This document shows, piece after piece, positions 1 to 64,000 of a stretch of 64,000 bases of DNA. The stretch covers positions 186,001 through 250,000 of the forward strand of contig AYMW01000002.1 in assembly GCA_000496475.1 (NCBI GenBank), written 5' to 3'. Origin of the DNA: Betaproteobacteria bacterium MOLA814. GTDB lineage: Bacteria; Pseudomonadota; Gammaproteobacteria; Burkholderiales; Burkholderiaceae_C. Numbering within the stretch: position 1 is the stretch's first letter; the number at the start of each line of letters is the position of its first letter. Made by a program: the position numbers and the translations under genes. Under the pieces are notes generated by a model that searched no databases, was not told the origin of the DNA, and was given only the letters and a program-made list of their open reading frames with translations.

Positions 1-39
1 AGTTTTTACGTACATTGCGCAGTTGTAACGCTGCTTGTG

Positions 40-1299
40 TCATTGCGCAGCTTTCTGTGTGCGTTCAATAAACACCTGAACTTGATGCCAATCGGCCATA
101 AAGCGACGTCTTTCCCGCTCAAACAAAACCATGCCTACGACAGCCAACACGCCAGCTTGTGCCCAGGGCAAGGCGCTAGCCGTGTCCCATGCTGTTGCGT
201 ACATGCGCAGCACTGGGTCTAGACCTGCGTTGAGCTGGCGGTGGTACATCATCTCCACCACCACGGTTATGCCAACGAAACCAGGCAATGAACCCAGTAC
301 CAAACGCAGGTAGGACTTGATCAAATAACGCATAAAGCCCTCTTGCCACACACGCACGTTGTGCAACAAGATACCGGCAACACCCCCTGGTGCAAACATC
401 ACCATGCATACAAAAATAAGGCCTAGGTACAGCAACCAAGCACTGGTGAGCTCCGACAACAATACCAGTGCCAACACCATCAATACAGCGCCCAACACAG
501 GGCCGAAAAACACAGTCGCACCACCTACGAACGTAAACAACAGGTAAGCGCCTGATCGGTGCAAACTGACCACTTCAGCTGTCACCATTTCGAAATTTAA
601 GGCTGACAGACCGCCTGAAATACCCGCAAAAAACCCAGCAAAAATAAAAGCAATGTAGCGGACCATTTGCGAATCAAAGCCCACGAACTCAACCCGCTCT
701 GGGTTGTCGCGGGTGGCATTGAGCATCCGCCCGAGTGGTGTGCAAGTGAAGCCGTACATCAACGCTGTGCACACAAAAGTGTAAGCAGCTATGAGGTAAT
801 ACAGCTGAATTTGAGGCCCATAACTGATGCCAAAGGTTGTGACATTGGTGACGCGGTTGCCACTGATGCCACCCTCGCCACCAAAAAAAACCGGGAACAT
901 CAAAGACATGGCCCACACCAATTCGCCCACACCAAGTGTGATCATGGCAAATGGCGTGGCCGCTTTTTTGGTGGTCACCCAACCCAACAGTACAGCCACC
1001 AGGGCCGCCCCTAAGCCGCCCGCGACAGGAATGAGGCTCACAGGCAACCACCACTGGCCATCACTCACAAGGTTAAGGGTATGAATGGCGAGGAACCCAC
1101 CCATGCCAGAGTAAACGGCATGGCCAAAACTGAGCATGCCACCTTGTCCCAGCAGCATGTTGAAGCTGAGACACACGATGATGGCAATGCCCATTTGCGA
1201 CAGCAGCGTGCGTGACAAAGAACTGTCAAACACTGTAGGGGCCAGCAGCAACACCAAGGCAAACAGCCACCACACACCGTACCGTTTCATAGCGCTCAT
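40..1299 (-). CDS. livM: Branched-chain amino-acid-type ABC transporter permease (LivM family)
   Basis: Inner-membrane permease subunit of a HAAT-family ABC importer for branched-chain amino acids or a related substrate. The 419-residue protein is almost entirely hydrophobic segments and carries the LivM-type signature SFNMLLGQGGMLSFGHA near residues 44-60, then GGATVFFGPVLGAV. Its start ATG overlaps the stop of the upstream livH by 4 bases (ATGA), so the two are translationally coupled. The roughly 100 residues after the core permease (a basic stretch, then extra hydrophobic segments) make it longer than classical LivM of about 320-350 residues. The ATPases (LivG, LivF) and binding protein (LivK) are not in the window and may lie beyond the left edge. 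The family is secure, the substrate is not. Confidence 0.88.
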   Translation of the reverse strand: MSAMKRYGVWWLFALVLLLAPTVFDSSLSRTLLSQMGIAIIVCLSFNMLLGQGGMLSFGHAVYSGMGGFLAIHTLNLVSDGQWWLPVSLIPVAGGLGAALVAVLLGWVTTKKAATPFAMITLGVGELVWAMSLMFPVFFGGEGGISGNRVTNVTTFGISYGPQIQLYYLIAAYTFVCTALMYGFTCTPLGRMLNATRDNPERVEFVGFDSQMVRYIAFIFAGFFAGISGGLSALNFEMVTAEVVSLHRSGAYLLFTFVGGATVFFGPVLGAVLMVLALVLLSELTSAWLLYLGLIFVCMVMFAPGGVAGILLHNVRVWQEGFMRYLIKSYLRLVLGSLPGFVGITVVVEMMYHRQLNAGLDPVLRMYATAWDTASALPWAQAGVLAVVGMVLFERERRRFMADWHQVQVFIERTQKAAQ

Positions 1300-2243
1300 C
1301 CTTCGCGCTGACCCATCAAGCCACGCGGCCTGACAACCAACATGACAACCAGCAGCAGGTACGGCAATATGGGCGCAACTTCACTCAACTTTAGACGCCA
1401 AAACACATAGCCCAATGCATCGGGGGACAGCGTGTGACCGAAGTTGCCCAGCAGGCTGACAACTGAGCCATCAATTGAGATTGCAAATGTTTGTACGAGG
1501 CCAATCAAAATGGAGGCGAAAAAAGCGCCCACCAGAGAGCCCAAACCACCCACCACCACCACCACAAATACGATACTGCCAACAGTTGCGGCCATGCCAG
1601 GCTCGGTGACGAAAGCGTTACCGCCAATGACACCTGCCAAACCAGCGAGTGCGGCACCCCCGCCGAATACGACCATAAACACGCGTGGTACGTTGTGGCC
1701 CAGGGATTGCACCATGTCCGGGTGCGTCAGAGCAGCTTGAATCACCAAGCCCATGCGGGTTTTTGTCAGAAGTTGCCAAATGGTCAGCAACATCACAATG
1801 GCCACACCCATCATGAAGCCACGGTACAGCGGAAATTGAATGCCGTACAAGGTGAACAATGGGCCATCCAACATATCGGGTACTCGGTAGTCCACAGAGC
1901 TGCGGCCCCAAATAAGTTGCACCAGCTCCACAATGATGTAACTCAAACCAAAGGTAACCAACAATTCGGGCACGTGGCCCATGTGGTGGACACGGCGCAG
2001 AACCCACTTTTCAAACAACGCGCCAGCAATGCCAACGCCTATGGGGGCTAGGAGCAGAGCCGGCCAAAAGCCTATGAGAGCTGAAATACTGTAAGCAAAA
2101 TAAGCACCCAGCATGTAAAAGCTTGCATGGGCAAAGTTGATGACCCCCATCATGCTGAAAATAAGTGTCAAACCCGAACTCAGCATGAACAGCAACAAGC
2201 CATAGCTGAGCCCATTCAGCAAAGAAATGGCAAAAAATTCCAT
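1296..2243 (-). CDS. livH: Branched-chain amino-acid-type ABC transporter permease (LivH family)
   Basis: Second permease subunit of the same HAAT importer, about 315 residues with multiple membrane segments. Family features include the N-terminal run with GLSYGLLLFMLSSGLTL and VINFAHASFYMLGAY, and a C-terminal VVVVGGLGSLVGAFFAS. I chose the ATG at 2243 because the product then begins MEFFAISLLNGL, as in relatives. The frame stays open to a GTG at 2288, which would add 15 residues. It is the first gene of the livH-livM pair and overlaps livM by 4 bases. Substrate cannot be assigned from permease sequence alone. Confidence 0.87.
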   Translation of the reverse strand: MEFFAISLLNGLSYGLLLFMLSSGLTLIFSMMGVINFAHASFYMLGAYFAYSISALIGFWPALLLAPIGVGIAGALFEKWVLRRVHHMGHVPELLVTFGLSYIIVELVQLIWGRSSVDYRVPDMLDGPLFTLYGIQFPLYRGFMMGVAIVMLLTIWQLLTKTRMGLVIQAALTHPDMVQSLGHNVPRVFMVVFGGGAALAGLAGVIGGNAFVTEPGMAATVGSIVFVVVVVGGLGSLVGAFFASILIGLVQTFAISIDGSVVSLLGNFGHTLSPDALGYVFWRLKLSEVAPILPYLLLVVMLVVRPRGLMGQREG

Positions 2244-2700
2244 GTGTGACCCACTGGTGAACACGTTGAGGGCGGCAAAAAAGAACACATTGCGCTGTAC
2301 AACGCATGGGCAGTCGAGAGCGCTTTACGAGCCGTGCTGCCTGTGAATTGGACGGGCTATGTATGCGAGGTTACGCACACCAGTTGCCATACACCAACTG
2401 TCAGTCTTGCCATCAGATTGAACATTGGTTGAAAGTGTAGCTTGTTTTTTTTGAAAGCTTGGTGCGTCAATGCCTGTAAAAGACGAGGCTTACGAGCCAT
2501 ATGTTTGGCCACAGCGCGTTGGGGAAACGTGCACCATGGGCTGGTAAATGGGTGTACTCAGGTCCTTAGCGATGCTGGAACAACAACTACATCAATGCCA
2601 CTGTTGTCGAATGAGGTAAGCGTTTCCTAGTCCATCTTGGTCAGACTGCGTGGGGCTAGCCACAGGCCAGCAGGCCTGTGGCAGCGGACAGTGCCCAGCG
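2244..2700. other. Non-coding gap between livH and the acyl-CoA ligase
   Basis: About 450 bases without a convincing gene. Open frames here lack family features or ribosome-binding sites. The gap should hold the livH promoter, but I could not identify convincing -35/-10 boxes. The only clear structure is the perfect hairpin at 2659-2682, listed separately. Confidence 0.5.
2659..2690. repeat. Perfect 10-bp hairpin downstream of the acyl-CoA ligase; left copy of a repeat
   Basis: GCCACAGGCC (2659-2668) pairs perfectly with GGCCTGTGGC (2673-2682) around the loop AGCA. It lies 19 bases beyond the ligase stop, so it may end or protect that transcript. There is no T-run on either side, so it is not a canonical Rho-independent terminator. 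The words GCCACAGGCC, GCAGGCCTGT and GCGGACA recur in the same order and orientation at 4374-4427, on the other side of the ligase gene. Confidence 0.6.
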
Positions 2701-4323
2701 TTAGTCTTGCGGCAGCTTGTAGTCTATAAGTTGCACGCGCAAAGCCATTTTTTGCATTTTACCGGTTGCGCCCAAAGGAATGGCGTCAACAAACACCACA
2801 TCATCTGGAATTTGCCATTTGGCAATCTTGCCTTCAAAAAAGGCCAGTACTTCTTCCTTAGACACTTCAGTGCCTGGCTTTTTCACAACCACAACAATGG
2901 GGCGCTCGTCCCACTTGACATGGGCCATGCCAATACAAGCGGCCATAGACACACACGGGTGCGCCATGGCAATGTTCTCCACATCAATGGAGCTAATCCA
3001 TTCACCGCCCGACTTGATCACGTCTTTGGATCTATCGGTTATTTGCATAAAGCCCTGTGCATCAATGGTGGCCACATCGCCAGTTGGGAACCAGCCATCT
3101 ACCAACGGCGGTGGTGCCTCAGACTTGTAGTAGGTATCAATAACCCATGGACCCTTCACCAGCAAATCACCATAGCTTTTGCCGTCCCAGGGCTGCTCAA
3201 TGCCGTGTTCATTGACAATTTTCATGTCAACGCCAAACACGGCACGGCCTTGCTTAAGAAGCTTGGTTCGGTCGCCATCTTTAGTGCCACCACTTTCTTT
3301 AATGACGCCTACTGTGCCCAAAGGTGACATTTCAGTCATGCCCCAAGCGTGAATGACGCGCACGTCGTAATTTTGCTCAAAACTGTCAAACATAGCGGGA
3401 GGGCAAGCCGAGCCGCCAATGACTGTGCGCTTGAGCGTTGAGAACTTGAGGCTGTTTTGTTGCATGTGTCCCAGCAGCATTTGCCACACAGTGGGCACAC
3501 CTGCCGCCATGGTGACGCCTTCGGCCTCTATCAGCTTGTAAATGGACTCGCCATCCATAGCTGGGCCTGGAAAAACCAACTTGCTGCCGACAGCTGCTGC
3601 GGTGTAAGGAATGCCCCAGGCATTGACGTGGAACATGGGCACCACAGGCAATAAAGAGTCTCTGGAGCATAGATTCAAGGCATCTGGGAAAGCCGCGGCA
3701 AATGCGTGCAACATGGTCGAGCGGTGGCTGTACAGCGCAGCCTTGGGGTTACCCGTTGTACCACTGGTGTAGCACATACTAGAGGCGGTATTTTCGTCAA
3801 ATTCATCCCATTCGTAGTGCTCGCTGTGACCTGCAATCCAAGTCTCATAGGCCCGCACGTTGGGGGCGCAGTCCAAAGCCTGTGCCGGCGTTTCGTCGCT
3901 GAGTGCAATCCAATGCTGCACAGTAGGACACTGGGCTTGTACAGCTTTAATCAGCGGCGCAAAGCTTGTGTCGAAACACACCACCGTGTCTTGTGCATGG
4001 TTGATGATCCAAGCCAGTTGTTGCGGTACCAACCGTGGGTTCAACGTGTGCAACACGCGCTGGCTTCCACTCACACCAAAGTACAGTTCCAGATGGCGGT
4101 AGCCATTCCAAGCCAGAGTTGCTACGCGCGCACCTGCTGGAATGTTGTCGGCGTCCAGAGCATGGGCCACTTGCTTGGCGCGTCTGGCAATGGTGGCCCA
4201 GTTGCTGCGGTGAATGTCGCCCTCAACACGACGCGACACAATCTCAGTATCGCCATGATGGCGCTGCGCATGCTCCAGCAACATATGAATCAATAAACCT
4301 TGTGACTGCATCAAACCCAACAT
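2701..4323 (-). CDS. AMP-forming acyl-CoA synthetase (fatty-acyl/short-medium-chain acyl-CoA ligase)
   Basis: ANL-superfamily adenylating enzyme of 540 residues, predicted to activate a carboxylic acid with ATP and join it to CoA in the cytoplasm. The P-loop is YTSGTTGNPK at residues 185-194. A later TGD (FPTGDVATIDAQG), the hinge TDRSKDVIKSGGEW and the C-terminal catalytic lysine in GATGKMQK are all present. The residue after PK is Ala where most relatives have Gly. Overall it resembles the AlkK/DmdB-like group of medium-chain or methylthiopropionate ligases, but the substrate cannot be read from the sequence. An AAGGA sits about 9 bases before the ATG. It has the same orientation as livHM, separated by a 450-base gap. 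Confidence 0.85.
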   Translation of the reverse strand: MLGLMQSQGLLIHMLLEHAQRHHGDTEIVSRRVEGDIHRSNWATIARRAKQVAHALDADNIPAGARVATLAWNGYRHLELYFGVSGSQRVLHTLNPRLVPQQLAWIINHAQDTVVCFDTSFAPLIKAVQAQCPTVQHWIALSDETPAQALDCAPNVRAYETWIAGHSEHYEWDEFDENTASSMCYTSGTTGNPKAALYSHRSTMLHAFAAAFPDALNLCSRDSLLPVVPMFHVNAWGIPYTAAAVGSKLVFPGPAMDGESIYKLIEAEGVTMAAGVPTVWQMLLGHMQQNSLKFSTLKRTVIGGSACPPAMFDSFEQNYDVRVIHAWGMTEMSPLGTVGVIKESGGTKDGDRTKLLKQGRAVFGVDMKIVNEHGIEQPWDGKSYGDLLVKGPWVIDTYYKSEAPPPLVDGWFPTGDVATIDAQGFMQITDRSKDVIKSGGEWISSIDVENIAMAHPCVSMAACIGMAHVKWDERPIVVVVKKPGTEVSKEEVLAFFEGKIAKWQIPDDVVFVDAIPLGATGKMQKMALRVQLIDYKLPQD

Positions 4324-4373
4324 GGCAACGTTTCCTTGTAAAAGACATATAACAACCCATTACATGCTACCTT

Positions 4374-4427
4374 GCCACAGGCCGTTTGTAATGAGCACAA
4401 ACACGCAGGCCTGTCACACTGCGGACA
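4374..4427. repeat. Right copy of the GCCACAGGCC...GCAGGCCTGT...GCGGACA element
   Basis: GCCACAGGCC (4374-4383), GCAGGCCTGT (4405-4414) and GCGGACA (4421-4427) repeat the words of the hairpin at 2659-2690 in the same order. Here the two arms are separated by about 21 further bases. It lies upstream of the ligase start (4323) and of selO (4500), so the two copies bracket the ligase gene as direct repeats. Function unknown. Confidence 0.5.
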
Positions 4428-4499
4428 AATGCCACTCGAGGCCCAAGCCCTTTGCGATGCCAGGCGCGCGCTCACAGATTAGGCAAGCACAATATTAAG

Positions 4500-6035
4500 A
4501 TGTCCGGAATGTTTGAAAACCCATTACACACAGATTTCTTGAGCCAACTTGGCCACGACAGCGGCATTGGCTTCACAACGACCTGTTCAGCAACACCTTT
4601 GCAAGCGCCTCATGTAGCCGTCTTCAACAACAGCTTGCTGCAGCAATGGGGACTGCCATTCAGTGACGCGCAGTCAGAGCCTGGCGTCGTCGCCAGTGTA
4701 TTGGGCGGCAACGTGCCATGGCCAGACACGGCAGTCACAAGCACCGCCAGTGTGTACAGCGGTCACCAGTTTGGTGTGTGGGCAGGCCAACTCGGTGACG
4801 GCCGTGCATTGATGCTGGGTGAGCTGTTGACTCTGGATGGGCATGTTGAGGTACAGCTAAAGGGTGCAGGCCCAACACCTTATTCACGGGGCGGAGATGG
4901 TCGCGCCGTTCTGCGCAGCAGCATCCGTGAATACTTGTGCAGCGAGGCCATGCATGGCTTGGGAATACCAACGACCAGGGCCTTGGCGCTGGTCGCATCT
5001 CCCACCACGGTCAGGCGAGAGGTGTTAGAAACCACTGCGGTTGTGACCCGTACGGCCCCTAGTTTTTTACGCTTTGGACATGTGGAGCACTTTGCGCACC
5101 ACGGCGATCACGAGGCATTGCGCACCTTGGTAGACGCCTTGGTTGAACGCTATTTTCCTGAGCTAAGCGGTCTTGTCGGTGACCAGCGCATCGTGGGCCT
5201 ACTAGGCAGCGTTGCACAACGCACTGCCACACTGATGGCGCAGTGGCAGTCCGTAGGTTTTTGCCACGGGGTCATGAACACCGACAACATGAGTCTGATC
5301 GGCCTAACGTTAGACTATGGTCCATTCCAGTTTCTAGACGCCTACATTCCCACACATATTTGCAACCACTCTGACAGTGGTGGCCGTTATGCCTTTAACC
5401 AGCAACCACAAATAGCCTACTGGAATTTGCACGCCCTGGCACAAGCTTTGGCCCCATTGATGGACAACAACACGCAAGCGGCGGGACAGTTGCAACAAGC
5501 ACTTGCCCCTTACCCCACCCTGTTTTCAACGCATTACACATTGTTACTAACCAGCAAACTGGGCCTGGCTGCAGCAAATACACATCCTGAGGATGCCGAC
5601 TTGATCAACGATTGGATGAGCTTACTTGCCCGCCAGGGCGTTGATCACACATTGGCTTGGCGCAATTTGGCAGCTACCAGCCAAGTCGCAGCCCCCAAAC
5701 CGAATAACAATCCCCCTGCTGCATTAAGTATGTTGTTCAACGACTTGCCCTCACTGCACATGTGGTGGGCACGCTACATTGAACGTTTGCAGCTGTTGAG
5801 TGAGCCAGAACAGTTGAGCTGGGGCCATCGTATCAAGGCCACCAATCCCAAGTTTGTGCTGCGCAACCACCTGGCTCAAGATGCCATAATCGCGGCGCAG
5901 TCAGGCGACTGGTCAGTTTTTAATTCCTTAAAGACTGTGTTGGATACGCCCTTTGAAGAGCACCACACCTTCAACGAGTGGGCCAGCGTACCCCCGGCTT
6001 GGGCCGCAGATTTATCACTGAGCTGCTCGTCATAA
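4500..6035 (+). CDS. selO: SelO / YdiU family protein adenylyltransferase
   Basis: Pseudokinase-fold enzyme that transfers AMP to protein Ser/Thr/Tyr and is linked to redox stress responses in characterised members. Family blocks are in order: YSGHQFGVWAGQLGDGRA, LKGAGPTPYSRGGDGRAVLR, GIPTTRALALV, then GFCHGVMNTDNMS and the metal-binding LDYGPF. The C terminus LSCSS keeps the conserved cysteine region that holds selenocysteine in eukaryotic SelO. I chose the ATG at 4500 (MSGMFENP); the frame stays open to 4452. About 511 residues, slightly longer than E. coli YdiU. In many beta-proteobacteria msrB sits between selO and yciB; here yciB follows directly after 44 bases. Confidence 0.93.
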   Translation: MSGMFENPLHTDFLSQLGHDSGIGFTTTCSATPLQAPHVAVFNNSLLQQWGLPFSDAQSEPGVVASVLGGNVPWPDTAVTSTASVYSGHQFGVWAGQLGDGRALMLGELLTLDGHVEVQLKGAGPTPYSRGGDGRAVLRSSIREYLCSEAMHGLGIPTTRALALVASPTTVRREVLETTAVVTRTAPSFLRFGHVEHFAHHGDHEALRTLVDALVERYFPELSGLVGDQRIVGLLGSVAQRTATLMAQWQSVGFCHGVMNTDNMSLIGLTLDYGPFQFLDAYIPTHICNHSDSGGRYAFNQQPQIAYWNLHALAQALAPLMDNNTQAAGQLQQALAPYPTLFSTHYTLLLTSKLGLAAANTHPEDADLINDWMSLLARQGVDHTLAWRNLAATSQVAAPKPNNNPPAALSMLFNDLPSLHMWWARYIERLQLLSEPEQLSWGHRIKATNPKFVLRNHLAQDAIIAAQSGDWSVFNSLKTVLDTPFEEHHTFNEWASVPPAWAADLSLSCSS

Positions 6036-6079
6036 ATCACGCTCTCTTAATCCATTGATTCACAGTAGATAATTCCTCT

Positions 6080-6634
6080 ATGCGCTTACTTTTAGACTTC
6101 TTTCCTATCGCCCTGTTTGTCGTGGCCTACAAATTAGGTGATATTTACACAGCCACCGCTGCCCTGATGGCTGCCACGGCTATACAAACCGCCCTGCTCT
6201 ACAAAGTTGACGGCAAAGTGGCCACGGTTCAAAAAGCCACATTGGGCTTGATTGTGGTGTTCGGTACTTTGACCTTGGTCTTACAAGACCAGCGCTTTAT
6301 ACAGTGGAAGCCCACCGTGTTGTACGGGGCATTGGCCGTCGTCTTGGCAGTGGCCTTGTTGGTCTACAAGCGCAACTTGCTGCAACTGATGTTGGGTACA
6401 CAACTTAAATTGCCCACCAATGTGTGGCGCAACTTGGCCTTAATATGGGCAGCGTACTTTGTTGCCATGGGCGTGCTGAATGCATTTGTAACCATGTATT
6501 ACTCGCTAGACCAATGGGTAGAGTTTAAAATTTGGGGCTACGCTTTTCCAATCATATTTATAGTGGGCCAAGGCCTTTATATTGCTACGCACCTGCGCGA
6601 AGACCCGCCCAATACAGACCAGGAGCCCTCATGA
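6080..6634 (+). CDS. yciB: Inner-membrane protein YciB (septation protein A family)
   Basis: A 184-residue polytopic membrane protein with about five hydrophobic helices. The N terminus MRLLLDFFPIALFVVAYKLG is typical of the YciB/IspZ family, as is the motif FVAMGVLNAFV. In E. coli YciB affects cell-envelope integrity and interacts with division and elongation proteins. It follows selO and overlaps bolA by 4 bases (ATGA), so it is translationally coupled to it. Confidence 0.93.
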   Translation: MRLLLDFFPIALFVVAYKLGDIYTATAALMAATAIQTALLYKVDGKVATVQKATLGLIVVFGTLTLVLQDQRFIQWKPTVLYGALAVVLAVALLVYKRNLLQLMLGTQLKLPTNVWRNLALIWAAYFVAMGVLNAFVTMYYSLDQWVEFKIWGYAFPIIFIVGQGLYIATHLREDPPNTDQEPS

Positions 6635-6915
6635 ACGAGGCATTGCCCATCACCGCCGATGCCATTCGTCAGTCATTACGAACCCATTTGGCTGCTGAAC
6701 CGCTCGAAGTTATAGACGAAAGCGCCTCTCACGCCGGCCATGCAGGTGCCAACGATGTAGGCTGGGGCACGCACTTCCGAGTGCGCTTGCACAGCCCCCA
6801 ATTTGTCGGCCAATCGCGTGTTGCCCAACATCGGCTTGTGTATGGGGCGTTGCAACCCTTTGTGGATGCAGGCTTACACGCTTTGGCCATCGAAATCTCG
6901 CCACCACCGCGTTGA
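6631..6915 (+). CDS. bolA: BolA family protein
   Basis: Small BolA/IbaG-type protein of 94 residues. These proteins partner with monothiol glutaredoxins in iron-sulfur trafficking or act as DNA-binding regulators. The BolA core is visible as HFRVRLHSPQFVGQSRVAQH followed by RLVYGALQPFV; the conserved HR before LVY is present. The ATG overlaps the yciB stop. The start is well supported by the MNEALPITADAIRQSL helix typical of the family. Confidence 0.9.
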   Translation: MNEALPITADAIRQSLRTHLAAEPLEVIDESASHAGHAGANDVGWGTHFRVRLHSPQFVGQSRVAQHRLVYGALQPFVDAGLHALAIEISPPPR

Positions 6916-6968
6916 TGCCAACCGTCAACCGTGAATTCCTTTTAACCCATCACTCCCATTGTCTTGAT

Positions 6969-7772
6969 ATGTCTAAATTGAAGTTGTTGCTCCCATTCTC
7001 GCGCGTGTTGTGCACGTCTAGCGTTGCTGTCGCCTGCGTTATTGCCAGTCCCGTTTGGGCACAAAACATTGCTATCGTGAACGGCAAGCCCGTACCCAGC
7101 GCCCGCGTACAGATCATGGAGCGTCAAATGGCCGCCTCAGGCCAGCCAGTAACTGAGCAAGTATTGGCCCAAATACGCGACGAAGTCATCAACCGTGAGG
7201 TGCTGCTGCAAGCAGCGGCGGCGTTGGGACTAAACACCACACAAACCTATCAGGATCAAATGAGCTTGGCGCGTGAAAGCATTTTGATTCGCGCTTTATT
7301 GGCCGATTTTGAAGCCAAAAACCCCATCACTGACGCCGTGGTGGCAGCTGAATACAAGCGTATTGCCGAGAGCGATATGGCCCAAGAACACCGTGCAAGT
7401 CACATATTGGTTGAAACGCTGGCGCAGGCCAACGACGTGGTAGACGAACTGGCCAAAGGGGGCGATTTTGCGACCCTGGCCAAAAAGCTCTCTAAGGACC
7501 CAGGATCAGGCGCACAAGGTGGTGACTTAGGCTGGGCCAATGCCAGCGGCTACGTGCCAGAGTTTGGTGCGGCCATGGTCGCACTACAGGTCAACGAAAC
7601 CAGCAAACCCGTGCAAACCCAGTTTGGTTTTCATGTGATTCGCTTGATTGAAACCCGCAAGAGAGACCTACCGCCGTTAGAGCAGGTGCGTGACCAAGTG
7701 GCAGATCAACTCAAAACAACGCGGTTGAATACTTTCCAAAACGAGTTGCGAGCCAAGGCCACTATTCAGTAA
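6969..7772 (+). CDS. Parvulin-type peptidyl-prolyl cis-trans isomerase, periplasmic
   Basis: Secreted folding catalyst of about 267 residues. I chose the ATG at 6969 because it gives a normal signal peptide (MSKLKLLLPFSRVL..., cleavage near VWA-QN); upstream ATGs would put unrelated residues ahead of it. Next come a SurA-like N-terminal helical region and a PpiC/rotamase domain with ASHILVET, FATLAKKLSKDPGSG, GGDLGW and QTQFGFHVIRL. It is last in the selO-yciB-bolA group. Its stop overlaps that of the convergent hydrolase by 7 bases. Confidence 0.9.
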   Translation: MSKLKLLLPFSRVLCTSSVAVACVIASPVWAQNIAIVNGKPVPSARVQIMERQMAASGQPVTEQVLAQIRDEVINREVLLQAAAALGLNTTQTYQDQMSLARESILIRALLADFEAKNPITDAVVAAEYKRIAESDMAQEHRASHILVETLAQANDVVDELAKGGDFATLAKKLSKDPGSGAQGGDLGWANASGYVPEFGAAMVALQVNETSKPVQTQFGFHVIRLIETRKRDLPPLEQVRDQVADQLKTTRLNTFQNELRAKATIQ

Positions 7773-8533
7773 GCGGCTAGCAGCAGTTTGACCAGTGCTT
7801 GTGGCTGATCAACCATAGGGTCGTGTCCACAAGCCATTTCAAAACGACGCCACGACTTGTCAAAGTCTGTGGCGTTTTTTGTTGTCTGTGCGGACATGGC
7901 CGCTTGAACCCGCTCGCGGCTTATCTGTAGCGATGGCAAGGCCGGACTGACGCAGTCAATATAGGTTTTTGGCAAGGCCGCCAAGACCTCGTCTTGTATA
8001 ACAACTTTGTCTTGGTACACGCCAAACGGTTGCGGTGTTTGGCGGCGGTTAACCCACTCTCTATCAGCCCCAAACAAGCCAAACACGCTGGCATCTGGTG
8101 GCGGTAAAAACACCCCACCCCCAGCAGTTCTGGCTTCTTTGATGCGCAATGCCATCACTTGCGGGTCTTGAAGGCTGGCCCAACTCTCGCCGTTATATGG
8201 AACGTGCGCGTCAAGATAAATCAGCGATTGCACAACATTGGGCATGAGCGTGGTCAGGTCGTAAGCCGCTTGCGTGATGACCATACCGGCGTAGCTGTGG
8301 CCAACCAACACCACACGTTGCCATTCGTTGGCCACCACTGTCGACACCACGTCTTGTACGTGTGTGGCCAAACGGATACCAGCACTTAAACAGTGGGCTC
8401 GCTCCCCAACACCAGTAAGGCACACGGCATGATTGGCAACGCCAGCTTGGGTCAGCAAAGGCTGCACGCGCTGCCAACACCAAGCGCCATGCCATGAGCC
8501 GTGCACCAAAACATACACTGTGTTGTTGTTCAT
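7766..8533 (-). CDS. Alpha/beta hydrolase of the EstC / plant hydroxynitrile lyase-like group
   Basis: A 255-residue soluble alpha/beta hydrolase. The oxyanion-loop motif VLVHGSWHGAWCW is at residues 8-20, the nucleophile elbow GHSYAG has Ser80, and the catalytic His is probably His237 (ACGHDPMVDQP). This arrangement is seen in bacterial esterases related to plant methylesterases and hydroxynitrile lyases. The natural substrate cannot be predicted. It is probably monocistronic: it converges with the isomerase gene, and purL ends 117 bases upstream on the same strand. Confidence 0.8.
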   Translation of the reverse strand: MNNNTVYVLVHGSWHGAWCWQRVQPLLTQAGVANHAVCLTGVGERAHCLSAGIRLATHVQDVVSTVVANEWQRVVLVGHSYAGMVITQAAYDLTTLMPNVVQSLIYLDAHVPYNGESWASLQDPQVMALRIKEARTAGGGVFLPPPDASVFGLFGADREWVNRRQTPQPFGVYQDKVVIQDEVLAALPKTYIDCVSPALPSLQISRERVQAAMSAQTTKNATDFDKSWRRFEMACGHDPMVDQPQALVKLLLAAY

Positions 8534-8650
8534 TTTTTGAAGCAGTCGTGTAAATACACAGTAGTCACTCAGATATTGTAGGGGGCTGACTTTGAGTACG
8601 GGATGTGTGAGATGCCCTACAAAGACACTATTAAGACTGCTAGAAGGGTA

Positions 8651-11600
8651 TTACCCCAACCAATTTCTTGCATTTGTCCACAAGTCTGCCCACGGGCTGG
8701 CTGCGCTGATATCGCCGTCTGTCCAGCTCATTTGAACGTTTCTAAACACGCGCTCTGGGTGCGGCATCATGGCGGTGAAGCGGCCATCTGGGGTTGTGAC
8801 TGCCGTCAAGCCACCTTGGCTGCCATTGGGGTTTGCCGGGTATTGCTCTGTAGCTAGACCACTGTTATCCACAAAACGCATGGCTGCCACTACAGTGTCA
8901 GCTTGCCCGCGGTGCTCAAAATTTGCAAAGCCTTCGCCGTGTGCCACAGCTATGGGCAAACGCGCACCTTGCAGGCTGCTTAAAAACACACTGGGCGATG
9001 GCAGCACCTCGACCATGCTGAGGCGTGCTTCAAACCGCTGGCTCTGGTTGGTTGTGAAACGGGGCCATGCTTGCGCACCAGGAATCATTGGGGCCAATTC
9101 GGCAAACATCTGGCAGCCGTTGCACACGCCCAAGCCAAAGGTCGTGTCGCGTTGGAAAAACTGTTGGAACTGCGCGGCCAATGCCTCATTGAACACAATG
9201 CTTCGTGCCCAGCCAATGCCCGCACCCAACGTGTCGCCGTAGCTAAAACCACCACATGCCACCAACCCTTGGAAGTCAACGAGTCTGGCACGTCCAGCTT
9301 GCAAGTCGCTCATGTGAACATCAACCGCTTCAAAGCCGCCCATGTCAACGCTGTAAGCCATCTCAACATGTGAGTTCACGCCCTGCTCGCGCAAAACTGC
9401 CACGCGGGGACGCTTGGTATGAACGGCAGGGGCTGAAACCGTTTTTGTTGAGCGCTGAGCAGGTACAAACACATGCAAACCAGGGTCATTGGACAAGCCA
9501 ATACCGGCGTGTTCTGTATCAGCACCTTGCGGGTTATCGCGCAAACGGCATATTTGCCAACTCACGCTGTCCCATAAGGCGTGAAGATCTGGCAGCGAGG
9601 CATCAAAAATAGATTGTGTATCGCGCCAAACTTGCACACGGCCTTTACCGACTGGCATGGCCGCAGTGTCTGGTCGTGTTTTACCCACCACGTGGCTGCA
9701 CGCAGACAAGCCATGCTGACGCAATATTGCAAATGCTTGGTCGCGGTGATGCGTTGCCACTTGCAACACCACGCCCAACTCCTCGTTAAACAGGGCTTTA
9801 ATGGATTGTTCTTGACGACGCGCGCTGACTTGCTGCGCCCAGTTTTTGCTGTCACCAACATCCATTTTGCTGTCGCCGATACCGTCACCTTCCAGCAGCA
9901 GCATGTCAATGTTGAGCGCTACACCCACGTTGCCAGCAAATGCCATCTCACACACGGTTGCCAGCAGGCCGCCATCGCTGCGGTCGTGGTAAGCCATCAG
10001 CAAGCCCTCGTCACGCATGGCGTTGACAGCATGAACGGTCGCAACCAGGTCGTTTGCATCGTCTAGATCTGGCGTGATGTCCCCGGTTTGGTTGAGAACT
10101 TGGGCCAGCATGCTGGCACCCATGCGCATACGGCCACGGCCTAGGTCTACCAGCAACAGGCTGGTATCGACTTCATCGCGGTTGAGTTGTGGCGTTAGCG
10201 TTGAGCGTACGTCATCTATTGAGGCAAAGGCCGTCACAATTAAACTAACGGGGGAGACCACCTTGTGGTCTTGTTGCTTGTCGTCTTGCCACTGTGTGCG
10301 CATAGACAAGCTGTCCTTACCAACAGGAATGGATACATTCAAGGCGGGACACAAGGCCATGCCAACCGCCTGCACGGTGTGGTACAGGGCAGCGTCTTCA
10401 TAGGCTTCGCCACAAGCGGCCATCCAATTGGCCGAGAGTTTGATTTTTTCGAGATCTATGGGTGCAGCCAGTGCATTGAGAACCGCTTCAGCCACAGCCA
10501 TGCGACCGCTTGCAGGCGCATTAAGTGAGGCAATTGGGCTGCGCTCGCCCAAGGCCATGACCTCGCCTGCAAAGCCTGTGAAATCAGCAAGGGTTACGGC
10601 ACAGTCGGCCACTGGCACTTGCCACGGCCCAACCATTTGATCTCTATGTGTCAAGCCACCAACAGTTCTGTCACCAATTGTGATGAGGAAGCGCTTGGAA
10701 GCAACAGACGGCGCGCCCAAGACAGCAATGACAGCTTGCTCTAACTGGATGTCATCTAGCACCATAGGGCTGAAACTGCGCGTGATACTGCTCACGTCAC
10801 GCGACAACCGTGGCATGGTGCCCAGCAACACATCCATGGGCAGATCTACAGCGCGCCCAGCAAGCGGTGATGCCGTTGTTGGTGTGTCTGTGCCGACCAT
10901 CGGCAGGCGCTCGTCGGCCACCACCAGTTGGCGGTGTTCAGTGGCCACACCCACTACGGCAGCAGGACAGCGCTCACGCTGTGCCATGGCTTGCAATGCG
11001 GCCCAAGACTGCGGCGCTATGGCCAAGACATAACGTTCCTGGCTCTCGTTACACCACATCTCCTTGGCCGCCATGCCAGACTCTTCTAGTGGAATGGCTG
11101 ATAAGTCAAAAAATGCGCCCCGCCCTGCGTCATTGGTGAGTTCAGGAAAAGCGTTGGACAAACCGCCAGCGCCTACATCGTGAATAGCCAAAATGGGATT
11201 GGCTTGGCCCATGCGCCAGCAGTGGTTGATCACTTCTTGTGCTCGGCGTTCAATCTCTGGGTTGCCGCGCTGCACAGAGTCAAAGTCAAGCGCTGCATTG
11301 TTGCTGCCACTGGCCATAGAGCTTGCTGCCCCACCACCCATGCCAATACGCATACCGGGGCCGCCAATTTGTACCAGCAAAGTACCAGCAGGGAATTGAA
11401 TTTTGTGTGTCAAGGCTTGGTCAATAACGCCTAGTCCACCCGCAATCATGATGGGCTTATGAAAGCCACGGTGTACCGTGTCTTGTTCACTTGTCACCAG
11501 TTGCTCGTAACTGCGAAAATAGCCCGTTAAATTGGGCCGCCCAAATTCGTTGTTAAACGCCGCAGCGCCAAGCGGGCCCTGCAACATGATGTCCAACGCG

Positions 11601-12721
11601 CTGGCCATGTGCTGTGGTGGTTGAGGCAAATCACCCATACCCACAGACGGGACCACGGCGCAATCAAGGTTGGGCCAACGCAAGGCCGAAACTGTAAAGC
11701 CTGTAAGGCCAGCTTTGGGCGCAGAGCCACGACCGGTTGCACCCTCGTCGCGTATTTCTCCGCCAGCACCCGTTGCCGCACCTTCAAAAGGACTAATGGC
11801 TGTGGGGTGATTGTGTGTTTCAACCTTCATCAGGACATGGCGCACGGCGTCTGTGTGCTTGTATGTACTGGGCTGGGCTGCTTGCTCTGGCGCAAAAGCA
11901 CTGACTGCATGGCCTTGCATCACGGCGGCGTTGTCTGAATAAGCCACCACAGTGTGATTCGGTTGAAGCCGGTGGGTATTGCGAATCATGTCAAACAAGG
12001 TGCTGTCTTGTTGTTTGCCGTCTATGGTGAATTGAGAGTTGAATATTTTGTGTCGACAGTGCTCACTGTTGGCCTGGGCAAACATCATCAACTCCACATC
12101 AGTGGGGTTTCGAGCCAAGCGCACATACGCAGCTTGAAGGTAATCGACCTCAGCGGCTGACAAAGCCAAACCATACATGGTGTTGGCTTGCTCAAGTGCC
12201 GCCTGTCCATTGCCCAATACATCAATAACAGCCATAGGCATGCTGTCTTTAATGGCAAATAGCTGGGCCACACCATCTTGTGTGTCCAAGACGGTTTGCG
12301 TCATGCGGTCGTGCAGCAAAGCCAACACGGCTTCACGGTGCTCGACGGTGAGCTTGGTTGCGTGCTTGAACACCAAGCGCCAATGCGTGACTCTTTCTAA
12401 ACGCAGCAGGCCAATGCCGCAGTTGCGAGCGATGTCAGTGGCTTTAGATGCCCATGCTGACAAGGTTCCTAAACGGGGGCACACCCACACATCCATCGTG
12501 TGCTTGGCATGCTGCATGTCTGATACCACGCCAGTTGTAGGAAGCAGCAGCGCTTGCAGTTTGTCGGTATCGCTGGCGACAACGCCACTGGCAACAAACT
12601 GATGAACAGCTTGAAACGATTGAACACCGGGCTGTAGGGATTTGAGTTGAGCGAGCAGCTGTAGCTGAGAGAAGTTACTCAAAGCGTTAGAGCCTTGAAA
12701 GTAGCGCAATGGCGTGGTCAC
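8651..12721 (-). CDS. purL: Phosphoribosylformylglycinamidine synthase (single-chain, large type)
   Basis: Catalyses step four of purine synthesis, converting FGAR to FGAM with glutamine and ATP. Visible parts are the N-terminal PurS-like region, the catalytic domain with [15 protein letters not shown] and [19 protein letters not shown], a second AIRS-like half, and a C-terminal class I glutaminase. The glutaminase has the Cys nucleophile in GVCNGCQMF and a His/Glu pair in [10 protein letters not shown] prefer the GTG at 12721, which gives 1356 residues and the family-like start [16 protein letters not shown]. An ATG at 12868 is also in frame but adds 49 non-family residues and overlaps the neighbouring gene by 20 bases. 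Confidence 0.95.
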
Positions 12722-12848
12722 TGTTTGGCCTTGATGTACACGACTAGGTCCAAGGCTGCTAGCGCCTTTTGCTGATTCGCATGTGCGCCGCACAAGCGGC
12801 TTTAAAAATTCAATGTATTTTAAGTCAAGCCGACGCCGCCAAAGCGCT

Positions 12849-13220
12849 TCACAGGTGAAACATGCCATTTTTGCCCGCTATAGCGTTGCGCATGTAGAGC
12901 TGCAACAACAGGGCTTGAAACGTGGGTGTAATGAGGCCAGGTTCTTGGGCCAACATGCGCTTGAGCACGTCGGTTGTTATTTCAAGGCAAGTTACATCGC
13001 CTTTGGCTACAGCAGATGCACTGCGCACCCCGCCAGATAAGATAGCTTGCTCGCCAAATGAGTCACCCGCTGTGAGTTCAGCAATGTTGGTGCCGGTGTC
13101 AGGGTCGACCATTTTGACGCTGCCCTGCTGAATCATGTAAAAGCGCTCTGCAATGTCGCCTTTATTGAACAGCACTTGGCCGTCGGTGTAGTTACCTTGA
13201 GGAAATTTAACTGCTGTCAT
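12849..13220 (-). CDS. Stand-alone cyclic-nucleotide-binding domain protein
   Basis: A 123-residue protein made of a single CNB (CAP_ED) fold with no DNA-binding or catalytic domain. The barrel reads [20 protein letters not shown] and then [20 protein letters not shown]. The phosphate-binding-cassette Glu57 and Arg66 expected for cAMP or cGMP binding are both present. The start ATG overlaps the stop of the upstream gene (ATGA), so the two are co-translated. Divergent from a chemosensory operon that contains an adenylate cyclase, it is a natural candidate reader of that cAMP, which is inference. How it would pass the signal on is unknown. Confidence 0.82.
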
Positions 13221-13702
13221 TTCAGAGCCGCCGGAAATTCTCTAATGTGCAATATGCGCGCAATGGTGCTGCGGCAAATGCCCTTCAAGCCGCTGTTGGC
13301 CTTGGATACACCACGCACTGCGGCATCGATTGGGATCATTTTGGTGTTGACTGCTGTTTGGGCTTTTACTGCGCAACTCGCTTGTATACCCAGCAAGCCT
13401 TCAGACAAACCAATCACAGCGCCAGGGCCAACTCTGTAGGTACCCTCTGGGTGAATGATTTCAACAGTTCCCGAGACAACGACATGCGCTGTAGCAACCA
13501 ACTCGTCCTTGTGCATCAACACACTTCCCGAAACGAATACGGCTGTTGTGAGATTCGGGTTAGCCATCAGTTGAAACAGCAATCGCTCGTCACTGCTCAG
13601 GTTTAAGTTCGCGTAGTATTCGGCTGAATGGCTGCGCCCACTTTCACTGAACGAAATCGAGCTAAACCTACTTGTATCGATTGAAAAAATAATATCGCTC
13701 AA
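13217..13702 (-). CDS. Cyclic-nucleotide-binding-like domain protein with degenerate pocket
   Basis: A 161-residue protein. A Ser-rich, non-family N terminus of about 50 residues is followed by a CNB-like barrel: SGSVLMHKDELVATAHVVVS, GTVEII, and GPGAVIGLSEGLLG. The GE...R signature of a functional phosphate-binding cassette is missing: GLS replaces GE and no Arg follows, so ligand binding is doubtful. The start appears to be TTG at 13702; the next ATG would remove the N-terminal region. It is first of the two-gene unit with the stand-alone CNB gene and divergent from cheA across a 131-base AT-rich spacer. Other cupin-like barrels are a possible alternative. Confidence 0.62.
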   Translation of the reverse strand: MSDIIFSIDTSRFSSISFSESGRSHSAEYYANLNLSSDERLLFQLMANPNLTTAVFVSGSVLMHKDELVATAHVVVSGTVEIIHPEGTYRVGPGAVIGLSEGLLGIQASCAVKAQTAVNTKMIPIDAAVRGVSKANSGLKGICRSTIARILHIREFPAALK

Positions 13703-13833
13703 AATATATTTCTTTTAATTAAAAGTAATTTAAATATGCATTATTAAAATTAAATCAATACATATACATTGGTTCTATACCTACATCTTGACACAAATAG
13801 TCAACGGATGCTCAATGAAATTGTCTACTTTGA
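13703..13833. promoter_or_regulatory. AT-rich divergent spacer between the CNB pair and cheA
   Basis: This 131-base gap is far richer in A and T than its surroundings and must hold the promoters for both directions. A consensus-like TTGACA lies at 13788-13793 on the plus strand, but no good -10 follows at the right distance. I see no sigma-28 (TAAA...GCCGATAA) or sigma-54 signature. Many TTAAT/ATTAA words could suit an H-NS-type silencer or an AT-binding regulator; this is inference. Confidence 0.45.
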
Positions 13834-16134
13834 TTGAAAAATACAATTTACTGGAGAAGAGCTCTGTCTGACCTCACATCAAGATCTTTGATATTGGATA
13901 ATCTGAATCAAATCGGTATCGATCTTGCGTTTTCAGACTTGTCAAACTTTAGTGATGTACAAGCCATTCAAATGCAACTGGATTCAATACATAAATTACC
14001 AGGTTTACCTGCAGATGTAGAACAGATTATTCAACTAGGTTTAACGCAATTACCAGTATGGGCTGCGCAAGCTCAAGTGGACGTGACAGCAGCAATGGTT
14101 GAAGTGGGCCAATGGTTTAGCCAAGCTGAGTTGTTGTGCCTATCCAGAAATGATGACCCACTAGACACTGATGACGCAATACTGACGGCTTTTCCAGATG
14201 CTGCCATCAGCTTGACCAGCAAGCAACAATTTTCAATAGGACCAGCTTTGGGTGTGAACCCAGCACAAAGCCTGACTGAGCCAGTACAGACACAAGTACC
14301 GCCCGATACCACGCTGGACACTGAACGCATAGAACTCAACTTAGAACGTGATGCTGATCTGTTGCGCGAATTTTGTAATGAAGCGAGCGAGCTGCTCAGC
14401 GATATTGAACAAGGGTTGCTGACGCTTGAAGCCAGGCCTCAAGACAAAGAAACACTCAATGCAATATTTCGTGCTTTTCATACGTTCAAAGGCGGTGCGG
14501 GCATGTTAAAGCTTTTGCCTATTCAGCATATGACTCATCAGCTCGAGTCTATTTTGGATAAGGCCCGACGCAATCAGCTGACTGTAGACGCCAACGTCGT
14601 GAGCCTTATTTTGCAAGCTGCAGACGGCGTCAGTAATGCAGTGAACGATATGTTGACGGCTCTAAGCACGTCGCAAGAAAGGGTATTTATAAATTTTAAC
14701 TCGCACGCAATATTGGCCAATGTGGCACGGGTTCTCAACGGTGATAGCGTGGTTGTTCATGACCCGGTCAAGCAGTCAACGCCTTCAAACGAAGCCCCAA
14801 ATAGTCTAGCTGGGAAAGAACAATCCACGGTCACTCAAGATATGGAACTTACGCGTACTGTCTGGGAAAAATCCGCAGATATACCGCCCACTGAAGACGA
14901 TGCGCTGATCCAAACTATGAATAACAGCGCAGACACCAACATCAAAGTAGGTGCGCGAAAGTTAGACGAGCTCATAGACTTGGTAGGTGAGTTGATGATT
15001 GCCCAGTCAATGGTCACGCAGCATGAAATAGCCAAGAACTTAGCCGACGACGGGTGGGAACGGGCTGTGCTTCAGTTGTCAAGAATTACAAAAGAATTGC
15101 AACGCACCACCATGCTGGTGCGCATGGTGCCAGTCTTCAATACATTTAAAAAAATGACACGCTTGGTGCGTGATTTGAGTGCCCAACAAAACAAGTTGGT
15201 TGATTTGGTGCTGGTTGGCGAATCGCTGGAACTGGATCGCTCAATTGTTGATGCGTTGGCAGTTCCCTTGGCTCATATGATTCGCAACGCGGTTGGGCAT
15301 GGTATTGAACAACCCGATGAGCGCACAGCCAACGGCAAGTCTGAGCGCGGTCGCATCGTGTTGTCTGCGTTTCAACGCGGCGGCTCTTTCGTCATTCAAA
15401 TATCGGACGATGGGCGTGGCTTGTCGCGTGGAAAAATTCGCGACAAAGCGATTGCCAAAGGGCTCATTACGCAAGATCAAGTGGTGGCCGATGCTGATTT
15501 ATTTGACTTTATATTTAATGCGGGGTTTTCGACCGTGACGAACATCACAGATGTGTCTGGACGTGGCGTCGGCATGGACGTCGTGAAGCAAAGCATGTCG
15601 TCGCTGCGTGGCACAGTCGATCTCGAGTCAGAAGATGGTCTCAGCACACAAATAACCATAACGCTACCGCTCACGTTGGCCATTATTGACGGGTTGGTAG
15701 TTCTAGTTGGGCGCGAACGTTACATATTACCTGCGCTCATGGTACGCGAGTGCTTGCGTCCTACCCCGGAGATGCTAGGTTTGACATCCACCCAAGGCGA
15801 GGTTGTTCGTATACGTGATCAACTCATTCCAATTGTAAAACTCAGCAACCATTTTCATATTGCAGATGCCGTGTCAAATCCATGTCAAGGGATCTTAGTT
15901 GTTGTTGAAACAGGCCGCCAACAGATAGCGTTGATGGCGGATCAAATTTTAGACAAACAAGAATTGGTCATCAAATCGTTAGGCGCCAGCTTCCAACAAC
16001 AAACGTTGCTGTCGGGTGCATCGGTCATGAGCGATGGACTGGTGTCATGCATTTTAAATCTTGACGCTCTTGCTGAACAATGCAACAAACGCTCAACCAC
16101 CAGTGCGCAATCCGTTGCAATCGCTCACGCATAA
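13834..16134 (+). CDS. cheA: Chemotaxis-type histidine kinase CheA
   Basis: Kinase of the chemosensory complex, up to 766 residues. An unrecognised N-terminal region (about 1-165) precedes an Hpt domain with phospho-His216 in FRAFHTFKGGAG. After a linker with no clear P2 domain come the dimerisation helices (KLDELIDLVGELMIAQ), the ATPase domain (N-box HMIRNAVGHGIE, His481 and Asn485; ISDDGRGL; the lid VSGRGVGMDVV) and a C-terminal CheW-like domain. Position 488 is Gly where CheA normally has Asp (DHG). The 5-prime end is unclear: this frame opens with TTG at 13834, while an SD-like GGAGAAG lies inside it and an ATG frame at 13815 runs into it out of phase. cheW follows after 38 bases. Confidence 0.9.
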   Translation: MKNTIYWRRALSDLTSRSLILDNLNQIGIDLAFSDLSNFSDVQAIQMQLDSIHKLPGLPADVEQIIQLGLTQLPVWAAQAQVDVTAAMVEVGQWFSQAELLCLSRNDDPLDTDDAILTAFPDAAISLTSKQQFSIGPALGVNPAQSLTEPVQTQVPPDTTLDTERIELNLERDADLLREFCNEASELLSDIEQGLLTLEARPQDKETLNAIFRAFHTFKGGAGMLKLLPIQHMTHQLESILDKARRNQLTVDANVVSLILQAADGVSNAVNDMLTALSTSQERVFINFNSHAILANVARVLNGDSVVVHDPVKQSTPSNEAPNSLAGKEQSTVTQDMELTRTVWEKSADIPPTEDDALIQTMNNSADTNIKVGARKLDELIDLVGELMIAQSMVTQHEIAKNLADDGWERAVLQLSRITKELQRTTMLVRMVPVFNTFKKMTRLVRDLSAQQNKLVDLVLVGESLELDRSIVDALAVPLAHMIRNAVGHGIEQPDERTANGKSERGRIVLSAFQRGGSFVIQISDDGRGLSRGKIRDKAIAKGLITQDQVVADADLFDFIFNAGFSTVTNITDVSGRGVGMDVVKQSMSSLRGTVDLESEDGLSTQITITLPLTLAIIDGLVVLVGRERYILPALMVRECLRPTPEMLGLTSTQGEVVRIRDQLIPIVKLSNHFHIADAVSNPCQGILVVVETGRQQIALMADQILDKQELVIKSLGASFQQQTLLSGASVMSDGLVSCILNLDALAEQCNKRSTTSAQSVAIAHA

Positions 16135-16172
16135 ATGTGCACCCGTAGACTTTTTTCAAATTTGACATCATT

Positions 16173-16718
16173 ATGAAAAAAATTGCAGTCACTCACAAGT
16201 ACTTGGCCTTCAGTTTAGGTGGTGAACACTTTGGCGCACCAGTCTTGCAGGTGCGTGAAATTGTCCGGTTGGTGCCTATCACGCCTGTTCCACAAATGCC
16301 AGACTATGTCAAGGGAGTGATCAACTTGCGGGGACGCATCATCACCGTTGTAGACATGCGGGTGCGTTTAGGCACACACATTAGCCCTAATAGTGAACGG
16401 CACTGCATCGTAGTTTGTCAGATCGAAGACAGCAACAAATCTGGTAGCTTTGTAGGCGTAATTGTCGACACCGTTGATGAGGTCATGTCTATTGGCCCTG
16501 ATGACATACAAGAGCGTATCCCTATGAACGCAAGCAACGACGCGGAATATGTCTTGGGCATGACACATTGCGGTGGTCAAGTCAGAACAATCATGGACAT
16601 GCAACTGTTTTTAAAACACATCACCTCACAGCGAGTGACAACCGCCGCTCATGTCACAGCACAAACTACCCGACCAACAGCAGATGCAGACATACCCAAG
16701 CTAGAAAGTCACGTGTGA
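16173..16718 (+). CDS. cheW: CheW coupling protein
   Basis: Adaptor that links receptors to CheA. A single CheW domain of 181 residues shows [20 protein letters not shown], the core [20 protein letters not shown], and a second half [21 protein letters not shown] Thr-rich tail of about 30 residues follows. Its last codon and stop overlap the GTG start of the next receptor gene (GTGA), coupling adaptor and receptor translation. Confidence 0.95.
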
Positions 16719-18451
16719 GCTACGACATTCGGCAATGGTCCATCCATACCCGCATATTGTCTGCATTGGCTTTTGCATGTGTATTGACCATTGGCTTTGG
16801 CGCTGCGGCAATCAAGTCGATATTTGTGGGACAGCATGCTTTATCTGCAGTTGCTGACCAACACCTACCCAAAACTATTTTTTTATCTAATTTGTACGGT
16901 AGTTTGACTCGAAGTTACTTCAGTCCAACAGCATACGCAAGAGCCAACGAATCGACGCGTGTCTCTATAAAAAATGAACTCGACGTTCGCATGGCAGAGC
17001 AACGCGTGATTGCTCTCGCATTGGAAAACCACGCCCTCACTCCAAAAACCAGGGCTATATCCTCGGACATCAGGCAAAGAATAAAGCTGACAAATGAATC
17101 AATTAACAAATATATTGAATCATTTGACGATTTCTTTATTCCCATAAGCAAACAAGTAGAAACGGGGGCAGCATTATCGATACGCATGTTGGATGTAAAT
17201 AACGCGGTGCTTCTCATGCTCGAGTCCGCCCGTCAGGGGGCCATTAGTGAATCGGAAAATCTAAACACCGCATTGAAACATGCGGTCAGAGTGGTACTTT
17301 TTGGGGTTGTTTGTGTCCTGATTGCCACATGCGTATTGGCTGTGTTGGTTGGGGGCGTCACGCGCAAACAGCTTCTTGCTTTAGGGACACAGCTGGCAGA
17401 CGGTACATCTCGCAACGCCTTAGCTTCGGCTGAGGTCTTAGGCGGCAGTCAACGCCTAGCCAGCGGGGTCAGAGAACAGGCTGTGGGTATTGAGCAAATT
17501 CGAGCTTCGCTGGAGGCGTTGGCTACCATGACACAAACAACATCTGTCAATGCGGCAGATGCGTCGATTTTTACAAAAGATGCCAGCGAATCCACCGCCG
17601 CTGGATCAGAAACCATGACCAATATGAGCCAGGCAATGTTGGCAATTGAAGCCTCAAGTGCAGAGGTGTCTAAGATTTTAAAAAATATTGACGAGATCGC
17701 TTTTCAAACAAATCTCTTGGCCTTGAACGCTGCAGTCGAAGCAGCACGCGCTGGCGAAGCGGGTGCAGGGTTTGCCGTGGTGGCTGACGAAGTGCGATCT
17801 CTGGCACAACGCAGTGCCGCTGCGGCAAAGGAAACGTCGGGAAAAATTGAAACTTCAATTGCCAACTGCAAACGTGGAACACTCAGCTGCGTGGCGCTCG
17901 AAAGTGCGTTGAGCGAGACTGTAAAAAAGATTAAGCTTGCCAACAGTTTAGCAAGTGAAATTGCAATTGCCGCAAGCGAACAGACCAACGCAATTGTACA
18001 AATTGCAACTGCGGTTACCCACATGAACTCAGTGACCCAAGACAACAGTGCACATGCTGATGCGACTGCCAGCACCGCTGCGAATATGCGCAATCAAGCC
18101 CTAGATATCCAGCACCTGGTACATGATTTCATGACCTTGGCACAAGCCAATACAGACAAGCATGCTGACAAGGATCAAGCCCGTTTACGACCTGAGATTG
18201 ATCGATCAAAGTCATCCACACCAGACATAAACATTGACAACTTGTCTGCCAAGAAAAACAGGGTGATCAATTCAAAGAAGGCAGCTGTAGCGGTTGTAAC
18301 CTCGAAAAAATCTGCAGCGACTCGCCACGTCAGCAACGAGTCATCGCAGGCAGTCATGCCGATGCCTGCAGCTGATTTAAGTACAACTCTGAAACGTCCA
18401 CCGCAGTCCAGACAAGCGTTAACAACCGACAAAGAATTTACAGATTTTTAA
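16715..18451 (+). CDS. Methyl-accepting receptor, HAMP-less, with a CheR-tether-like C terminus
   Basis: Inner-membrane chemoreceptor of 578 residues starting at a GTG that overlaps the cheW stop. A first membrane helix ([19 protein letters not shown]) is followed by a helical periplasmic domain of about 150 residues, a second helix near [20 protein letters not shown], and then directly the signalling coiled coil. No HAMP domain is seen. The hairpin tip is [20 protein letters not shown] and [17 protein letters not shown]. After the coiled coil comes a linker of about 100 residues rich in Lys, Ser and Ala that ends EFTDF. This fits the aromatic-x-x-aromatic pentapeptide that tethers CheR on other receptors. 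Ligand unknown. Confidence 0.92.
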
Positions 18452-18479
18452 CGCTCACTTACCAGTAGGAGATACACAC

Positions 18480-19937
18480 ATGACCAATAAATTGACACAG
18501 TGGACCATCACTCAAAGGTTGTACTTGCTCTCTAGCAGCATCATCTTATTAGTAGCAGTAGGAGTAGGGGTTGCCTACATGTCGTTACATAACGCCAAAG
18601 ACACGCTGAGCTCGATAGCCGCTATCCACGTGCCTAAAAGTGTAATTTTGTCAAATATTTTTGAAACGATCTCACTGGATGCAATCGACACTGAAGCTTA
18701 CATATCGGCAAATCTTGCTGAGCGCAACGACATTGAAGCGGCCAAACAAAAATCGGTAGCTGAAAATCTGATTCGCACCCAAAAAATTCAGGCTTTTGAA
18801 CTTATGGAAGGGTCACGGGGACTGATTGATGACGTCGCTAAAAAGCTGGATGAATTGGATGATGTAACCACCACATATTTGCGTATTGCACCATCACAAT
18901 CAACGACTGAGGAAGAATTACTAAAGGTCACTGAAGACTACAGAAACAAACGATTACTGGCCATGGGTGCAACGTTAACAATGATGAAAGCAGCACAAAC
19001 CAAAGCCCTGACCGAGACTGATAACCTAGCGCAAAACCTAAACAATGTCATTACCAGATTATTAACGACTGTTTTGGTAATTTTATTTATTGGAACGGTC
19101 ATGACCGTGGTGGTAGGTCACCGTACCTCGCGCGTACTGCTTCAAGTAGGTGATGAGTTACAAGAAGGCGCATCAACCACTTCCACCGCGGCCCAAAATA
19201 TATCGAACTTAAGTGAAGAGCTATCCGAAGGTGCCACTGAGCAAGCCGCAGCTGTAGAGGAAGTAAGCGCCTCGTTGGTTGAGCTTTCTAGCATGACCAG
19301 TTCAACAGCCGTCAATGCAAAAAAAGCATCTACGCTAGCAACTCAAGCGCGGGAGTCAGCAGCGTTAGGCTCCAACACAATGGTGAAAATGAGTCAAGCG
19401 ATGTTGGCGATCGCAACCTCTAGTTCAGAAGTCTCAAAGATAGTCAAAGGCATTGATGAAATTGCATTTCAAACCAATCTCCTGGCGCTGAATGCAGCCG
19501 TCGAAGCTGCCCGTGCTGGGGAAGCTGGCGCAGGCTTTGCTGTGGTTGCAGACGAGGTACGCTCGTTAGCGCAGCGCAGCGCAGCAGCAGCTCGGGAAAC
19601 AGCGGAAAAAATTGCTACTGCAATTGACAACAGTCAACGTGGTACCCAAAGCTGCGATGAACTAGTTGGTGTTTTGGCTGAGATTGTAGAAAAAACACGT
19701 TTAGCGGACAGCTTGGTCATTGAAATAGCAGTAGCTTCAGACCAACAGTCGAGTGGTATAGCGCAAATAAGCACAGCCCTTATACAAATGAGTGGCGTTA
19801 CACAAACCAACGCCATCGGTGCCGAAAGCTCATTGAATACATCGCAGGATATGCGCGCCCAAGCCGTTCATACGGAGCATTTGGTTCAGAATCTTTTGCA
19901 ACTTGTGACGCGAACACCCAAAATGTCGACTACCTGA
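18480..19937 (+). CDS. Methyl-accepting receptor, HAMP-less, paralogue of the preceding one
   Basis: Second chemoreceptor, 485 residues, with an AGGAG ribosome site just before its ATG. The architecture matches its neighbour: membrane helix at about 15-37, a helical periplasmic domain (4-helix-bundle type by appearance), membrane helix near [19 protein letters not shown], and the signalling coiled coil without HAMP. The hairpin tip is nearly identical ([20 protein letters not shown]). It ends soon after the coiled coil (PKMSTT) and has no CheR-binding pentapeptide. The pair looks like a tandem duplication with diverged sensor domains. Confidence 0.92.
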
Positions 19938-19945
19938 CCTTTCTC

Positions 19946-20782
19946 GTGCTCAAAGCTGCCAATTCCAACGTTACCACCTGCGATATAGGTAGTAATTTTT
20001 TTGAATTGTGTGCCGCTGTTCAAAGGACTTCGGGTCTAAGAATGGATCCGCTAAAACAATCTTTTGCTTCAACGCGTTTAAACAAACGTATGCGTGTTTT
20101 GTCTCTCAAAGACTTGGATGCTTATAGTGCATATACGTTGTTGAACCAAAACGAATTACGCTTGTGCATCGAAGCTCTGGTAACTCACCACACGCGTTTT
20201 TTTCGTGAAGATGAACATTTCGAAAAACTGAGCAGTCAACTATTGGTCGATACGGCAGGTGTGATCAAGCTTTGGTGTGCTGCTTGCTCCAGCGGCGAGG
20301 AGGCTTATACCTTGGCCATTATCTTGGATCAGTGGTCGCGCAAGGGAACAGAGAGGCGCTATGTGATACAAGCCTCGGACATCAGCGAGCAAGCAGTGTC
20401 GGTAGCCAGAGCCGGCATTTATAGACAAAGTGCGCTGGCGTTGCCACAGACAGACTGGCTTGCAAGGTATTTCCAAAAAGGAACAGGGTCTCAACTTGGA
20501 AAGTGCAGGGTAAAGGCAGAATTTCGAGCCAAGATAAACTTTCATTCGCATAATTTGTTAACACCAGCAGTAGAAAAAATTGCAAGAGACGGACCTTACG
20601 ATGTCATATTTTGTCGCAACGTACTCATTTACTTTGAAAAATCAACGCAACAGGCTGTTATCGGCAATTTGCTGTCGTGCCTCAAGCCCGGTGGTCATCT
20701 GATTGTAGGAATGGCGGAGCACGTGGACATTCAGGTACAAAAAATTACTTCTTTGGGCAGTGGCGTCTATAAAAAAATGTAA
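19946..20782 (+). CDS. cheR: CheR receptor glutamate methyltransferase
   Basis: SAM-dependent methyltransferase that methylates receptor glutamates for adaptation, 278 residues. An N-terminal helical domain ends in VTHHTRFFREDEHF. The SAM fold has motif I WCAACSSGEEAYTLA, QASDIS, and FCRNVLIYF, closing with PGGHLIVGMAEH. The start is a GTG at 19946, 8 bases after the preceding receptor. Paired with cheB, it shows that this array has a full methylation-adaptation circuit. Confidence 0.93.
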   Translation: MLKAANSNVTTCDIGSNFFELCAAVQRTSGLRMDPLKQSFASTRLNKRMRVLSLKDLDAYSAYTLLNQNELRLCIEALVTHHTRFFREDEHFEKLSSQLLVDTAGVIKLWCAACSSGEEAYTLAIILDQWSRKGTERRYVIQASDISEQAVSVARAGIYRQSALALPQTDWLARYFQKGTGSQLGKCRVKAEFRAKINFHSHNLLTPAVEKIARDGPYDVIFCRNVLIYFEKSTQQAVIGNLLSCLKPGGHLIVGMAEHVDIQVQKITSLGSGVYKKM

Positions 20783-20801
20783 TTCCAGCAAAAAAATTAT
20801 T

Positions 20802-21941
20802 ATGAGGCCTTTTAAAAAAATTACAGTTCTCGTCATAGATGATTCAGCACTTGTTCGCCGCACAATTTCAGATGCGCTGAATGCTGACGATGATATCGAG
20901 GTGGTAGGTGTTGCCAGTGACCCTTTTATCGCTAGAGAAAAAATTCTTAGTCTGAACCCAGACGTGCTGACGTTAGACATAGAGATGCCGCGTATGGACG
21001 GTTTAACTTTTTTAAAGATCTTGGCAAAGCACCACCCTATGCCTGTGCTTGTGGTGAGCTCCTTGACTGAAGAGGGGTCTGAAACGGCTATGCAGTGCAT
21101 GGAGGCCGGAGCCTCTGAGGTGCTGTCTAAGCCTGACGGCAGTATGTCTGTTGGAGCCCTAAGCGCGCAACTAGCGCATCATGTTAAGGCCGTCTACGCG
21201 GCAGAACGAAGGGAGAAAGCGCTAACAGCCCAACCGCACAACACCAACGTTCACGTTGCAACCTCTTCGAAAACTCTTAACAAACATGGCGACGATAAAC
21301 AACATGCCGTTTCTACCGTCGGTCGTACTTCCGAAGTCCGCATTACATCAAAGCTCAACGACAAGCGATTATTGGTGATAGGGTCCTCAACTGGGGGGGT
21401 TAAAGCTCTGACATGTGTCATCCCATCGTTACCTAAAAATTGCCCACCTACCGTTGTAGTTCAACACATACCCTCACACTTTTCAAAGGTGTTGGCACAA
21501 CGTTTAAACGATATGTCGCAGGTCAACGTGCGTGAGGCTGAAGACGGCGAGGTTCTAACAGAAGGTGTGTGCTTAATTGCACCCGGTGGCTTTCACATCG
21601 CTGTGTTGAATACGCCTAAAGGCTACCAAGTGCGACTCACACAAACACCACCCATTCATTTTTGCAGACCTGCTGTCGACGTTTTATTTACGTCTGCAGC
21701 AAAAGCAGCAGGATCGCAAACTACGGCTGTGTTGTTAACAGGTATGGGGAGCGACGGTGCACAAGGAATGCTCAATGTCATGACAGCTGGTGGCGACACA
21801 ATTGCAGAAGATGAAAGCACCTGCGTTGTGTATGGCATGCCGCGCGCAGCCGGCTTACTTAACGCAGTAAAGACCAAGCTGCCTTTGCCACATATCGCGC
21901 ACGGCATCGCCAAGTCACTTAATCAGCTGGCGGTTTATTGA
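20802..21941 (+). CDS. cheB: CheB receptor methylesterase / glutamine deamidase
   Basis: Two-domain adaptation enzyme of 379 residues. The receiver domain has VLVIDDSALVRRTIS with the phospho-acceptor Asp in LTLDIEMPRMDG and VLSKP. A variable linker of about 60 residues leads to the methylesterase with the triad Ser in IGSSTGGVKAL, His in VVQHIPSHFS and Asp in GMGSDGAQGM. I chose the ATG at 20802 (MRPFKKITVLVID) over a GTG at 20760 inside cheR. It is spaced 19 bases from cheR and 18 from the cyclase. CheA phosphorylates CheB directly in known systems. Confidence 0.94.
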   Translation: MRPFKKITVLVIDDSALVRRTISDALNADDDIEVVGVASDPFIAREKILSLNPDVLTLDIEMPRMDGLTFLKILAKHHPMPVLVVSSLTEEGSETAMQCMEAGASEVLSKPDGSMSVGALSAQLAHHVKAVYAAERREKALTAQPHNTNVHVATSSKTLNKHGDDKQHAVSTVGRTSEVRITSKLNDKRLLVIGSSTGGVKALTCVIPSLPKNCPPTVVVQHIPSHFSKVLAQRLNDMSQVNVREAEDGEVLTEGVCLIAPGGFHIAVLNTPKGYQVRLTQTPPIHFCRPAVDVLFTSAAKAAGSQTTAVLLTGMGSDGAQGMLNVMTAGGDTIAEDESTCVVYGMPRAAGLLNAVKTKLPLPHIAHGIAKSLNQLAVY

Positions 21942-21959
21942 TATGGACGGCAATTTGAT

Positions 21960-23126
21960 ATGAAGCCTAACCTAGAAGTAAACAGCATTGACTTTGACAG
22001 TTTTTGGCTTCACGGCGTTAATTCAGCGGATGAGGTGTCGCAACTAACAGCAACAGAAATAACCAAGCGAGCACACATCTTGGTGGTAGACGACAGCAGC
22101 ACTATGCGAGCCGCGTTGGTGCACGAACTAGCTGGTTTGGGCTACACACACATTTCACAAGTACATGATGGCCAAAGTGCATTGGACTTACTGAACAACA
22201 ACGTAGTAGATTTGGTGTTACTCGATATTGAAATGCCTGGTATTTCGGGTATGGATGTATTGACTACGATGAAGTCTGGTAAGAAGCTCTCACCGGTTCC
22301 AGTCATAGTCATATCAGGCATCCTTGACGAAGATAAAGTGATGAAGTGTATCGAGCTGGGAGCAGAGGACTTTTTATCAAAGCCTTTCAATCCAACTTTG
22401 CTAAAGGCACGGGTGTCGTCGAGTATTGAAAAAAAACTATTACGCGACTTAGAACTTAAACATGTTGAAGAGATGCGAAAAGAACAAGAGCAATTAGCGC
22501 TAGAAAAAGACAAGTCTGATCGCTTGCTTCTCAATATATTGCCAGCACTGATTGCTCATGAACTAAAAACAAACACCAGCGAAATCTCTCAGGCACACGA
22601 TGAGGTCACTGTGTTGTTTTCAGACTTGGTAGGCTTTACTTCGTTTTCTCGCTCAGTGAGTGCAAGCGAACTGGTGCATATGCTGAACCGAGTGTTTAGC
22701 GCGTTTGACGATTTGGCTTTTCACCTAAAGCTGGAAAAAATTAAAACAATTGGTGACGCCTATATGCTGGTTGGCGGCTTGCCCATTGCCAGGCCTGACC
22801 ACGCGCAAGCCTGCATTCAAATGGGGTTGGGCATGATCACAGCGTTAGAGGTTGTCAACAAGTCATTGGGCTGCAGCCTGCAAATGCGCATAGGCATGCA
22901 TTCAGGCCCAGTGGCGGCGGGTGTCATTGGCAAAAGAAAGTTTGCTTACGACATATGGGGTGACACCGTCAATACGGCCAGCCGCATGGAGTCAACTGGA
23001 CAAGCTGGCTGTATCCAGGTGTCGCAAAGCACTTACGAGTTCGCCCGCGGGTGCTTTCACTTCGAGCCAACTGGTGGCGTCGATTGCAAAGGTATTGGTT
23101 TGATGCCCAGCTATCTGGTGTCATAA
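21960..23126 (+). CDS. Response regulator fused to a class III adenylate cyclase
   Basis: Likely output enzyme of the chemosensory array, 388 residues. The receiver domain (about 37-150) has acidic Asp44/Asp45, phospho-acceptor Asp89 and Lys141. A coiled segment (155-190) leads to the cyclase transducer LLLNILPALIAHELK, then the class III cyclase domain. Metal ligands are Asp222 (LFSDLVGFT) and Asp266 (TIGDAYM). The substrate-choice residues are Lys262 and Asp331 (AYDIWGDTVN), the adenylate pair rather than the Glu/Cys pair of guanylate cyclases. Transition-state Asn338 and Arg342 are present. It is predicted to make cAMP in the cytoplasm under control of CheA phosphorylation. The last gene of the tight che operon. 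Confidence 0.93.
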   Translation: MKPNLEVNSIDFDSFWLHGVNSADEVSQLTATEITKRAHILVVDDSSTMRAALVHELAGLGYTHISQVHDGQSALDLLNNNVVDLVLLDIEMPGISGMDVLTTMKSGKKLSPVPVIVISGILDEDKVMKCIELGAEDFLSKPFNPTLLKARVSSSIEKKLLRDLELKHVEEMRKEQEQLALEKDKSDRLLLNILPALIAHELKTNTSEISQAHDEVTVLFSDLVGFTSFSRSVSASELVHMLNRVFSAFDDLAFHLKLEKIKTIGDAYMLVGGLPIARPDHAQACIQMGLGMITALEVVNKSLGCSLQMRIGMHSGPVAAGVIGKRKFAYDIWGDTVNTASRMESTGQAGCIQVSQSTYEFARGCFHFEPTGGVDCKGIGLMPSYLVS

Positions 23127-23245
23127 ACAGGTCGATACGCAGCTTATAGCTACAGAAAATTCAATACATATGAACTGGTTGTGGTTAGGTCTAGGCCCGG
23201 CTTTATGGGGTACCGCTGCACATTTACAACAGATGAGGGGACATA

Positions 23246-24199
23246 ATGCAAGTGCACTATCAAGCATGTGCACTCCTTGAGACATTACCGCCACAACTTA
23301 CCAAACCAATGAGCAGTGACTTAATCAAAAAAGCCTGCTGTAAAGGCGCAATCATGGCCAAAGACCTCACAATTAACATGGCTCAGGTGAGCCATGCTTT
23401 GAACGAACTACATGAATCGTGGCGCAGCCAGACTTGGGCTGGTCTGCCTACAGTCGTTGGCAATTGTTTAAGTACCTTGGGCTACACACACGCCTGGGCG
23501 CAACAGCAACGTGGCGTGGTAAGTCGCTTCATGAACGCACTGCATACCTTGGCCGAAGATGTTGAATGCATAGGCTTAGACATGCAAGAGCGCGGGGTAG
23601 AACCGGCTTACCACCACCGCAAACATATGGCACAAGTGGTCACCAGCATGACAGCGCTCTTGTTGGCCAGACGTAACAACAACACATTGAACAACCAACA
23701 AATGTGTCAAGAATTGTCACTGGTTGTGTGTGCCTTAGGCCACGATGTGCTGCACGATGGACAGCGCAACAAGTCGCGGCGGGAAGCTGAAATTCGTTCA
23801 GCGAGTTATGTCACGTCCATGATGAAGGTGGCCGGTCTTGGCACCTACTGGCGCACCCGTGTAGCCACCATCATAGAGCTGACTGACCCTGTTGACAGCG
23901 TCACCAATCACGCTGTGCACGCTAACAACCGTGACCTAAAAGACTTGATGGTGTGCTGCGTTCTAACCAATGAGGCAGATATCTTAGCCAGCACATTACC
24001 AGACTTAGGTGCTGGGCTGACCGAAGAGCTGGCTGCAGAGTGGGATCAATACTATCCTAAAGAGTCACAGGGCTTGCGCTCCAACGACGGGCGAATTTTC
24101 TTTTTAAAACGACTCGCTTTGTTTTCAAGCACCGCGTCGCACCGCTTGGGACTGCCCGCTATTCGTCACCAACAGCTTGTTGCATTGGGTGCAGCTTAA
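23246..24199 (+). CDS. Class I (eukaryote-type) cyclic-nucleotide phosphodiesterase-like HD protein
   Basis: A 317-residue protein whose second half matches the PDEase_I fold. YHHRKHMAQVV gives the acid His123 and metal ligand His127. GHDVLHDG gives His166, Asp167 and His170, close to the HD-x-x-H-x-G signature of class I phosphodiesterases. TNEADILAS supplies the final metal ligand Asp245, and IIELTDP fits the helix before it. The first 100 residues are not recognised. GAGGGG lies 5 bases before the ATG at 23246, fixing the start. It follows the adenylate cyclase after 119 bases and precedes map by 41. It is predicted to hydrolyse cAMP; the family call rests on motifs read by eye. Confidence 0.72.
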   Translation: MQVHYQACALLETLPPQLTKPMSSDLIKKACCKGAIMAKDLTINMAQVSHALNELHESWRSQTWAGLPTVVGNCLSTLGYTHAWAQQQRGVVSRFMNALHTLAEDVECIGLDMQERGVEPAYHHRKHMAQVVTSMTALLLARRNNNTLNNQQMCQELSLVVCALGHDVLHDGQRNKSRREAEIRSASYVTSMMKVAGLGTYWRTRVATIIELTDPVDSVTNHAVHANNRDLKDLMVCCVLTNEADILASTLPDLGAGLTEELAAEWDQYYPKESQGLRSNDGRIFFLKRLALFSSTASHRLGLPAIRHQQLVALGAA

Positions 24200-24240
24200 C
24201 TGACATCTGCAAGCCTATCTAGTCGGTGCGATAATTTCAC

Positions 24241-25050
24241 ATGCCTATAACTTACAAAACTGAACAAGACGCAGCGGGTATGCGCATCGCCGGGCAATTG
24301 GCCTCGGAAGTGTTGGATTTTTTAACACCACACGTACAGGTTGGTGTGACAACCGATCAACTCGATGCCTTGGCACATGACTATATTGTGAATGTGCAGC
24401 AAGCCATTCCTGCACCTCTGAACTATGCACCCGGCGGCTATTCGCCCTATCCCAAGTCAATTTGCACATCGGTCAACCACACCATTTGTCACGGTATTCC
24501 CAATGACAAGGCGCTCAAAAAGGGCGATATCATCAACATAGACATCACCGTTATCAAAGACGGCTGGCATGGCGATACCAGCCGTATGTTTATGGTCGGT
24601 GAAGCCTCGATAGCGGCAAAACGCCTATGCGCAGTGACTTATGACGCCATGTGGAAAGGTATCGCCATGGTCAAGCCAGGCATTCGCTTAGGCGATATAG
24701 GCCATGCCATACAAACCTTTGCTCAAGGCTTGGGCTTCAGTGTGGTGCGTGAGTTTTGTGGCCACGGCATAGGCAAAGGATTTCACGAGGACCCACAAAT
24801 ACTGCACTATGGCTCGCCAGGTACTGGCGAAGAGATCAAGGCCGGCATGGTCTTCACCATAGAGCCGATGATCAACGCAGGCAAACGCGACATCAAAGAA
24901 ATGCCAGACGGCTGGACCATTGTGACCAAAGACCACTCTCTGTCCGCGCAGTGGGAGCACACGGTACTGGTGACACCCACTGGCTACGAGGTGCTGACCT
25001 TGTCTACAGGTTCACCCGCGGTACCAAGCTTCGTCAGCGCCAGCGCTTAA
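24241..25050 (+). CDS. map: Methionine aminopeptidase, type I
   Basis: Removes the initiator methionine from nascent proteins. The 269-residue pita-bread fold carries the five metal ligands Asp101, Asp112, His175, Glu208 and Glu239, plus NHTICHGIPND and FCGHGIGKGFHEDPQ. It has no N-terminal zinc-finger extension, so it is type Ia. glnD starts 4 bases after the stop, so the two are almost certainly co-transcribed. The upstream phosphodiesterase-like gene may share the transcript. Confidence 0.96.
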   Translation: MPITYKTEQDAAGMRIAGQLASEVLDFLTPHVQVGVTTDQLDALAHDYIVNVQQAIPAPLNYAPGGYSPYPKSICTSVNHTICHGIPNDKALKKGDIINIDITVIKDGWHGDTSRMFMVGEASIAAKRLCAVTYDAMWKGIAMVKPGIRLGDIGHAIQTFAQGLGFSVVREFCGHGIGKGFHEDPQILHYGSPGTGEEIKAGMVFTIEPMINAGKRDIKEMPDGWTIVTKDHSLSAQWEHTVLVTPTGYEVLTLSTGSPAVPSFVSASA

Positions 25051-25053
25051 GGC

Positions 25054-27717
25054 ATGCCTGTAGCTGCCCTGTCCCCTGCACAAGACGAGCTGGGCGCTCT
25101 CAAAGACCAGCACAGAGCTGGGAAAACAGCTACGCTGACACAACTGCTTAATCCTGCGATGCAACCACGCAGCGTCAAAGGCGTGTTGAGAGCCCTGTCC
25201 AAACATACTGACACCACACTGCGCGCTGTATGGAAGCTGTCGCTGATGCCGGCTTCGGCCACAATGGTGGCCGTGGGTGGTTACGGGCGGGCTGAGCTGT
25301 TTCCCGGCTCGGATGTAGACGTATTGGTGTTACTGACCGAAGGTCAACCGCCTGAGTCAAACCCGCTGCTGCGTCAGGCGATAGAACGATTCATCAGCAA
25401 TTGCTGGGATGTTGGTTTGGAAATTGGTGCGAGTGTGCGTCAACCCCATGAGTGCGTTAAAGAAGCTGCCAACGACGTCACAGTCCAAACCTCGCTGTTG
25501 GAGTCACGCTGGTTGGCTGGCTCAAAAATGGCGCTGCCAGCGCTGATGCAGTCTGTGTTGGCAGCCCTGCGTCCAGTTGAATTTTTCACCGCAAAGACCC
25601 TGGAAATGCGACAACGCCACCAGCGTTTTGAAAGCACACCTTATTCACTAGAGCCCAACTGCAAAGAATCGCCTGGTGGCTTACGCGACCTGCAAGTGAT
25701 TACCTGGGTTGCGAGAGCCGCTGGCTTTGGCAATAGCTGGGACGACATGGCCGCCAATGGCTTAATCACGGACTTGGAGTTGGGTCAACTCAAAACCAAC
25801 GAAGCGCTGTTAAGTCTCATACGTGCCCGGCTACACGTCTTGTCAAAACGACGCGAAGACCGTTTGGTATTTGACCTTCAAACATCGGTTGCAGAGAGCT
25901 TTGGCTACAAAGGTAGTGTTGGCACCGACGGACACAGTCGCTCGGCTCGTAAAGCCAGTGAAGCCCTCATGAAGCGCTACTACTGGGCGGCCAAGGCTGT
26001 TACGCAGCTCAATCAAATCGTTTTGCTCAACATTGAAGAAGCCTTGCGTGCACGCGAAGTTGAAGCCCCTGTGGCAATGCGCCCTATCAACGAACGGTTT
26101 TTTGATAGAGGTGGCCTGATTGAAGTGGTCGACGATGGCCTGTACTTGCGTGAACCTCAAGCCATTTTAGAAACGTTTTTGTTGTATCAAAATACGGTAA
26201 GCATCACGGGTTTATCTGCTAGAACGCTGCGTGCTTTGTACAGTGCGCGTCCTATCATGAACGCCAAGTACCGCAGCGATCCAGTCAACCACGCCACTTT
26301 TATGTCGATATTGCGTCACCCGGAGGGCATCACGCACGCCCTGCGCCTGATGAACCAGACGTCTGTGTTGGGACGCTACTTATGGGTATTTCGCAACATT
26401 GTTGGACAAATGCAGCATGACCTGTTTCATGTCTACACAGTTGATACGCACACGCTGATGGTGCTGCGCAATGTACGCCGCTTTTTCATTGCCGACCACT
26501 CTCACGAATACCCATTTTGCTCACAACTGGCTGCTGGCTGGGACAAACCATGGATTTTTTATGTAGCGGCTATTTTTCATGACATTGCAAAAGGCCGCGG
26601 TGGTGACCACTCGGTGCTTGGCGCCAAAGACGTTCGGGTGTTTTGTAAACAGCACAGCATTGGCGGCGAAGATCTCAAGCTGATTGAGTTTATTGTGGCC
26701 AATCATTTGCTGATGAGCCATGTGGCCCAAAAGCAAGACACCACAGACCCAGATGTGGTTGCCAACTTTACCAAGCGCGTGGGCAACGAGCGCTATTTGA
26801 CCGCGCTGTATTTGTTTACGGTGGCCGACATCCGCGGCACCTCACCCAAAGTTTGGAACGGTTGGAAAGCCAAGTTGCTTGAGGATTTATTCAATATCGG
26901 CATGCGTATTTTAGGTGATCAAGAGGTAAAGGCTGATGCGATTGTCGACGCCCGAAAACGCGAGGCGCTGTCAACACTGGCCTTGCACGCAACCCCTTAC
27001 ATGGCGCATAAAAAGCTGTGGGACCAACTCGATCTGAGCTACTTTATGCGCCACGACGGTGACGATATCGCTTGGCATACTAGGCATTTGTCTAAAGCCT
27101 TGGCGCTGCCCTCATCTGATATGAGCCAATCGTGTTTGGTACGGGCCAGACGATCACAAGTCAATGACGGCTTACAGGTCATGGTATTTGCCCCCGATCA
27201 AACAGATTTATTTGCCAGAATTTGTGGCTACTTTGACAAAACCGGTTTTAGCATTTTGGACGCCCGTATTCACAATACAAAGTCTGGCAACGCACTAGAT
27301 ACCTTTCAAGTCACCAGCCCGCATGTTGCAGAGCAGCACCGCGAGTACGTTGGCATGATTGAGGCCGAACTAAGCGCTTTGATCAATAAAAAAAACACAC
27401 TGCCTCAAGCGCATATGGGCCGACTGTCTAGACGTGTGAAAAGCTTTCCAATGCCAGCTCGCGTTGATTTGCGCCCAGACGACAAAGCGCAGCATTGGTT
27501 ACTGACCATCTCTGCAAGCGACCGTACTGGTTTGCTGTACGGTGTGGCGCGCACATTGGCTTTGCACAGCGTGAGTGTGGAGTTGTCAAAAATCACGACC
27601 CTAGGTGAGCGTGTTGAGGACACTTTTTTGGTCAGCGGTGAGGCACTGCTGAGTCAAAAATCTCGCATTGCATTAGAAACAGAACTGCTAAACGTGTTGA
27701 ACGAATCGCCTACGTGA
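25054..27717 (+). CDS. glnD: PII uridylyltransferase / uridylyl-removing enzyme
   Basis: Nitrogen-status sensor that uridylylates and de-uridylylates PII proteins, 887 residues. The nucleotidyltransferase domain has GGYGRAELFPGSDVDVLVL (residues 75-93, catalytic aspartates 87 and 89). The central region contains GLRDLQVITWVAR. The HD hydrolase domain reads AAIFHDIAKGRGGDHS. Two C-terminal ACT domains follow (QVMVFAPDQTDLFARICGYF; TISASDRTGLLYGVARTLA). Full length for the family. It is coupled to map and ends convergent with def. Confidence 0.96.
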   Translation: MPVAALSPAQDELGALKDQHRAGKTATLTQLLNPAMQPRSVKGVLRALSKHTDTTLRAVWKLSLMPASATMVAVGGYGRAELFPGSDVDVLVLLTEGQPPESNPLLRQAIERFISNCWDVGLEIGASVRQPHECVKEAANDVTVQTSLLESRWLAGSKMALPALMQSVLAALRPVEFFTAKTLEMRQRHQRFESTPYSLEPNCKESPGGLRDLQVITWVARAAGFGNSWDDMAANGLITDLELGQLKTNEALLSLIRARLHVLSKRREDRLVFDLQTSVAESFGYKGSVGTDGHSRSARKASEALMKRYYWAAKAVTQLNQIVLLNIEEALRAREVEAPVAMRPINERFFDRGGLIEVVDDGLYLREPQAILETFLLYQNTVSITGLSARTLRALYSARPIMNAKYRSDPVNHATFMSILRHPEGITHALRLMNQTSVLGRYLWVFRNIVGQMQHDLFHVYTVDTHTLMVLRNVRRFFIADHSHEYPFCSQLAAGWDKPWIFYVAAIFHDIAKGRGGDHSVLGAKDVRVFCKQHSIGGEDLKLIEFIVANHLLMSHVAQKQDTTDPDVVANFTKRVGNERYLTALYLFTVADIRGTSPKVWNGWKAKLLEDLFNIGMRILGDQEVKADAIVDARKREALSTLALHATPYMAHKKLWDQLDLSYFMRHDGDDIAWHTRHLSKALALPSSDMSQSCLVRARRSQVNDGLQVMVFAPDQTDLFARICGYFDKTGFSILDARIHNTKSGNALDTFQVTSPHVAEQHREYVGMIEAELSALINKKNTLPQAHMGRLSRRVKSFPMPARVDLRPDDKAQHWLLTISASDRTGLLYGVARTLALHSVSVELSKITTLGERVEDTFLVSGEALLSQKSRIALETELLNVLNESPT

Positions 27718-27764
27718 TCTTATGAATGCGTGCAACGTGCGCTGTTGGCCCAAGCACAATAAAC

Positions 27765-28307
27765 CTACTGCTTACCCTCTAGAGCAGCAAGCTCTGGAAA
27801 CAACGCTTCAACGAACCCAAATTGGCTGAAGTCTGTGACTTTGAATGGGTATAAAACACCCAGTAGGTGGTCGCATTCGTGTTGCACCACGCGGGCATGA
27901 AAGCCTGAAACCTGCCGCGTGATGGCTCGTCCGTGCACGTCAAACCCCGTGTATTGAATGTGCATCCAACGCGGCACTTGGGCACGCATACCTGGCACAG
28001 ACAAACAGCCTTCCCAGCCCAGTTGTTGTTCATTACCTAGTGGCTTGATGACAGGATTGATGAGCGTGGTGGCCGGAATAGGCTCTTCGTTTGGGTAGCG
28101 TGGGTTCATCTCGCCTGAGCCAAACATGACCACTTGCAGATCCACCCCAATTTGTGGCGCAGCCAAACCCGCTCCATTGGCATGCGCCATGGTGTCGGTC
28201 ATGTCGGCAATCAGTTGGTGCAATGAGGGCGTGTCAAACGTTTGCACCGCTTGTGCCACTTGGTTGAGCCGTGAATCGCCCATTTTCAGTATGGTTTGTA
28301 TGCTCAT
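27765..28307 (-). CDS. def: Peptide deformylase
   Basis: Iron or zinc hydrolase that removes the formyl group from N-terminal formyl-Met, 180 residues. All three family motifs are present: [10 protein letters not shown] (46-55), EGCLSVPG with metal ligand Cys101, and HECDHLLG with His143 and His147. The LYPF near the C terminus is common in the shorter PDF subgroup found beside or separate from fmt. No fmt or rsmB gene follows, so this is probably not the fmt-linked copy. It is divergent from the cytochrome gene by 58 bases. Confidence 0.93.
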
Positions 28308-28365
28308 AGTGTTGGTTTAGACTGGTATAAGTGAGACTGTCAATGAAGGCATAAAGGAAACAACA

Positions 28366-28716
28366 ATGGTTAAATTTAACATGCACCAACGGGTTATTGT
28401 GAACACTGCATTGACCTGTGCAGCCCTGTTATTACCTCTGCCTCTCATGGCTCAAACACCAGCCATTTTTAAAGACGCAGACCTATTGATGGGCCAATCG
28501 TTGATAAACCAAAATAACTGTATTGCATGCCACACCCAACAAGTGGGTGGCGACGGCAGTGGCATGTACAAGCCACTGGGGCGAATCAATACAGCCGGTC
28601 TGTTGCGTGGCATGGTTGAACAATGCAACACATCGTTGGGCATGTCCTTGTTCCCTGAAGAAGTCACTGCCATTGCTGCTGTCTTGAACCACACCCACTA
28701 CAAGTTCACAGATTAA
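28366..28716 (+). CDS. Small periplasmic monohaem c-type cytochrome-like protein
   Basis: A 116-residue protein. An N-terminal signal peptide (to about MAQ, residue 30) is followed by one haem-binding CIACH motif (Cys52, Cys55, His56). A distal ligand could be the Met in LGMSLF. AAAGGA lies 7 bases before the ATG. Likely a periplasmic electron carrier, but its partners are not encoded nearby. It stands alone between def and rlmB, converging with rlmB by 5 bases. Confidence 0.78.
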   Translation: MVKFNMHQRVIVNTALTCAALLLPLPLMAQTPAIFKDADLLMGQSLINQNNCIACHTQQVGGDGSGMYKPLGRINTAGLLRGMVEQCNTSLGMSLFPEEVTAIAAVLNHTHYKFTD

Positions 28717-28721
28717 AGGCG

Positions 28722-29486
28722 TCAGCTGCTAGGCGTGCTGTGGTTTCGTTGGCGCATGGCTTCGTACAAGCACACCCCGCTGGCAACCGATACGTTCAAG
28801 CTCTCAACCGCACCAGACATAGGAATACTGACCAACTCGTCACAGGTCTTACGCGTCAATTGACGCATGCCGAGCCCCTCAGCACCCAGTACCAAAGCGA
28901 CAGGACCTGTCAAGTCAGTTTGGTAAATGGTATGGTCGGCGTCTTCACTGGTCCCGATAACCCAGATATTGCGCTCTTTAAGCTCATTCAGTGTGCGCGC
29001 CAAGTTGGTCACCATAAAATAAGGAACCGTTTCAGCCGCACCACTGGCCACTTTAGCCACCGTTGCATTGATGCCGGCGGCGTTGTCCTTGGGGGCAATC
29101 ACTGCCTGCACACCAGCGCCATCTGCCACACGCAAACAAGCGCCTAAATTGTGTGGGTCTGTGACGCCATCCAACACCAAAATCAGCGGCGTTTTGTCGC
29201 TGTCTGTGTCGATACGGTCAAGCAAGTCGTCTAGACTTTTGGCAATTTCGACATCGTGGGCACGAGCAACAACGCCCTGGTGTCCCATGCTGCCGCACAG
29301 TTTTGACAAGCGTGCGCTGTCTGCCTCAATCAAACGAACATCCGCCTCTTTGGTGCGAGAGACGAATTGACGCATGCGTTGATCGCGGCGGCTGGCATCA
29401 AAATACACTTCAACAACCGACTTTGGGTCGGTTTTGATACGAACAGTAACGGCGTGAAAGCCAAATAACACTTTAATTGCAGACAT
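28722..29486 (-). CDS. rlmB: 23S rRNA (guanosine-2'-O-)-methyltransferase RlmB (SpoU family)
   Basis: Predicted to methylate the 2'-OH of G2251 in 23S rRNA. The 254-residue protein has an N-terminal substrate-binding domain (GFHAVTVRIKTDP) and the knotted SPOUT domain with DPHNLGACLRVADGAG, LVLGAEGLGMR and IPMSGAVESLNVSVA. Relatives often have rnr (RNase R) directly upstream; here the upstream neighbour is an ABC ATPase gene 35 bases away. Confidence 0.93.
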   Translation of the reverse strand: MSAIKVLFGFHAVTVRIKTDPKSVVEVYFDASRRDQRMRQFVSRTKEADVRLIEADSARLSKLCGSMGHQGVVARAHDVEIAKSLDDLLDRIDTDSDKTPLILVLDGVTDPHNLGACLRVADGAGVQAVIAPKDNAAGINATVAKVASGAAETVPYFMVTNLARTLNELKERNIWVIGTSEDADHTIYQTDLTGPVALVLGAEGLGMRQLTRKTCDELVSIPMSGAVESLNVSVASGVCLYEAMRQRNHSTPSS

Positions 29487-29521
29487 ATATACGTATTATC
29501 GCCTGCAAGTGCGTGGCGTCT

Positions 29522-30226
29522 TTACGAGCGCTCTACGACTTTACCTGCTTGCAAACCAATGCGCTGCTGGCACCTAGCGGCAATGGCTCTGTCGTGTGTG
29601 ACCATCAGCAACGTGGTGCCTTGGTCTTGGTTCAGCTCAAACATCAAGTTCATGACTGCTTCGCCAGTGGCAAAGTCCAAACTGCCGGTTGGTTCGTCAG
29701 CAACCAGCAGCTTGGGGCGCATGACAAACGCCCTGGCCAGAGCCACGCGCTGTTGCTCACCGCCGGACATGACCTTGGGGTAATGGCGCAACCTTTCAGA
29801 CAAGCCAACGCGCTCTAGCATGGCAGTGGCTGCAACGCGGGCATCTTTGCGCCCAGCCAACTCCAACGGCAACATCACATTCTCAAGAGCGCTTAAATGA
29901 CCTAACAGTTGAAAATTTTGAAATACAAAACCCAAGTTCAAGGCACGCCAAGCTGCACGCCCGTCTTCGTCCAACGCGAACATATCAGTCCCTGCCAGCA
30001 TGACTTGGCCGTGGCTTGGGGTATCCAATCCAGCCAAAATAGACAGCAAGGTGCTTTTGCCTGAGCCTGATGCACCTACGATAGCCAAGGTCTCACCCGC
30101 GTAAACTGTTAAGTCCACGTCACTCAAAATGGATAATGTTCCTGTGGAGTCCGCTACGTCTTTGCCAACGCCTACCGCGCTGAGTACTGGCGTTTGTTGA
30201 CTGTCTTGCATGTAATTTAATCCCAT
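29522..30226 (-). CDS. ABC transporter ATP-binding protein, LolD/YbbA type
   Basis: ATPase subunit of a MacB/LolCDE/YbbAP-type complex, 234 residues from the ATG at 30226 (a second ATG is at 30211). Walker A is VGASGSGKST, the signature is MSGGEQQRVALARA, Walker B is LLVADEP, and the His switch is MVTHD. In E. coli ybbA is also divergent from tesA, and that context is kept here. The expected large permease (YbbP) is absent: the next gene on the strand is rlmB. The frame continues upstream of 30226, but that part overlaps the divergent tesA and has no family features. Confidence 0.85.
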   Translation of the reverse strand: MGLNYMQDSQQTPVLSAVGVGKDVADSTGTLSILSDVDLTVYAGETLAIVGASGSGKSTLLSILAGLDTPSHGQVMLAGTDMFALDEDGRAAWRALNLGFVFQNFQLLGHLSALENVMLPLELAGRKDARVAATAMLERVGLSERLRHYPKVMSGGEQQRVALARAFVMRPKLLVADEPTGSLDFATGEAVMNLMFELNQDQGTTLLMVTHDRAIAARCQQRIGLQAGKVVERS

Positions 30227-30242
30227 TTGTAACTCTATCAAT

Positions 30243-31016
30243 ATGCACTGTAACCGCCGCCTTGCAGGTCCAAGCCCTGAACACACATGCCCTTGGTCGA
30301 ATTGGGCCTTTGCTGCCCTTGTTACATCGTCAATTTTTGTCATCACGATGTTGGTGTTCACACCAGCACGTGCGGCCTCGTCCACGGATGCCTACACAGC
30401 CAACACCAGTTCGGCCAAAGCCAGTCTTTCAAGCATAGCGACCCAAGACACAACGGCAACCCGCATATTGATTGTCGGCGACTCAATCAGTGCCGAGTAT
30501 GGACTCAAGCGTGGCAGCGGCTGGGTCGCATTGTTATCGCAGCGCATCGCGCAACAACGCATTGCTGCCAGCATTATCAACGCCAGTATCAGCGGTGACA
30601 CCACAGCCGGAGGCCGTTCGCGCTTGGCGAGCTTGCTGCGCAAACACAAGCCTGGGCTGGTGGTCATTGAACTGGGGGCAAACGATGCCTTGCGCGGCTT
30701 GCCCCTCAACATGACACAAGCCAACCTGACAACCATGGTCAATGTGTCACAAACCTCAGGGGCAAAGGTGCTGTTACTGGGCATGCAGGTCCCCCCCAAC
30801 TATGGCCAGTTTTATACTGAAGAGTTCGCCAACGTATTTGCCAATACGGCCCAATCAATGGGCGTCTCATTGGTGCCTTTTTTCTTAAACAATGTGGCGA
30901 ATGCTGCTGATGCACCTAGGCTGTTTCAAGCAGACCGTATCCATCCCAACGAGTTGGCGCAACCTATCATGCTCAACAACATGTGGCCTGCCCTGATTCG
31001 TGAACTAGCGCGCTAG
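30243..31016 (+). CDS. tesA: Periplasmic SGNH/GDSL esterase, TesA type (acyl-CoA thioesterase I / arylesterase)
   Basis: Multifunctional lysophospholipase, thioesterase and arylesterase, 257 residues. A leader of about 45 residues contains a hydrophobic segment ending PARA-A, consistent with export. The catalytic block has the GDS serine (Ser81), the Gly in INASISGDTTAGG, Asn in GANDALRG, and Asp231/His234 in DRIHPN. It is divergent from the YbbA/LolD-like ATPase with only 16 bases between chosen starts, so the promoters overlap the coding ends. mnmH follows 15 bases later. Confidence 0.9.
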   Translation: MHCNRRLAGPSPEHTCPWSNWAFAALVTSSIFVITMLVFTPARAASSTDAYTANTSSAKASLSSIATQDTTATRILIVGDSISAEYGLKRGSGWVALLSQRIAQQRIAASIINASISGDTTAGGRSRLASLLRKHKPGLVVIELGANDALRGLPLNMTQANLTTMVNVSQTSGAKVLLLGMQVPPNYGQFYTEEFANVFANTAQSMGVSLVPFFLNNVANAADAPRLFQADRIHPNELAQPIMLNNMWPALIRELAR

Positions 31017-31031
31017 TCAACGCTTACCCTT

Positions 31032-32093
31032 ATGCCCATACATATCATTGCGCCGACTGATGCGCTGGCCCAGTTAGACCAATACCACGCGGTTATTGAC
31101 GCCCGCAGCCCTGGTGAATTTGCACTAGACGCTATACCAAGCGCTGTAAATTGGCCTTCACTGGACGACACGCAGCGCATCACGATTGGCACACTGTACA
31201 AACAAACTGGTGGTTTTGAAGCTAAGAAAGCCGGTGCTGCTTTGGTTGCGCGCAATATTGCGGCGCATATAGAACAGCATCTTTTAGATGCCCCTCGCGG
31301 CTGGCAGCCCTTGGTGTATTGCTGGCGCGGAGGCAATCGCAGCGGCTCACTGGCTACGGTTCTGTCTGCCATAGGCTTTAAAGTGTCGCTGATTGAGGGT
31401 GGCTACAAAGCGTTCAGAGCGTTGGTGATGCTGCAAACACCAGCCCTGGTTAGCCCACTTGAGTTGCGTGTGGTGGCAGGCCCAACAGGCGTTGGTAAGA
31501 CACACGTGCTTCACGCGCTAGAACGCATGGGCAAACAAATCATTGATTTAGAAGGCATCGCCAAACACCGCAGCTCGGTACTTGGCATCATTCCGGGCAC
31601 AGACCAGCCCAGTCAAAAAGCATTTGAGACACAGCTCTGGCACAAGCTGCGTAGCCTAGATCCCTCGCGTCCGGTTTACATAGAGTCCGAAAGCAAACGT
31701 GTGGGCAACGTGACGGTGCCAGAGTCTTTAATTGCAGCCATGCGCGTCAGCCCTTGTCATTTGCTGACCATGGACCAGGCATCGCGTGTGCGTTTGCTGA
31801 TGCGGGACTATGATTTTTTCGTCAAAGACAGCCACTTGTTCAGTGACAGGCTCAATACCTTGGTCACCTTGTTGGGGCGAGAAACCATTGAAACATGGCA
31901 ACGCTTGGCCCACGCTGGCGAGTCAGCACAAGTGGTGGGCCAATTGCTGGGTGGACACTACGACCCTAAATACTTTGAATCGATGGAGCGCAACTTCACG
32001 CTGTATCAGCAGGCCCATGCCCTGAACGTGGCCGACGACTCAATGGCCAGCATTGAAATGGCGGCGCAGCTTATCGTAAAAGCTGATGCCTAA
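31032..32093 (+). CDS. mnmH: tRNA 2-selenouridine/geranyl-2-thiouridine synthase
   Basis: Converts 2-thiouridine at the wobble position of Lys, Glu and Gln tRNAs through a geranylated intermediate to 2-selenouridine. The 353-residue protein has an N-terminal rhodanese domain (VIDARSPGEFALDAIPSAVN) with active Cys97 in VYCWRGGNRSG. A C-terminal P-loop domain carries GPTGVGKT (150-157). Length and both motifs fit the family (also called SelU or YbbB). It needs selenophosphate from SelD, which is not in this window. Confidence 0.94.
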   Translation: MPIHIIAPTDALAQLDQYHAVIDARSPGEFALDAIPSAVNWPSLDDTQRITIGTLYKQTGGFEAKKAGAALVARNIAAHIEQHLLDAPRGWQPLVYCWRGGNRSGSLATVLSAIGFKVSLIEGGYKAFRALVMLQTPALVSPLELRVVAGPTGVGKTHVLHALERMGKQIIDLEGIAKHRSSVLGIIPGTDQPSQKAFETQLWHKLRSLDPSRPVYIESESKRVGNVTVPESLIAAMRVSPCHLLTMDQASRVRLLMRDYDFFVKDSHLFSDRLNTLVTLLGRETIETWQRLAHAGESAQVVGQLLGGHYDPKYFESMERNFTLYQQAHALNVADDSMASIEMAAQLIVKADA

Positions 32094-32211
32094 TCTTGAG
32101 CCTGAACCCGATCAAGTTTTTGTGGGTGTTGGTATTGAATATGCCAGGCGGTACTCATACGCAACACCTACACAAACCACACACAAGCTTTGCTTAAAGC
32201 ACACACCATGA
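32094..32211. other. Convergent spacer between mnmH and the PLP enzyme
   Basis: 118 bases between two convergent stops. Short inverted words are present (GTGTTG...CAACAC and CTTTGCTTAAAG), but no stem with a T-run that I would call a terminator. Confidence 0.4.
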
Positions 32212-33441
32212 TTACACGGCAATAGCCATCAAAGCTTGTTCAATATCAGCTTGTAAATCGCCAGCACCTTCAAGGCCTACCGCAAACCTCACGACACTGC
32301 CCTCATAAGCCCAAGCGCGATGCTTGAAAGCCGACTGACCATACGGCACAACCAGGCTGATGGGCCCAGCCCAGCTGTAACCCAATTGGAATAACTGCAA
32401 TGCATCACAAAAGGCATCGACCTGAGCAGTGGTAAATTGCGATTTGAACACCACTGAGAATAAACACGCTGCGCCAGAACAGTCACGCTTCCACGCCGCG
32501 TGACCAGGCGAGTTGGGTGATGCGGGATGAAACACCATGTCGAACTCATCGCGGGCACTGGCCCAGTGGACAAGTGCACGGGTAGTAGCGTCTTGATGCG
32601 CATAGCGCAGTGCCATGCTGGGTAGACCTCGTAGCACCAATTCGACGTCATTCGCACCCACAGCGAGCCCCAGGCGCATGTGCGTCATCAGCATCTCGTG
32701 ATGCAGTTCAGGGCTGCGCGTGATGACTGAGCCCATTAGCACATCACCACCACCACTGGGGTATTTGGTCAGTGCTTGCATGGACACATCGACGCCCAAG
32801 TCAAATGGATTAAAAGCCACGCCTGCGCCCCACGTGTTGTCAAGTGCGGTGATAATGCTTCGCCCTGCACCTAATGCAGCCCTGCCCTCGTTGGCCTTGG
32901 CCACAACCTGCGTTAAAGCAGGCAGATCTGGAAACTCTAGGGTCACTGAGCCCGGCGCCTCTAACCAGACCAAGCGTGTTTTGGGCGTGATGCGTGTAGC
33001 CAAATCAGCAGGATGTTGCGCATCAAAAAATTCGCATTGCACGCCCCATTTTTCCAACTCCACACAAGCGAAGTCTTTGCCAGGCCCATACGCGTTTTCA
33101 GGAATAAGAACATGGTCTCCTGTTTGCAACAACGCCAAATCTACCAATGCAATGGCGGCCAAACCGCTGGGCACCAAAATGCAGTAACGACCGCCCTCAA
33201 CAGTTGCCAAACGCTCTTCTAAGGTGAACGTGGTGGGTGTGCCATGCAACCCGTAGGTATATGCAGACTTATCCTGCCAAGTCCTGCTGCGCATGGCTGC
33301 AACGTTTGGGAAGATAACGGTAGAGGCTTTGTGCACGCCGATGGCCACGCTGTCAAACGAGCTGGGGGCAACATATGGGTGATGAATCAGTTGGGTGCTC
33401 AGCGAGGCGCTGGCTTTTAAATGTGTCGTCGCTTTGGCCAT
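32212..33441 (-). CDS. metC: Cystathionine beta-lyase-like PLP-dependent enzyme (Cys/Met metabolism family)
   Basis: Fold-type I PLP enzyme of 409 residues, best matching cystathionine beta-lyase, which cleaves cystathionine to homocysteine, pyruvate and ammonia. The active lysine is in MQALTKYPSGGGDVLMGS. YTYGLHGTPTTFTLEERLA, LVPSGLAAIALVDLAL and ALDNTWGAGVAFNPFDLGVD fit the family's cofactor-binding blocks. An AGGA precedes the ATG. Gamma-lyase or other C-S lyase activity is an alternative. A terminator of the upstream gene sits just before its start, so it probably has its own promoter. Confidence 0.85.
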   Translation of the reverse strand: MAKATTHLKASASLSTQLIHHPYVAPSSFDSVAIGVHKASTVIFPNVAAMRSRTWQDKSAYTYGLHGTPTTFTLEERLATVEGGRYCILVPSGLAAIALVDLALLQTGDHVLIPENAYGPGKDFACVELEKWGVQCEFFDAQHPADLATRITPKTRLVWLEAPGSVTLEFPDLPALTQVVAKANEGRAALGAGRSIITALDNTWGAGVAFNPFDLGVDVSMQALTKYPSGGGDVLMGSVITRSPELHHEMLMTHMRLGLAVGANDVELVLRGLPSMALRYAHQDATTRALVHWASARDEFDMVFHPASPNSPGHAAWKRDCSGAACLFSVVFKSQFTTAQVDAFCDALQLFQLGYSWAGPISLVVPYGQSAFKHRAWAYEGSVVRFAVGLEGAGDLQADIEQALMAIAV

Positions 33442-33457
33442 AAATCACTTGTCCTAC

Positions 33458-33486
33458 AAAAAAAGGCAGTGCGTTCAACGCATGCC
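33458..33486 (-). terminator. Rho-independent terminator of the phosphoribosyltransferase gene
   Basis: Read on the minus strand, GGCATGCGTT-GA-ACGCACTGCC forms a nine-pair stem with a single bulged base, followed at once by seven T (A-run 33458-33464 on plus). It lies 54 bases beyond the stop at 33540. A second small hairpin, GGCATT-GCTGAG-AATGCC at 33493-33510, precedes it. On the plus strand the stem is followed by GTTTTT, so it may work weakly both ways. Confidence 0.75.
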
Positions 33487-33539
33487 GTTTTTGGCATTGC
33501 TGAGAATGCCTATTGTGTCAAAGTATAGATACTAAAAGG

Positions 33540-34064
33540 TTAAATTTTCCACTTTTCGATCAAATCGGCCACGCGCAAGTTGTCGTAAGGCTCAAAGGGC
33601 TGGTGTATCCAAGGGTTGGTGGGCAAGAACTCCATGGAGTAGTCAGGTTGGAAAGCAGACACACCTTTTGTCCACAGAACTGCACTGCGCAACTCTGTAA
33701 TCGGCTTGTAGTTGTCACGCAATGTGTCAATGACAGCTTTCAAGGTGTGGCCTGTATCTGCCAAGTCGTCGACCAGCAAGACACGCCCAGCAATTTCACC
33801 TTTTGGCGTGGTGATGTAACGGGCCACATCCAAGTTGCCTTGGACAGTACCCGCACTGGCTCGGTAAGAGCTGGTTGACATAATCGCTAAAGGCTTGTCG
33901 AAGATGCGCGACAAAATATCGCCTGGGCGCATTCCACCTCGAGCCAGACACAAGATGTTGTCAAACTCCCATCCAGACTGATGGATACGAATGGCAAGTT
34001 TTTCGATCATGTTGTGGTATTCGTCATACGACACATACAGGTGCTTACCGTCTTCGGTCAACAT
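33540..34064 (-). CDS. Purine phosphoribosyltransferase (hypoxanthine/xanthine-guanine type)
   Basis: Salvages purine bases with PRPP. The 174-residue type I PRT fold has the PRPP-binding loop VLLVDDLADTGHT and an N-terminal ILCLARGGMRPGDILSRIF. It sits directly downstream of purA (gap 68 bases), consistent with purine metabolism and seen in many Burkholderiales. Base specificity cannot be fixed from the sequence; xanthine-guanine PRT is possible. It ends the long minus-strand block and is followed by a clear terminator. Confidence 0.85.
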   Translation of the reverse strand: MLTEDGKHLYVSYDEYHNMIEKLAIRIHQSGWEFDNILCLARGGMRPGDILSRIFDKPLAIMSTSSYRASAGTVQGNLDVARYITTPKGEIAGRVLLVDDLADTGHTLKAVIDTLRDNYKPITELRSAVLWTKGVSAFQPDYSMEFLPTNPWIHQPFEPYDNLRVADLIEKWKI

Positions 34065-34132
34065 ATTTCAATCCTTTGGGCTGGTGTGGGGTCAAGAAAC
34101 TGACAAAGCAATAGCAGCGCGTTAACTGGAAT

Positions 34133-35527
<1,395 letters not shown>

Positions 35528-35560
35528 TTATCAATAGATCAAAGATTGTCAGGCGTGTGC

Positions 35561-36730
35561 TTACGCCAGGGGTTGAACGTCCCATATGCCGTCTGCCAAC
35601 ACCAGCTCGCGGTCGCAGTCAAACTCGTTGACTTCGTGTTCATGTCCCGGCAGCACAGACACCACCGTATGACCGCCAGCGCGCAAAGTTGCCACGGCGT
35701 GTGCCAATCCTGCCTCATGGCCCCATGGCGCACGAATAACGCGACGAAGCGGGGGGACTGCAACAGTGCCAGCCAACTCCTTAACGTCAATACTAAAGCC
35801 GACTGCTGGACGACGGCGGCCAAAAATGGCACCCACCTCGTCGTAACGACCTCCCCTGACAAGCTCTAATTGACGAATGCCATCTGAAGCGGTGGCGTAG
35901 ACAGAAAAACGCATGCCCGTGTAGTAAGCATAGCCACGTAAATCAGCCAAATCCACGCCCACGGTCATGCCCATAGCTTGTGCAGCCTTGGCAATAGTTG
36001 ACAACTCGTCTAAGGCTGTTTGCAACAATGGCGAGGATGGCAACAAGCTGCGCGCTTTATCGACAACAGTCACATCACCAAACAGGTCAGGCAACAAACA
36101 AATAGCCTGTCTGACCGCAGGTGGTAAATCTTTTGTCAGTGCCTCAATGGCCGCAGCATCCTTACGAGCCAAGGCTTGATGCACGCGCGTTGCTTGTTGG
36201 TTACCCAGTCCAGATGGTGCCAACAGTGCATCGACAACACGGACATCGGCTAAATCAAGGGTGTAATTTTTTACACCAGTTCCCAACAAACAAGTGCGCA
36301 CCAACTCCAGTATTTCAACATCCGCTTCTATGCCCTGATGGCCAAATAATTCAGCGCCAAACTGCAGCGGCTCTCGCGAAGCGTGCGCATGAGCGGCACG
36401 CGTATGAACCACTGGCCCGCAATAGCACAAGCGAGTAGGACCTTTGCGGTTTAGTAAATGGGCATCAATGCGCGCCACTTGAGGCGTTGTGTCGGCGCGC
36501 AGGCCGAGACTGCGGCCAGAGCCTAGGTCGACCAACTTGAACGTTTGTAAACCAAGTGCTTCCCCAGTGCCAGAGAGCAACGACTCCAAATGCTCGAGCA
36601 TGGGCGGCATGACCAACTCAAAGCCGTAAACGCGGGCCGAGTCCAACAATACGCGGCGCAGCTCTTCAATGTGACGTGCCTCAAAAGGCAGCACATCGGC
36701 CAATTGATCCGGTAAGACCCAAGCGGACAT
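35561..36730 (-). CDS. hisZ: ATP phosphoribosyltransferase regulatory subunit HisZ
   Basis: Catalytically dead HisRS-like protein that activates and allosterically regulates short-form HisG in histidine synthesis. I chose the ATG at 36730 ([20 protein letters not shown]), giving 389 residues, normal for the family; the frame stays open to 36868 with unrelated residues. Class II synthetase-like blocks are visible: [29 protein letters not shown] and [13 protein letters not shown] true HisS lies at 44356-45636, so this is not the tRNA synthetase. Confidence 0.93.
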
Positions 36731-37007
36731 AACTAGTTTATAAAAAGTGTGAACAACCCAGTATTGTACTGGCCTGACAGGACCAGCACTATGGGTTGAC
36801 AAGGTGGGCTCGGTCTGAAACAAGCGGGTACAACAGAGGTTGCGCGCTGTGCCAGCGGGGTCAATCAATGAAGCATTGATTGACCGCTAAATGAAAAGCG
36901 CAATCGGGCTAAAAATGTCGCTAGTTTGCTGTAGTCGTCAACAACAAGCCCTCTCAATGAGGGCTGTGCCGCTTGAAACCAAACGCTGGCCGTTACGCCA
37001 ACTTTTA
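36731..37007. other. Gap between hflC and hisZ with a small hairpin
   Basis: 277 bases. AGCCCTC (36947-36953) pairs with GAGGGCT (36959-36965) around TCAAT just after the hflC stop. On the minus strand it is followed by TTGTTGTT rather than a pure T-run, so it is at best a weak terminator. The remainder should hold the hisZ promoter. I found no DUF2065-type small membrane protein, which some related genomes carry here. Confidence 0.45.
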
Positions 37008-37901
37008 TTATTTGCTAGGCATGACCTGGTTGGTTCTCATGCCTTTTAAGAAGTCTGATTCGCCATCAAGAATGACAATATCACCCTTGCTTGAAAAGCT
37101 GGTCTTGTAGGCTTCTAAGCTTCGGTAAAATTTAGCGAACGCTGGGTCTTTGTTGTAAGCATTGGCAAAGGTGTTTGAAGCCTTGGCGTCACCGTCACCC
37201 TTGAGAATTTGAGCGTCGCGGTAAGCATCTGCAAGAATCACCTCGCGCTGGCGGTCTGCATCAGCACGAATTTGTTCGCCTTCAGCCGCACCGGTTGAAC
37301 GCAACTCATTGGCAACTCGCTTGCGCTCTGCCTCCATACGGTCGTAGACAGAGCGTGTAATCGTCTCGGCATAATCAACTCGGGTGATGCGAACGTCAAC
37401 AACATCCATGCCCCATGGTTTGTCTGAACTGTTCACAGCGCCAAGCACTTGTTGTTTAACCGCCGCCATCAAAGCTTCGCGGTCTGATGACAACAACTGG
37501 AACACCGTACGGCGGTTAACTTCCTCTTGAAAGGAGTTGCGCACCACTCGATTCAATTGCAATGCACCAGCACGCTCATCCAAACCTACGTTACGGATGT
37601 ACTGGGGTGCATCAGATATGCGCCAGCGTACAAACCAGTCGATGACGACCCGTTGCTTTTCAGCAGTGAGCATGGGGTCAGCAGCCGTGCTTTCCAGTGT
37701 TAACAAGCGCTTGTCAATGTAGCTGACGTTTTGAAACGGCGGCGGCATTTTAAAATTCAAGCCTGGCTCGGTCACCACAGACTTAATTTCACCCAATTGG
37801 TAGACCACACCAAATTGGCGTTGATCGACCACAAACATGGTTGAGCTTGCGATGGCCAAAGCCAATAACGCGGAAGCTATCCAAAATCCAATTCGGTTCA
37901 T
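37008..37901 (-). CDS. hflC: HflC, modulator of FtsH protease (SPFH protein)
   Basis: With HflK it forms the large periplasmic cage around FtsH. The 297-residue protein has one N-terminal membrane anchor (FWIASALLALAIASSTMFVV), then an SPFH/band-7 domain (QFGVVYQLGEIKSVVTEPGL) and a long charged coiled coil (RMEAERKRVANELRSTGAAE). It follows hflK by 57 bases in the usual hfq-hflX-hflK-hflC order. Confidence 0.96.
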   Translation of the reverse strand: MNRIGFWIASALLALAIASSTMFVVDQRQFGVVYQLGEIKSVVTEPGLNFKMPPPFQNVSYIDKRLLTLESTAADPMLTAEKQRVVIDWFVRWRISDAPQYIRNVGLDERAGALQLNRVVRNSFQEEVNRRTVFQLLSSDREALMAAVKQQVLGAVNSSDKPWGMDVVDVRITRVDYAETITRSVYDRMEAERKRVANELRSTGAAEGEQIRADADRQREVILADAYRDAQILKGDGDAKASNTFANAYNKDPAFAKFYRSLEAYKTSFSSKGDIVILDGESDFLKGMRTNQVMPSK

Positions 37902-37958
37902 AACAGACCTTTAATCTCTATCTCTAATTCGTTGAAGATGACGCAGTAATGTGCTTGC

Positions 37959-39341
37959 TTAGCGCGAGCGTGCTGCATCTGGACTCCGAGCGCGCGAACC
38001 ATCAAGGTTCAACGTTGGTGGTGCGTTAGAAGTACTAGACGACGAAATGCTGGGAAGTGCAGGCATGTTGCTGTTGCTGGTCCCGTTTTGCATCAGCTTG
38101 TCAAGGGGCAAATACAACAGGTTAGAGCCGTTACTTGAATCAACCAATACCTTGCTCACATTGCTGTACACAGACTGCATGGTGTCTACATACAAACGGT
38201 CGCGAGTCACTTGAGGTGAACGTTTGTACTCAATCAGAACGGATTCAAATCGCTTCGCATCGCCTTCCGCCTGGGCAATGATACGGGCTCTGTAAGCCTC
38301 TGCTTCTGCACGCAAACGAGCTGCAGCACCGCCTGCGCGAGGCACCACATCATTCGCATAGGCTTGAGCTTCATTCTTAGCACGCTCGCGCTCTTGACCA
38401 GCCTTCAACACATCGTCAAATGCAGCTTGGACTTGCTCAGGCGGACGCACACCGCCTTGCTGCAAATTGATACCCACTACTTCGATACCGACTTTGTAAC
38501 GGTCAAGAATAATTTGCATGAGCTTGCGAACGCGTGGGGCAATTTGATCGCGCTCTTCCGCCAAAGCAGAGTCCATCTTCATCTTACCTACGACTTCACG
38601 AACAGCTGTTTCAGCTGCTCTAACAACCGCAGCATCTGGGTCACTGCTCTCGAACAAGTAGGCGCGCGAATCGTTCAAACGGTATTGAACTGCAAATTTA
38701 ATTTCCACAATGTTTTCATCGGCGGTCAGCATGGCCGACTCTCGTAAACCTGTAGCCTTGACAATCTGGTCAGAACCGACATCCACTGAGCGGATTTGAG
38801 TGACAAAAACCAGTTCACTCCTTTGAATAGGTGCAGGCATGCGCCAGTTGAAACCAGCGCCAACCGTGGCGTGGTAACGACCAAATTGCGTAATGACAGC
38901 TTGCTGACCCTCTTGCACGATGAAGAAGCCTGTACCCAGCCAAATGAGTAACGCAACACCACCGATGAGGCCAGCACCAACGCTTGCAGACTTACCGTCA
39001 GGCCTAAAAGGCGGTGGTGAATCACCGCCGTTGCCACCGTTGCCACCGTTGCGCGAGCCATTGCCGCCAAACAAACCACCCAAGCGTTTGTTGAAATCTC
39101 GCCACAACTCTTCTAAGTCCGGCGGGCCGTCCTGATTCGGACGTTGGCCACTGCCACGGATAGGTTGCACGTTGTCGTGATTCGGTTGCTTGGGGTTCTC
39201 GCTTTGATTGGCAGACTCATCGGTTGGTGATTGTTTATCGCCAGCCTCGCCTCGACCCCAGTTGGAATCATTGAGGTTGAACAGGCGAGATAGCAAACCT
39301 CGCAAGCCAGTGCCAGCGTGTCGCAGCATGTGTGAGTTCAT
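37959..39341 (-). CDS. hflK: HflK, modulator of FtsH protease (SPFH protein)
   Basis: Partner of HflC. A disordered N terminus rich in Gly, Pro, Asn and Gln (GGNGGNGGDSPPPF) is typical of HflK. A membrane helix (GVALLIWLGTGFFIVQEG), the SPFH domain (AVITQFGRYHATVGAGFNWR), a coiled coil and a Ser/Asn-rich tail follow. I chose the ATG at 39341 (about 460 residues); 39329 is equally possible and 39368 cannot be excluded. Confidence 0.94.
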   Translation of the reverse strand: MNSHMLRHAGTGLRGLLSRLFNLNDSNWGRGEAGDKQSPTDESANQSENPKQPNHDNVQPIRGSGQRPNQDGPPDLEELWRDFNKRLGGLFGGNGSRNGGNGGNGGDSPPPFRPDGKSASVGAGLIGGVALLIWLGTGFFIVQEGQQAVITQFGRYHATVGAGFNWRMPAPIQRSELVFVTQIRSVDVGSDQIVKATGLRESAMLTADENIVEIKFAVQYRLNDSRAYLFESSDPDAAVVRAAETAVREVVGKMKMDSALAEERDQIAPRVRKLMQIILDRYKVGIEVVGINLQQGGVRPPEQVQAAFDDVLKAGQERERAKNEAQAYANDVVPRAGGAAARLRAEAEAYRARIIAQAEGDAKRFESVLIEYKRSPQVTRDRLYVDTMQSVYSNVSKVLVDSSNGSNLLYLPLDKLMQNGTSNSNMPALPSISSSSTSNAPPTLNLDGSRARSPDAARSR

Positions 39342-39461
39342 CGTGTAGTGTTTTGGATAAAAGTGCATGGAAAATAGATTGTGGCATGACTGGGAATCAC
39401 AACCCAGCGAATTATTAATTACCGCACAAAATGGACTGGCTTCGTCACGTGATTGTCCTGT

Positions 39462-40673
39462 CTAGGAGGTGGGCAGCTGCCTGGGATCGCCCGGGTCATG
39501 TTCGTAGACAGCATCCTCATCAGGGGTGCTGTTGTGCTGTTCACTGGGCCTGCCTTGCTGCATTTGGAACAACGCCAAGCGCTCAACCAACAACGCGCGC
39601 AATCCGTCCAACCCCTCACCGGTGTGGGCGCTGACAAACAAACGCTCAAACACCTGCCCATTGACGTCCATTTGATCGCGCATCCGTCTCGGTCCACGTC
39701 CGCCCTCGACCAAATCCAGCTTGTTAAACAGCAATATTTGTGGAATGTCACCCGCACCGATATCACCAAGTACCCGCTGAACCTCAATAATTTGCTCAAT
39801 ATAAGCAGGGTTGGCTGCATCCACCACGTGCAACAGCACATCTGCTTCTACGGCCTCTTGCAAGGTGGCCGAAAACGCCTCCACAAGACCGTGTGGTAAA
39901 TCACGAATAAAGCCTACAGTGTCTGAAACTGACACGCTTTGCCCCGCACCGCTTAAGTACATCTGCCGCGTGGTGGTATCTAAAGTGGCAAACAATTGAT
40001 CTGCGACAAACGTTTGTGCTTTAACCAAAGCATTGAACAGGGACGATTTGCCAGCGTTGGTATAGCCTACCAGAGACATTGTGAAGACACCCACACGGTC
40101 GCGTTGTCGGCGCTGGGTTTGACGCTGGCGTTTAACTTTGGTGAGCTTGTCGCGCGTTCGTTTTACGCTATCGCTGATCATGCGCTTGTCGAGTTCAATT
40201 TGGCGCTCGCCAGGACCACCACGTTGGCCAGCGCCACCGCGTTGGCGCTCCAAGTGAGACCAGCGTCTAACCAATCGGGTGCTGAGGTATTGCAAACGGG
40301 CAAGTTCAACTTGCAACTTGCCTTCGAAACTACGCGCACGCTGGGCAAATATTTCCAAAACTAGCAGCGTGCGGTCGTTCACCGCCATACCGAGCTCTCG
40401 CTCCAAGTTGCGTTGCTGCGCAGGACTTAGAGCTTGATCAAATAAAATTTCGGTGGCGCCATTAACCTCCGCCAATTGTTTGATTTCTTGCGCTTTACCA
40501 GACCCAACGAACAGGGCCGCGTCTGGGGCTTTGCGCTTGCATGTGACGCGGTCAACAACTGCATAACCAGCAGACTCGGCTAGCAAACCTAACTCTAGCA
40601 GCGCTGCATCGAAATTAGGTTCGCCAAAATCCACACTGACCAGAATGACTTTAGGAAGTGAGTTGTCGTTCAC
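39462..40673 (-). CDS. hflX: Ribosome-associated GTPase HflX
   Basis: Splits or rescues stalled ribosomes after stress. The 403-residue protein has an N-terminal HflX-specific domain (DAALFVGSGKAQEI; FDQALSPAQQRNLEREL) and a Gly/Arg-rich linker (GGAGQRGGPGERQIELDKR). The G domain carries GYTNAGKSSLFNAL, DTVGFIRDLPH and NKLDL. It lies 11 bases after hfq, so both are on one transcript. The acidic C-terminal tail is variable in the family. Confidence 0.96.
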   Translation of the reverse strand: MNDNSLPKVILVSVDFGEPNFDAALLELGLLAESAGYAVVDRVTCKRKAPDAALFVGSGKAQEIKQLAEVNGATEILFDQALSPAQQRNLERELGMAVNDRTLLVLEIFAQRARSFEGKLQVELARLQYLSTRLVRRWSHLERQRGGAGQRGGPGERQIELDKRMISDSVKRTRDKLTKVKRQRQTQRRQRDRVGVFTMSLVGYTNAGKSSLFNALVKAQTFVADQLFATLDTTTRQMYLSGAGQSVSVSDTVGFIRDLPHGLVEAFSATLQEAVEADVLLHVVDAANPAYIEQIIEVQRVLGDIGAGDIPQILLFNKLDLVEGGRGPRRMRDQMDVNGQVFERLFVSAHTGEGLDGLRALLVERLALFQMQQGRPSEQHNSTPDEDAVYEHDPGDPRQLPTS

Positions 40674-40684
40674 TTTTGACGCGC

Positions 40685-40939
40685 TTACGCCGCGCCGCCT
40701 GACTCGTCCTCGGCCGTAGCAGCGAACTGAACTGGCCGTCCGGGTACTATGGTTGAGATGGCATGTTTGTAAACCATTTGTGTAACCGTGTTGCGCAACA
40801 ACACAACATACTGGTCAAACGACTCGATTTGGCCCTGTAGCTTGATACCGTTGACCAAGTAGATTGAGACGGGCACATGCTCACGACGCAGTTGGTTTAA
40901 AAATGGATCTTGCAAAAGTTGACCTTTGTTATTGCTCAC
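40685..40939 (-). CDS. hfq: RNA chaperone Hfq
   Basis: Sm-like hexameric chaperone that helps sRNA-mRNA pairing, 84 residues. Sm1 and Sm2 are intact: [38 protein letters not shown] and [14 protein letters not shown]. The start codon is GTG at 40939, preceded by GGAA at a good distance. A matching promoter -10 box lies upstream. It heads the hfq-hflX-hflK-hflC unit. Confidence 0.97.
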
Positions 40940-40961
40940 GATATGTTCCGTGTCGGAGAGA

Positions 40962-40967
40962 ATTATA
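40962..40967 (-). promoter_or_regulatory. Predicted -10 box (TATAAT) for hfq
   Basis: On the minus strand TATAAT matches the sigma-70 -10 consensus perfectly, 22 bases before the GTG start of hfq. The -35 region is poor (CTTGTG/TTGTGG at short spacing), so the promoter call rests mainly on the -10 box and its placement. Confidence 0.5.
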
Positions 40968-41036
40968 GAAAATTAACGATACCACAAGGTACCAACTGCA
41001 CATGATGTCTGGGTATTGGAATTCAAGCGCAGCGCG

Positions 41037-42374
41037 CTAACTTTTGCCCGAATAGGGGTTGTCTGACGTTTTCATTTCAACCCGCAATGGCGTACCCGTC
41101 AGGTCAAAAGCCTGCCGAATACGGCCTTCTAAGTAGCGTTTGTAAGCTTCCGTCACGTGTTCAAGCGAATTGCCGTGAACCACGACTACGGGAGGATTCA
41201 TACCTCCTTGGTGTGCATACCGCATTTTGGGACGGAATATGCCGCTGCGCTTTGGCTGCTGAAATTGCACGGCTTCTTCTAATATTCGTGTCAGCTGTGG
41301 GGTTGGCATTTTTCTTGTTGCAGAAGTATGCGCCTGGGCAATCGCCTTCCACACCGGGCCAAGACCTTGACGCTTGGTGGCAGACATGGTGAACACCGAT
41401 GCAAACTTCAAAAAAGGTAGGCGCTGCTCCACCGACCGCATCACCAACTCACGCTGGTACTGGTCGACGGCATCCCACTTGTTGATAGCCACGACAACAG
41501 CTCGTCCGCTTTCCACAATGAATCCCGCAATGTGCGCGTCTTGATCGGTTACGCCTTGCATGGCATCAATCAGCAACACCACCACATTGGCGCTTTCAAT
41601 AGCCTGTAAGGTTTTAACCACTGAGAACTTCTCAATAGCCTCAAACACTTTGCCTCGTCGTCGCAAGCCTGCTGTATCTATAAGCTCGTACTTCTGTTCG
41701 TCTTTAACAAACGGCACTGTAATGGCATCCCGCGTGGTGCCTGGCATGTCAAAAGCAACCAAGCGCTCTTCACCCAACCAGACATTGATCAAGGTCGACT
41801 TGCCTACGTTTGGCCGCCCTGCCACGGCCAATCGAATGGTGGTGTTATCAGCTGGCGCTTCGTCTTCTGCAAACTCTGGCAAGTTCAAAGCTTCAAATGC
41901 CAAATCCATCAAACTGCGAACGCCTTGACCGTGAGCAGCTGATACAGCCAATACCTCACCCAAGCCCAACTCGTAAAATTCTGACAGTTGAACACCAGAC
42001 TGCATACCTTCCGCTTTGTTGGCAACCAGCAATGAAGGTTTACCCAGCCTACGGAGCAGTTTGGCAATGTCGTAATCTTGCGCACTGATACCTTCACGGG
42101 CATCGACCACAAAAATAACCACGTCTGACTCGGCGATGGCTTGCAGGGTTTGTTTGGCCATTTCTTTCACGATGCCTGTATCGACAGTTGGCTCAAAGCC
42201 ACCTGTGTCTATACAAATATACTCACGGCCATCTTGTTTGCCGGTACCGTAGTGACGGTCGCGCGTCAATCCTGCGTAATCAGCCACAATTGCGTCACGC
42301 GACTTGGTCAAACGGTTAAACAGTGTAGATTTGCCAACATTTGGCCGCCCTACAAGCGCAATTACAGGTTTCAT
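41037..42374 (-). CDS. der: Ribosome assembly GTPase Der (EngA)
   Basis: Tandem-GTPase needed for 50S maturation, 445 residues. The first G domain has [21 protein letters not shown] and NKAEG; the second has [23 protein letters not shown] and NKWD. A C-terminal KH-like domain follows ([20 protein letters not shown]). The start ATG overlaps the bamB stop by 4 bases, the conserved bamB-der order. Confidence 0.97.
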
Positions 42375-43504
42375 TCAGGACGCCAAGCAAACACGCCACC
42401 TTTGGCGGTGATAGCAATTAAAGTGCCGTCTACCAGTAAAGGAGCGCCAACAATAGCGGATCCGTCGGTTGGCAGCCGGGCCATTACTGAGCCAGTGTCA
42501 CGAGACAACCAGTGCATATAGCCCTGTGAATCGCCCACAACCAATGTTTTTCCCAACGCCAAAGGGGTTGTTAACCCCCTGTGTAACAACAACGCACTGG
42601 TCCACAATTCGACCCCTGTGGCCGTTGTCCATGCGGTGATGCGACCGACATTGTCGGTGCTGTACACAGCTTGCACGTCGCCACTGACGCCATTGGCGCC
42701 GTCAGAAGTGACAGACCACAGGCGCGTACGGGCTTTGATGTCTACGCAGCTGACAGATGCCTGGAAAGCGCGTGCACAAATTACAGAGCCGATAACAGCA
42801 GGCTCAGCCACAAGATCAACCAAACGCTCAATTTCATCAACGCCCCGAGGCTGGGCCAAGGAAACATCCCAAGCAGTTTGACCGTTGTCTGGGTTCATTG
42901 CGACCAGTCGCTCGCCGACGCCAACCATCAAGGCATTGCCCACAGCGGTTAACAATCCAGGATGGGCCAATACCAGAGGTTCGCCTGAGTAACGTTGTGT
43001 CCATACTTCCGCACCATTGCTGGCGTCAAAAGCGCTGACACGTTGGTCAGCTAACAGCACAAACACACGACCACCTGCAACCAAAGGCTGGGTGTAAGAC
43101 CTAGCGGGCAGTTGGGCACGCCACAGCAGTTGTTCACCAGACACAGCAACCAGCTGGTTGCTTGCGGTCACGATGGCAACGACTGCACCGTCAAAACCCG
43201 TACCGGCAACCACCTCGTCTTGCACTGCGGACTGAGACACCAATGAGCCGTTAGCAGCAGCAATAACTTGAATGCTGCCACCATCGGTCACAACTGCCAC
43301 GCTGGTGGCAGAACCGTGCATGCGCAGGGTGCGACTGACTGGCCCAGACAACTGTGTGCGCCAGACCTGAGCCACCTTGACCAAGGGGGTAAAATTTTGC
43401 AACGCGGCTGGTTTGGGTGGCGCGCTTCCAGCGGCGCAGCCCAATAAAGCCAAACTTGCAACAATTTGTAGACCATGTTTGAGCAAGGTATTCATGAATT
43501 GCAT
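42371..43504 (-). CDS. bamB: Outer-membrane assembly lipoprotein BamB
   Basis: Beta-propeller lipoprotein of the BAM complex. The 377-residue protein has a lipoprotein signal ending LALLGC (Cys 23) and then repeated PQQ-like blades ([35 protein letters not shown]). An AAGGA lies about 9 bases before the ATG at 43504; a second ATG three codons later is possible. Coupled to der and preceded by yfgM. Confidence 0.94.
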
Positions 43505-43577
43505 GGGTTGTTTCCTTGTTTCAAAAAATTTCTAGGCGAATAAAGTGGTTGGGCCAAGTGGATATTGAAGCAAGCAA

Positions 43578-44246
43578 TCATTCAGCCAAGTTTTGCACGC
43601 TCAAACCGAGTGCATTGAGCTTGACTTCCACCAGCTGACGGTAGGCATTGTCGCCAGCTAAATCAGCCCAAGCGGCTTTGAATTGAACGCCTGCACCAGT
43701 TTTGTCGCCTTTGGCCAGCAAAATATCGCCGCGTCTATCAGCTACCAAACCTTTAAAGGCGTCTGGCGCTGTTTTGTCCAGCTCGTCTAGGGCTGACAAA
43801 GCCGAAGCCCATTGCTGTGCGTCCATGTCTAAGGTGACCAAACGAAGAGCGGCAATAGCCTTTAGTCCATCGTCTGAGGATTTGGTGTTGATGCTTTTTA
43901 ATGCGGCTCGGGCTGCATCTTTGTCGCCTTTGCCCAAAGCTGTTTTTGCCAGCAACAACTGAGCGTGTTGGGTCAGCACTGCGCCAGGCGCTTGCTCTGA
44001 CATATCAGAAACGACACGTTTGAGTTTGTCTACATCATCACTCAAGGCCGCTTTTTTGACTTGGTCAAACAACTGAGCTGAAGCTTGGCCTTGTCGATTT
44101 TGCCAAAATTGCCAACCGTTGTAAGACGCATAACTGCCCAAAATAGCAATGAGAACCCACGTAATAATGTTGCCCCACTGCCGCCAAAACGCTTTTATTT
44201 TGTCCAGTTGTTCTTGTTCTTCGGGGTCTAGATGCTGAGTCGCCAT
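43578..44246 (-). CDS. yfgM: YfgM-type tetratricopeptide membrane protein
   Basis: Single-pass inner-membrane protein with a periplasmic TPR-like domain. In E. coli YfgM binds SecYEG and PpiD and helps outer-membrane protein transit. The 222-residue protein has the N-terminal family segment DPEEQEQLDKIKAFWRQWGN and a membrane helix (IITWVLIAILGSYASYNGW), then helical repeats. The hisS-yfgM-bamB-der order is the conserved one. Confidence 0.92.
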   Translation of the reverse strand: MATQHLDPEEQEQLDKIKAFWRQWGNIITWVLIAILGSYASYNGWQFWQNRQGQASAQLFDQVKKAALSDDVDKLKRVVSDMSEQAPGAVLTQHAQLLLAKTALGKGDKDAARAALKSINTKSSDDGLKAIAALRLVTLDMDAQQWASALSALDELDKTAPDAFKGLVADRRGDILLAKGDKTGAGVQFKAAWADLAGDNAYRQLVEVKLNALGLSVQNLAE

Positions 44247-44355
44247 AACGGGTAAAAGCCTGCAAGTAAGAATTTTAAGATCTCAACACATCGTTGTTGA
44301 GGTCGCAGCGTTTAACAGCCGCCAAGCTGACTATTGTAGGGCTTAGGCCGACGTC

Positions 44356-45636
44356 TCAAGTCCGAACTTCTTGCCACCAAGTGGCCAGATCAGCAATTTC
44401 TACCATGCGTTGTTCTTGAGACACCCGCAGTGACTTGCACGCCACTTGCCCGTTAGCCAGCTCATCATCACCCAATATCACAGCCCAGGCCGCACCGCTG
44501 GCGTCTGCGCGTTTGAACTGCGACTTCATGCTGCCTTGCCCTTGGGATGTGGCTGCATGCATCTGGACGTCAGCGCCGGCTTTGCGCAACGCACGGCATA
44601 TGCTGGCAGCTTGTCGACCAGCTTGAGCACTTGGAACAACGACGTACACATCAGGAACAGGCTGTTCGGGCAACAAACCCTGCTCTTTAAGCAGCTCTAA
44701 CAGCCGCTCAACGCCAAGCGCCCACCCTACAGCTGGAGCGCTTTTACCGCCAATCTGCTCAATTAAGCCGTCGTATCGGCCGCCCGCGCAGATGGTGCCT
44801 TGCGAACCTAGGTCTTGGGTCACAAATTCAAATACGCTGAGGTTGTAATAGTCCATACCGCGCACCAACCGTGGGTTGATGGTGTACGCCACGCCAGCGC
44901 CATCCAGCAAGGCCCTCAGTCCATTGAAGTGAGCCACAGACTCAGCGCCTAAGTAGGTCATCAACTGAGGTGCACCATTCACCACGTCTTGCATAGCTGG
45001 ATTCTTGGTGTCCAAGATACGCAATGGGTTGCTGTGCAAACGGCGCTTGGCATCGTCGTCTAGCAGATCCATATGGTCAGACAGGTACTCAATCAAAGCA
45101 CCCCTGTGAGCTTGGCGTTCAGCGGGTTGACCTAGGCTGTTAATTTCCAAAGTTATGCCGCTTAAGCCCAACTGTGCCCACAGGTCACATGCTAAAAAAA
45201 CCAGCTCTGCATCCACGTCAGGTCCAGCAAATCCCAGCGCTTCAGCGCCAACTTGGTGAAATTGTCGGTAACGACCACGTTGCGGACGCTCGTGCCTGAA
45301 CATGGGCCCTATGTAGTACAAGCGACGCGGACCGTCGTACAGCAAGTTGCTTTCGACAGCTGCGCGAACAACGCCAGCAGTAGCCTCGGGGCGAAGCGTC
45401 AGGGCTTCGCCGTTTAAGCGGTCTTCGAACGAGTACATTTCCTTTTCAACAATATCCGTCACCTCACCCAGGCCTCTCACAAATAGACCAGTGGGTTCAA
45501 CGATAGGCGTGCGGATATTGCGGTAGGCATAGCCAGCCATCAGCGTACGAAGTGTTTGTTCCAACCATTCCCAATGCGCTGACGCAGGTGGAAGGATGTC
45601 GTTCATGCCTTTTACAGCAAGTATTTTGTCAGCCAT
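44356..45636 (-). CDS. hisS: Histidyl-tRNA synthetase
   Basis: Class II synthetase that charges tRNA-His, 426 residues from the ATG at 45636 ([17 protein letters not shown]). Motif 2 is [20 protein letters not shown], with the His-specific loops [15 protein letters not shown] and [14 protein letters not shown], and motif 3 is [17 protein letters not shown]-terminal anticodon-binding domain follows. The frame extends upstream to 45825, but that part overlaps ispG and has no family match. Confidence 0.96.
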
Positions 45637-45661
45637 ACAGGTGGTAGTTGATCTTAAAAAA

Positions 45662-46939
45662 TTAGGTGCTTTGTCCAAAGCGTTTGTGCACGTAGTTGTC
45701 AACCAAGACCTTGAACTGCGCCGCAATATCGTCTCCACGCAAGGTAACTGTTTTTTGACCGTCGACATAGACAGGTGCTGCTGGCGCTTCCCCAGTACCG
45801 GGCAAACTGATGCCAATATCGGCATGCTTGCTTTCGCCCGGGCCGTTCACAATACAGCCCATCACAGCGACCTTCATGGTTTCGACCCCGGGGTAGATCT
45901 TGCTCCATTGCGCCATGGCGCCGCGCATGTAATCGTCTATTTGTTTGGTCAACTCTTGAAAGGTCGTGCTGGTGGTGCGTCCGCAACCTGGGCAAGCCGT
46001 AACACTTGGGACAAATGCGCGCAGACCTAAGGACTGCAAAATCTCCATCGCCACCACAACCTCTTGAGTTCTGGCTTCACCAGGGGCGGGTGTCAAAGAC
46101 ACGCGAATGGTGTCGCCAATACCTTGCTGCAACAAGATGGCCAAGGCCGTGCTGGAAGCCACTGTGCCTTTGGTGCCCATACCAGCTTCGGTCAGGCCTA
46201 AATGCAAGGGGTAGTTACAACGTCTGGCCAACTCTTGGTACACAGTCACAAGGTCTTGCACACCGCTGACCTTGCAAGACAGCAATATTTGCTCGGGCCG
46301 CATACCAAGATCGCGAGCCTGCTGGGCAGAGTCTAGCGCTGATGTGATGAGCGCCTCGACCATGACTTGGCGTGCCTCCCAAGGCTTCGCGCGCAAGGTA
46401 TTTGCGTCCATCATGGCGGCCAGTAAATCTTGGTCAAGACTGCCCCAATTGACGCCAATACGAACCGGCTTGTCCCAGCGCATAGCCGCTTCTATCATTT
46501 GGGCAAACTGCTTGTCGCCCTTCGCACCCCGGCCTACATTGCCTGGGTTAATGCGGTATTTAGACAGGGCTTGCGCACAGTCAGGGTTGTCGATGAGCAA
46601 CTTGTGACCGTTGTAGTGGAAGTCACCCACCAAGGGAGTTGGTATACCCATGCGATCTAGTTGCTCGCGAATGTGAGGTACAGCCTTGGCCGCTTCGTCG
46701 TTGTTGACAGTGATGCGCACCACCTCAGAGCCTGCCATGGCCAACTCTTTAACTTGTATTGCGGTTCCAATGACATCGACAGTGTCGGTGTTGGTCATGG
46801 ACTGAACCCGCACGGGCGCATCGCCTCCAACGGTCACAACATGGTCGCCCCACACCACTCGGGCTTGCAAAGTGTTGTGCCTGCGGGGCTCAAAAAGAGC
46901 GACTGGCTGATCAGATGTATGCGATGCAGAAGTGCTCAT
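45662..46939 (-). CDS. ispG: 4-hydroxy-3-methylbut-2-enyl diphosphate synthase (flavodoxin)
   Basis: 4Fe-4S enzyme of the non-mevalonate (MEP) isoprenoid pathway that converts MEcPP to HMBPP. The 425-residue protein has the TIM-barrel start [20 protein letters not shown] and the cluster ligands CPGCGR plus the Cys in [12 protein letters not shown]. It sits between rodZ and hisS in the conserved cluster. Confidence 0.97.
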
Positions 46940-46969
46940 GACGACAACAGTTGCCTCGAAAAAGAATAG

Positions 46970-47989
46970 TTAGCGTATGTCAAAGCGTGCAACATTGCCT
47001 CTCGCGTTGCCCACCACATCGACTAAGGTGCCACGTGAATGTACAACGACGCCTGCCGCATTACCAATAACAACAGACATCTCAGACGGTTGGTCTAAAA
47101 CGACGTAGTCACCTGCAGCCAACGTGTTGGTAAATACAGGGGCACCCTGTGTATTGGTCACCTCAACCCACGACTCGCTAGAGGCTTGAATCACGAGTAG
47201 GTGTTTGGCAATCTCTGACCTGATCAATGGGTTGGTGCTTTGCTGAACAACCCTGGCTTGGGTTGCTGTGAGCGCAGCCGCTGCTGCCTCAAAGACCTGC
47301 GAATCTGCCGCAGCTTCAACTGCATTGCCAGCAGGTGCAGAATCCGAGTCGCTGGCTGCATCAGGCACGGGCGCAGCCACACTTTGAGCTTGAACGTCGG
47401 TATTGACCACTTCGGGCGGATCCGCCGCAGCGACACCGTCGCCAAGTGATCGGATAACAGGCTGCGCCAGCACATTGTTTGAGCCTTGTGATGCCGCACG
47501 TTTGCTAGCTGACGTTTGTGTTTGTTCAATGGCCAGCCACAGACCGATACCCGCAATCGCCAACACCACAATGGCCCAAAGCACGCCACCGCCTTCGCGT
47601 TTGGCGGGCGGCAAAGCAGTCGCAGCGCCAGGCGCACCATCATTGATGCTGGGCAACGATTTTTGGTTGCCTACATGCAACTTGGGCCACGCGGCCAAGA
47701 TAGGTATGGGGTCAATGCGCAGGTGGCGACATACGCTGGCGGCCAAGGCCCTAGAGAATGTTAAGTCAGCGCCTTGGTTCAGCTCGCCCGCCTCCAATGC
47801 CTCAAGCTTGCGCACTGGTACCTTTAGAACGGCAGCCAAACCTTCCAAAGGCATACCACTGTCCTCTCTAGCTGCGCGCAGCAATTCCCAGCCCGGCGTG
47901 GGCAACAACGGGGTAACAAGGGTCTCGTCAGACGAAACAGCTAGAGCCGATTGCGCGTTGCTGTCGTCTGAGTGCTTGTTATCGTTCAT
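46970..47989 (-). CDS. rodZ: RodZ-like cytoskeletal membrane protein
   Basis: Bitopic protein predicted to link MreB to the envelope. An N-terminal helix-turn-helix (LLRAAREDSGMPLEGLAAVL, VPVRKLEALEAGE) precedes a membrane helix (VLWAIVVLAIAGIGLWLAI). A long Ala/Asp/Pro-rich periplasmic region leads to a C-terminal beta domain (ESWVEVTNTQGAPVFTNTL). I chose the ATG at 47989; a TTG at 48016 overlapping the pilF stop would add nine residues. Between pilF and ispG, as in relatives. Confidence 0.88.
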   Translation of the reverse strand: MNDNKHSDDSNAQSALAVSSDETLVTPLLPTPGWELLRAAREDSGMPLEGLAAVLKVPVRKLEALEAGELNQGADLTFSRALAASVCRHLRIDPIPILAAWPKLHVGNQKSLPSINDGAPGAATALPPAKREGGGVLWAIVVLAIAGIGLWLAIEQTQTSASKRAASQGSNNVLAQPVIRSLGDGVAAADPPEVVNTDVQAQSVAAPVPDAASDSDSAPAGNAVEAAADSQVFEAAAAALTATQARVVQQSTNPLIRSEIAKHLLVIQASSESWVEVTNTQGAPVFTNTLAAGDYVVLDQPSEMSVVIGNAAGVVVHSRGTLVDVVGNARGNVARFDIR

Positions 47990-48012
47990 AGCCTTGTCTT
48001 TCTTAGGATTGA

Positions 48013-48750
48013 TCAATTGAACGCGCTAGGGTTCATACCGTCGGCTGGCGCTTGCTGCATACGATCGTATTGCGCATCAATGTGCATTTGTAAATTGAGT
48101 ACCTCAGGCGACACCCGATATGCTGGAGACATGGATGCCAGGTAACGCACAGCAGCAGGCCAATTTTCAGACTGAACCATCAGGGTTGCCAAACCAAAAT
48201 TAGCGGCGTTGGCGTAGCGCGCATCAACGACTGCCTGACGCAACGCACGCTCAGCCAGTTCAAATCGTTTGGCTTGTATGGCACACACACCTAGACTCAA
48301 ATGGGTTTGAGCTGGATTGAAGTCGTTGACAGCGCGAAGAATAACAGCGTCAAACGCTTGAAGTGCTTGTTCAACATCACCTGACATGCACTGGAGCCAC
48401 GCCACATTATGTTGGTAAGACAAATCGGTTGGTGCCAAAGCCACGGCGGCTTGCATGGCTTGCTTTGCAGCGTCTACACGTTGCAAAGCCATCAGCGCCA
48501 AGGCTTTGATGTTGAAGGCTCGAGCGCTGCTAGGGTCAACCTCTAGTGCACGTTTCGCTTCGGTGAGAGCGACATTGGGTTGTCCTCGCTCCAAGTAGGC
48601 TGTTGCCAGCTGCAACCGCAAATCAACACGCTCAGCATCGGCGCTGGTAACAGGCCTGGTTGTTTGACAAGCAGCAGCAAACAGACACAACAAGGCAATA
48701 AAAATCGGTCGCCAGAAACCCTGGCGGCTGAACACGGCGGCACGACTCAC
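48013..48750 (-). CDS. pilF: PilF/PilW-type TPR lipoprotein
   Basis: Outer-membrane pilotin-like lipoprotein that helps the PilQ secretin assemble in type IV pilus systems. The 245-residue protein has a lipoprotein signal ending FAAAC (Cys 28), then TPR motifs ([60 protein letters not shown]). The start ATG overlaps the rlmN stop by 4 bases. No other pilus gene is in the window. Confidence 0.88.
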
Positions 48751-49889
48751 GGCAGCCTCGCATGCATGCTGACAACATGCTCGGTTCCAACTCGGCGTTT
48801 GGCCATACGTGCGACCGCGTTGGTTCTATCTAGAACCTCGCCAGCGAGTTGGCCACAAGCGGCATCAATATCGTCGCCCCTTGTTTTGCGAACCGTGGTG
48901 ACCAGTCCTGCAGCACTCAAGGTGGCCGCAAAGGTTTGCACGGTGGCCTTGTCTGAGCAAGTCAATCCAGAATCGGGGAACGGGTTGAAGGGTATCAGGT
49001 TGAATTTGCAAGACAGCCCGCGGCCACCATCAAACTGGCGCACCAGTTGAATCAAGGCGCGGGCGTGCTCTGGCTGGTCGTTGATACCGGCCAACATGCA
49101 GTATTCGAACGTTAAAAAATCTCTGGGAGCGGCAGGCAAATAGCGGGCACAAGCCTCCAGCAGCTCCTGCAATGGGTACTTTTTATTCAAGGGGACCAGG
49201 TCGTCGCGCAACAAGTCAGTCGGCGCATGCAAAGAAACCGCCAAGGCAACAGGGCAATCTTTGGACAGCTTGTCCATCATAGGCACCACACCTGAGGTGG
49301 AAACCGTGACACGGCGACGTGACAGCCCGTACCCATGATCGCTCAGCATGACTTTCAGTGCTGGCAACAGTGCATGGTAGTTCTGCAGCGGCTCACCCAT
49401 ACCCATCATGACAACATTGGTCACCATGCGATCTGTGGTTTGAAACTCTCGTTTGAGCGTGTGCTCAACAAACCACAATTGAGCCACAATCTCAGCGGTG
49501 CTTAAGTTGCGGCTAAAACCTTGGTGCCCTGTGGAACAGAATCGACAGCCTACGGCGCATCCTGCCTGAGACGAGACGCACAACGTGCCCCTGTCAGACT
49601 CGGGAATAAAGACAGCCTCAACCGCATCGCCATTGCCCACGTCAAACAACCACTTAATGGTACCGTCAGCAGCATTTTGACGACTCAATACAGCAGGTGC
49701 TGCAATATGGGCAACGTCTGGCAATTTGTCACGCAAGCTTTTAGCGAGATCAGACATGCCGGAGAAATCACTTGCACCGCGCTGGTGTATCCAGCGAAAC
49801 AGTTGCGTAGCGCGAAAACGTTTTTCGCCTAATTGCTCGCAAAAGGCGGCCAAGCCCTCTAAATCGAAGTCGAGCAGGTTGGCCGTCAT
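48747..49889 (-). CDS. rlmN: 23S rRNA / tRNA adenine-2 methyltransferase RlmN
   Basis: Radical SAM enzyme that methylates C2 of A2503 in 23S rRNA and A37 in tRNAs, 380 residues. The 4Fe-4S motif is [11 protein letters not shown]. The N-terminal [20 protein letters not shown] and the C-terminal [19 protein letters not shown] carrying the methyl-accepting cysteine are present. Coupled to pilF; ndk lies 5 bases upstream. Confidence 0.96.
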
Positions 49890-49894
49890 TTAAA

Positions 49895-50320
49895 TTAACG
49901 CGTGTAAACGGTCATACCTGCGAAGAAAAAAGCGATCTCCACAGCAGCTGTTTCAGGCGCATCTGAGCCGTGTACCGCATTGGCATCAATGCTGTCAGCA
50001 AAATCCGCGCGAATGGTTCCCGCATCGGCTTTCTTTGGGTCGGTAGCACCCATAAGATCGCGGTTTTTAGCGATGGCACTGTCGCCCTCTAGGGCTTGAA
50101 TCATGACTGGACCGGAGACCATGAAATCAACCAAATCTTTAAAGAAGGGGCGCTCTTTGTGAACACCGTAAAAAGCCTCAGCTTCTGGACGTGACAAGTG
50201 GGCCATTTTGGCCGCGATGACCTTCAAACCAGCAGCTTCAAAACGTGCATAAATTTGACCAATGACATTTTTTGCCACTGCGTCAGGTTTGATGATGGAC
50301 AGGGTGCGCTCGATTGCCAT
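49895..50320 (-). CDS. ndk: Nucleoside diphosphate kinase
   Basis: Balances NTP pools by phosphate transfer. Exactly 141 residues from the ATG at 50320 ([20 protein letters not shown]), the standard length. The phospho-His lies in [20 protein letters not shown], the family active-site signature. The frame runs on upstream to 50632, but that part overlaps rluB and is not Ndk. The 112-base gap to rluB may hold its own promoter. Confidence 0.97.
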
Positions 50321-50432
50321 GAAAATTACCTTGAAAGATTGAAAACAAAATACCACTAAAAAGCGAACAAAATTGTTCGCCAACAGCTTAGCCTGACATT
50401 CTACCGTGCCGCAAGGGGCAACACCATGCCAT

Positions 50433-51713
50433 TCAACGCTTGCGTTTGACACGTTTTGCGCCAGGCTCACTTCTGTCGCGTTGGCGCTGCAAGGCATCGC
50501 CACCGATATATCCAAATGAGGTCTGCATGGGATCTGGCTGGACTTGCGGCATAGCTTGAACAACGGCCCTGGGACCACGCTTGGTTGGAGCCCGCGTGGC
50601 TTTTTTCTCAGCTTGTGTCTCAGCCCTGGCATCCCAACCCTGAGGCGTGCTGGGGCGTTTACCGCCAGAGCGTTTGTTGTAACTGTTTTTAACAGTCCGC
50701 CCCAATCCAGCCGTGCGACCAGACTTACCAGCTTGTGGATTGGCCAAACGCCCGCCGCCTACGCCGGCGATTGGAACAGCCTCGTTGGCAGCGGCTGTCA
50801 GCTGCTCAATGTCGCGCCAATCTAACTCTACAAGGGTGCCACGGCGTAATCCACGTGGCAACTCAACGCTACCATATCGAATACGAATGAGGCGACTCAC
50901 TGCGTGGCCTACCGCCTCCACCATGCGCCGGACCTCACGGTTGCGCCCTTCTCCAATGGTGACGCGGTACCAATGGTTGGAGCCTTCTCCGCCACCGTCC
51001 ACGATACTTGCAAACTGTGCAGGACCATCTTCTAGCTGGATGCCATCTAAGAGTTGTTGCTTTTCCTCGTTGCTGAGGGCTCCCAATACACGCACAGCGT
51101 ATTCACGTTGCAGACCAAAACGCGGGTGCATCAACTGGTTGGCCAAAGTACCTGAACTTGTAAACAGCAGCAAGCCCTCAGTATTCAAGTCCAGTCTGCC
51201 AACCGACTGCCACTTACCGTGTTGCAATTTGGGCAAACGCCTAAAAACAGTAGGGCGGTTTTGCGGGTCGTCATGTGTCACCACCTCTCCAGCAGGCTTG
51301 TGATACGCCAACACGCGCGGTGGGGGTGGGTCAATGCGAATGTGAATAGCGCGTCCATTGACCTTGACAGCATCGCCAAATTTGATGCGTTGACCAACGT
51401 GTGCAGGCTCACCGTTCACCGATATACGCCCCTCAACAATCAACTGTTCCATTTCGAGTCGAGAGCCCATACCAGCCTGCGCCAACACTTTGTGCAACTT
51501 AGGTGCGTCAGTTTGAGCTGCGAGCACACGCTTAGCAAGCTCGCTCTCTTGCTCAGGCAGTTCAGGGACAAAGGCTTCATCGTCAAATGCGCCACTGATC
51601 ACATCTTCAAAGCTGACCCTGCTGGCGCTTGGCGCCTCTGTTTGCTTGGATGCGTCCGTCTTGCCAGTGACCGCCTCACCGTCCTTGTGGCTTGGGTCAT
51701 TGTTGGTGGTCAT
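50433..51713 (-). CDS. rluB: 23S rRNA pseudouridine synthase RluB (RsuA family)
   Basis: Predicted to make pseudouridine 2605 in 23S rRNA. The 426-residue protein has an acidic, low-complexity N terminus of about 70 residues. An S4 domain ([20 protein letters not shown]) precedes the catalytic domain with [14 protein letters not shown] (catalytic Asp) and [15 protein letters not shown]. The basic tail of about 120 residues ([16 protein letters not shown] and similar) is typical of long beta-proteobacterial RluB. Its start overlaps scpB by 17 bases. Confidence 0.93.
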
Positions 51714-52467
51714 GGTCGCCCTTTGGTTGACTGTTGTCGGTATCTATTTGAATGTCTGCGGGCAGGTTTTGAATGTCTGCTGGTGCGGATTGGTCTGAAT
51801 GTCCGTCCGGGCCCGCTTGCTGGGCACCTGACTCAAGGCCTAAGCTGGTATCTGTTTGTTCAGCTTCAACCAGCTCTGCCTGTATGGCGTTGTCGTCATT
51901 CGTGGGATGTAAATCCAACTCTTGTCCCAAAGCGTCTGCCATTGCTTGAAATTGAACACCCGGATCAAGCCCTGGCAATTGGTCTAACGAGGCCAGCCCT
52001 AAATCGTCTAAAAATAATTTGGTCGTGGCAAGTAGTCCGGGACGCCCGACTGTCTCCCGGTGCCCAATGATATCAACCCAGCCTCTGTCTTCAAGCTGTT
52101 TGATAATCAAAGAGTTAACAGTAACGCCGCGAATATCCTCTATGTCGCCTCGCGTCACCGGCTGGCGGTAGGCAATGATGGCCAGTGTTTCTAAGACTGC
52201 ACGCGAGTACTTGGGTGGTTTTTCAGGGTGTAGGCGGTCTAAAAATTCACGCAACTCTGGGCGGCTTTGAAAGCGCCAGCCAGTGGCCACAAGGACCAAT
52301 TCAACGCCGCGGTGCGCCCACTCCTGCTGGAGCTCGCCCAACATGGTCTTGATGGTATCTGAGGCAACAGCGCCATCGAACAGCAAACAAAGCTCTCGCA
52401 CAGTCAGTGCCTGACCGGCGCAAATGAGTGCAGTTTCGAGGACGCGCTTGGCATCCGTCGTGTACAT
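51697..52467 (-). CDS. scpB: Segregation and condensation protein B
   Basis: Winged-helix kleisin partner of SMC-ScpA in chromosome condensation, 256 residues. The family core is visible: [20 protein letters not shown] and [31 protein letters not shown] Gln/Asp-rich, disordered tail of about 70 residues follows. scpA is not adjacent. It is followed by rluB with a 17-base overlap, the common order. Confidence 0.94.
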
Positions 52468-52557
52468 GAAAAGGTCCGAAAAAAATCAGCTTGGCACTGT
52501 GCGCCTGCCGGGGACCGTTGCACGGGCTTGGGGCCTATGCAACCGAGCAACTGCAGA

Positions 52558-53625
52558 CTAGGCTTTAGGGCCTAAGGCTTGGTCAGTTGGGTGAAACAGG
52601 TCTTTATTGTAATTCAACCCCAGGGTAGCTAGGGCATTTATCAAATCTTGGGGCGGCGGACAAGACCAATGCATAGCCTGACCCGAATCAGGGTGAGCCA
52701 ATCCCAGCTCATGGGCATGCAATGCTTGGCGATTTAGCCCTTCAATTGGCTTACCACCGTAAATAATGTCACCAACAAGCGGATAGCCAAGGGCACTCAA
52801 GTGCACCCTGATTTGATGTGTTCGACCAGTGTGGAGCTTGCACCGCAGCAGGCTTGCTGGTATCGCATTTACACATGTGGCATCAAGACCGTAGACATCT
52901 GTTCTAGCGGGCTTACCGTACATGTTATCGGCCGCTACCACGCCCATCCTTAAGCGGTTTCGGACATCTCTGCCAATGGATTGGTTAAGCGTAACGGGGT
53001 CGTTGGTGGGTAAGTCGGCATTGATTCGCCGCCAGTCCCCATGGGCCACTGCAAAGTAGACGCGGTTGACATCCCGAGCGGCCAGCTGTTTGACCAACGC
53101 GTCAAAAGCAGAGCGGGAACGCGCCACCACCATCAATCCGCTGGTATCTTTATCTAGCCTGTGCACGATGCCGGCTCGAGGCAGCGTGACAGCGTTGGGG
53201 TAGCGGTGCAGTAAACCATTCAACAGGGTGGCGCTCCAGTTGCCTGCGCCGGGGTGGACGACCAAACCAGCAGGCTTGTTGATAACTGCAATGTGTGCAT
53301 CTTCGTACACCACGTCAAGCGGCACATCTTGGGCCGTGAATGCCATGGCTTGCTGGGTCGGACGCATATGGACTTCTATGGCGTCGCCAACGCGCAGTTT
53401 TTGTGAAGCTTTGGTAACAATTACCCCCCCCACTTTGACCGCTTGTTGCTGGACCAACTGTGTCAAAAAAGAACGCGATACGCTGGAAATGTGCGAACTG
53501 AGGACTTTATCCAACCGCTGACCATGGTCACTTATCAATGCCTGCATGACAATGTGCTCACTCTCGTCAACTTGGGCATCTTCAGTAGGCAATTGTGGGT
53601 TTTCTTCAATTTTAGGCTGTTGCAT
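52558..53625 (-). CDS. rluD: 23S rRNA pseudouridine synthase RluD
   Basis: Makes pseudouridines 1911, 1915 and 1917 in helix 69. The 355-residue protein has an N-terminal S4 domain (GQRLDKVLSSHISSVSRSF) and the catalytic core HRLDKDTSGLMVVARS with the nucleophilic Asp. HTGRTHQIRVHLSALGYPLV is also present. Divergent from bamD, a classic arrangement. No Shine-Dalgarno is obvious before the ATG at 53625. Confidence 0.95.
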   Translation of the reverse strand: MQQPKIEENPQLPTEDAQVDESEHIVMQALISDHGQRLDKVLSSHISSVSRSFLTQLVQQQAVKVGGVIVTKASQKLRVGDAIEVHMRPTQQAMAFTAQDVPLDVVYEDAHIAVINKPAGLVVHPGAGNWSATLLNGLLHRYPNAVTLPRAGIVHRLDKDTSGLMVVARSRSAFDALVKQLAARDVNRVYFAVAHGDWRRINADLPTNDPVTLNQSIGRDVRNRLRMGVVAADNMYGKPARTDVYGLDATCVNAIPASLLRCKLHTGRTHQIRVHLSALGYPLVGDIIYGGKPIEGLNRQALHAHELGLAHPDSGQAMHWSCPPPQDLINALATLGLNYNKDLFHPTDQALGPKA

Positions 53626-53628
53626 CGA

Positions 53629-53634
53629 TATAAT
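53629..53634 (+). promoter_or_regulatory. TATAAT box in the rluD-bamD divergent spacer
   Basis: A perfect TATAAT at 53629-53634 lies 70 bases before the chosen bamD start. The -35 candidate TTCAAT at 53605-53610 (18-base spacing) is weak and lies inside rluD. AT-rich sequence could make this chance. Confidence 0.35.
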
Positions 53635-53704
53635 TTTCTAATTCACCGTTATTCGGATGTTTTCTTACTCAGGCGCTAAGCTGTGCGCTTTTACGGACAC
53701 TGCA

Positions 53705-54523
53705 ATGGCTTTAGGACTTCACCGCATCAACACTCGATTATCTGCGGCTTATGTGAGCTTGGGACTAGCTGCTATTGTCGCGGGTTGCGCCACACCCGCA
53801 CCAAGAGATGCAACAGCCGACTGGAGCCCTAACCGGATTTACCAAGAAGCCAAGGACGAACAGTCAGCTGGCAACTTTGAAAAAGCATCTGCGCTGTTTG
53901 ACAAACTAGAAGGACGCGCGGCGGGTACGCCTCTTGCGCAACAGGCGCAATTGGACAAAGCTTTCGCGCAGTACAAAGCTTCAGAGCCTGCACAAGCAAC
54001 GGCCACCCTTACCCGTTTCCTACGTCTACACCCGGCCAGCACTGCCACCGATTACGCGTTGTATTTGATGGGTTTGGTCAGTTTTAACGATGATTTGGGG
54101 CTGTTTGGCTCACTGGGTGCGCAAGATTTAAGTGAACGTGATCAAAAGGCCGCCAAGGACTCCTTCGAGTCGTTTCGTGAGCTCACCACCCGTTTTCCAG
54201 ACTCTCGTTACAGCAAAGATGCAGCATTGCGCATGACCTATATCGTCAACTCGCTGGCGCAATCTGAGGTGCATGTGGCACGACATTACTATACGCGAGG
54301 TGTGTATGTAGCGGCTATCAACCGCGCCCAGAAAGCCATCAGCCAGTTCAAAGATGCACCCGCTTTAGAGGAGGCACTGTACATTTTGATGCGCTCATAT
54401 GACGCCTTGGGCATGGTCGAGTTGCGCAACGATACACAACGTGTGATGGATACCAATTACCCCAACAGTCAGTTCCCAAACGACAGCTTGAATACAACTA
54501 AGTCCTGGTGGACTCTTTGGTAA
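53705..54523 (+). CDS. bamD: Outer-membrane assembly lipoprotein BamD (ComL)
   Basis: Essential BAM subunit with TPR repeats. About 272 residues from the ATG at 53705; the lipoprotein signal ends AAIVAGC. The TPR region has RIYQEAKDEQSAGNFEKASA, QAQLDKAFAQYKASEPAQAT and HYYTRGVYVAAINRAQKAIS. The frame is open to 53657, but the extra 16 residues would spoil the signal peptide. It ends overlapping the convergent helicase by 26 bases. Confidence 0.95.
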   Translation: MALGLHRINTRLSAAYVSLGLAAIVAGCATPAPRDATADWSPNRIYQEAKDEQSAGNFEKASALFDKLEGRAAGTPLAQQAQLDKAFAQYKASEPAQATATLTRFLRLHPASTATDYALYLMGLVSFNDDLGLFGSLGAQDLSERDQKAAKDSFESFRELTTRFPDSRYSKDAALRMTYIVNSLAQSEVHVARHYYTRGVYVAAINRAQKAISQFKDAPALEEALYILMRSYDALGMVELRNDTQRVMDTNYPNSQFPNDSLNTTKSWWTLW

Positions 54524-56570
54524 CCAAACCACTTAAATAGTCCTGCATGTCCGTCTCACTGCTGAGGCGGCGCATAGCTGGCATGGCGAGCAACAAACGC
54601 CTGCCATAACCCATGTTGACAAGGCGTCGATCACCAATCACCAACACGCCTTTATCCAACTCTGACCGAATCAAGCGGCCTGCCCCTTGTTTCAGGGCAA
54701 CGGCTGTATCAGGCAGTACCTGGTCAGTAAACGGTGACTTCCCAGAGGCTTGCAGGCGCTTGGCACGTGCTTGCGTGAGAGGGTCATCAGGCACGGGAAA
54801 CGGCAACTTGTCCAACACAACCAACTGCAATGCTTCGCCGGGAATGTCCACGCCCTCCCAAAACGATACGGATGCAACCAAGACGGCACCACGGTGTGTG
54901 CTGACTTGTCCGTTGTTAGCTCTAAGCGGATCGGCGTAAGCACGAAAACGCTCTAACAATTCATTTTTACTCAACTCCCCTTGCACGAGCAGCTCTATGT
55001 TGTTGGATGTAAGTGCCTCGCGAAGCTCTTGCGCAATAATGCCCAATGCACGCAAACTGGTTGTCAGCACCATGGTGCGCCCGCCTAAACGCTGGGCCCA
55101 AGGCACAATCCGCCTGGCCAGCATCAGTGGGTGACCTGGCTCATTGGGCATCGGTAAATCTGTGGGTACCCACAGCGCCGCTTGCAACTCGAAATCAAAG
55201 GGGCTGGCTACGACAGCCCTCTGTGCGTGTGTCAACCCCAAGGGTTGCGCAAACCAATCCAACTGGGCGTTATCACCCAGCGTTGCGGACGTGAACACCC
55301 ACGTTGTAGGACCCGTCAAGCCGCTGTCAGGTGCGCTGCCAGCAAAGGCCTGCGCGCTGTCAAGCGGACTGTCTACCCATCGCCAATGGCTGCCAGCCTC
55401 TAACCAGCGTACGTGGTCATCCGCCACAGGGTTGAGCAAGTGCTGCAAGCGCTGCAGCAACGCGTCACAGCGCTCTAGCAATCGCTCAAAGTCAGGGGCC
55501 AACTCGCTGATGCTGTTGAGGTCTTTTCGCACGTCGGCCATGGCTTGGCTTAAGTCGCCAAGACAACTGCTCCATGCGCCCTCATCGACAGACTGCGGGG
55601 CCTGCCCACCCCACGGCAAACGCACATTCATTTTCATATGGGTCGCAGGCAAGCACAAACGAAGGTCGCGAATCGTGCGCTCTAAAATGCCACATTGTTG
55701 CGACCAATCACACAGGCCTCTGGCATGTTGCAAACCTGCTGCCAACACATCGCGGTTGAAATCCAACAACTGTGGCGACGACAGTTGTGTGCCTAAAAAC
55801 ATGACGCCAATTTCGTTGAGTTGGTGGGCCTCATCAAAGATGACCACATCAACGCTGGGTAACAACTCAGCCATGCCTGACTCGCGAACCGCTTGATCGG
55901 CAAAAAACAAATGGTGGTTGACCACGACCAAATCTGCTGATAAAGCTTCACGTCTTGCGGCCTGCAAGTGGCAGGTCTTAAAGTCAGGGCACTGGCTGCC
56001 TAAGCAATTATCACGGTTAGATGTGACCAACGGAATAACGCCTGAGCGCTGGTCTAAGCCGGGCATATCTGACAGATCACCACTGATTGAGGTAGCAGCC
56101 CAACGCTTAACTTTTGCTAAGGCGTTGTTGGTAAAGCGGTCTGCAACCGCCCCACTTTGCATGTGCGAATCGAGTCTGTGCGTACACAAATAATTGCTAC
56201 GCCCCTTGAGCAAGGCTGTCCTAATTGGCACGCCAAGCAAACCCACCAAACGTGGTAAATCTCTTAAATAAAGTTGGTCTTGTAAAGCCTTTGTTGCAGT
56301 GGAAACCAACACCCGTTTGCCGCTGAGCAAGGCAGGGGCAAGATAGGCATAGGTCTTACCTGTACCTGTGCCAGCTTCGACTACCAACGTGGTCTCATTG
56401 GCAATCGCCTGCGCGACCAACTCTGCCATGCGCTGTTGACCGGGTCTGGCTCTAAAATGGGCATTGCCTTTGGCCAAATCCCCGCCCGCGGCAAAGACTT
56501 TGGCCACACGGCTCAACCAATCAGCGCTGCTGGTGTGGTTGTTGCTGTCGACGTGACCTGACTCGCTCAC
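54498..56570 (-). CDS. yoaA: DinG/YoaA-type ATP-dependent DNA helicase
   Basis: XPD-like superfamily 2 helicase, 690 residues. Walker A is EAGTGTGKTYAYLAPAL. The iron-sulfur cysteines are the Cys in SNYLCTHRL and those in NCLGSQCPDFKTC, and the Walker B/DEAH box is VVIFDEAHQLNE. C-terminal motifs include VASVSFWEGVDIPGEALQL and KQGAGRLIRSELDKGVL. The length and lack of an exonuclease domain fit YoaA, which repairs stalled forks with HolC. The start overlaps the zapE stop by 4 bases. Confidence 0.9.
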   Translation of the reverse strand: MSESGHVDSNNHTSSADWLSRVAKVFAAGGDLAKGNAHFRARPGQQRMAELVAQAIANETTLVVEAGTGTGKTYAYLAPALLSGKRVLVSTATKALQDQLYLRDLPRLVGLLGVPIRTALLKGRSNYLCTHRLDSHMQSGAVADRFTNNALAKVKRWAATSISGDLSDMPGLDQRSGVIPLVTSNRDNCLGSQCPDFKTCHLQAARREALSADLVVVNHHLFFADQAVRESGMAELLPSVDVVIFDEAHQLNEIGVMFLGTQLSSPQLLDFNRDVLAAGLQHARGLCDWSQQCGILERTIRDLRLCLPATHMKMNVRLPWGGQAPQSVDEGAWSSCLGDLSQAMADVRKDLNSISELAPDFERLLERCDALLQRLQHLLNPVADDHVRWLEAGSHWRWVDSPLDSAQAFAGSAPDSGLTGPTTWVFTSATLGDNAQLDWFAQPLGLTHAQRAVVASPFDFELQAALWVPTDLPMPNEPGHPLMLARRIVPWAQRLGGRTMVLTTSLRALGIIAQELREALTSNNIELLVQGELSKNELLERFRAYADPLRANNGQVSTHRGAVLVASVSFWEGVDIPGEALQLVVLDKLPFPVPDDPLTQARAKRLQASGKSPFTDQVLPDTAVALKQGAGRLIRSELDKGVLVIGDRRLVNMGYGRRLLLAMPAMRRLSSETDMQDYLSGLVTKESTRT

Positions 56571-57736
56571 GTGATGCTCGTATCTATATCGCGCTTGGCT
56601 TCGAGCAAGAATTCGTTAGATTGCATTTCAGTTAGGCGAGATACTGTGCGAACAAATTCGTGCGCCATAGGGCCTTCAAGATACAGCGACTCAGGTGGCA
56701 CTGCGCCCGACATGATGAACTTGATGCGCCTGTCGTACAACACGTCAATGAGCCATGTAAAACGTCTAGCCTCACTGGCGTGCCTAACTTCCATTTTGGG
56801 GACGTTGCTGAGCAGCAGCGTGTGGAACTGCGTAGCAATTTCCAAGTAGTCGTTTTGCGAACGTGGGCCACCGCACAAAGTTTTGAAATCAAACCAAATA
56901 ACACCACCTGCTTTGCGCTTCGCGGCAATGGTGCGTGATTCAATTTGCAGCTGCGGAACTTCGTCTTGGGATTCTGTCAGAGCGCTAAACGCACCATCCA
57001 TAGAAGCTTCTGCATGGTCGCTCAAAGGGTGGTGGTACATGTCTAGCAAGGCCAGCGTACGGCTTCTGTAGTCGGTACCTGCATCAACGTTGAGCACTTC
57101 TAATTTGGCATTCAACAGCGCAATGGCAGGCAGTATTCGGTCACGGTGCAAACCGTTGGGATATAAGTCGTCTGGCTTGAAGTTGGACGTGGTAACAAAC
57201 CCAACGCCGTGCGCAAACAGGGCGTCCAACAACCTGTGCAAAATCATGGCGTCGGTCACATCCGCCACATGAAACTCATCAAAGCAAATCAACTGGAAAC
57301 GCTTGGCCATGCGTTTACCCAATTCGTCTAAGGGATTGACTGTGCCTTGCAACTCCCGCAACTCACGGTGGACTTCACGCATAAACTCGTGAAAGTGCAA
57401 ACGGGTTTTTAGCTTGATGGGTACCGCTTGAAAGAAACAGTCCATCAAAAAACTTTTACCCCGCCCAACGCCACCATACATATAGACGCCGCGGGGAACG
57501 GCGTGCTTAGAAAACAACTTTTTGAAGACATTTGAGCGGTGCTGCTTGTAAGCCTGCCACTCATTGGCACAGCGCTGCAATGCGCGTATCGCCACAATTT
57601 GCGCTTCATCCGCGATGTAATTGCGATCAATCAGCGCTTGTTGGTAAGCCTTTACAACGTCGCCTTCAGAAGCGTCTAGTTGCGGCGGCGTTGCGTGCAC
57701 ATGCGCTGGGGCGGTCAAAGATACGACTTGATTCAT
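56567..57736 (-). CDS. zapE: Cell-division ATPase ZapE (AFG1 family)
   Basis: AAA-type ATPase that acts on FtsZ rings during stress, related to mitochondrial AFG1/LACE1. The 389-residue protein has Walker A GGVGRGKSFLMDCF, Walker B RFQLICFDEFHVADVTDA and sensor FVTTSNFKPDDLYPNGLHRD. It lies 100 bases downstream of lpd across a terminator, an order common in Burkholderiales. The helicase start overlaps its end. Confidence 0.94.
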   Translation of the reverse strand: MNQVVSLTAPAHVHATPPQLDASEGDVVKAYQQALIDRNYIADEAQIVAIRALQRCANEWQAYKQHRSNVFKKLFSKHAVPRGVYMYGGVGRGKSFLMDCFFQAVPIKLKTRLHFHEFMREVHRELRELQGTVNPLDELGKRMAKRFQLICFDEFHVADVTDAMILHRLLDALFAHGVGFVTTSNFKPDDLYPNGLHRDRILPAIALLNAKLEVLNVDAGTDYRSRTLALLDMYHHPLSDHAEASMDGAFSALTESQDEVPQLQIESRTIAAKRKAGGVIWFDFKTLCGGPRSQNDYLEIATQFHTLLLSNVPKMEVRHASEARRFTWLIDVLYDRRIKFIMSGAVPPESLYLEGPMAHEFVRTVSRLTEMQSNEFLLEAKRDIDTSIT

Positions 57737-57778
57737 GGGTGTCTATTGTCTAGCTTTTTTTGCACTAGGCATGGTCCC

Positions 57779-57820
57779 AAAAACAACAACCGTTGATATC
57801 CATAGGACATCAACGGTTGT
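57779..57820 (-). terminator. Rho-independent terminator of the odhA-odhB-lpd operon
   Basis: ACAACCGTTGAT (57786-57797) is perfectly complementary to ATCAACGGTTGT (57809-57820), and the inner TCC-ATA-GGA extends the stem past one mismatch. On the minus strand it is followed by TGTTTTTGGG (T-run 57779-57785). It lies 16 bases after the lpd stop and 43 before the zapE start, so zapE should have its own promoter or rely on readthrough. Confidence 0.88.
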
Positions 57821-57835
57821 GTGGTGTAAGCGTTG

Positions 57836-59263
57836 TTAAAAATTGAGCGTGCGCTTATCAACTGCTAAAGCAGCCTCTTTCGTAGACTCAGACAACGAGG
57901 GGTGCGCATGACAAATACGCGCAATATCCTCGCTGCTAGCCCTAAACGCCATGGCAACACAAGCCTCTGCAATCAGCTCGCTGGCCATGGGGCCTACGAC
58001 GTGCACACCTAATATCTCATCAGTCTCGGCATCCGCCAGCATTTTGACCATGCCGGTGGTGTCACCCATCGCACGGGCACGCCCATTGGCCAAAAACGGG
58101 AACGTACCCACCTTGAATGCGCGACCAGACGCTTTGAGCTCGCCCTCGTTTTGGCCTACCCAAGCGATCTCTGGACTGGTATATATGACCCAAGGCACCA
58201 AATTGAAGTCCACATGACCGTGCTGCCCAGCAATACGCTCGGCGACCGCAACGCCCTCTTCCTCTGCTTTGTGAGCAAGCATTGGACCACGAACAACATC
58301 GCCCACAGCCCAAACGCCAGCCACACTTGTGCGGCACAAGTCATCTACAACAATGGCACCGCGCTCATCCAGTTTGAGACCGATTGACTCGCTGTTAAGT
58401 CCCGTTGTGTTGGGCACACGCCCAATGGACACAATCAGCTTATCGACAACTAATTTTTGGGCTTCTCCCTTTGCATTGGTGTAAGCAATCGATACCTGTT
58501 TGCTGGTTGCTTTGATATCGCCGACAGTCGCGCCCATCTCAATATGCAAGCCTTGTTTGGTGAAGGCTTTATGGGCTTCTTTGGCAATTTGATGGTCAAC
58601 TGCCCCTAGGAACACAGACTGACCTTCCAAAATGGTGACTTCCGCACCCAACCGGCGCCAGACAGAACCCATTTCGAGACCAATAACGCCCGCGCCGATG
58701 ACGCCAATTTTTTTAGGAACAGCACCCACGCGCAAGGCGCCATCGTTGGACAACACGTTGACTTCGTCAAAAGGTGTGCCTGACAGCGCGCGCGCGCTAG
58801 AGCCTGTAGCCACGATGACTTGACGACTGGTAATGGTCTCTGATTTTTTACCGGTGACAGCCACCTCAAAACTGTTGTCGCCGCCAGACACAAAGCTGCC
58901 CCGCCCGTGGAAAAAAATGATTTTGTTTTTCTTAAACAAATACAAAATGCCATCGTTGTTTTGCTTGACAACGGCGTCTTTGCGGGCATGCATTTTGGCG
59001 ACATCCAGAGACAAGCCCTTAAAGTCAATGCCATGCTCATTAAAGTGTTGCGATGCCTGCTCGTAATGCTCAGACGACTGCAACAACGCTTTTGATGGAA
59101 TACAACCAACATTGGTGCAAGTACCACCGGGGGCTGCACCGCCTGCAGCATTGGTCCACTCGTCAATACAAGCGACTTTAAAACCCAATTGGGCAGCACG
59201 AATGGCAGCTACATAGCCACCAGGGCCAGCGCCAATAACAACAACATCAAATGCTTGAGACAT
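57836..59263 (-). CDS. lpd: Dihydrolipoamide dehydrogenase (E3)
   Basis: FAD enzyme that reoxidises lipoamide of the 2-oxoglutarate dehydrogenase complex. I chose the ATG at 59263 (MSQAFDVVVIGAG), with GAGGA 7 bases upstream; a TTG two codons earlier is unlikely. 475 residues. The FAD loop is GAGPGGYVAAIRA, the redox disulfide is Cys49/Cys54 in CTNVGCIPSKAL, the NAD loop is GAGVIGLEMGSVW, and the C-terminal acid/base is HPSLSE. Third gene of the operon. Confidence 0.96.
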   Translation of the reverse strand: MSQAFDVVVIGAGPGGYVAAIRAAQLGFKVACIDEWTNAAGGAAPGGTCTNVGCIPSKALLQSSEHYEQASQHFNEHGIDFKGLSLDVAKMHARKDAVVKQNNDGILYLFKKNKIIFFHGRGSFVSGGDNSFEVAVTGKKSETITSRQVIVATGSSARALSGTPFDEVNVLSNDGALRVGAVPKKIGVIGAGVIGLEMGSVWRRLGAEVTILEGQSVFLGAVDHQIAKEAHKAFTKQGLHIEMGATVGDIKATSKQVSIAYTNAKGEAQKLVVDKLIVSIGRVPNTTGLNSESIGLKLDERGAIVVDDLCRTSVAGVWAVGDVVRGPMLAHKAEEEGVAVAERIAGQHGHVDFNLVPWVIYTSPEIAWVGQNEGELKASGRAFKVGTFPFLANGRARAMGDTTGMVKMLADAETDEILGVHVVGPMASELIAEACVAMAFRASSEDIARICHAHPSLSESTKEAALAVDKRTLNF

Positions 59264-59378
59264 AAACAATCCTCAGAAAACTCAGTCGCTCAATACGACT
59301 TTTTTGCATACGTGACGTACACCGATACAACAAAGAAAAACTTGGTGTGTGCTCACGACCGCACTTGCGGCCGCGGGC

Positions 59379-60635
59379 TTAAATACCAAACAACAAACGC
59401 GAAGGATCCTCCAACGCTTCTTTCATGGTCACCAAACCCAAAACGGCTTCGCGTCCATCAATGATGCGGTGGTCGTAGCTCATTGCAAGGTAGTTAATAG
59501 GTCGCACTACAACTTGGCCATTTTCTACAACCGCACGGTCTTTGGTTGCGTGAACACCCAAAATAGCCGACTGTGGTGGATTGATAATTGGCGTGGACAA
59601 CATGGATCCAAATACACCACCGTTGGAGATGGAGAAAGTACCACCAGTCATTTCTTCTAGGCCCAACTTGCCCTCTTTGGCCTTGTTGCCGTATTCGGCA
59701 ATTTTGATCTCAATATCAGCAAAACTCATCTGATCGGCGTTGCGCAAAATTGGCACGACAAGACCACGAGGAGAACCAACCGCAATCCCGATGTCAAAGT
59801 AGCCGTGGTAAACAATGTCGTTGCCGTCAACAGACGCATTCAGCAAAGGATAGCGCTTGAGTGCTGCTACAGCAGCCTTGACAAAAAAGCTCATAAAGCC
59901 CAAACGCACACCATGCTCTTTTTCAAATTTCTCTTGGTATTTTTTACGCAGTTCCATGACTGGTGCCATGTTCACCTCGTTAAACGTTGTGAGAATGGCA
60001 TTGGTCGCTTGTGATTGCAACAAACGCTCTGCAACACGTGCACGCAAACGGCTCATAGGAACACGCTGCTCAGGCCTGTCGCCCAAATCTGGTGCCAGTG
60101 TAGGAACTTGTGGCAACACCTTGGTCGGTACGCCAGTGGGAATAGACGAAGCAGCAACTGCGGCAGCAGGTTTGCTGACAGCGGCCAACACATCACCCTT
60201 TGTAACGCGTCCGTCCTTGCCAGTTCCGGACACAGACCCAGCGGCCATACCGTTGTCTGCCATGTGTTTAGACGCAGCTGGAGAGGCTACACCAGCCATG
60301 TTTTTAGCAGGTGCTGCGGCGGTAGCGCTAGGTGCGCTGGCAACTGACGCAGCCGTGGTTGATTTTGCGGCAGCTTCCGGGGCGGTGCCTTTGCCCTCGG
60401 TATCTATTGTGGCTAGCACTTGGTCAGAGCCAACAGTGGCGCCATCACCTTGAATGATTTCAGACAGCACACCAGACGAGGGTGCAGGCACTTCTAGCAC
60501 CACTTTGTCCGTTTCAACTTCAATCAATATTTCGTCGGCAGTCACCATATCACCGACTTTTTTCTTCCAGGTCATCAACGTGGCTTCTTCTACAGACTCC
60601 GACAGTTCAGGGACCTTAACTTCTACGATTGCCAT
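59379..60635 (-). CDS. odhB: 2-oxoglutarate dehydrogenase E2, dihydrolipoamide succinyltransferase
   Basis: Core acyltransferase of the complex (also called SucB), 418 residues from the ATG at 60635. The lipoyl domain carries Lys44 in VETDKVVLE. An Ala/Pro-rich linker, a peripheral-subunit-binding domain ([20 protein letters not shown]) and the catalytic domain with [14 protein letters not shown] follow. One lipoyl domain only, as expected for the succinyl type. Confidence 0.96.
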
Positions 60636-60671
60636 TTTTAATTCCTTGCAAAGCTTTGCTTTGTGTGCAGA

Positions 60672-60701
60672 CACACCTGAGTCTCTTTAGACCCAGGTGT
60701 G
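60672..60701. other. Hairpin in the odhA-odhB spacer
   Basis: CACACCTG (60672-60679) pairs with CAGGTGTG (60694-60701). One mismatch later GTCT (60681-60684) pairs with AGAC (60689-60692) around the loop CTTT. There is no T-run, so it is more likely an mRNA-stability or processing element than a terminator. Confidence 0.5.
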
Positions 60702-60741
60702 CGTGCGTGTCATCAGTGCTAATTGTGTGCGTTGAGCGTGG

Positions 60742-63618
60742 TTACTTGGTAAGCACAAAGCCTTTGAGCTTGCCAAAAGCAGCCTCAATGAGGCTCTTTT
60801 GCTGCTCTTGGTGCAGGTGTGCGTACCCAACGGCTGGGGATGCAGACGCGGCACGACCGGCATAACCCAGCTTTTGTCCTTCGCGCATGTTCTCATGCAA
60901 GTAATGCTGCACAAAAAACCAAGCGCCTTGGTTTTGTGGTTCATCTTGACACCACACAATGTCAACCACATTGGTGTAGGTTTTGAGTTCCGCCACAAAG
61001 GCTTTGTGTGGGAATGGGTACAACTGCTCCACGCGCAAAATAACCACGTCTTTGGTGCCCAATTCGTCGCGTTTCTTGACCAGGTCGTAATAGACTTTTC
61101 CTGAGCAACAAATAATACGCTTGACCTTTGCCGCAGCTTTTTTAATGGCCTCATTGCTTTCGGGAATGATGGTCTGAAAAATGCCCTCGGTGAACTCAGA
61201 CAGAGGCGATGCGGCATCCTTGGCGCGCAACAAACTCTTGGGCGTCATGATGATCAACGGCTTACGCAAGTTGCGCACCATTTGGCGGCGCAACACGTGG
61301 AAGATCTGGCTGGCGGTTGTAGGCTGAACCACTTGAATATTGGTGTCTGCAGCCAACTGCATAAACCGCTCCAAACGAGCTGACGAGTGTTCTGGTCCTT
61401 GACCTTCGTAGCCGTGGGGCAGCATCAAAGTGATGCCATTGACTCGGCCCCACTTGACCTCGCCCGAGGCAATGAACTGGTCAATCACCACTTGTGCACC
61501 GTTGACGAAATCACCAAACTGCGCTTCCCAAATCACCAATGTATTGGGGTCATTCGAAGCGTAGCCATACTCAAAGCCTAAAACAGCTTCTTCTGACAAA
61601 ATTGAATCAATGACGACAAACGGGGCTTGACCGTCAGAGACATTTTGCAAAGGCACATAAGAGCCCTCGTCATATTGCTTGCGATCTTGGTCATGGATAA
61701 CAGAATGGCGGTGCGTGAACGTACCGCGACCACAGTCTTCGCCAGACAAGCGCACAGGGTAGCCGCTGGCAACCAACGACGCAAACGCCATGTGCTCGCC
61801 CATACCCCAGTCGACAGGGATATCGCCCCTGCCCATTGCGGCTCGGTCCTTGTAGACTTTTTGGACCAACGGGTGAACGGTAATGTCGGTAGGCATGGTT
61901 GTCAGGCGTTCGGACAAACGACTCCACTCAGACAGTGGAATAGCCGTATCACCCGCGTCTGTCCAAGCCTTACCCAAATACGGGGCCCAATCAACCGCAA
62001 ACTTGCTTTTGAAATTGGTCAGTACGGGGTCTACAGTGTGTCGGCCCTCATCTAAAGCAGCTCTGTAGCTTTTAGCCAAGTCATCACCCAAGGTGTCGCC
62101 CAGGCCTTGGGCTTGTAACTTGTCTGCGTACAACTTGCGCGTTCCAGGATGGGCGCTGACACGTTTGTACATAAGGGGTTGTGTGATCGAGGGCGTATCT
62201 TGTTCGTTGTGGCCTAGCTTGCGGAAACAAACAATATCGACCACCACATCCTTTTGGAATTCCATGCGGTATTCCAACGCCAAACGCGTGGCCATAACAA
62301 CAGCTTCGGGGTCATCCGCATTGACATGCAACACGGGCGATTCAATCATTTTGACCACGTCGGTGCAGTATATGGTTGAGCGACTGTCACGCGGATCGCT
62401 GGTCGTGAACCCGATTTGGTTGTTGATGACCAAGTGCACCGTGCCGCCCGTTGTGTAGCCACGGGTTTCGGCCAGCGCCAAGGTCTCCATCACCACACCT
62501 TGACCAGCAAATGCCGCATCGCCGTGAACCAACACAGGCAGCACTTGCAAACCTTTTGGATCCCCACGTCTATCCATACGCGCGCGAACAGATCCTTCAA
62601 CGACTGGGTTCACAATTTCTAAGTGAGAGGGATTGAATGCCAAAGTCAGGTGAACAGGGCCACCGGGTGTAGGCACATCGCTGGAGAAACCTTGGTGGTA
62701 CTTCACGTCGCCACTGGGCAAGTCTTCAGGGGCTGTGTGATCGAACTCGGCAAACAGATTTTTGGGCATCTTGCCCAAGGTGTTGACCAACACATTCAAG
62801 CGACCGCGGTGAGCCATGCCAATCACAATTTCTTGAACACCCTTTTCTCCACCGCGCAAAATCAGTTCATCCAAAGCAGCGATAAAGCTCTCACCACCCT
62901 CTAAAGAGAATCGCTTCTGCCCAACGTACTTGGTGTGCAGGAAACGCTCAAGACCTTCTGCGGCAGTGAGACGACTTAAGATGTGGATTTTTTGATCAGC
63001 TGAGAGGGCCGCTTTTGAACGAATACCTTCCAGCTTTTGTTGCCACCAGCGCTTTTGCGTCTGGTCGGTAATGTACATGTACTCGACCCCAAGGGTCCCG
63101 CAATACGTTTCGCGTAACGCGTTGAGCAAATCACGCAGCGACATCGTTTCTTTGCCAAAAAACGTGTTGCTGGTGTTAAAAATTGTTTCTTGGTCGGCAT
63201 CGCCTAGACCGTAAAAAGCAGGGTCTAGCTCAGGGATGTTTTCACGGATTTGGTGCTTGAGTGGATCCAAATCGGCATGCCGTGAGCCCACGTTTCTGTA
63301 TGCGGCAATCAGCTGTTGAACAGCCACTCGCTTGCGACCCATTTCAGAGTCAGGATTGCTTTGCACCACTTTGGTGGTGCCCTGCTTGGCCATTGCAGCG
63401 AAGGCATTGACCACTGGCAAGTGCGGCAAATCCCGCATGTCGCTGCCATCAACGGCAGGCACATTTTGAAGCGCGTCAAAGTAACTGCGCCACTCTTCAG
63501 TGACTGTGGTGGGATTGCTGAGATAGTTCTCGTAAATTTCCTCTACGTACGGTGCGTTACCGCCGAAAAGATACGAATTGCCACTAAAGGACTTGTAGAC
63601 GCTATTGGTCTCACTCAT
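60742..63618 (-). CDS. odhA: 2-oxoglutarate dehydrogenase E1 component
   Basis: Thiamine-diphosphate decarboxylase of the TCA cycle (also called SucA), 958 residues. Family blocks in order: SYLFGGNAPYVEEIYENYL, FSLEGGESFIAALDELI, IGMAHRGRLNVLVNTLGK, HGDAAFAGQGVVMETLALA, VINNQIGFTTSDPRDSRST and KLGHNEQDTPSITQPLMY. The C-terminal GGRAASASPA-like SAP region is seen as YAGRAASASPAVGYAHLH. A strong GGAGGT ribosome site precedes the ATG by 10 bases. First gene of odhA-odhB-lpd. Confidence 0.97.
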   Translation of the reverse strand: MSETNSVYKSFSGNSYLFGGNAPYVEEIYENYLSNPTTVTEEWRSYFDALQNVPAVDGSDMRDLPHLPVVNAFAAMAKQGTTKVVQSNPDSEMGRKRVAVQQLIAAYRNVGSRHADLDPLKHQIRENIPELDPAFYGLGDADQETIFNTSNTFFGKETMSLRDLLNALRETYCGTLGVEYMYITDQTQKRWWQQKLEGIRSKAALSADQKIHILSRLTAAEGLERFLHTKYVGQKRFSLEGGESFIAALDELILRGGEKGVQEIVIGMAHRGRLNVLVNTLGKMPKNLFAEFDHTAPEDLPSGDVKYHQGFSSDVPTPGGPVHLTLAFNPSHLEIVNPVVEGSVRARMDRRGDPKGLQVLPVLVHGDAAFAGQGVVMETLALAETRGYTTGGTVHLVINNQIGFTTSDPRDSRSTIYCTDVVKMIESPVLHVNADDPEAVVMATRLALEYRMEFQKDVVVDIVCFRKLGHNEQDTPSITQPLMYKRVSAHPGTRKLYADKLQAQGLGDTLGDDLAKSYRAALDEGRHTVDPVLTNFKSKFAVDWAPYLGKAWTDAGDTAIPLSEWSRLSERLTTMPTDITVHPLVQKVYKDRAAMGRGDIPVDWGMGEHMAFASLVASGYPVRLSGEDCGRGTFTHRHSVIHDQDRKQYDEGSYVPLQNVSDGQAPFVVIDSILSEEAVLGFEYGYASNDPNTLVIWEAQFGDFVNGAQVVIDQFIASGEVKWGRVNGITLMLPHGYEGQGPEHSSARLERFMQLAADTNIQVVQPTTASQIFHVLRRQMVRNLRKPLIIMTPKSLLRAKDAASPLSEFTEGIFQTIIPESNEAIKKAAAKVKRIICCSGKVYYDLVKKRDELGTKDVVILRVEQLYPFPHKAFVAELKTYTNVVDIVWCQDEPQNQGAWFFVQHYLHENMREGQKLGYAGRAASASPAVGYAHLHQEQQKSLIEAAFGKLKGFVLTK

Positions 63619-63634
63619 TATTTCGCTGACCTCC

Positions 63635-63651
63635 GTTTTCCTATGGAAAAC
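63635..63651. promoter_or_regulatory. Palindrome touching the odhA ribosome-binding site
   Basis: GTTTTCC-TAT-GGAAAAC is a perfect inverted repeat with 7-base arms and 3-base centre. It abuts the odhA Shine-Dalgarno GGAGGT (63629-63634, minus strand). It could be an operator or an RNA hairpin that affects initiation; this is inference. Confidence 0.45.
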
Positions 63652-63905
63652 ATAAGTTGGGTAAAAAAACCTCCTGCGACACGGCTGAACCGATTAGCGG
63701 ATGCGACGGTGACATAGAGGGGTCATTGTGCAAGTCTTATTATGCGCCTGATATGCATGCACTTGCACTTAAATGGATAAGTAAAGAAACCAATGAGTCG
63801 ATGAGACTTCAGCATGAGCACCTGTCACATGGAAAAACACCAACAATGCCAAGGAGACACTTAAACAGACATACCCTGTAGCAACCGCTTTTATTGTTTA
63901 CGGGT

Positions 63906-63937
63906 CTATTTGGCTATTTGGCTATTTGGCTATTTGA
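63906..63937. repeat. Tandem octamer repeat CTATTTGG
   Basis: Three perfect copies of CTATTTGG (63906-63929) are followed by a fourth that differs only in its last base (CTATTTGA, 63930-63937). It lies about 290 bases upstream of odhA, outside any recognised gene. Confidence 0.8.
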
Positions 63938-64000
63938 GATGAGCCTGATGAACTCGCCCTGACTGAAACTCCACCCTTGCTCTCGCCCACAGCAACAGAG

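Follow-up and report, generated by a model that had tools for sequence, protein, structure and literature searches.

The window analysed, a stretch of 64,000 nucleotides (G000:C2:186001-250000) from a genome of 2.86 Mb assembled as three contigs, contains a ten-gene island flanked by purL and map-glnD, with a G+C content of 47.6% compared with 53-54% for both flanks. Two cyclic-nucleotide-binding (CNB) genes lie on the reverse strand and their ORFs share 4 bases: CNB2 (12849..13220, -) encodes a stand-alone CNB domain of 123 aa (Pfam PF00027, 3e-21), and CNB1 (13217..13702, -) encodes a degenerate CNB-like protein of 161 aa that falls slightly under the cut-off of the same profile (4.5e-6; 27.0 bits vs 27.5). 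The other eight genes are on the forward (+) strand. CheA (13834..16134), whose start codon is uncertain, contains Hpt, dimerisation, ATPase, and CheW domains by Pfam along with an additional N-terminal region of ~165 residues, and is followed by CheW (16173..16718; Pfam 7e-35). MCP1 (16715..18451; signalling domain, Pfam 5.5e-38) and MCP2 (18480..19937; Pfam 1.7e-40) each have two transmembrane helices by hydropathy; MCP1 ends C-terminally in EFTDF, while the sensor of MCP2 is a weak four-helix bundle. Next come the methyltransferase CheR (19946..20782; Pfam 1.6e-49) and CheB (20802..21941), with receiver (REC) and methylesterase domains in Pfam. The listed CheB ORF opens at 20760, but its start is more likely 20802, since homologues aligned with it, including the CheB of the one-contig congener G001, begin there. 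The operon continues with a REC-adenylate cyclase (21960..23126; Pfam Response_reg 4e-27, Guanylate_cyc 1e-58), and 119-227 bases downstream of it lies a class-I-type cyclic nucleotide phosphodiesterase (PDE; 23354..24199; PDEase_I 1.7e-5, slightly above cut-off), for which a longer ORF from 23246 exists but where homologues place the likely start at 23354. ORF listing and Pfam put all ten genes where the original prediction, made from the sequence of this window, had placed them, and the same listing confirms its spacing for the che unit, from 4-base overlaps to 38 bases.

The components by which a Che system is recognised are present: MCPs, CheW, and a CheA with the phospho-accepting Hpt histidine and ATPase motifs, and both the histidine (H216) and these motifs are unchanged across the seven CheA sequences compared. 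The locus also has the multidomain response regulator output typical of the ACF class, in the form of the REC-cyclase. That the cyclase itself carries a receiver, as had been proposed, is borne out by Pfam and by alignments, which show an intact receiver (D44, D45, phospho-acceptor D89, S119, and K141) joined to an intact cyclase domain with metal-binding D222 and D266, adenine-type selectors K262 and D331, N338, and R342. The latter set comprises every residue expected of a class III adenylate cyclase, namely two metal Asp, the adenine-selecting Lys and Asp, the Asn, and the Arg. The best solved relatives of the protein are adenylate cyclases and, for the receiver, PleD and CheY. A scan of named genomes with the cyclase returned mostly relatives of its cyclase domain from Bacteroidota and other groups, and few of these had che genes nearby.

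The PDE contains the metal motifs YHxRKH, HDxxHxGxxN, and EAD, conserved almost without exception in 11-13 homologues and in agreement with the class I pattern (YHN..H, HD..H.G..N, and a downstream Asp). A profile built from 11 homologues matches human cAMP PDE8A at 3.8e-8, and phosphodiesterases make up 60 of the 60 solved matches listed, with the likeness mostly limited to the metal-binding half of the protein; the Pfam match spans 52 of 238 positions. AlphaFold single-sequence models of the PDE and of CNB1 have mean pLDDT values of 38-39. Two CNB proteins had been proposed as readers of the signal, and the case for each is different. CNB2 has an intact 16-residue phosphate-binding cassette, whose Glu and Arg are kept in an alignment of five genomes, and its closest solved relatives are the regulatory domains of cGMP/cAMP-dependent kinases. 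CNB1 shows the signature of the CNB fold weakly, and the cyclic-nucleotide-binding Arg of the cassette was not found in alignments of any full orthologue checked. The two occur as a pair in five genomes, and CNB2 probably partners with the non-binding CNB1. Across the recurrent loci, the linked CNB proteins are without a DNA-binding domain in Pfam.

The entire locus is found at the same genomic place in G001, with identities of 80% for CNB2, 68% for CNB1, 60% for CheA, 74% for the REC-cyclase, and 62% for the PDE. In the closest congener (G002), one contig begins at the CNB2-purL end and another ends slightly past the PDE, so the locus probably falls within an assembly gap. Other arrangements keep the same partners. 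In the congener G008, CNB1-CNB2-PDE adjoins a strongly diverged MCP-CheA-CheW-CheB-CheR-REC-cyclase operon (CheA 31%), and in G404, a member of another family, CNB-PDE is divergent from MCP-CheA-CheW-CheB-CheR-REC-cyclase. CNB1-PDE lies close to a REC-cyclase and che cluster in G172, and the PDE is <=10 kb from a REC-cyclase in G269. Among 399 genomes of the host's order, the PDE is present in 11 and a near-full-length REC-cyclase in seven; four genomes hold both, and in all four the genes are within 10 kb of each other. The hypergeometric p for this co-occurrence is 1e-5, or 2e-4 without the genome of the window, with the reservation that genomes are not independent draws, although the three non-window genomes represent three families. 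All five congeners that have a near-full-length REC-cyclase also have the CNB pair. The assemblies of several congeners are incomplete, and genes missing from them therefore count little.

Because its best-kept genes are 60-80% identical in a congener and its PDE and REC-cyclase, both rare, lie together in other families as well, we regard the locus as not due to chance. Conserved co-occurrence, put forward with the original prediction as a way to check it, is thus seen in congeners and in other families. The PDE and CNB genes might instead be unrelated passengers of the che operon, as would fit the lack of both at the corresponding site in two congeners (G003 and G004) and the five genomes, all of one genus (g46), in which a PDE occurs without a REC-cyclase. 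With the linkage repeated across arrangements and families and the co-occurrence statistics given above, we judge this very improbable. Comparative evidence supports the putative CheA-to-cAMP wiring, with its linked PDE and CNB genes, as a recurrent module.

G003 and G004 nonetheless provide counter-evidence. At their purL-map site, both carry a che/cyclase operon without cheR, CNB, or PDE genes. In the receiver of their cyclase, the acid pair, phospho-Asp, and Lys are all lost, but the cyclase residues remain and so does the CheA histidine; in G003, the CheB receiver is kept and its esterase part, judged by eye, appears eroded. The PDE was not detected in either genome, although both have the CNB pair. 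A PDE candidate 5′ of that pair was rejected, as it gives no PDE match and resembles an alpha/beta hydrolase. A dead receiver at the same site in two congeners indicates that phosphotransfer to the cyclase is not universal: either control has been altered there, or the receiver has never been indispensable to every member. It also lends something to the idea that the array merely scaffolds the cyclase without controlling it by phosphotransfer, the receiver acting as a docking or dimerisation module, since in these genomes the operon persists with a decayed receiver and a preserved cyclase site. All five catalytic receiver positions are, however, kept in the window cyclase and in most relatives, three other families included, and we consider scaffolding of this kind unlikely.

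The genome of the window, G000, encodes two CheA proteins, each inside a REC-cyclase operon. The second operon (L116, C1:266-274 kb) is of a type like the diverged operon of G008, has no linked PDE or CNB, and encodes a cyclase with 75% identity to that of G404. A profile search of the genome, which is rated 100% complete, recovered 13 receiver domains, whose types were assigned by reading the sequences: two LuxR-type, three OmpR-type, one NtrC-type, one RegA-like, two hybrid kinases, two CheB, and two REC-cyclases. None of the 13 is a stand-alone CheY, the motor output that marks the Flagellar (Fla) class, and the absence of cheY from the window agrees with this search, which located none there. 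With both CheA proteins in REC-cyclase operons and no stand-alone CheY, CheB and the REC-cyclases are the only CheA outputs that could be detected. The earlier claim that the cyclase of this locus is the sole receiver for CheA apart from CheB therefore extends genome-wide to REC-cyclases as a class, but needs amending in that there are two such systems.

G000 also encodes flagellar genes detected by Pfam (FliE, FliF, FliG, FliH, FliI, FliD, flagellins, FlaG, and FliM). They sit on another contig, so that the reported lack of flagellar genes is correct for the window and not for the genome. Ordinary flagellar chemotaxis could operate in these cells if a divergent or misassembled CheY elsewhere had escaped detection, leaving the cyclase as a side branch. 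The sensitivity of the receiver search is finite, and the N-terminus of FliM has the sequence LSxEELDAL, which resembles the enteric CheY-binding peptide. This motif is mostly kept, and we accordingly rejected its loss as a proof of CheY independence. Against a hidden CheY stand the completeness of the genome and the assignment of all 13 receivers, none of them single-domain. No CheY-sized receiver frames were found in the one-contig congener G001 or in G008, G003, G004, and G404, while the CheY-bearing G269, used as a positive control, yielded receiver frames of 133, 136, and 139 aa. We therefore hold an undetected CheY to be rather improbable, slightly more so than a purely scaffolded cyclase. 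Pilus twitching is likewise an unlikely output, because the single T2SSE match in G000 is PilB-like and no retraction ATPase was seen in the genome.

Together, these features suggest a circuit in which ligands would act at MCP1 and MCP2, and the receptors with CheW would set CheA autophosphorylation. CheA would pass phosphate both to CheB, which together with CheR would serve adaptation, and to D89 of the REC-cyclase, where the phosphorylated receiver would switch the class III cyclase domain and so change cAMP. The linked class-I-type PDE would break down cAMP and set the return time, and the reader would be CNB2, probably with the non-binding CNB1. We consider this route, which runs from receptor through CheA, REC-adenylate cyclase, and cAMP to CNB2 (with CNB1) and is reset by the PDE and CheR/CheB, to be likely on the basis of sequence and gene order. 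Its inferred elements are phosphotransfer, the direction of regulation, the identity of cAMP as what the cyclase makes and the PDE hydrolyses, cAMP binding, the CNB1-CNB2 partnership, and the target. The circuit as originally drawn retains its CheA-to-cAMP wiring with the PDE and CNB genes, and is revised in that CNB1 appears non-binding and cheR is absent at the G003/G004 site.

With flagellar genes present, no detectable CheY, and REC-cyclases linked to both CheA proteins, the likeliest single target of the cAMP circuit is swimming, although we put this forward tentatively, at well below even confidence. A more specific proposal, held with slightly greater doubt, is that in this lineage cAMP has taken over from phosphorylated CheY as the diffusible link between the array and the flagellar motor or its brake; CNB2/CNB1 would then read it on the motor side, and the PDE would play the part of CheZ. 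The main rival to a flagellar target is gene regulation. The array would set cAMP and a Crp/Fnr-type regulator would read it, leaving CNB1 and CNB2 as buffers or accessory proteins and the flagella without tactic control. G000 has two Crp-like proteins with HTH domains, and there is precedent in Pseudomonas, where the Pil-Chp/CyaB/Vfr system raises cAMP through a separate cyclase without a receiver and is read out through pili and a transcription factor. Both Crp-like proteins of G000, however, fall below the NCBIfam CRP cut-off, one has GD where the cassette has GE, and the CNB proteins that are recurrently linked to the operon have no DNA-binding domain of their own. We regard transcriptional readout as possible but doubtful, much as we do the replacement of CheY by cAMP.

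Other chemosensory arrays are known to signal through c-di-GMP, as in Wsp, and, indirectly, through cAMP, as in Pil-Chp. The locus resembles Pil-Chp/CyaB/Vfr in having an array that would raise cAMP and differs from it in that the cyclase bears the receiver. With E. coli-type flagellar chemotaxis it shares MCP, CheW, CheA, CheR, and CheB; that system uses CheY, whereas here none was found and the cyclase carries the receiver. Wsp, with its REC-diguanylate cyclase WspR, and cluster 2 of Halomonas, which has an E. coli-like che cluster besides this chemosensory cluster, likewise lead from chemoreceptors and CheA to a cyclase with its own receiver (PMC5907407), but they employ a GGDEF cyclase and c-di-GMP, and the present locus a class III cyclase and, putatively, cAMP. 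The CHASE2-adenylate cyclase and phosphodiesterase clusters of Campylobacterota, which have spread by horizontal transfer, similarly combine a cyclase with a cAMP phosphodiesterase, although the sensor is a different one and there are no che genes in the described cluster (PMC9239204).

The closest likeness is to ACF-type pathways in which a che cluster includes a REC-nucleotidyl cyclase fusion. Response regulators of the REC-mononucleotidyl-cyclase type were tabulated in 2012 among the multidomain outputs of che clusters with CheR-TPR (PMC3447774). Those clusters were chosen for CheR-TPR, and the CheR of the window has no TPR match in Pfam; the passages of that study consulted do not describe a linked PDE and CNB readers or a CheY-less genome. 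Searches of one open-access literature library turned up neither a module that unites array, REC-adenylate cyclase, PDE, and CNB readers nor a flagellate without CheY that depends on such a module. For the whole module this is in line with the suggestion that no described system has this exact set, while REC-cyclase regulators in che clusters were already listed in the same 2012 tabulation.

The locus links one array to the predicted synthesis, destruction, and reading of cAMP in flagellated cells without a recognisable CheY. Its short list of linked parts could serve as a compact synthetic receptor-to-cAMP module. If the proposed circuit is correct, chemosensing in these bacteria would run via a diffusible second messenger, and if cAMP also steers the motor, this would represent a second way of building bacterial chemotaxis and would explain tactic swimming without CheY.

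The CheA encoded in the window carries approximately 165 additional N-terminal residues before the Hpt domain (13834-14340), an extension conserved in the CheA of the one-contig congener G001, and a search of this extra region against Pfam returned no match. The first chemoreceptor, MCP1, terminates in EFTDF (18430-18448), a candidate tether that resembles the C-terminal CheR-tethering pentapeptide. At the same genomic site in two congeners, cheR is gone from the che operon (locus L117, 1406-7088; locus L118, 5264-11051), and the cyclase has kept its catalytic residues but lost the site at which its receiver would be phosphorylated. In G001, one frameshift splits the sole MCP and a second splits cheR (locus L113, 5892-8130), reflecting either assembly error or decay.

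A class III cyclase-TPR protein gene adjoins CNB1 in divergent orientation in G008 (locus L183, 3777-5621). In another genus, g46, three loci (L230, L232, and L233) encode a member of the window's PDE family without a REC-cyclase, along with a Popeye-like CNB protein within about 5 kb of the PDE. In G404, a genome of another family, a gene 3′ of the REC-cyclase encodes a SulP-type transporter with STAS and C-terminal CNB domains (locus L226, 15138-17276), possibly a direct cAMP-gated anion transporter. Two Methylotenera/Methylophilaceae loci (L040 and L077) contain a cyclase with approximately 50% identity in the catalytic domain; a che cluster that includes a CheY-sized receiver protein is encoded a few kb away.

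The FliM N-terminus of the window's genome (locus L277, G000:C3:572193-572738) reads LLSAEELDALAAGM; compared with enteric FliM (LSQAEIDALLNG), it is mostly retained, with the second leucine of the pair substituted. The same genome encodes a second operon, MCP-CheA-CheW-CheB-CheR-REC-cyclase (locus L116, G000:C1:257000-276000, 9220-17014). Its REC-cyclase shares 88% identity with a cyclase of G008 and 75% with that of G404, from another family, a pattern suggestive of horizontal spread.
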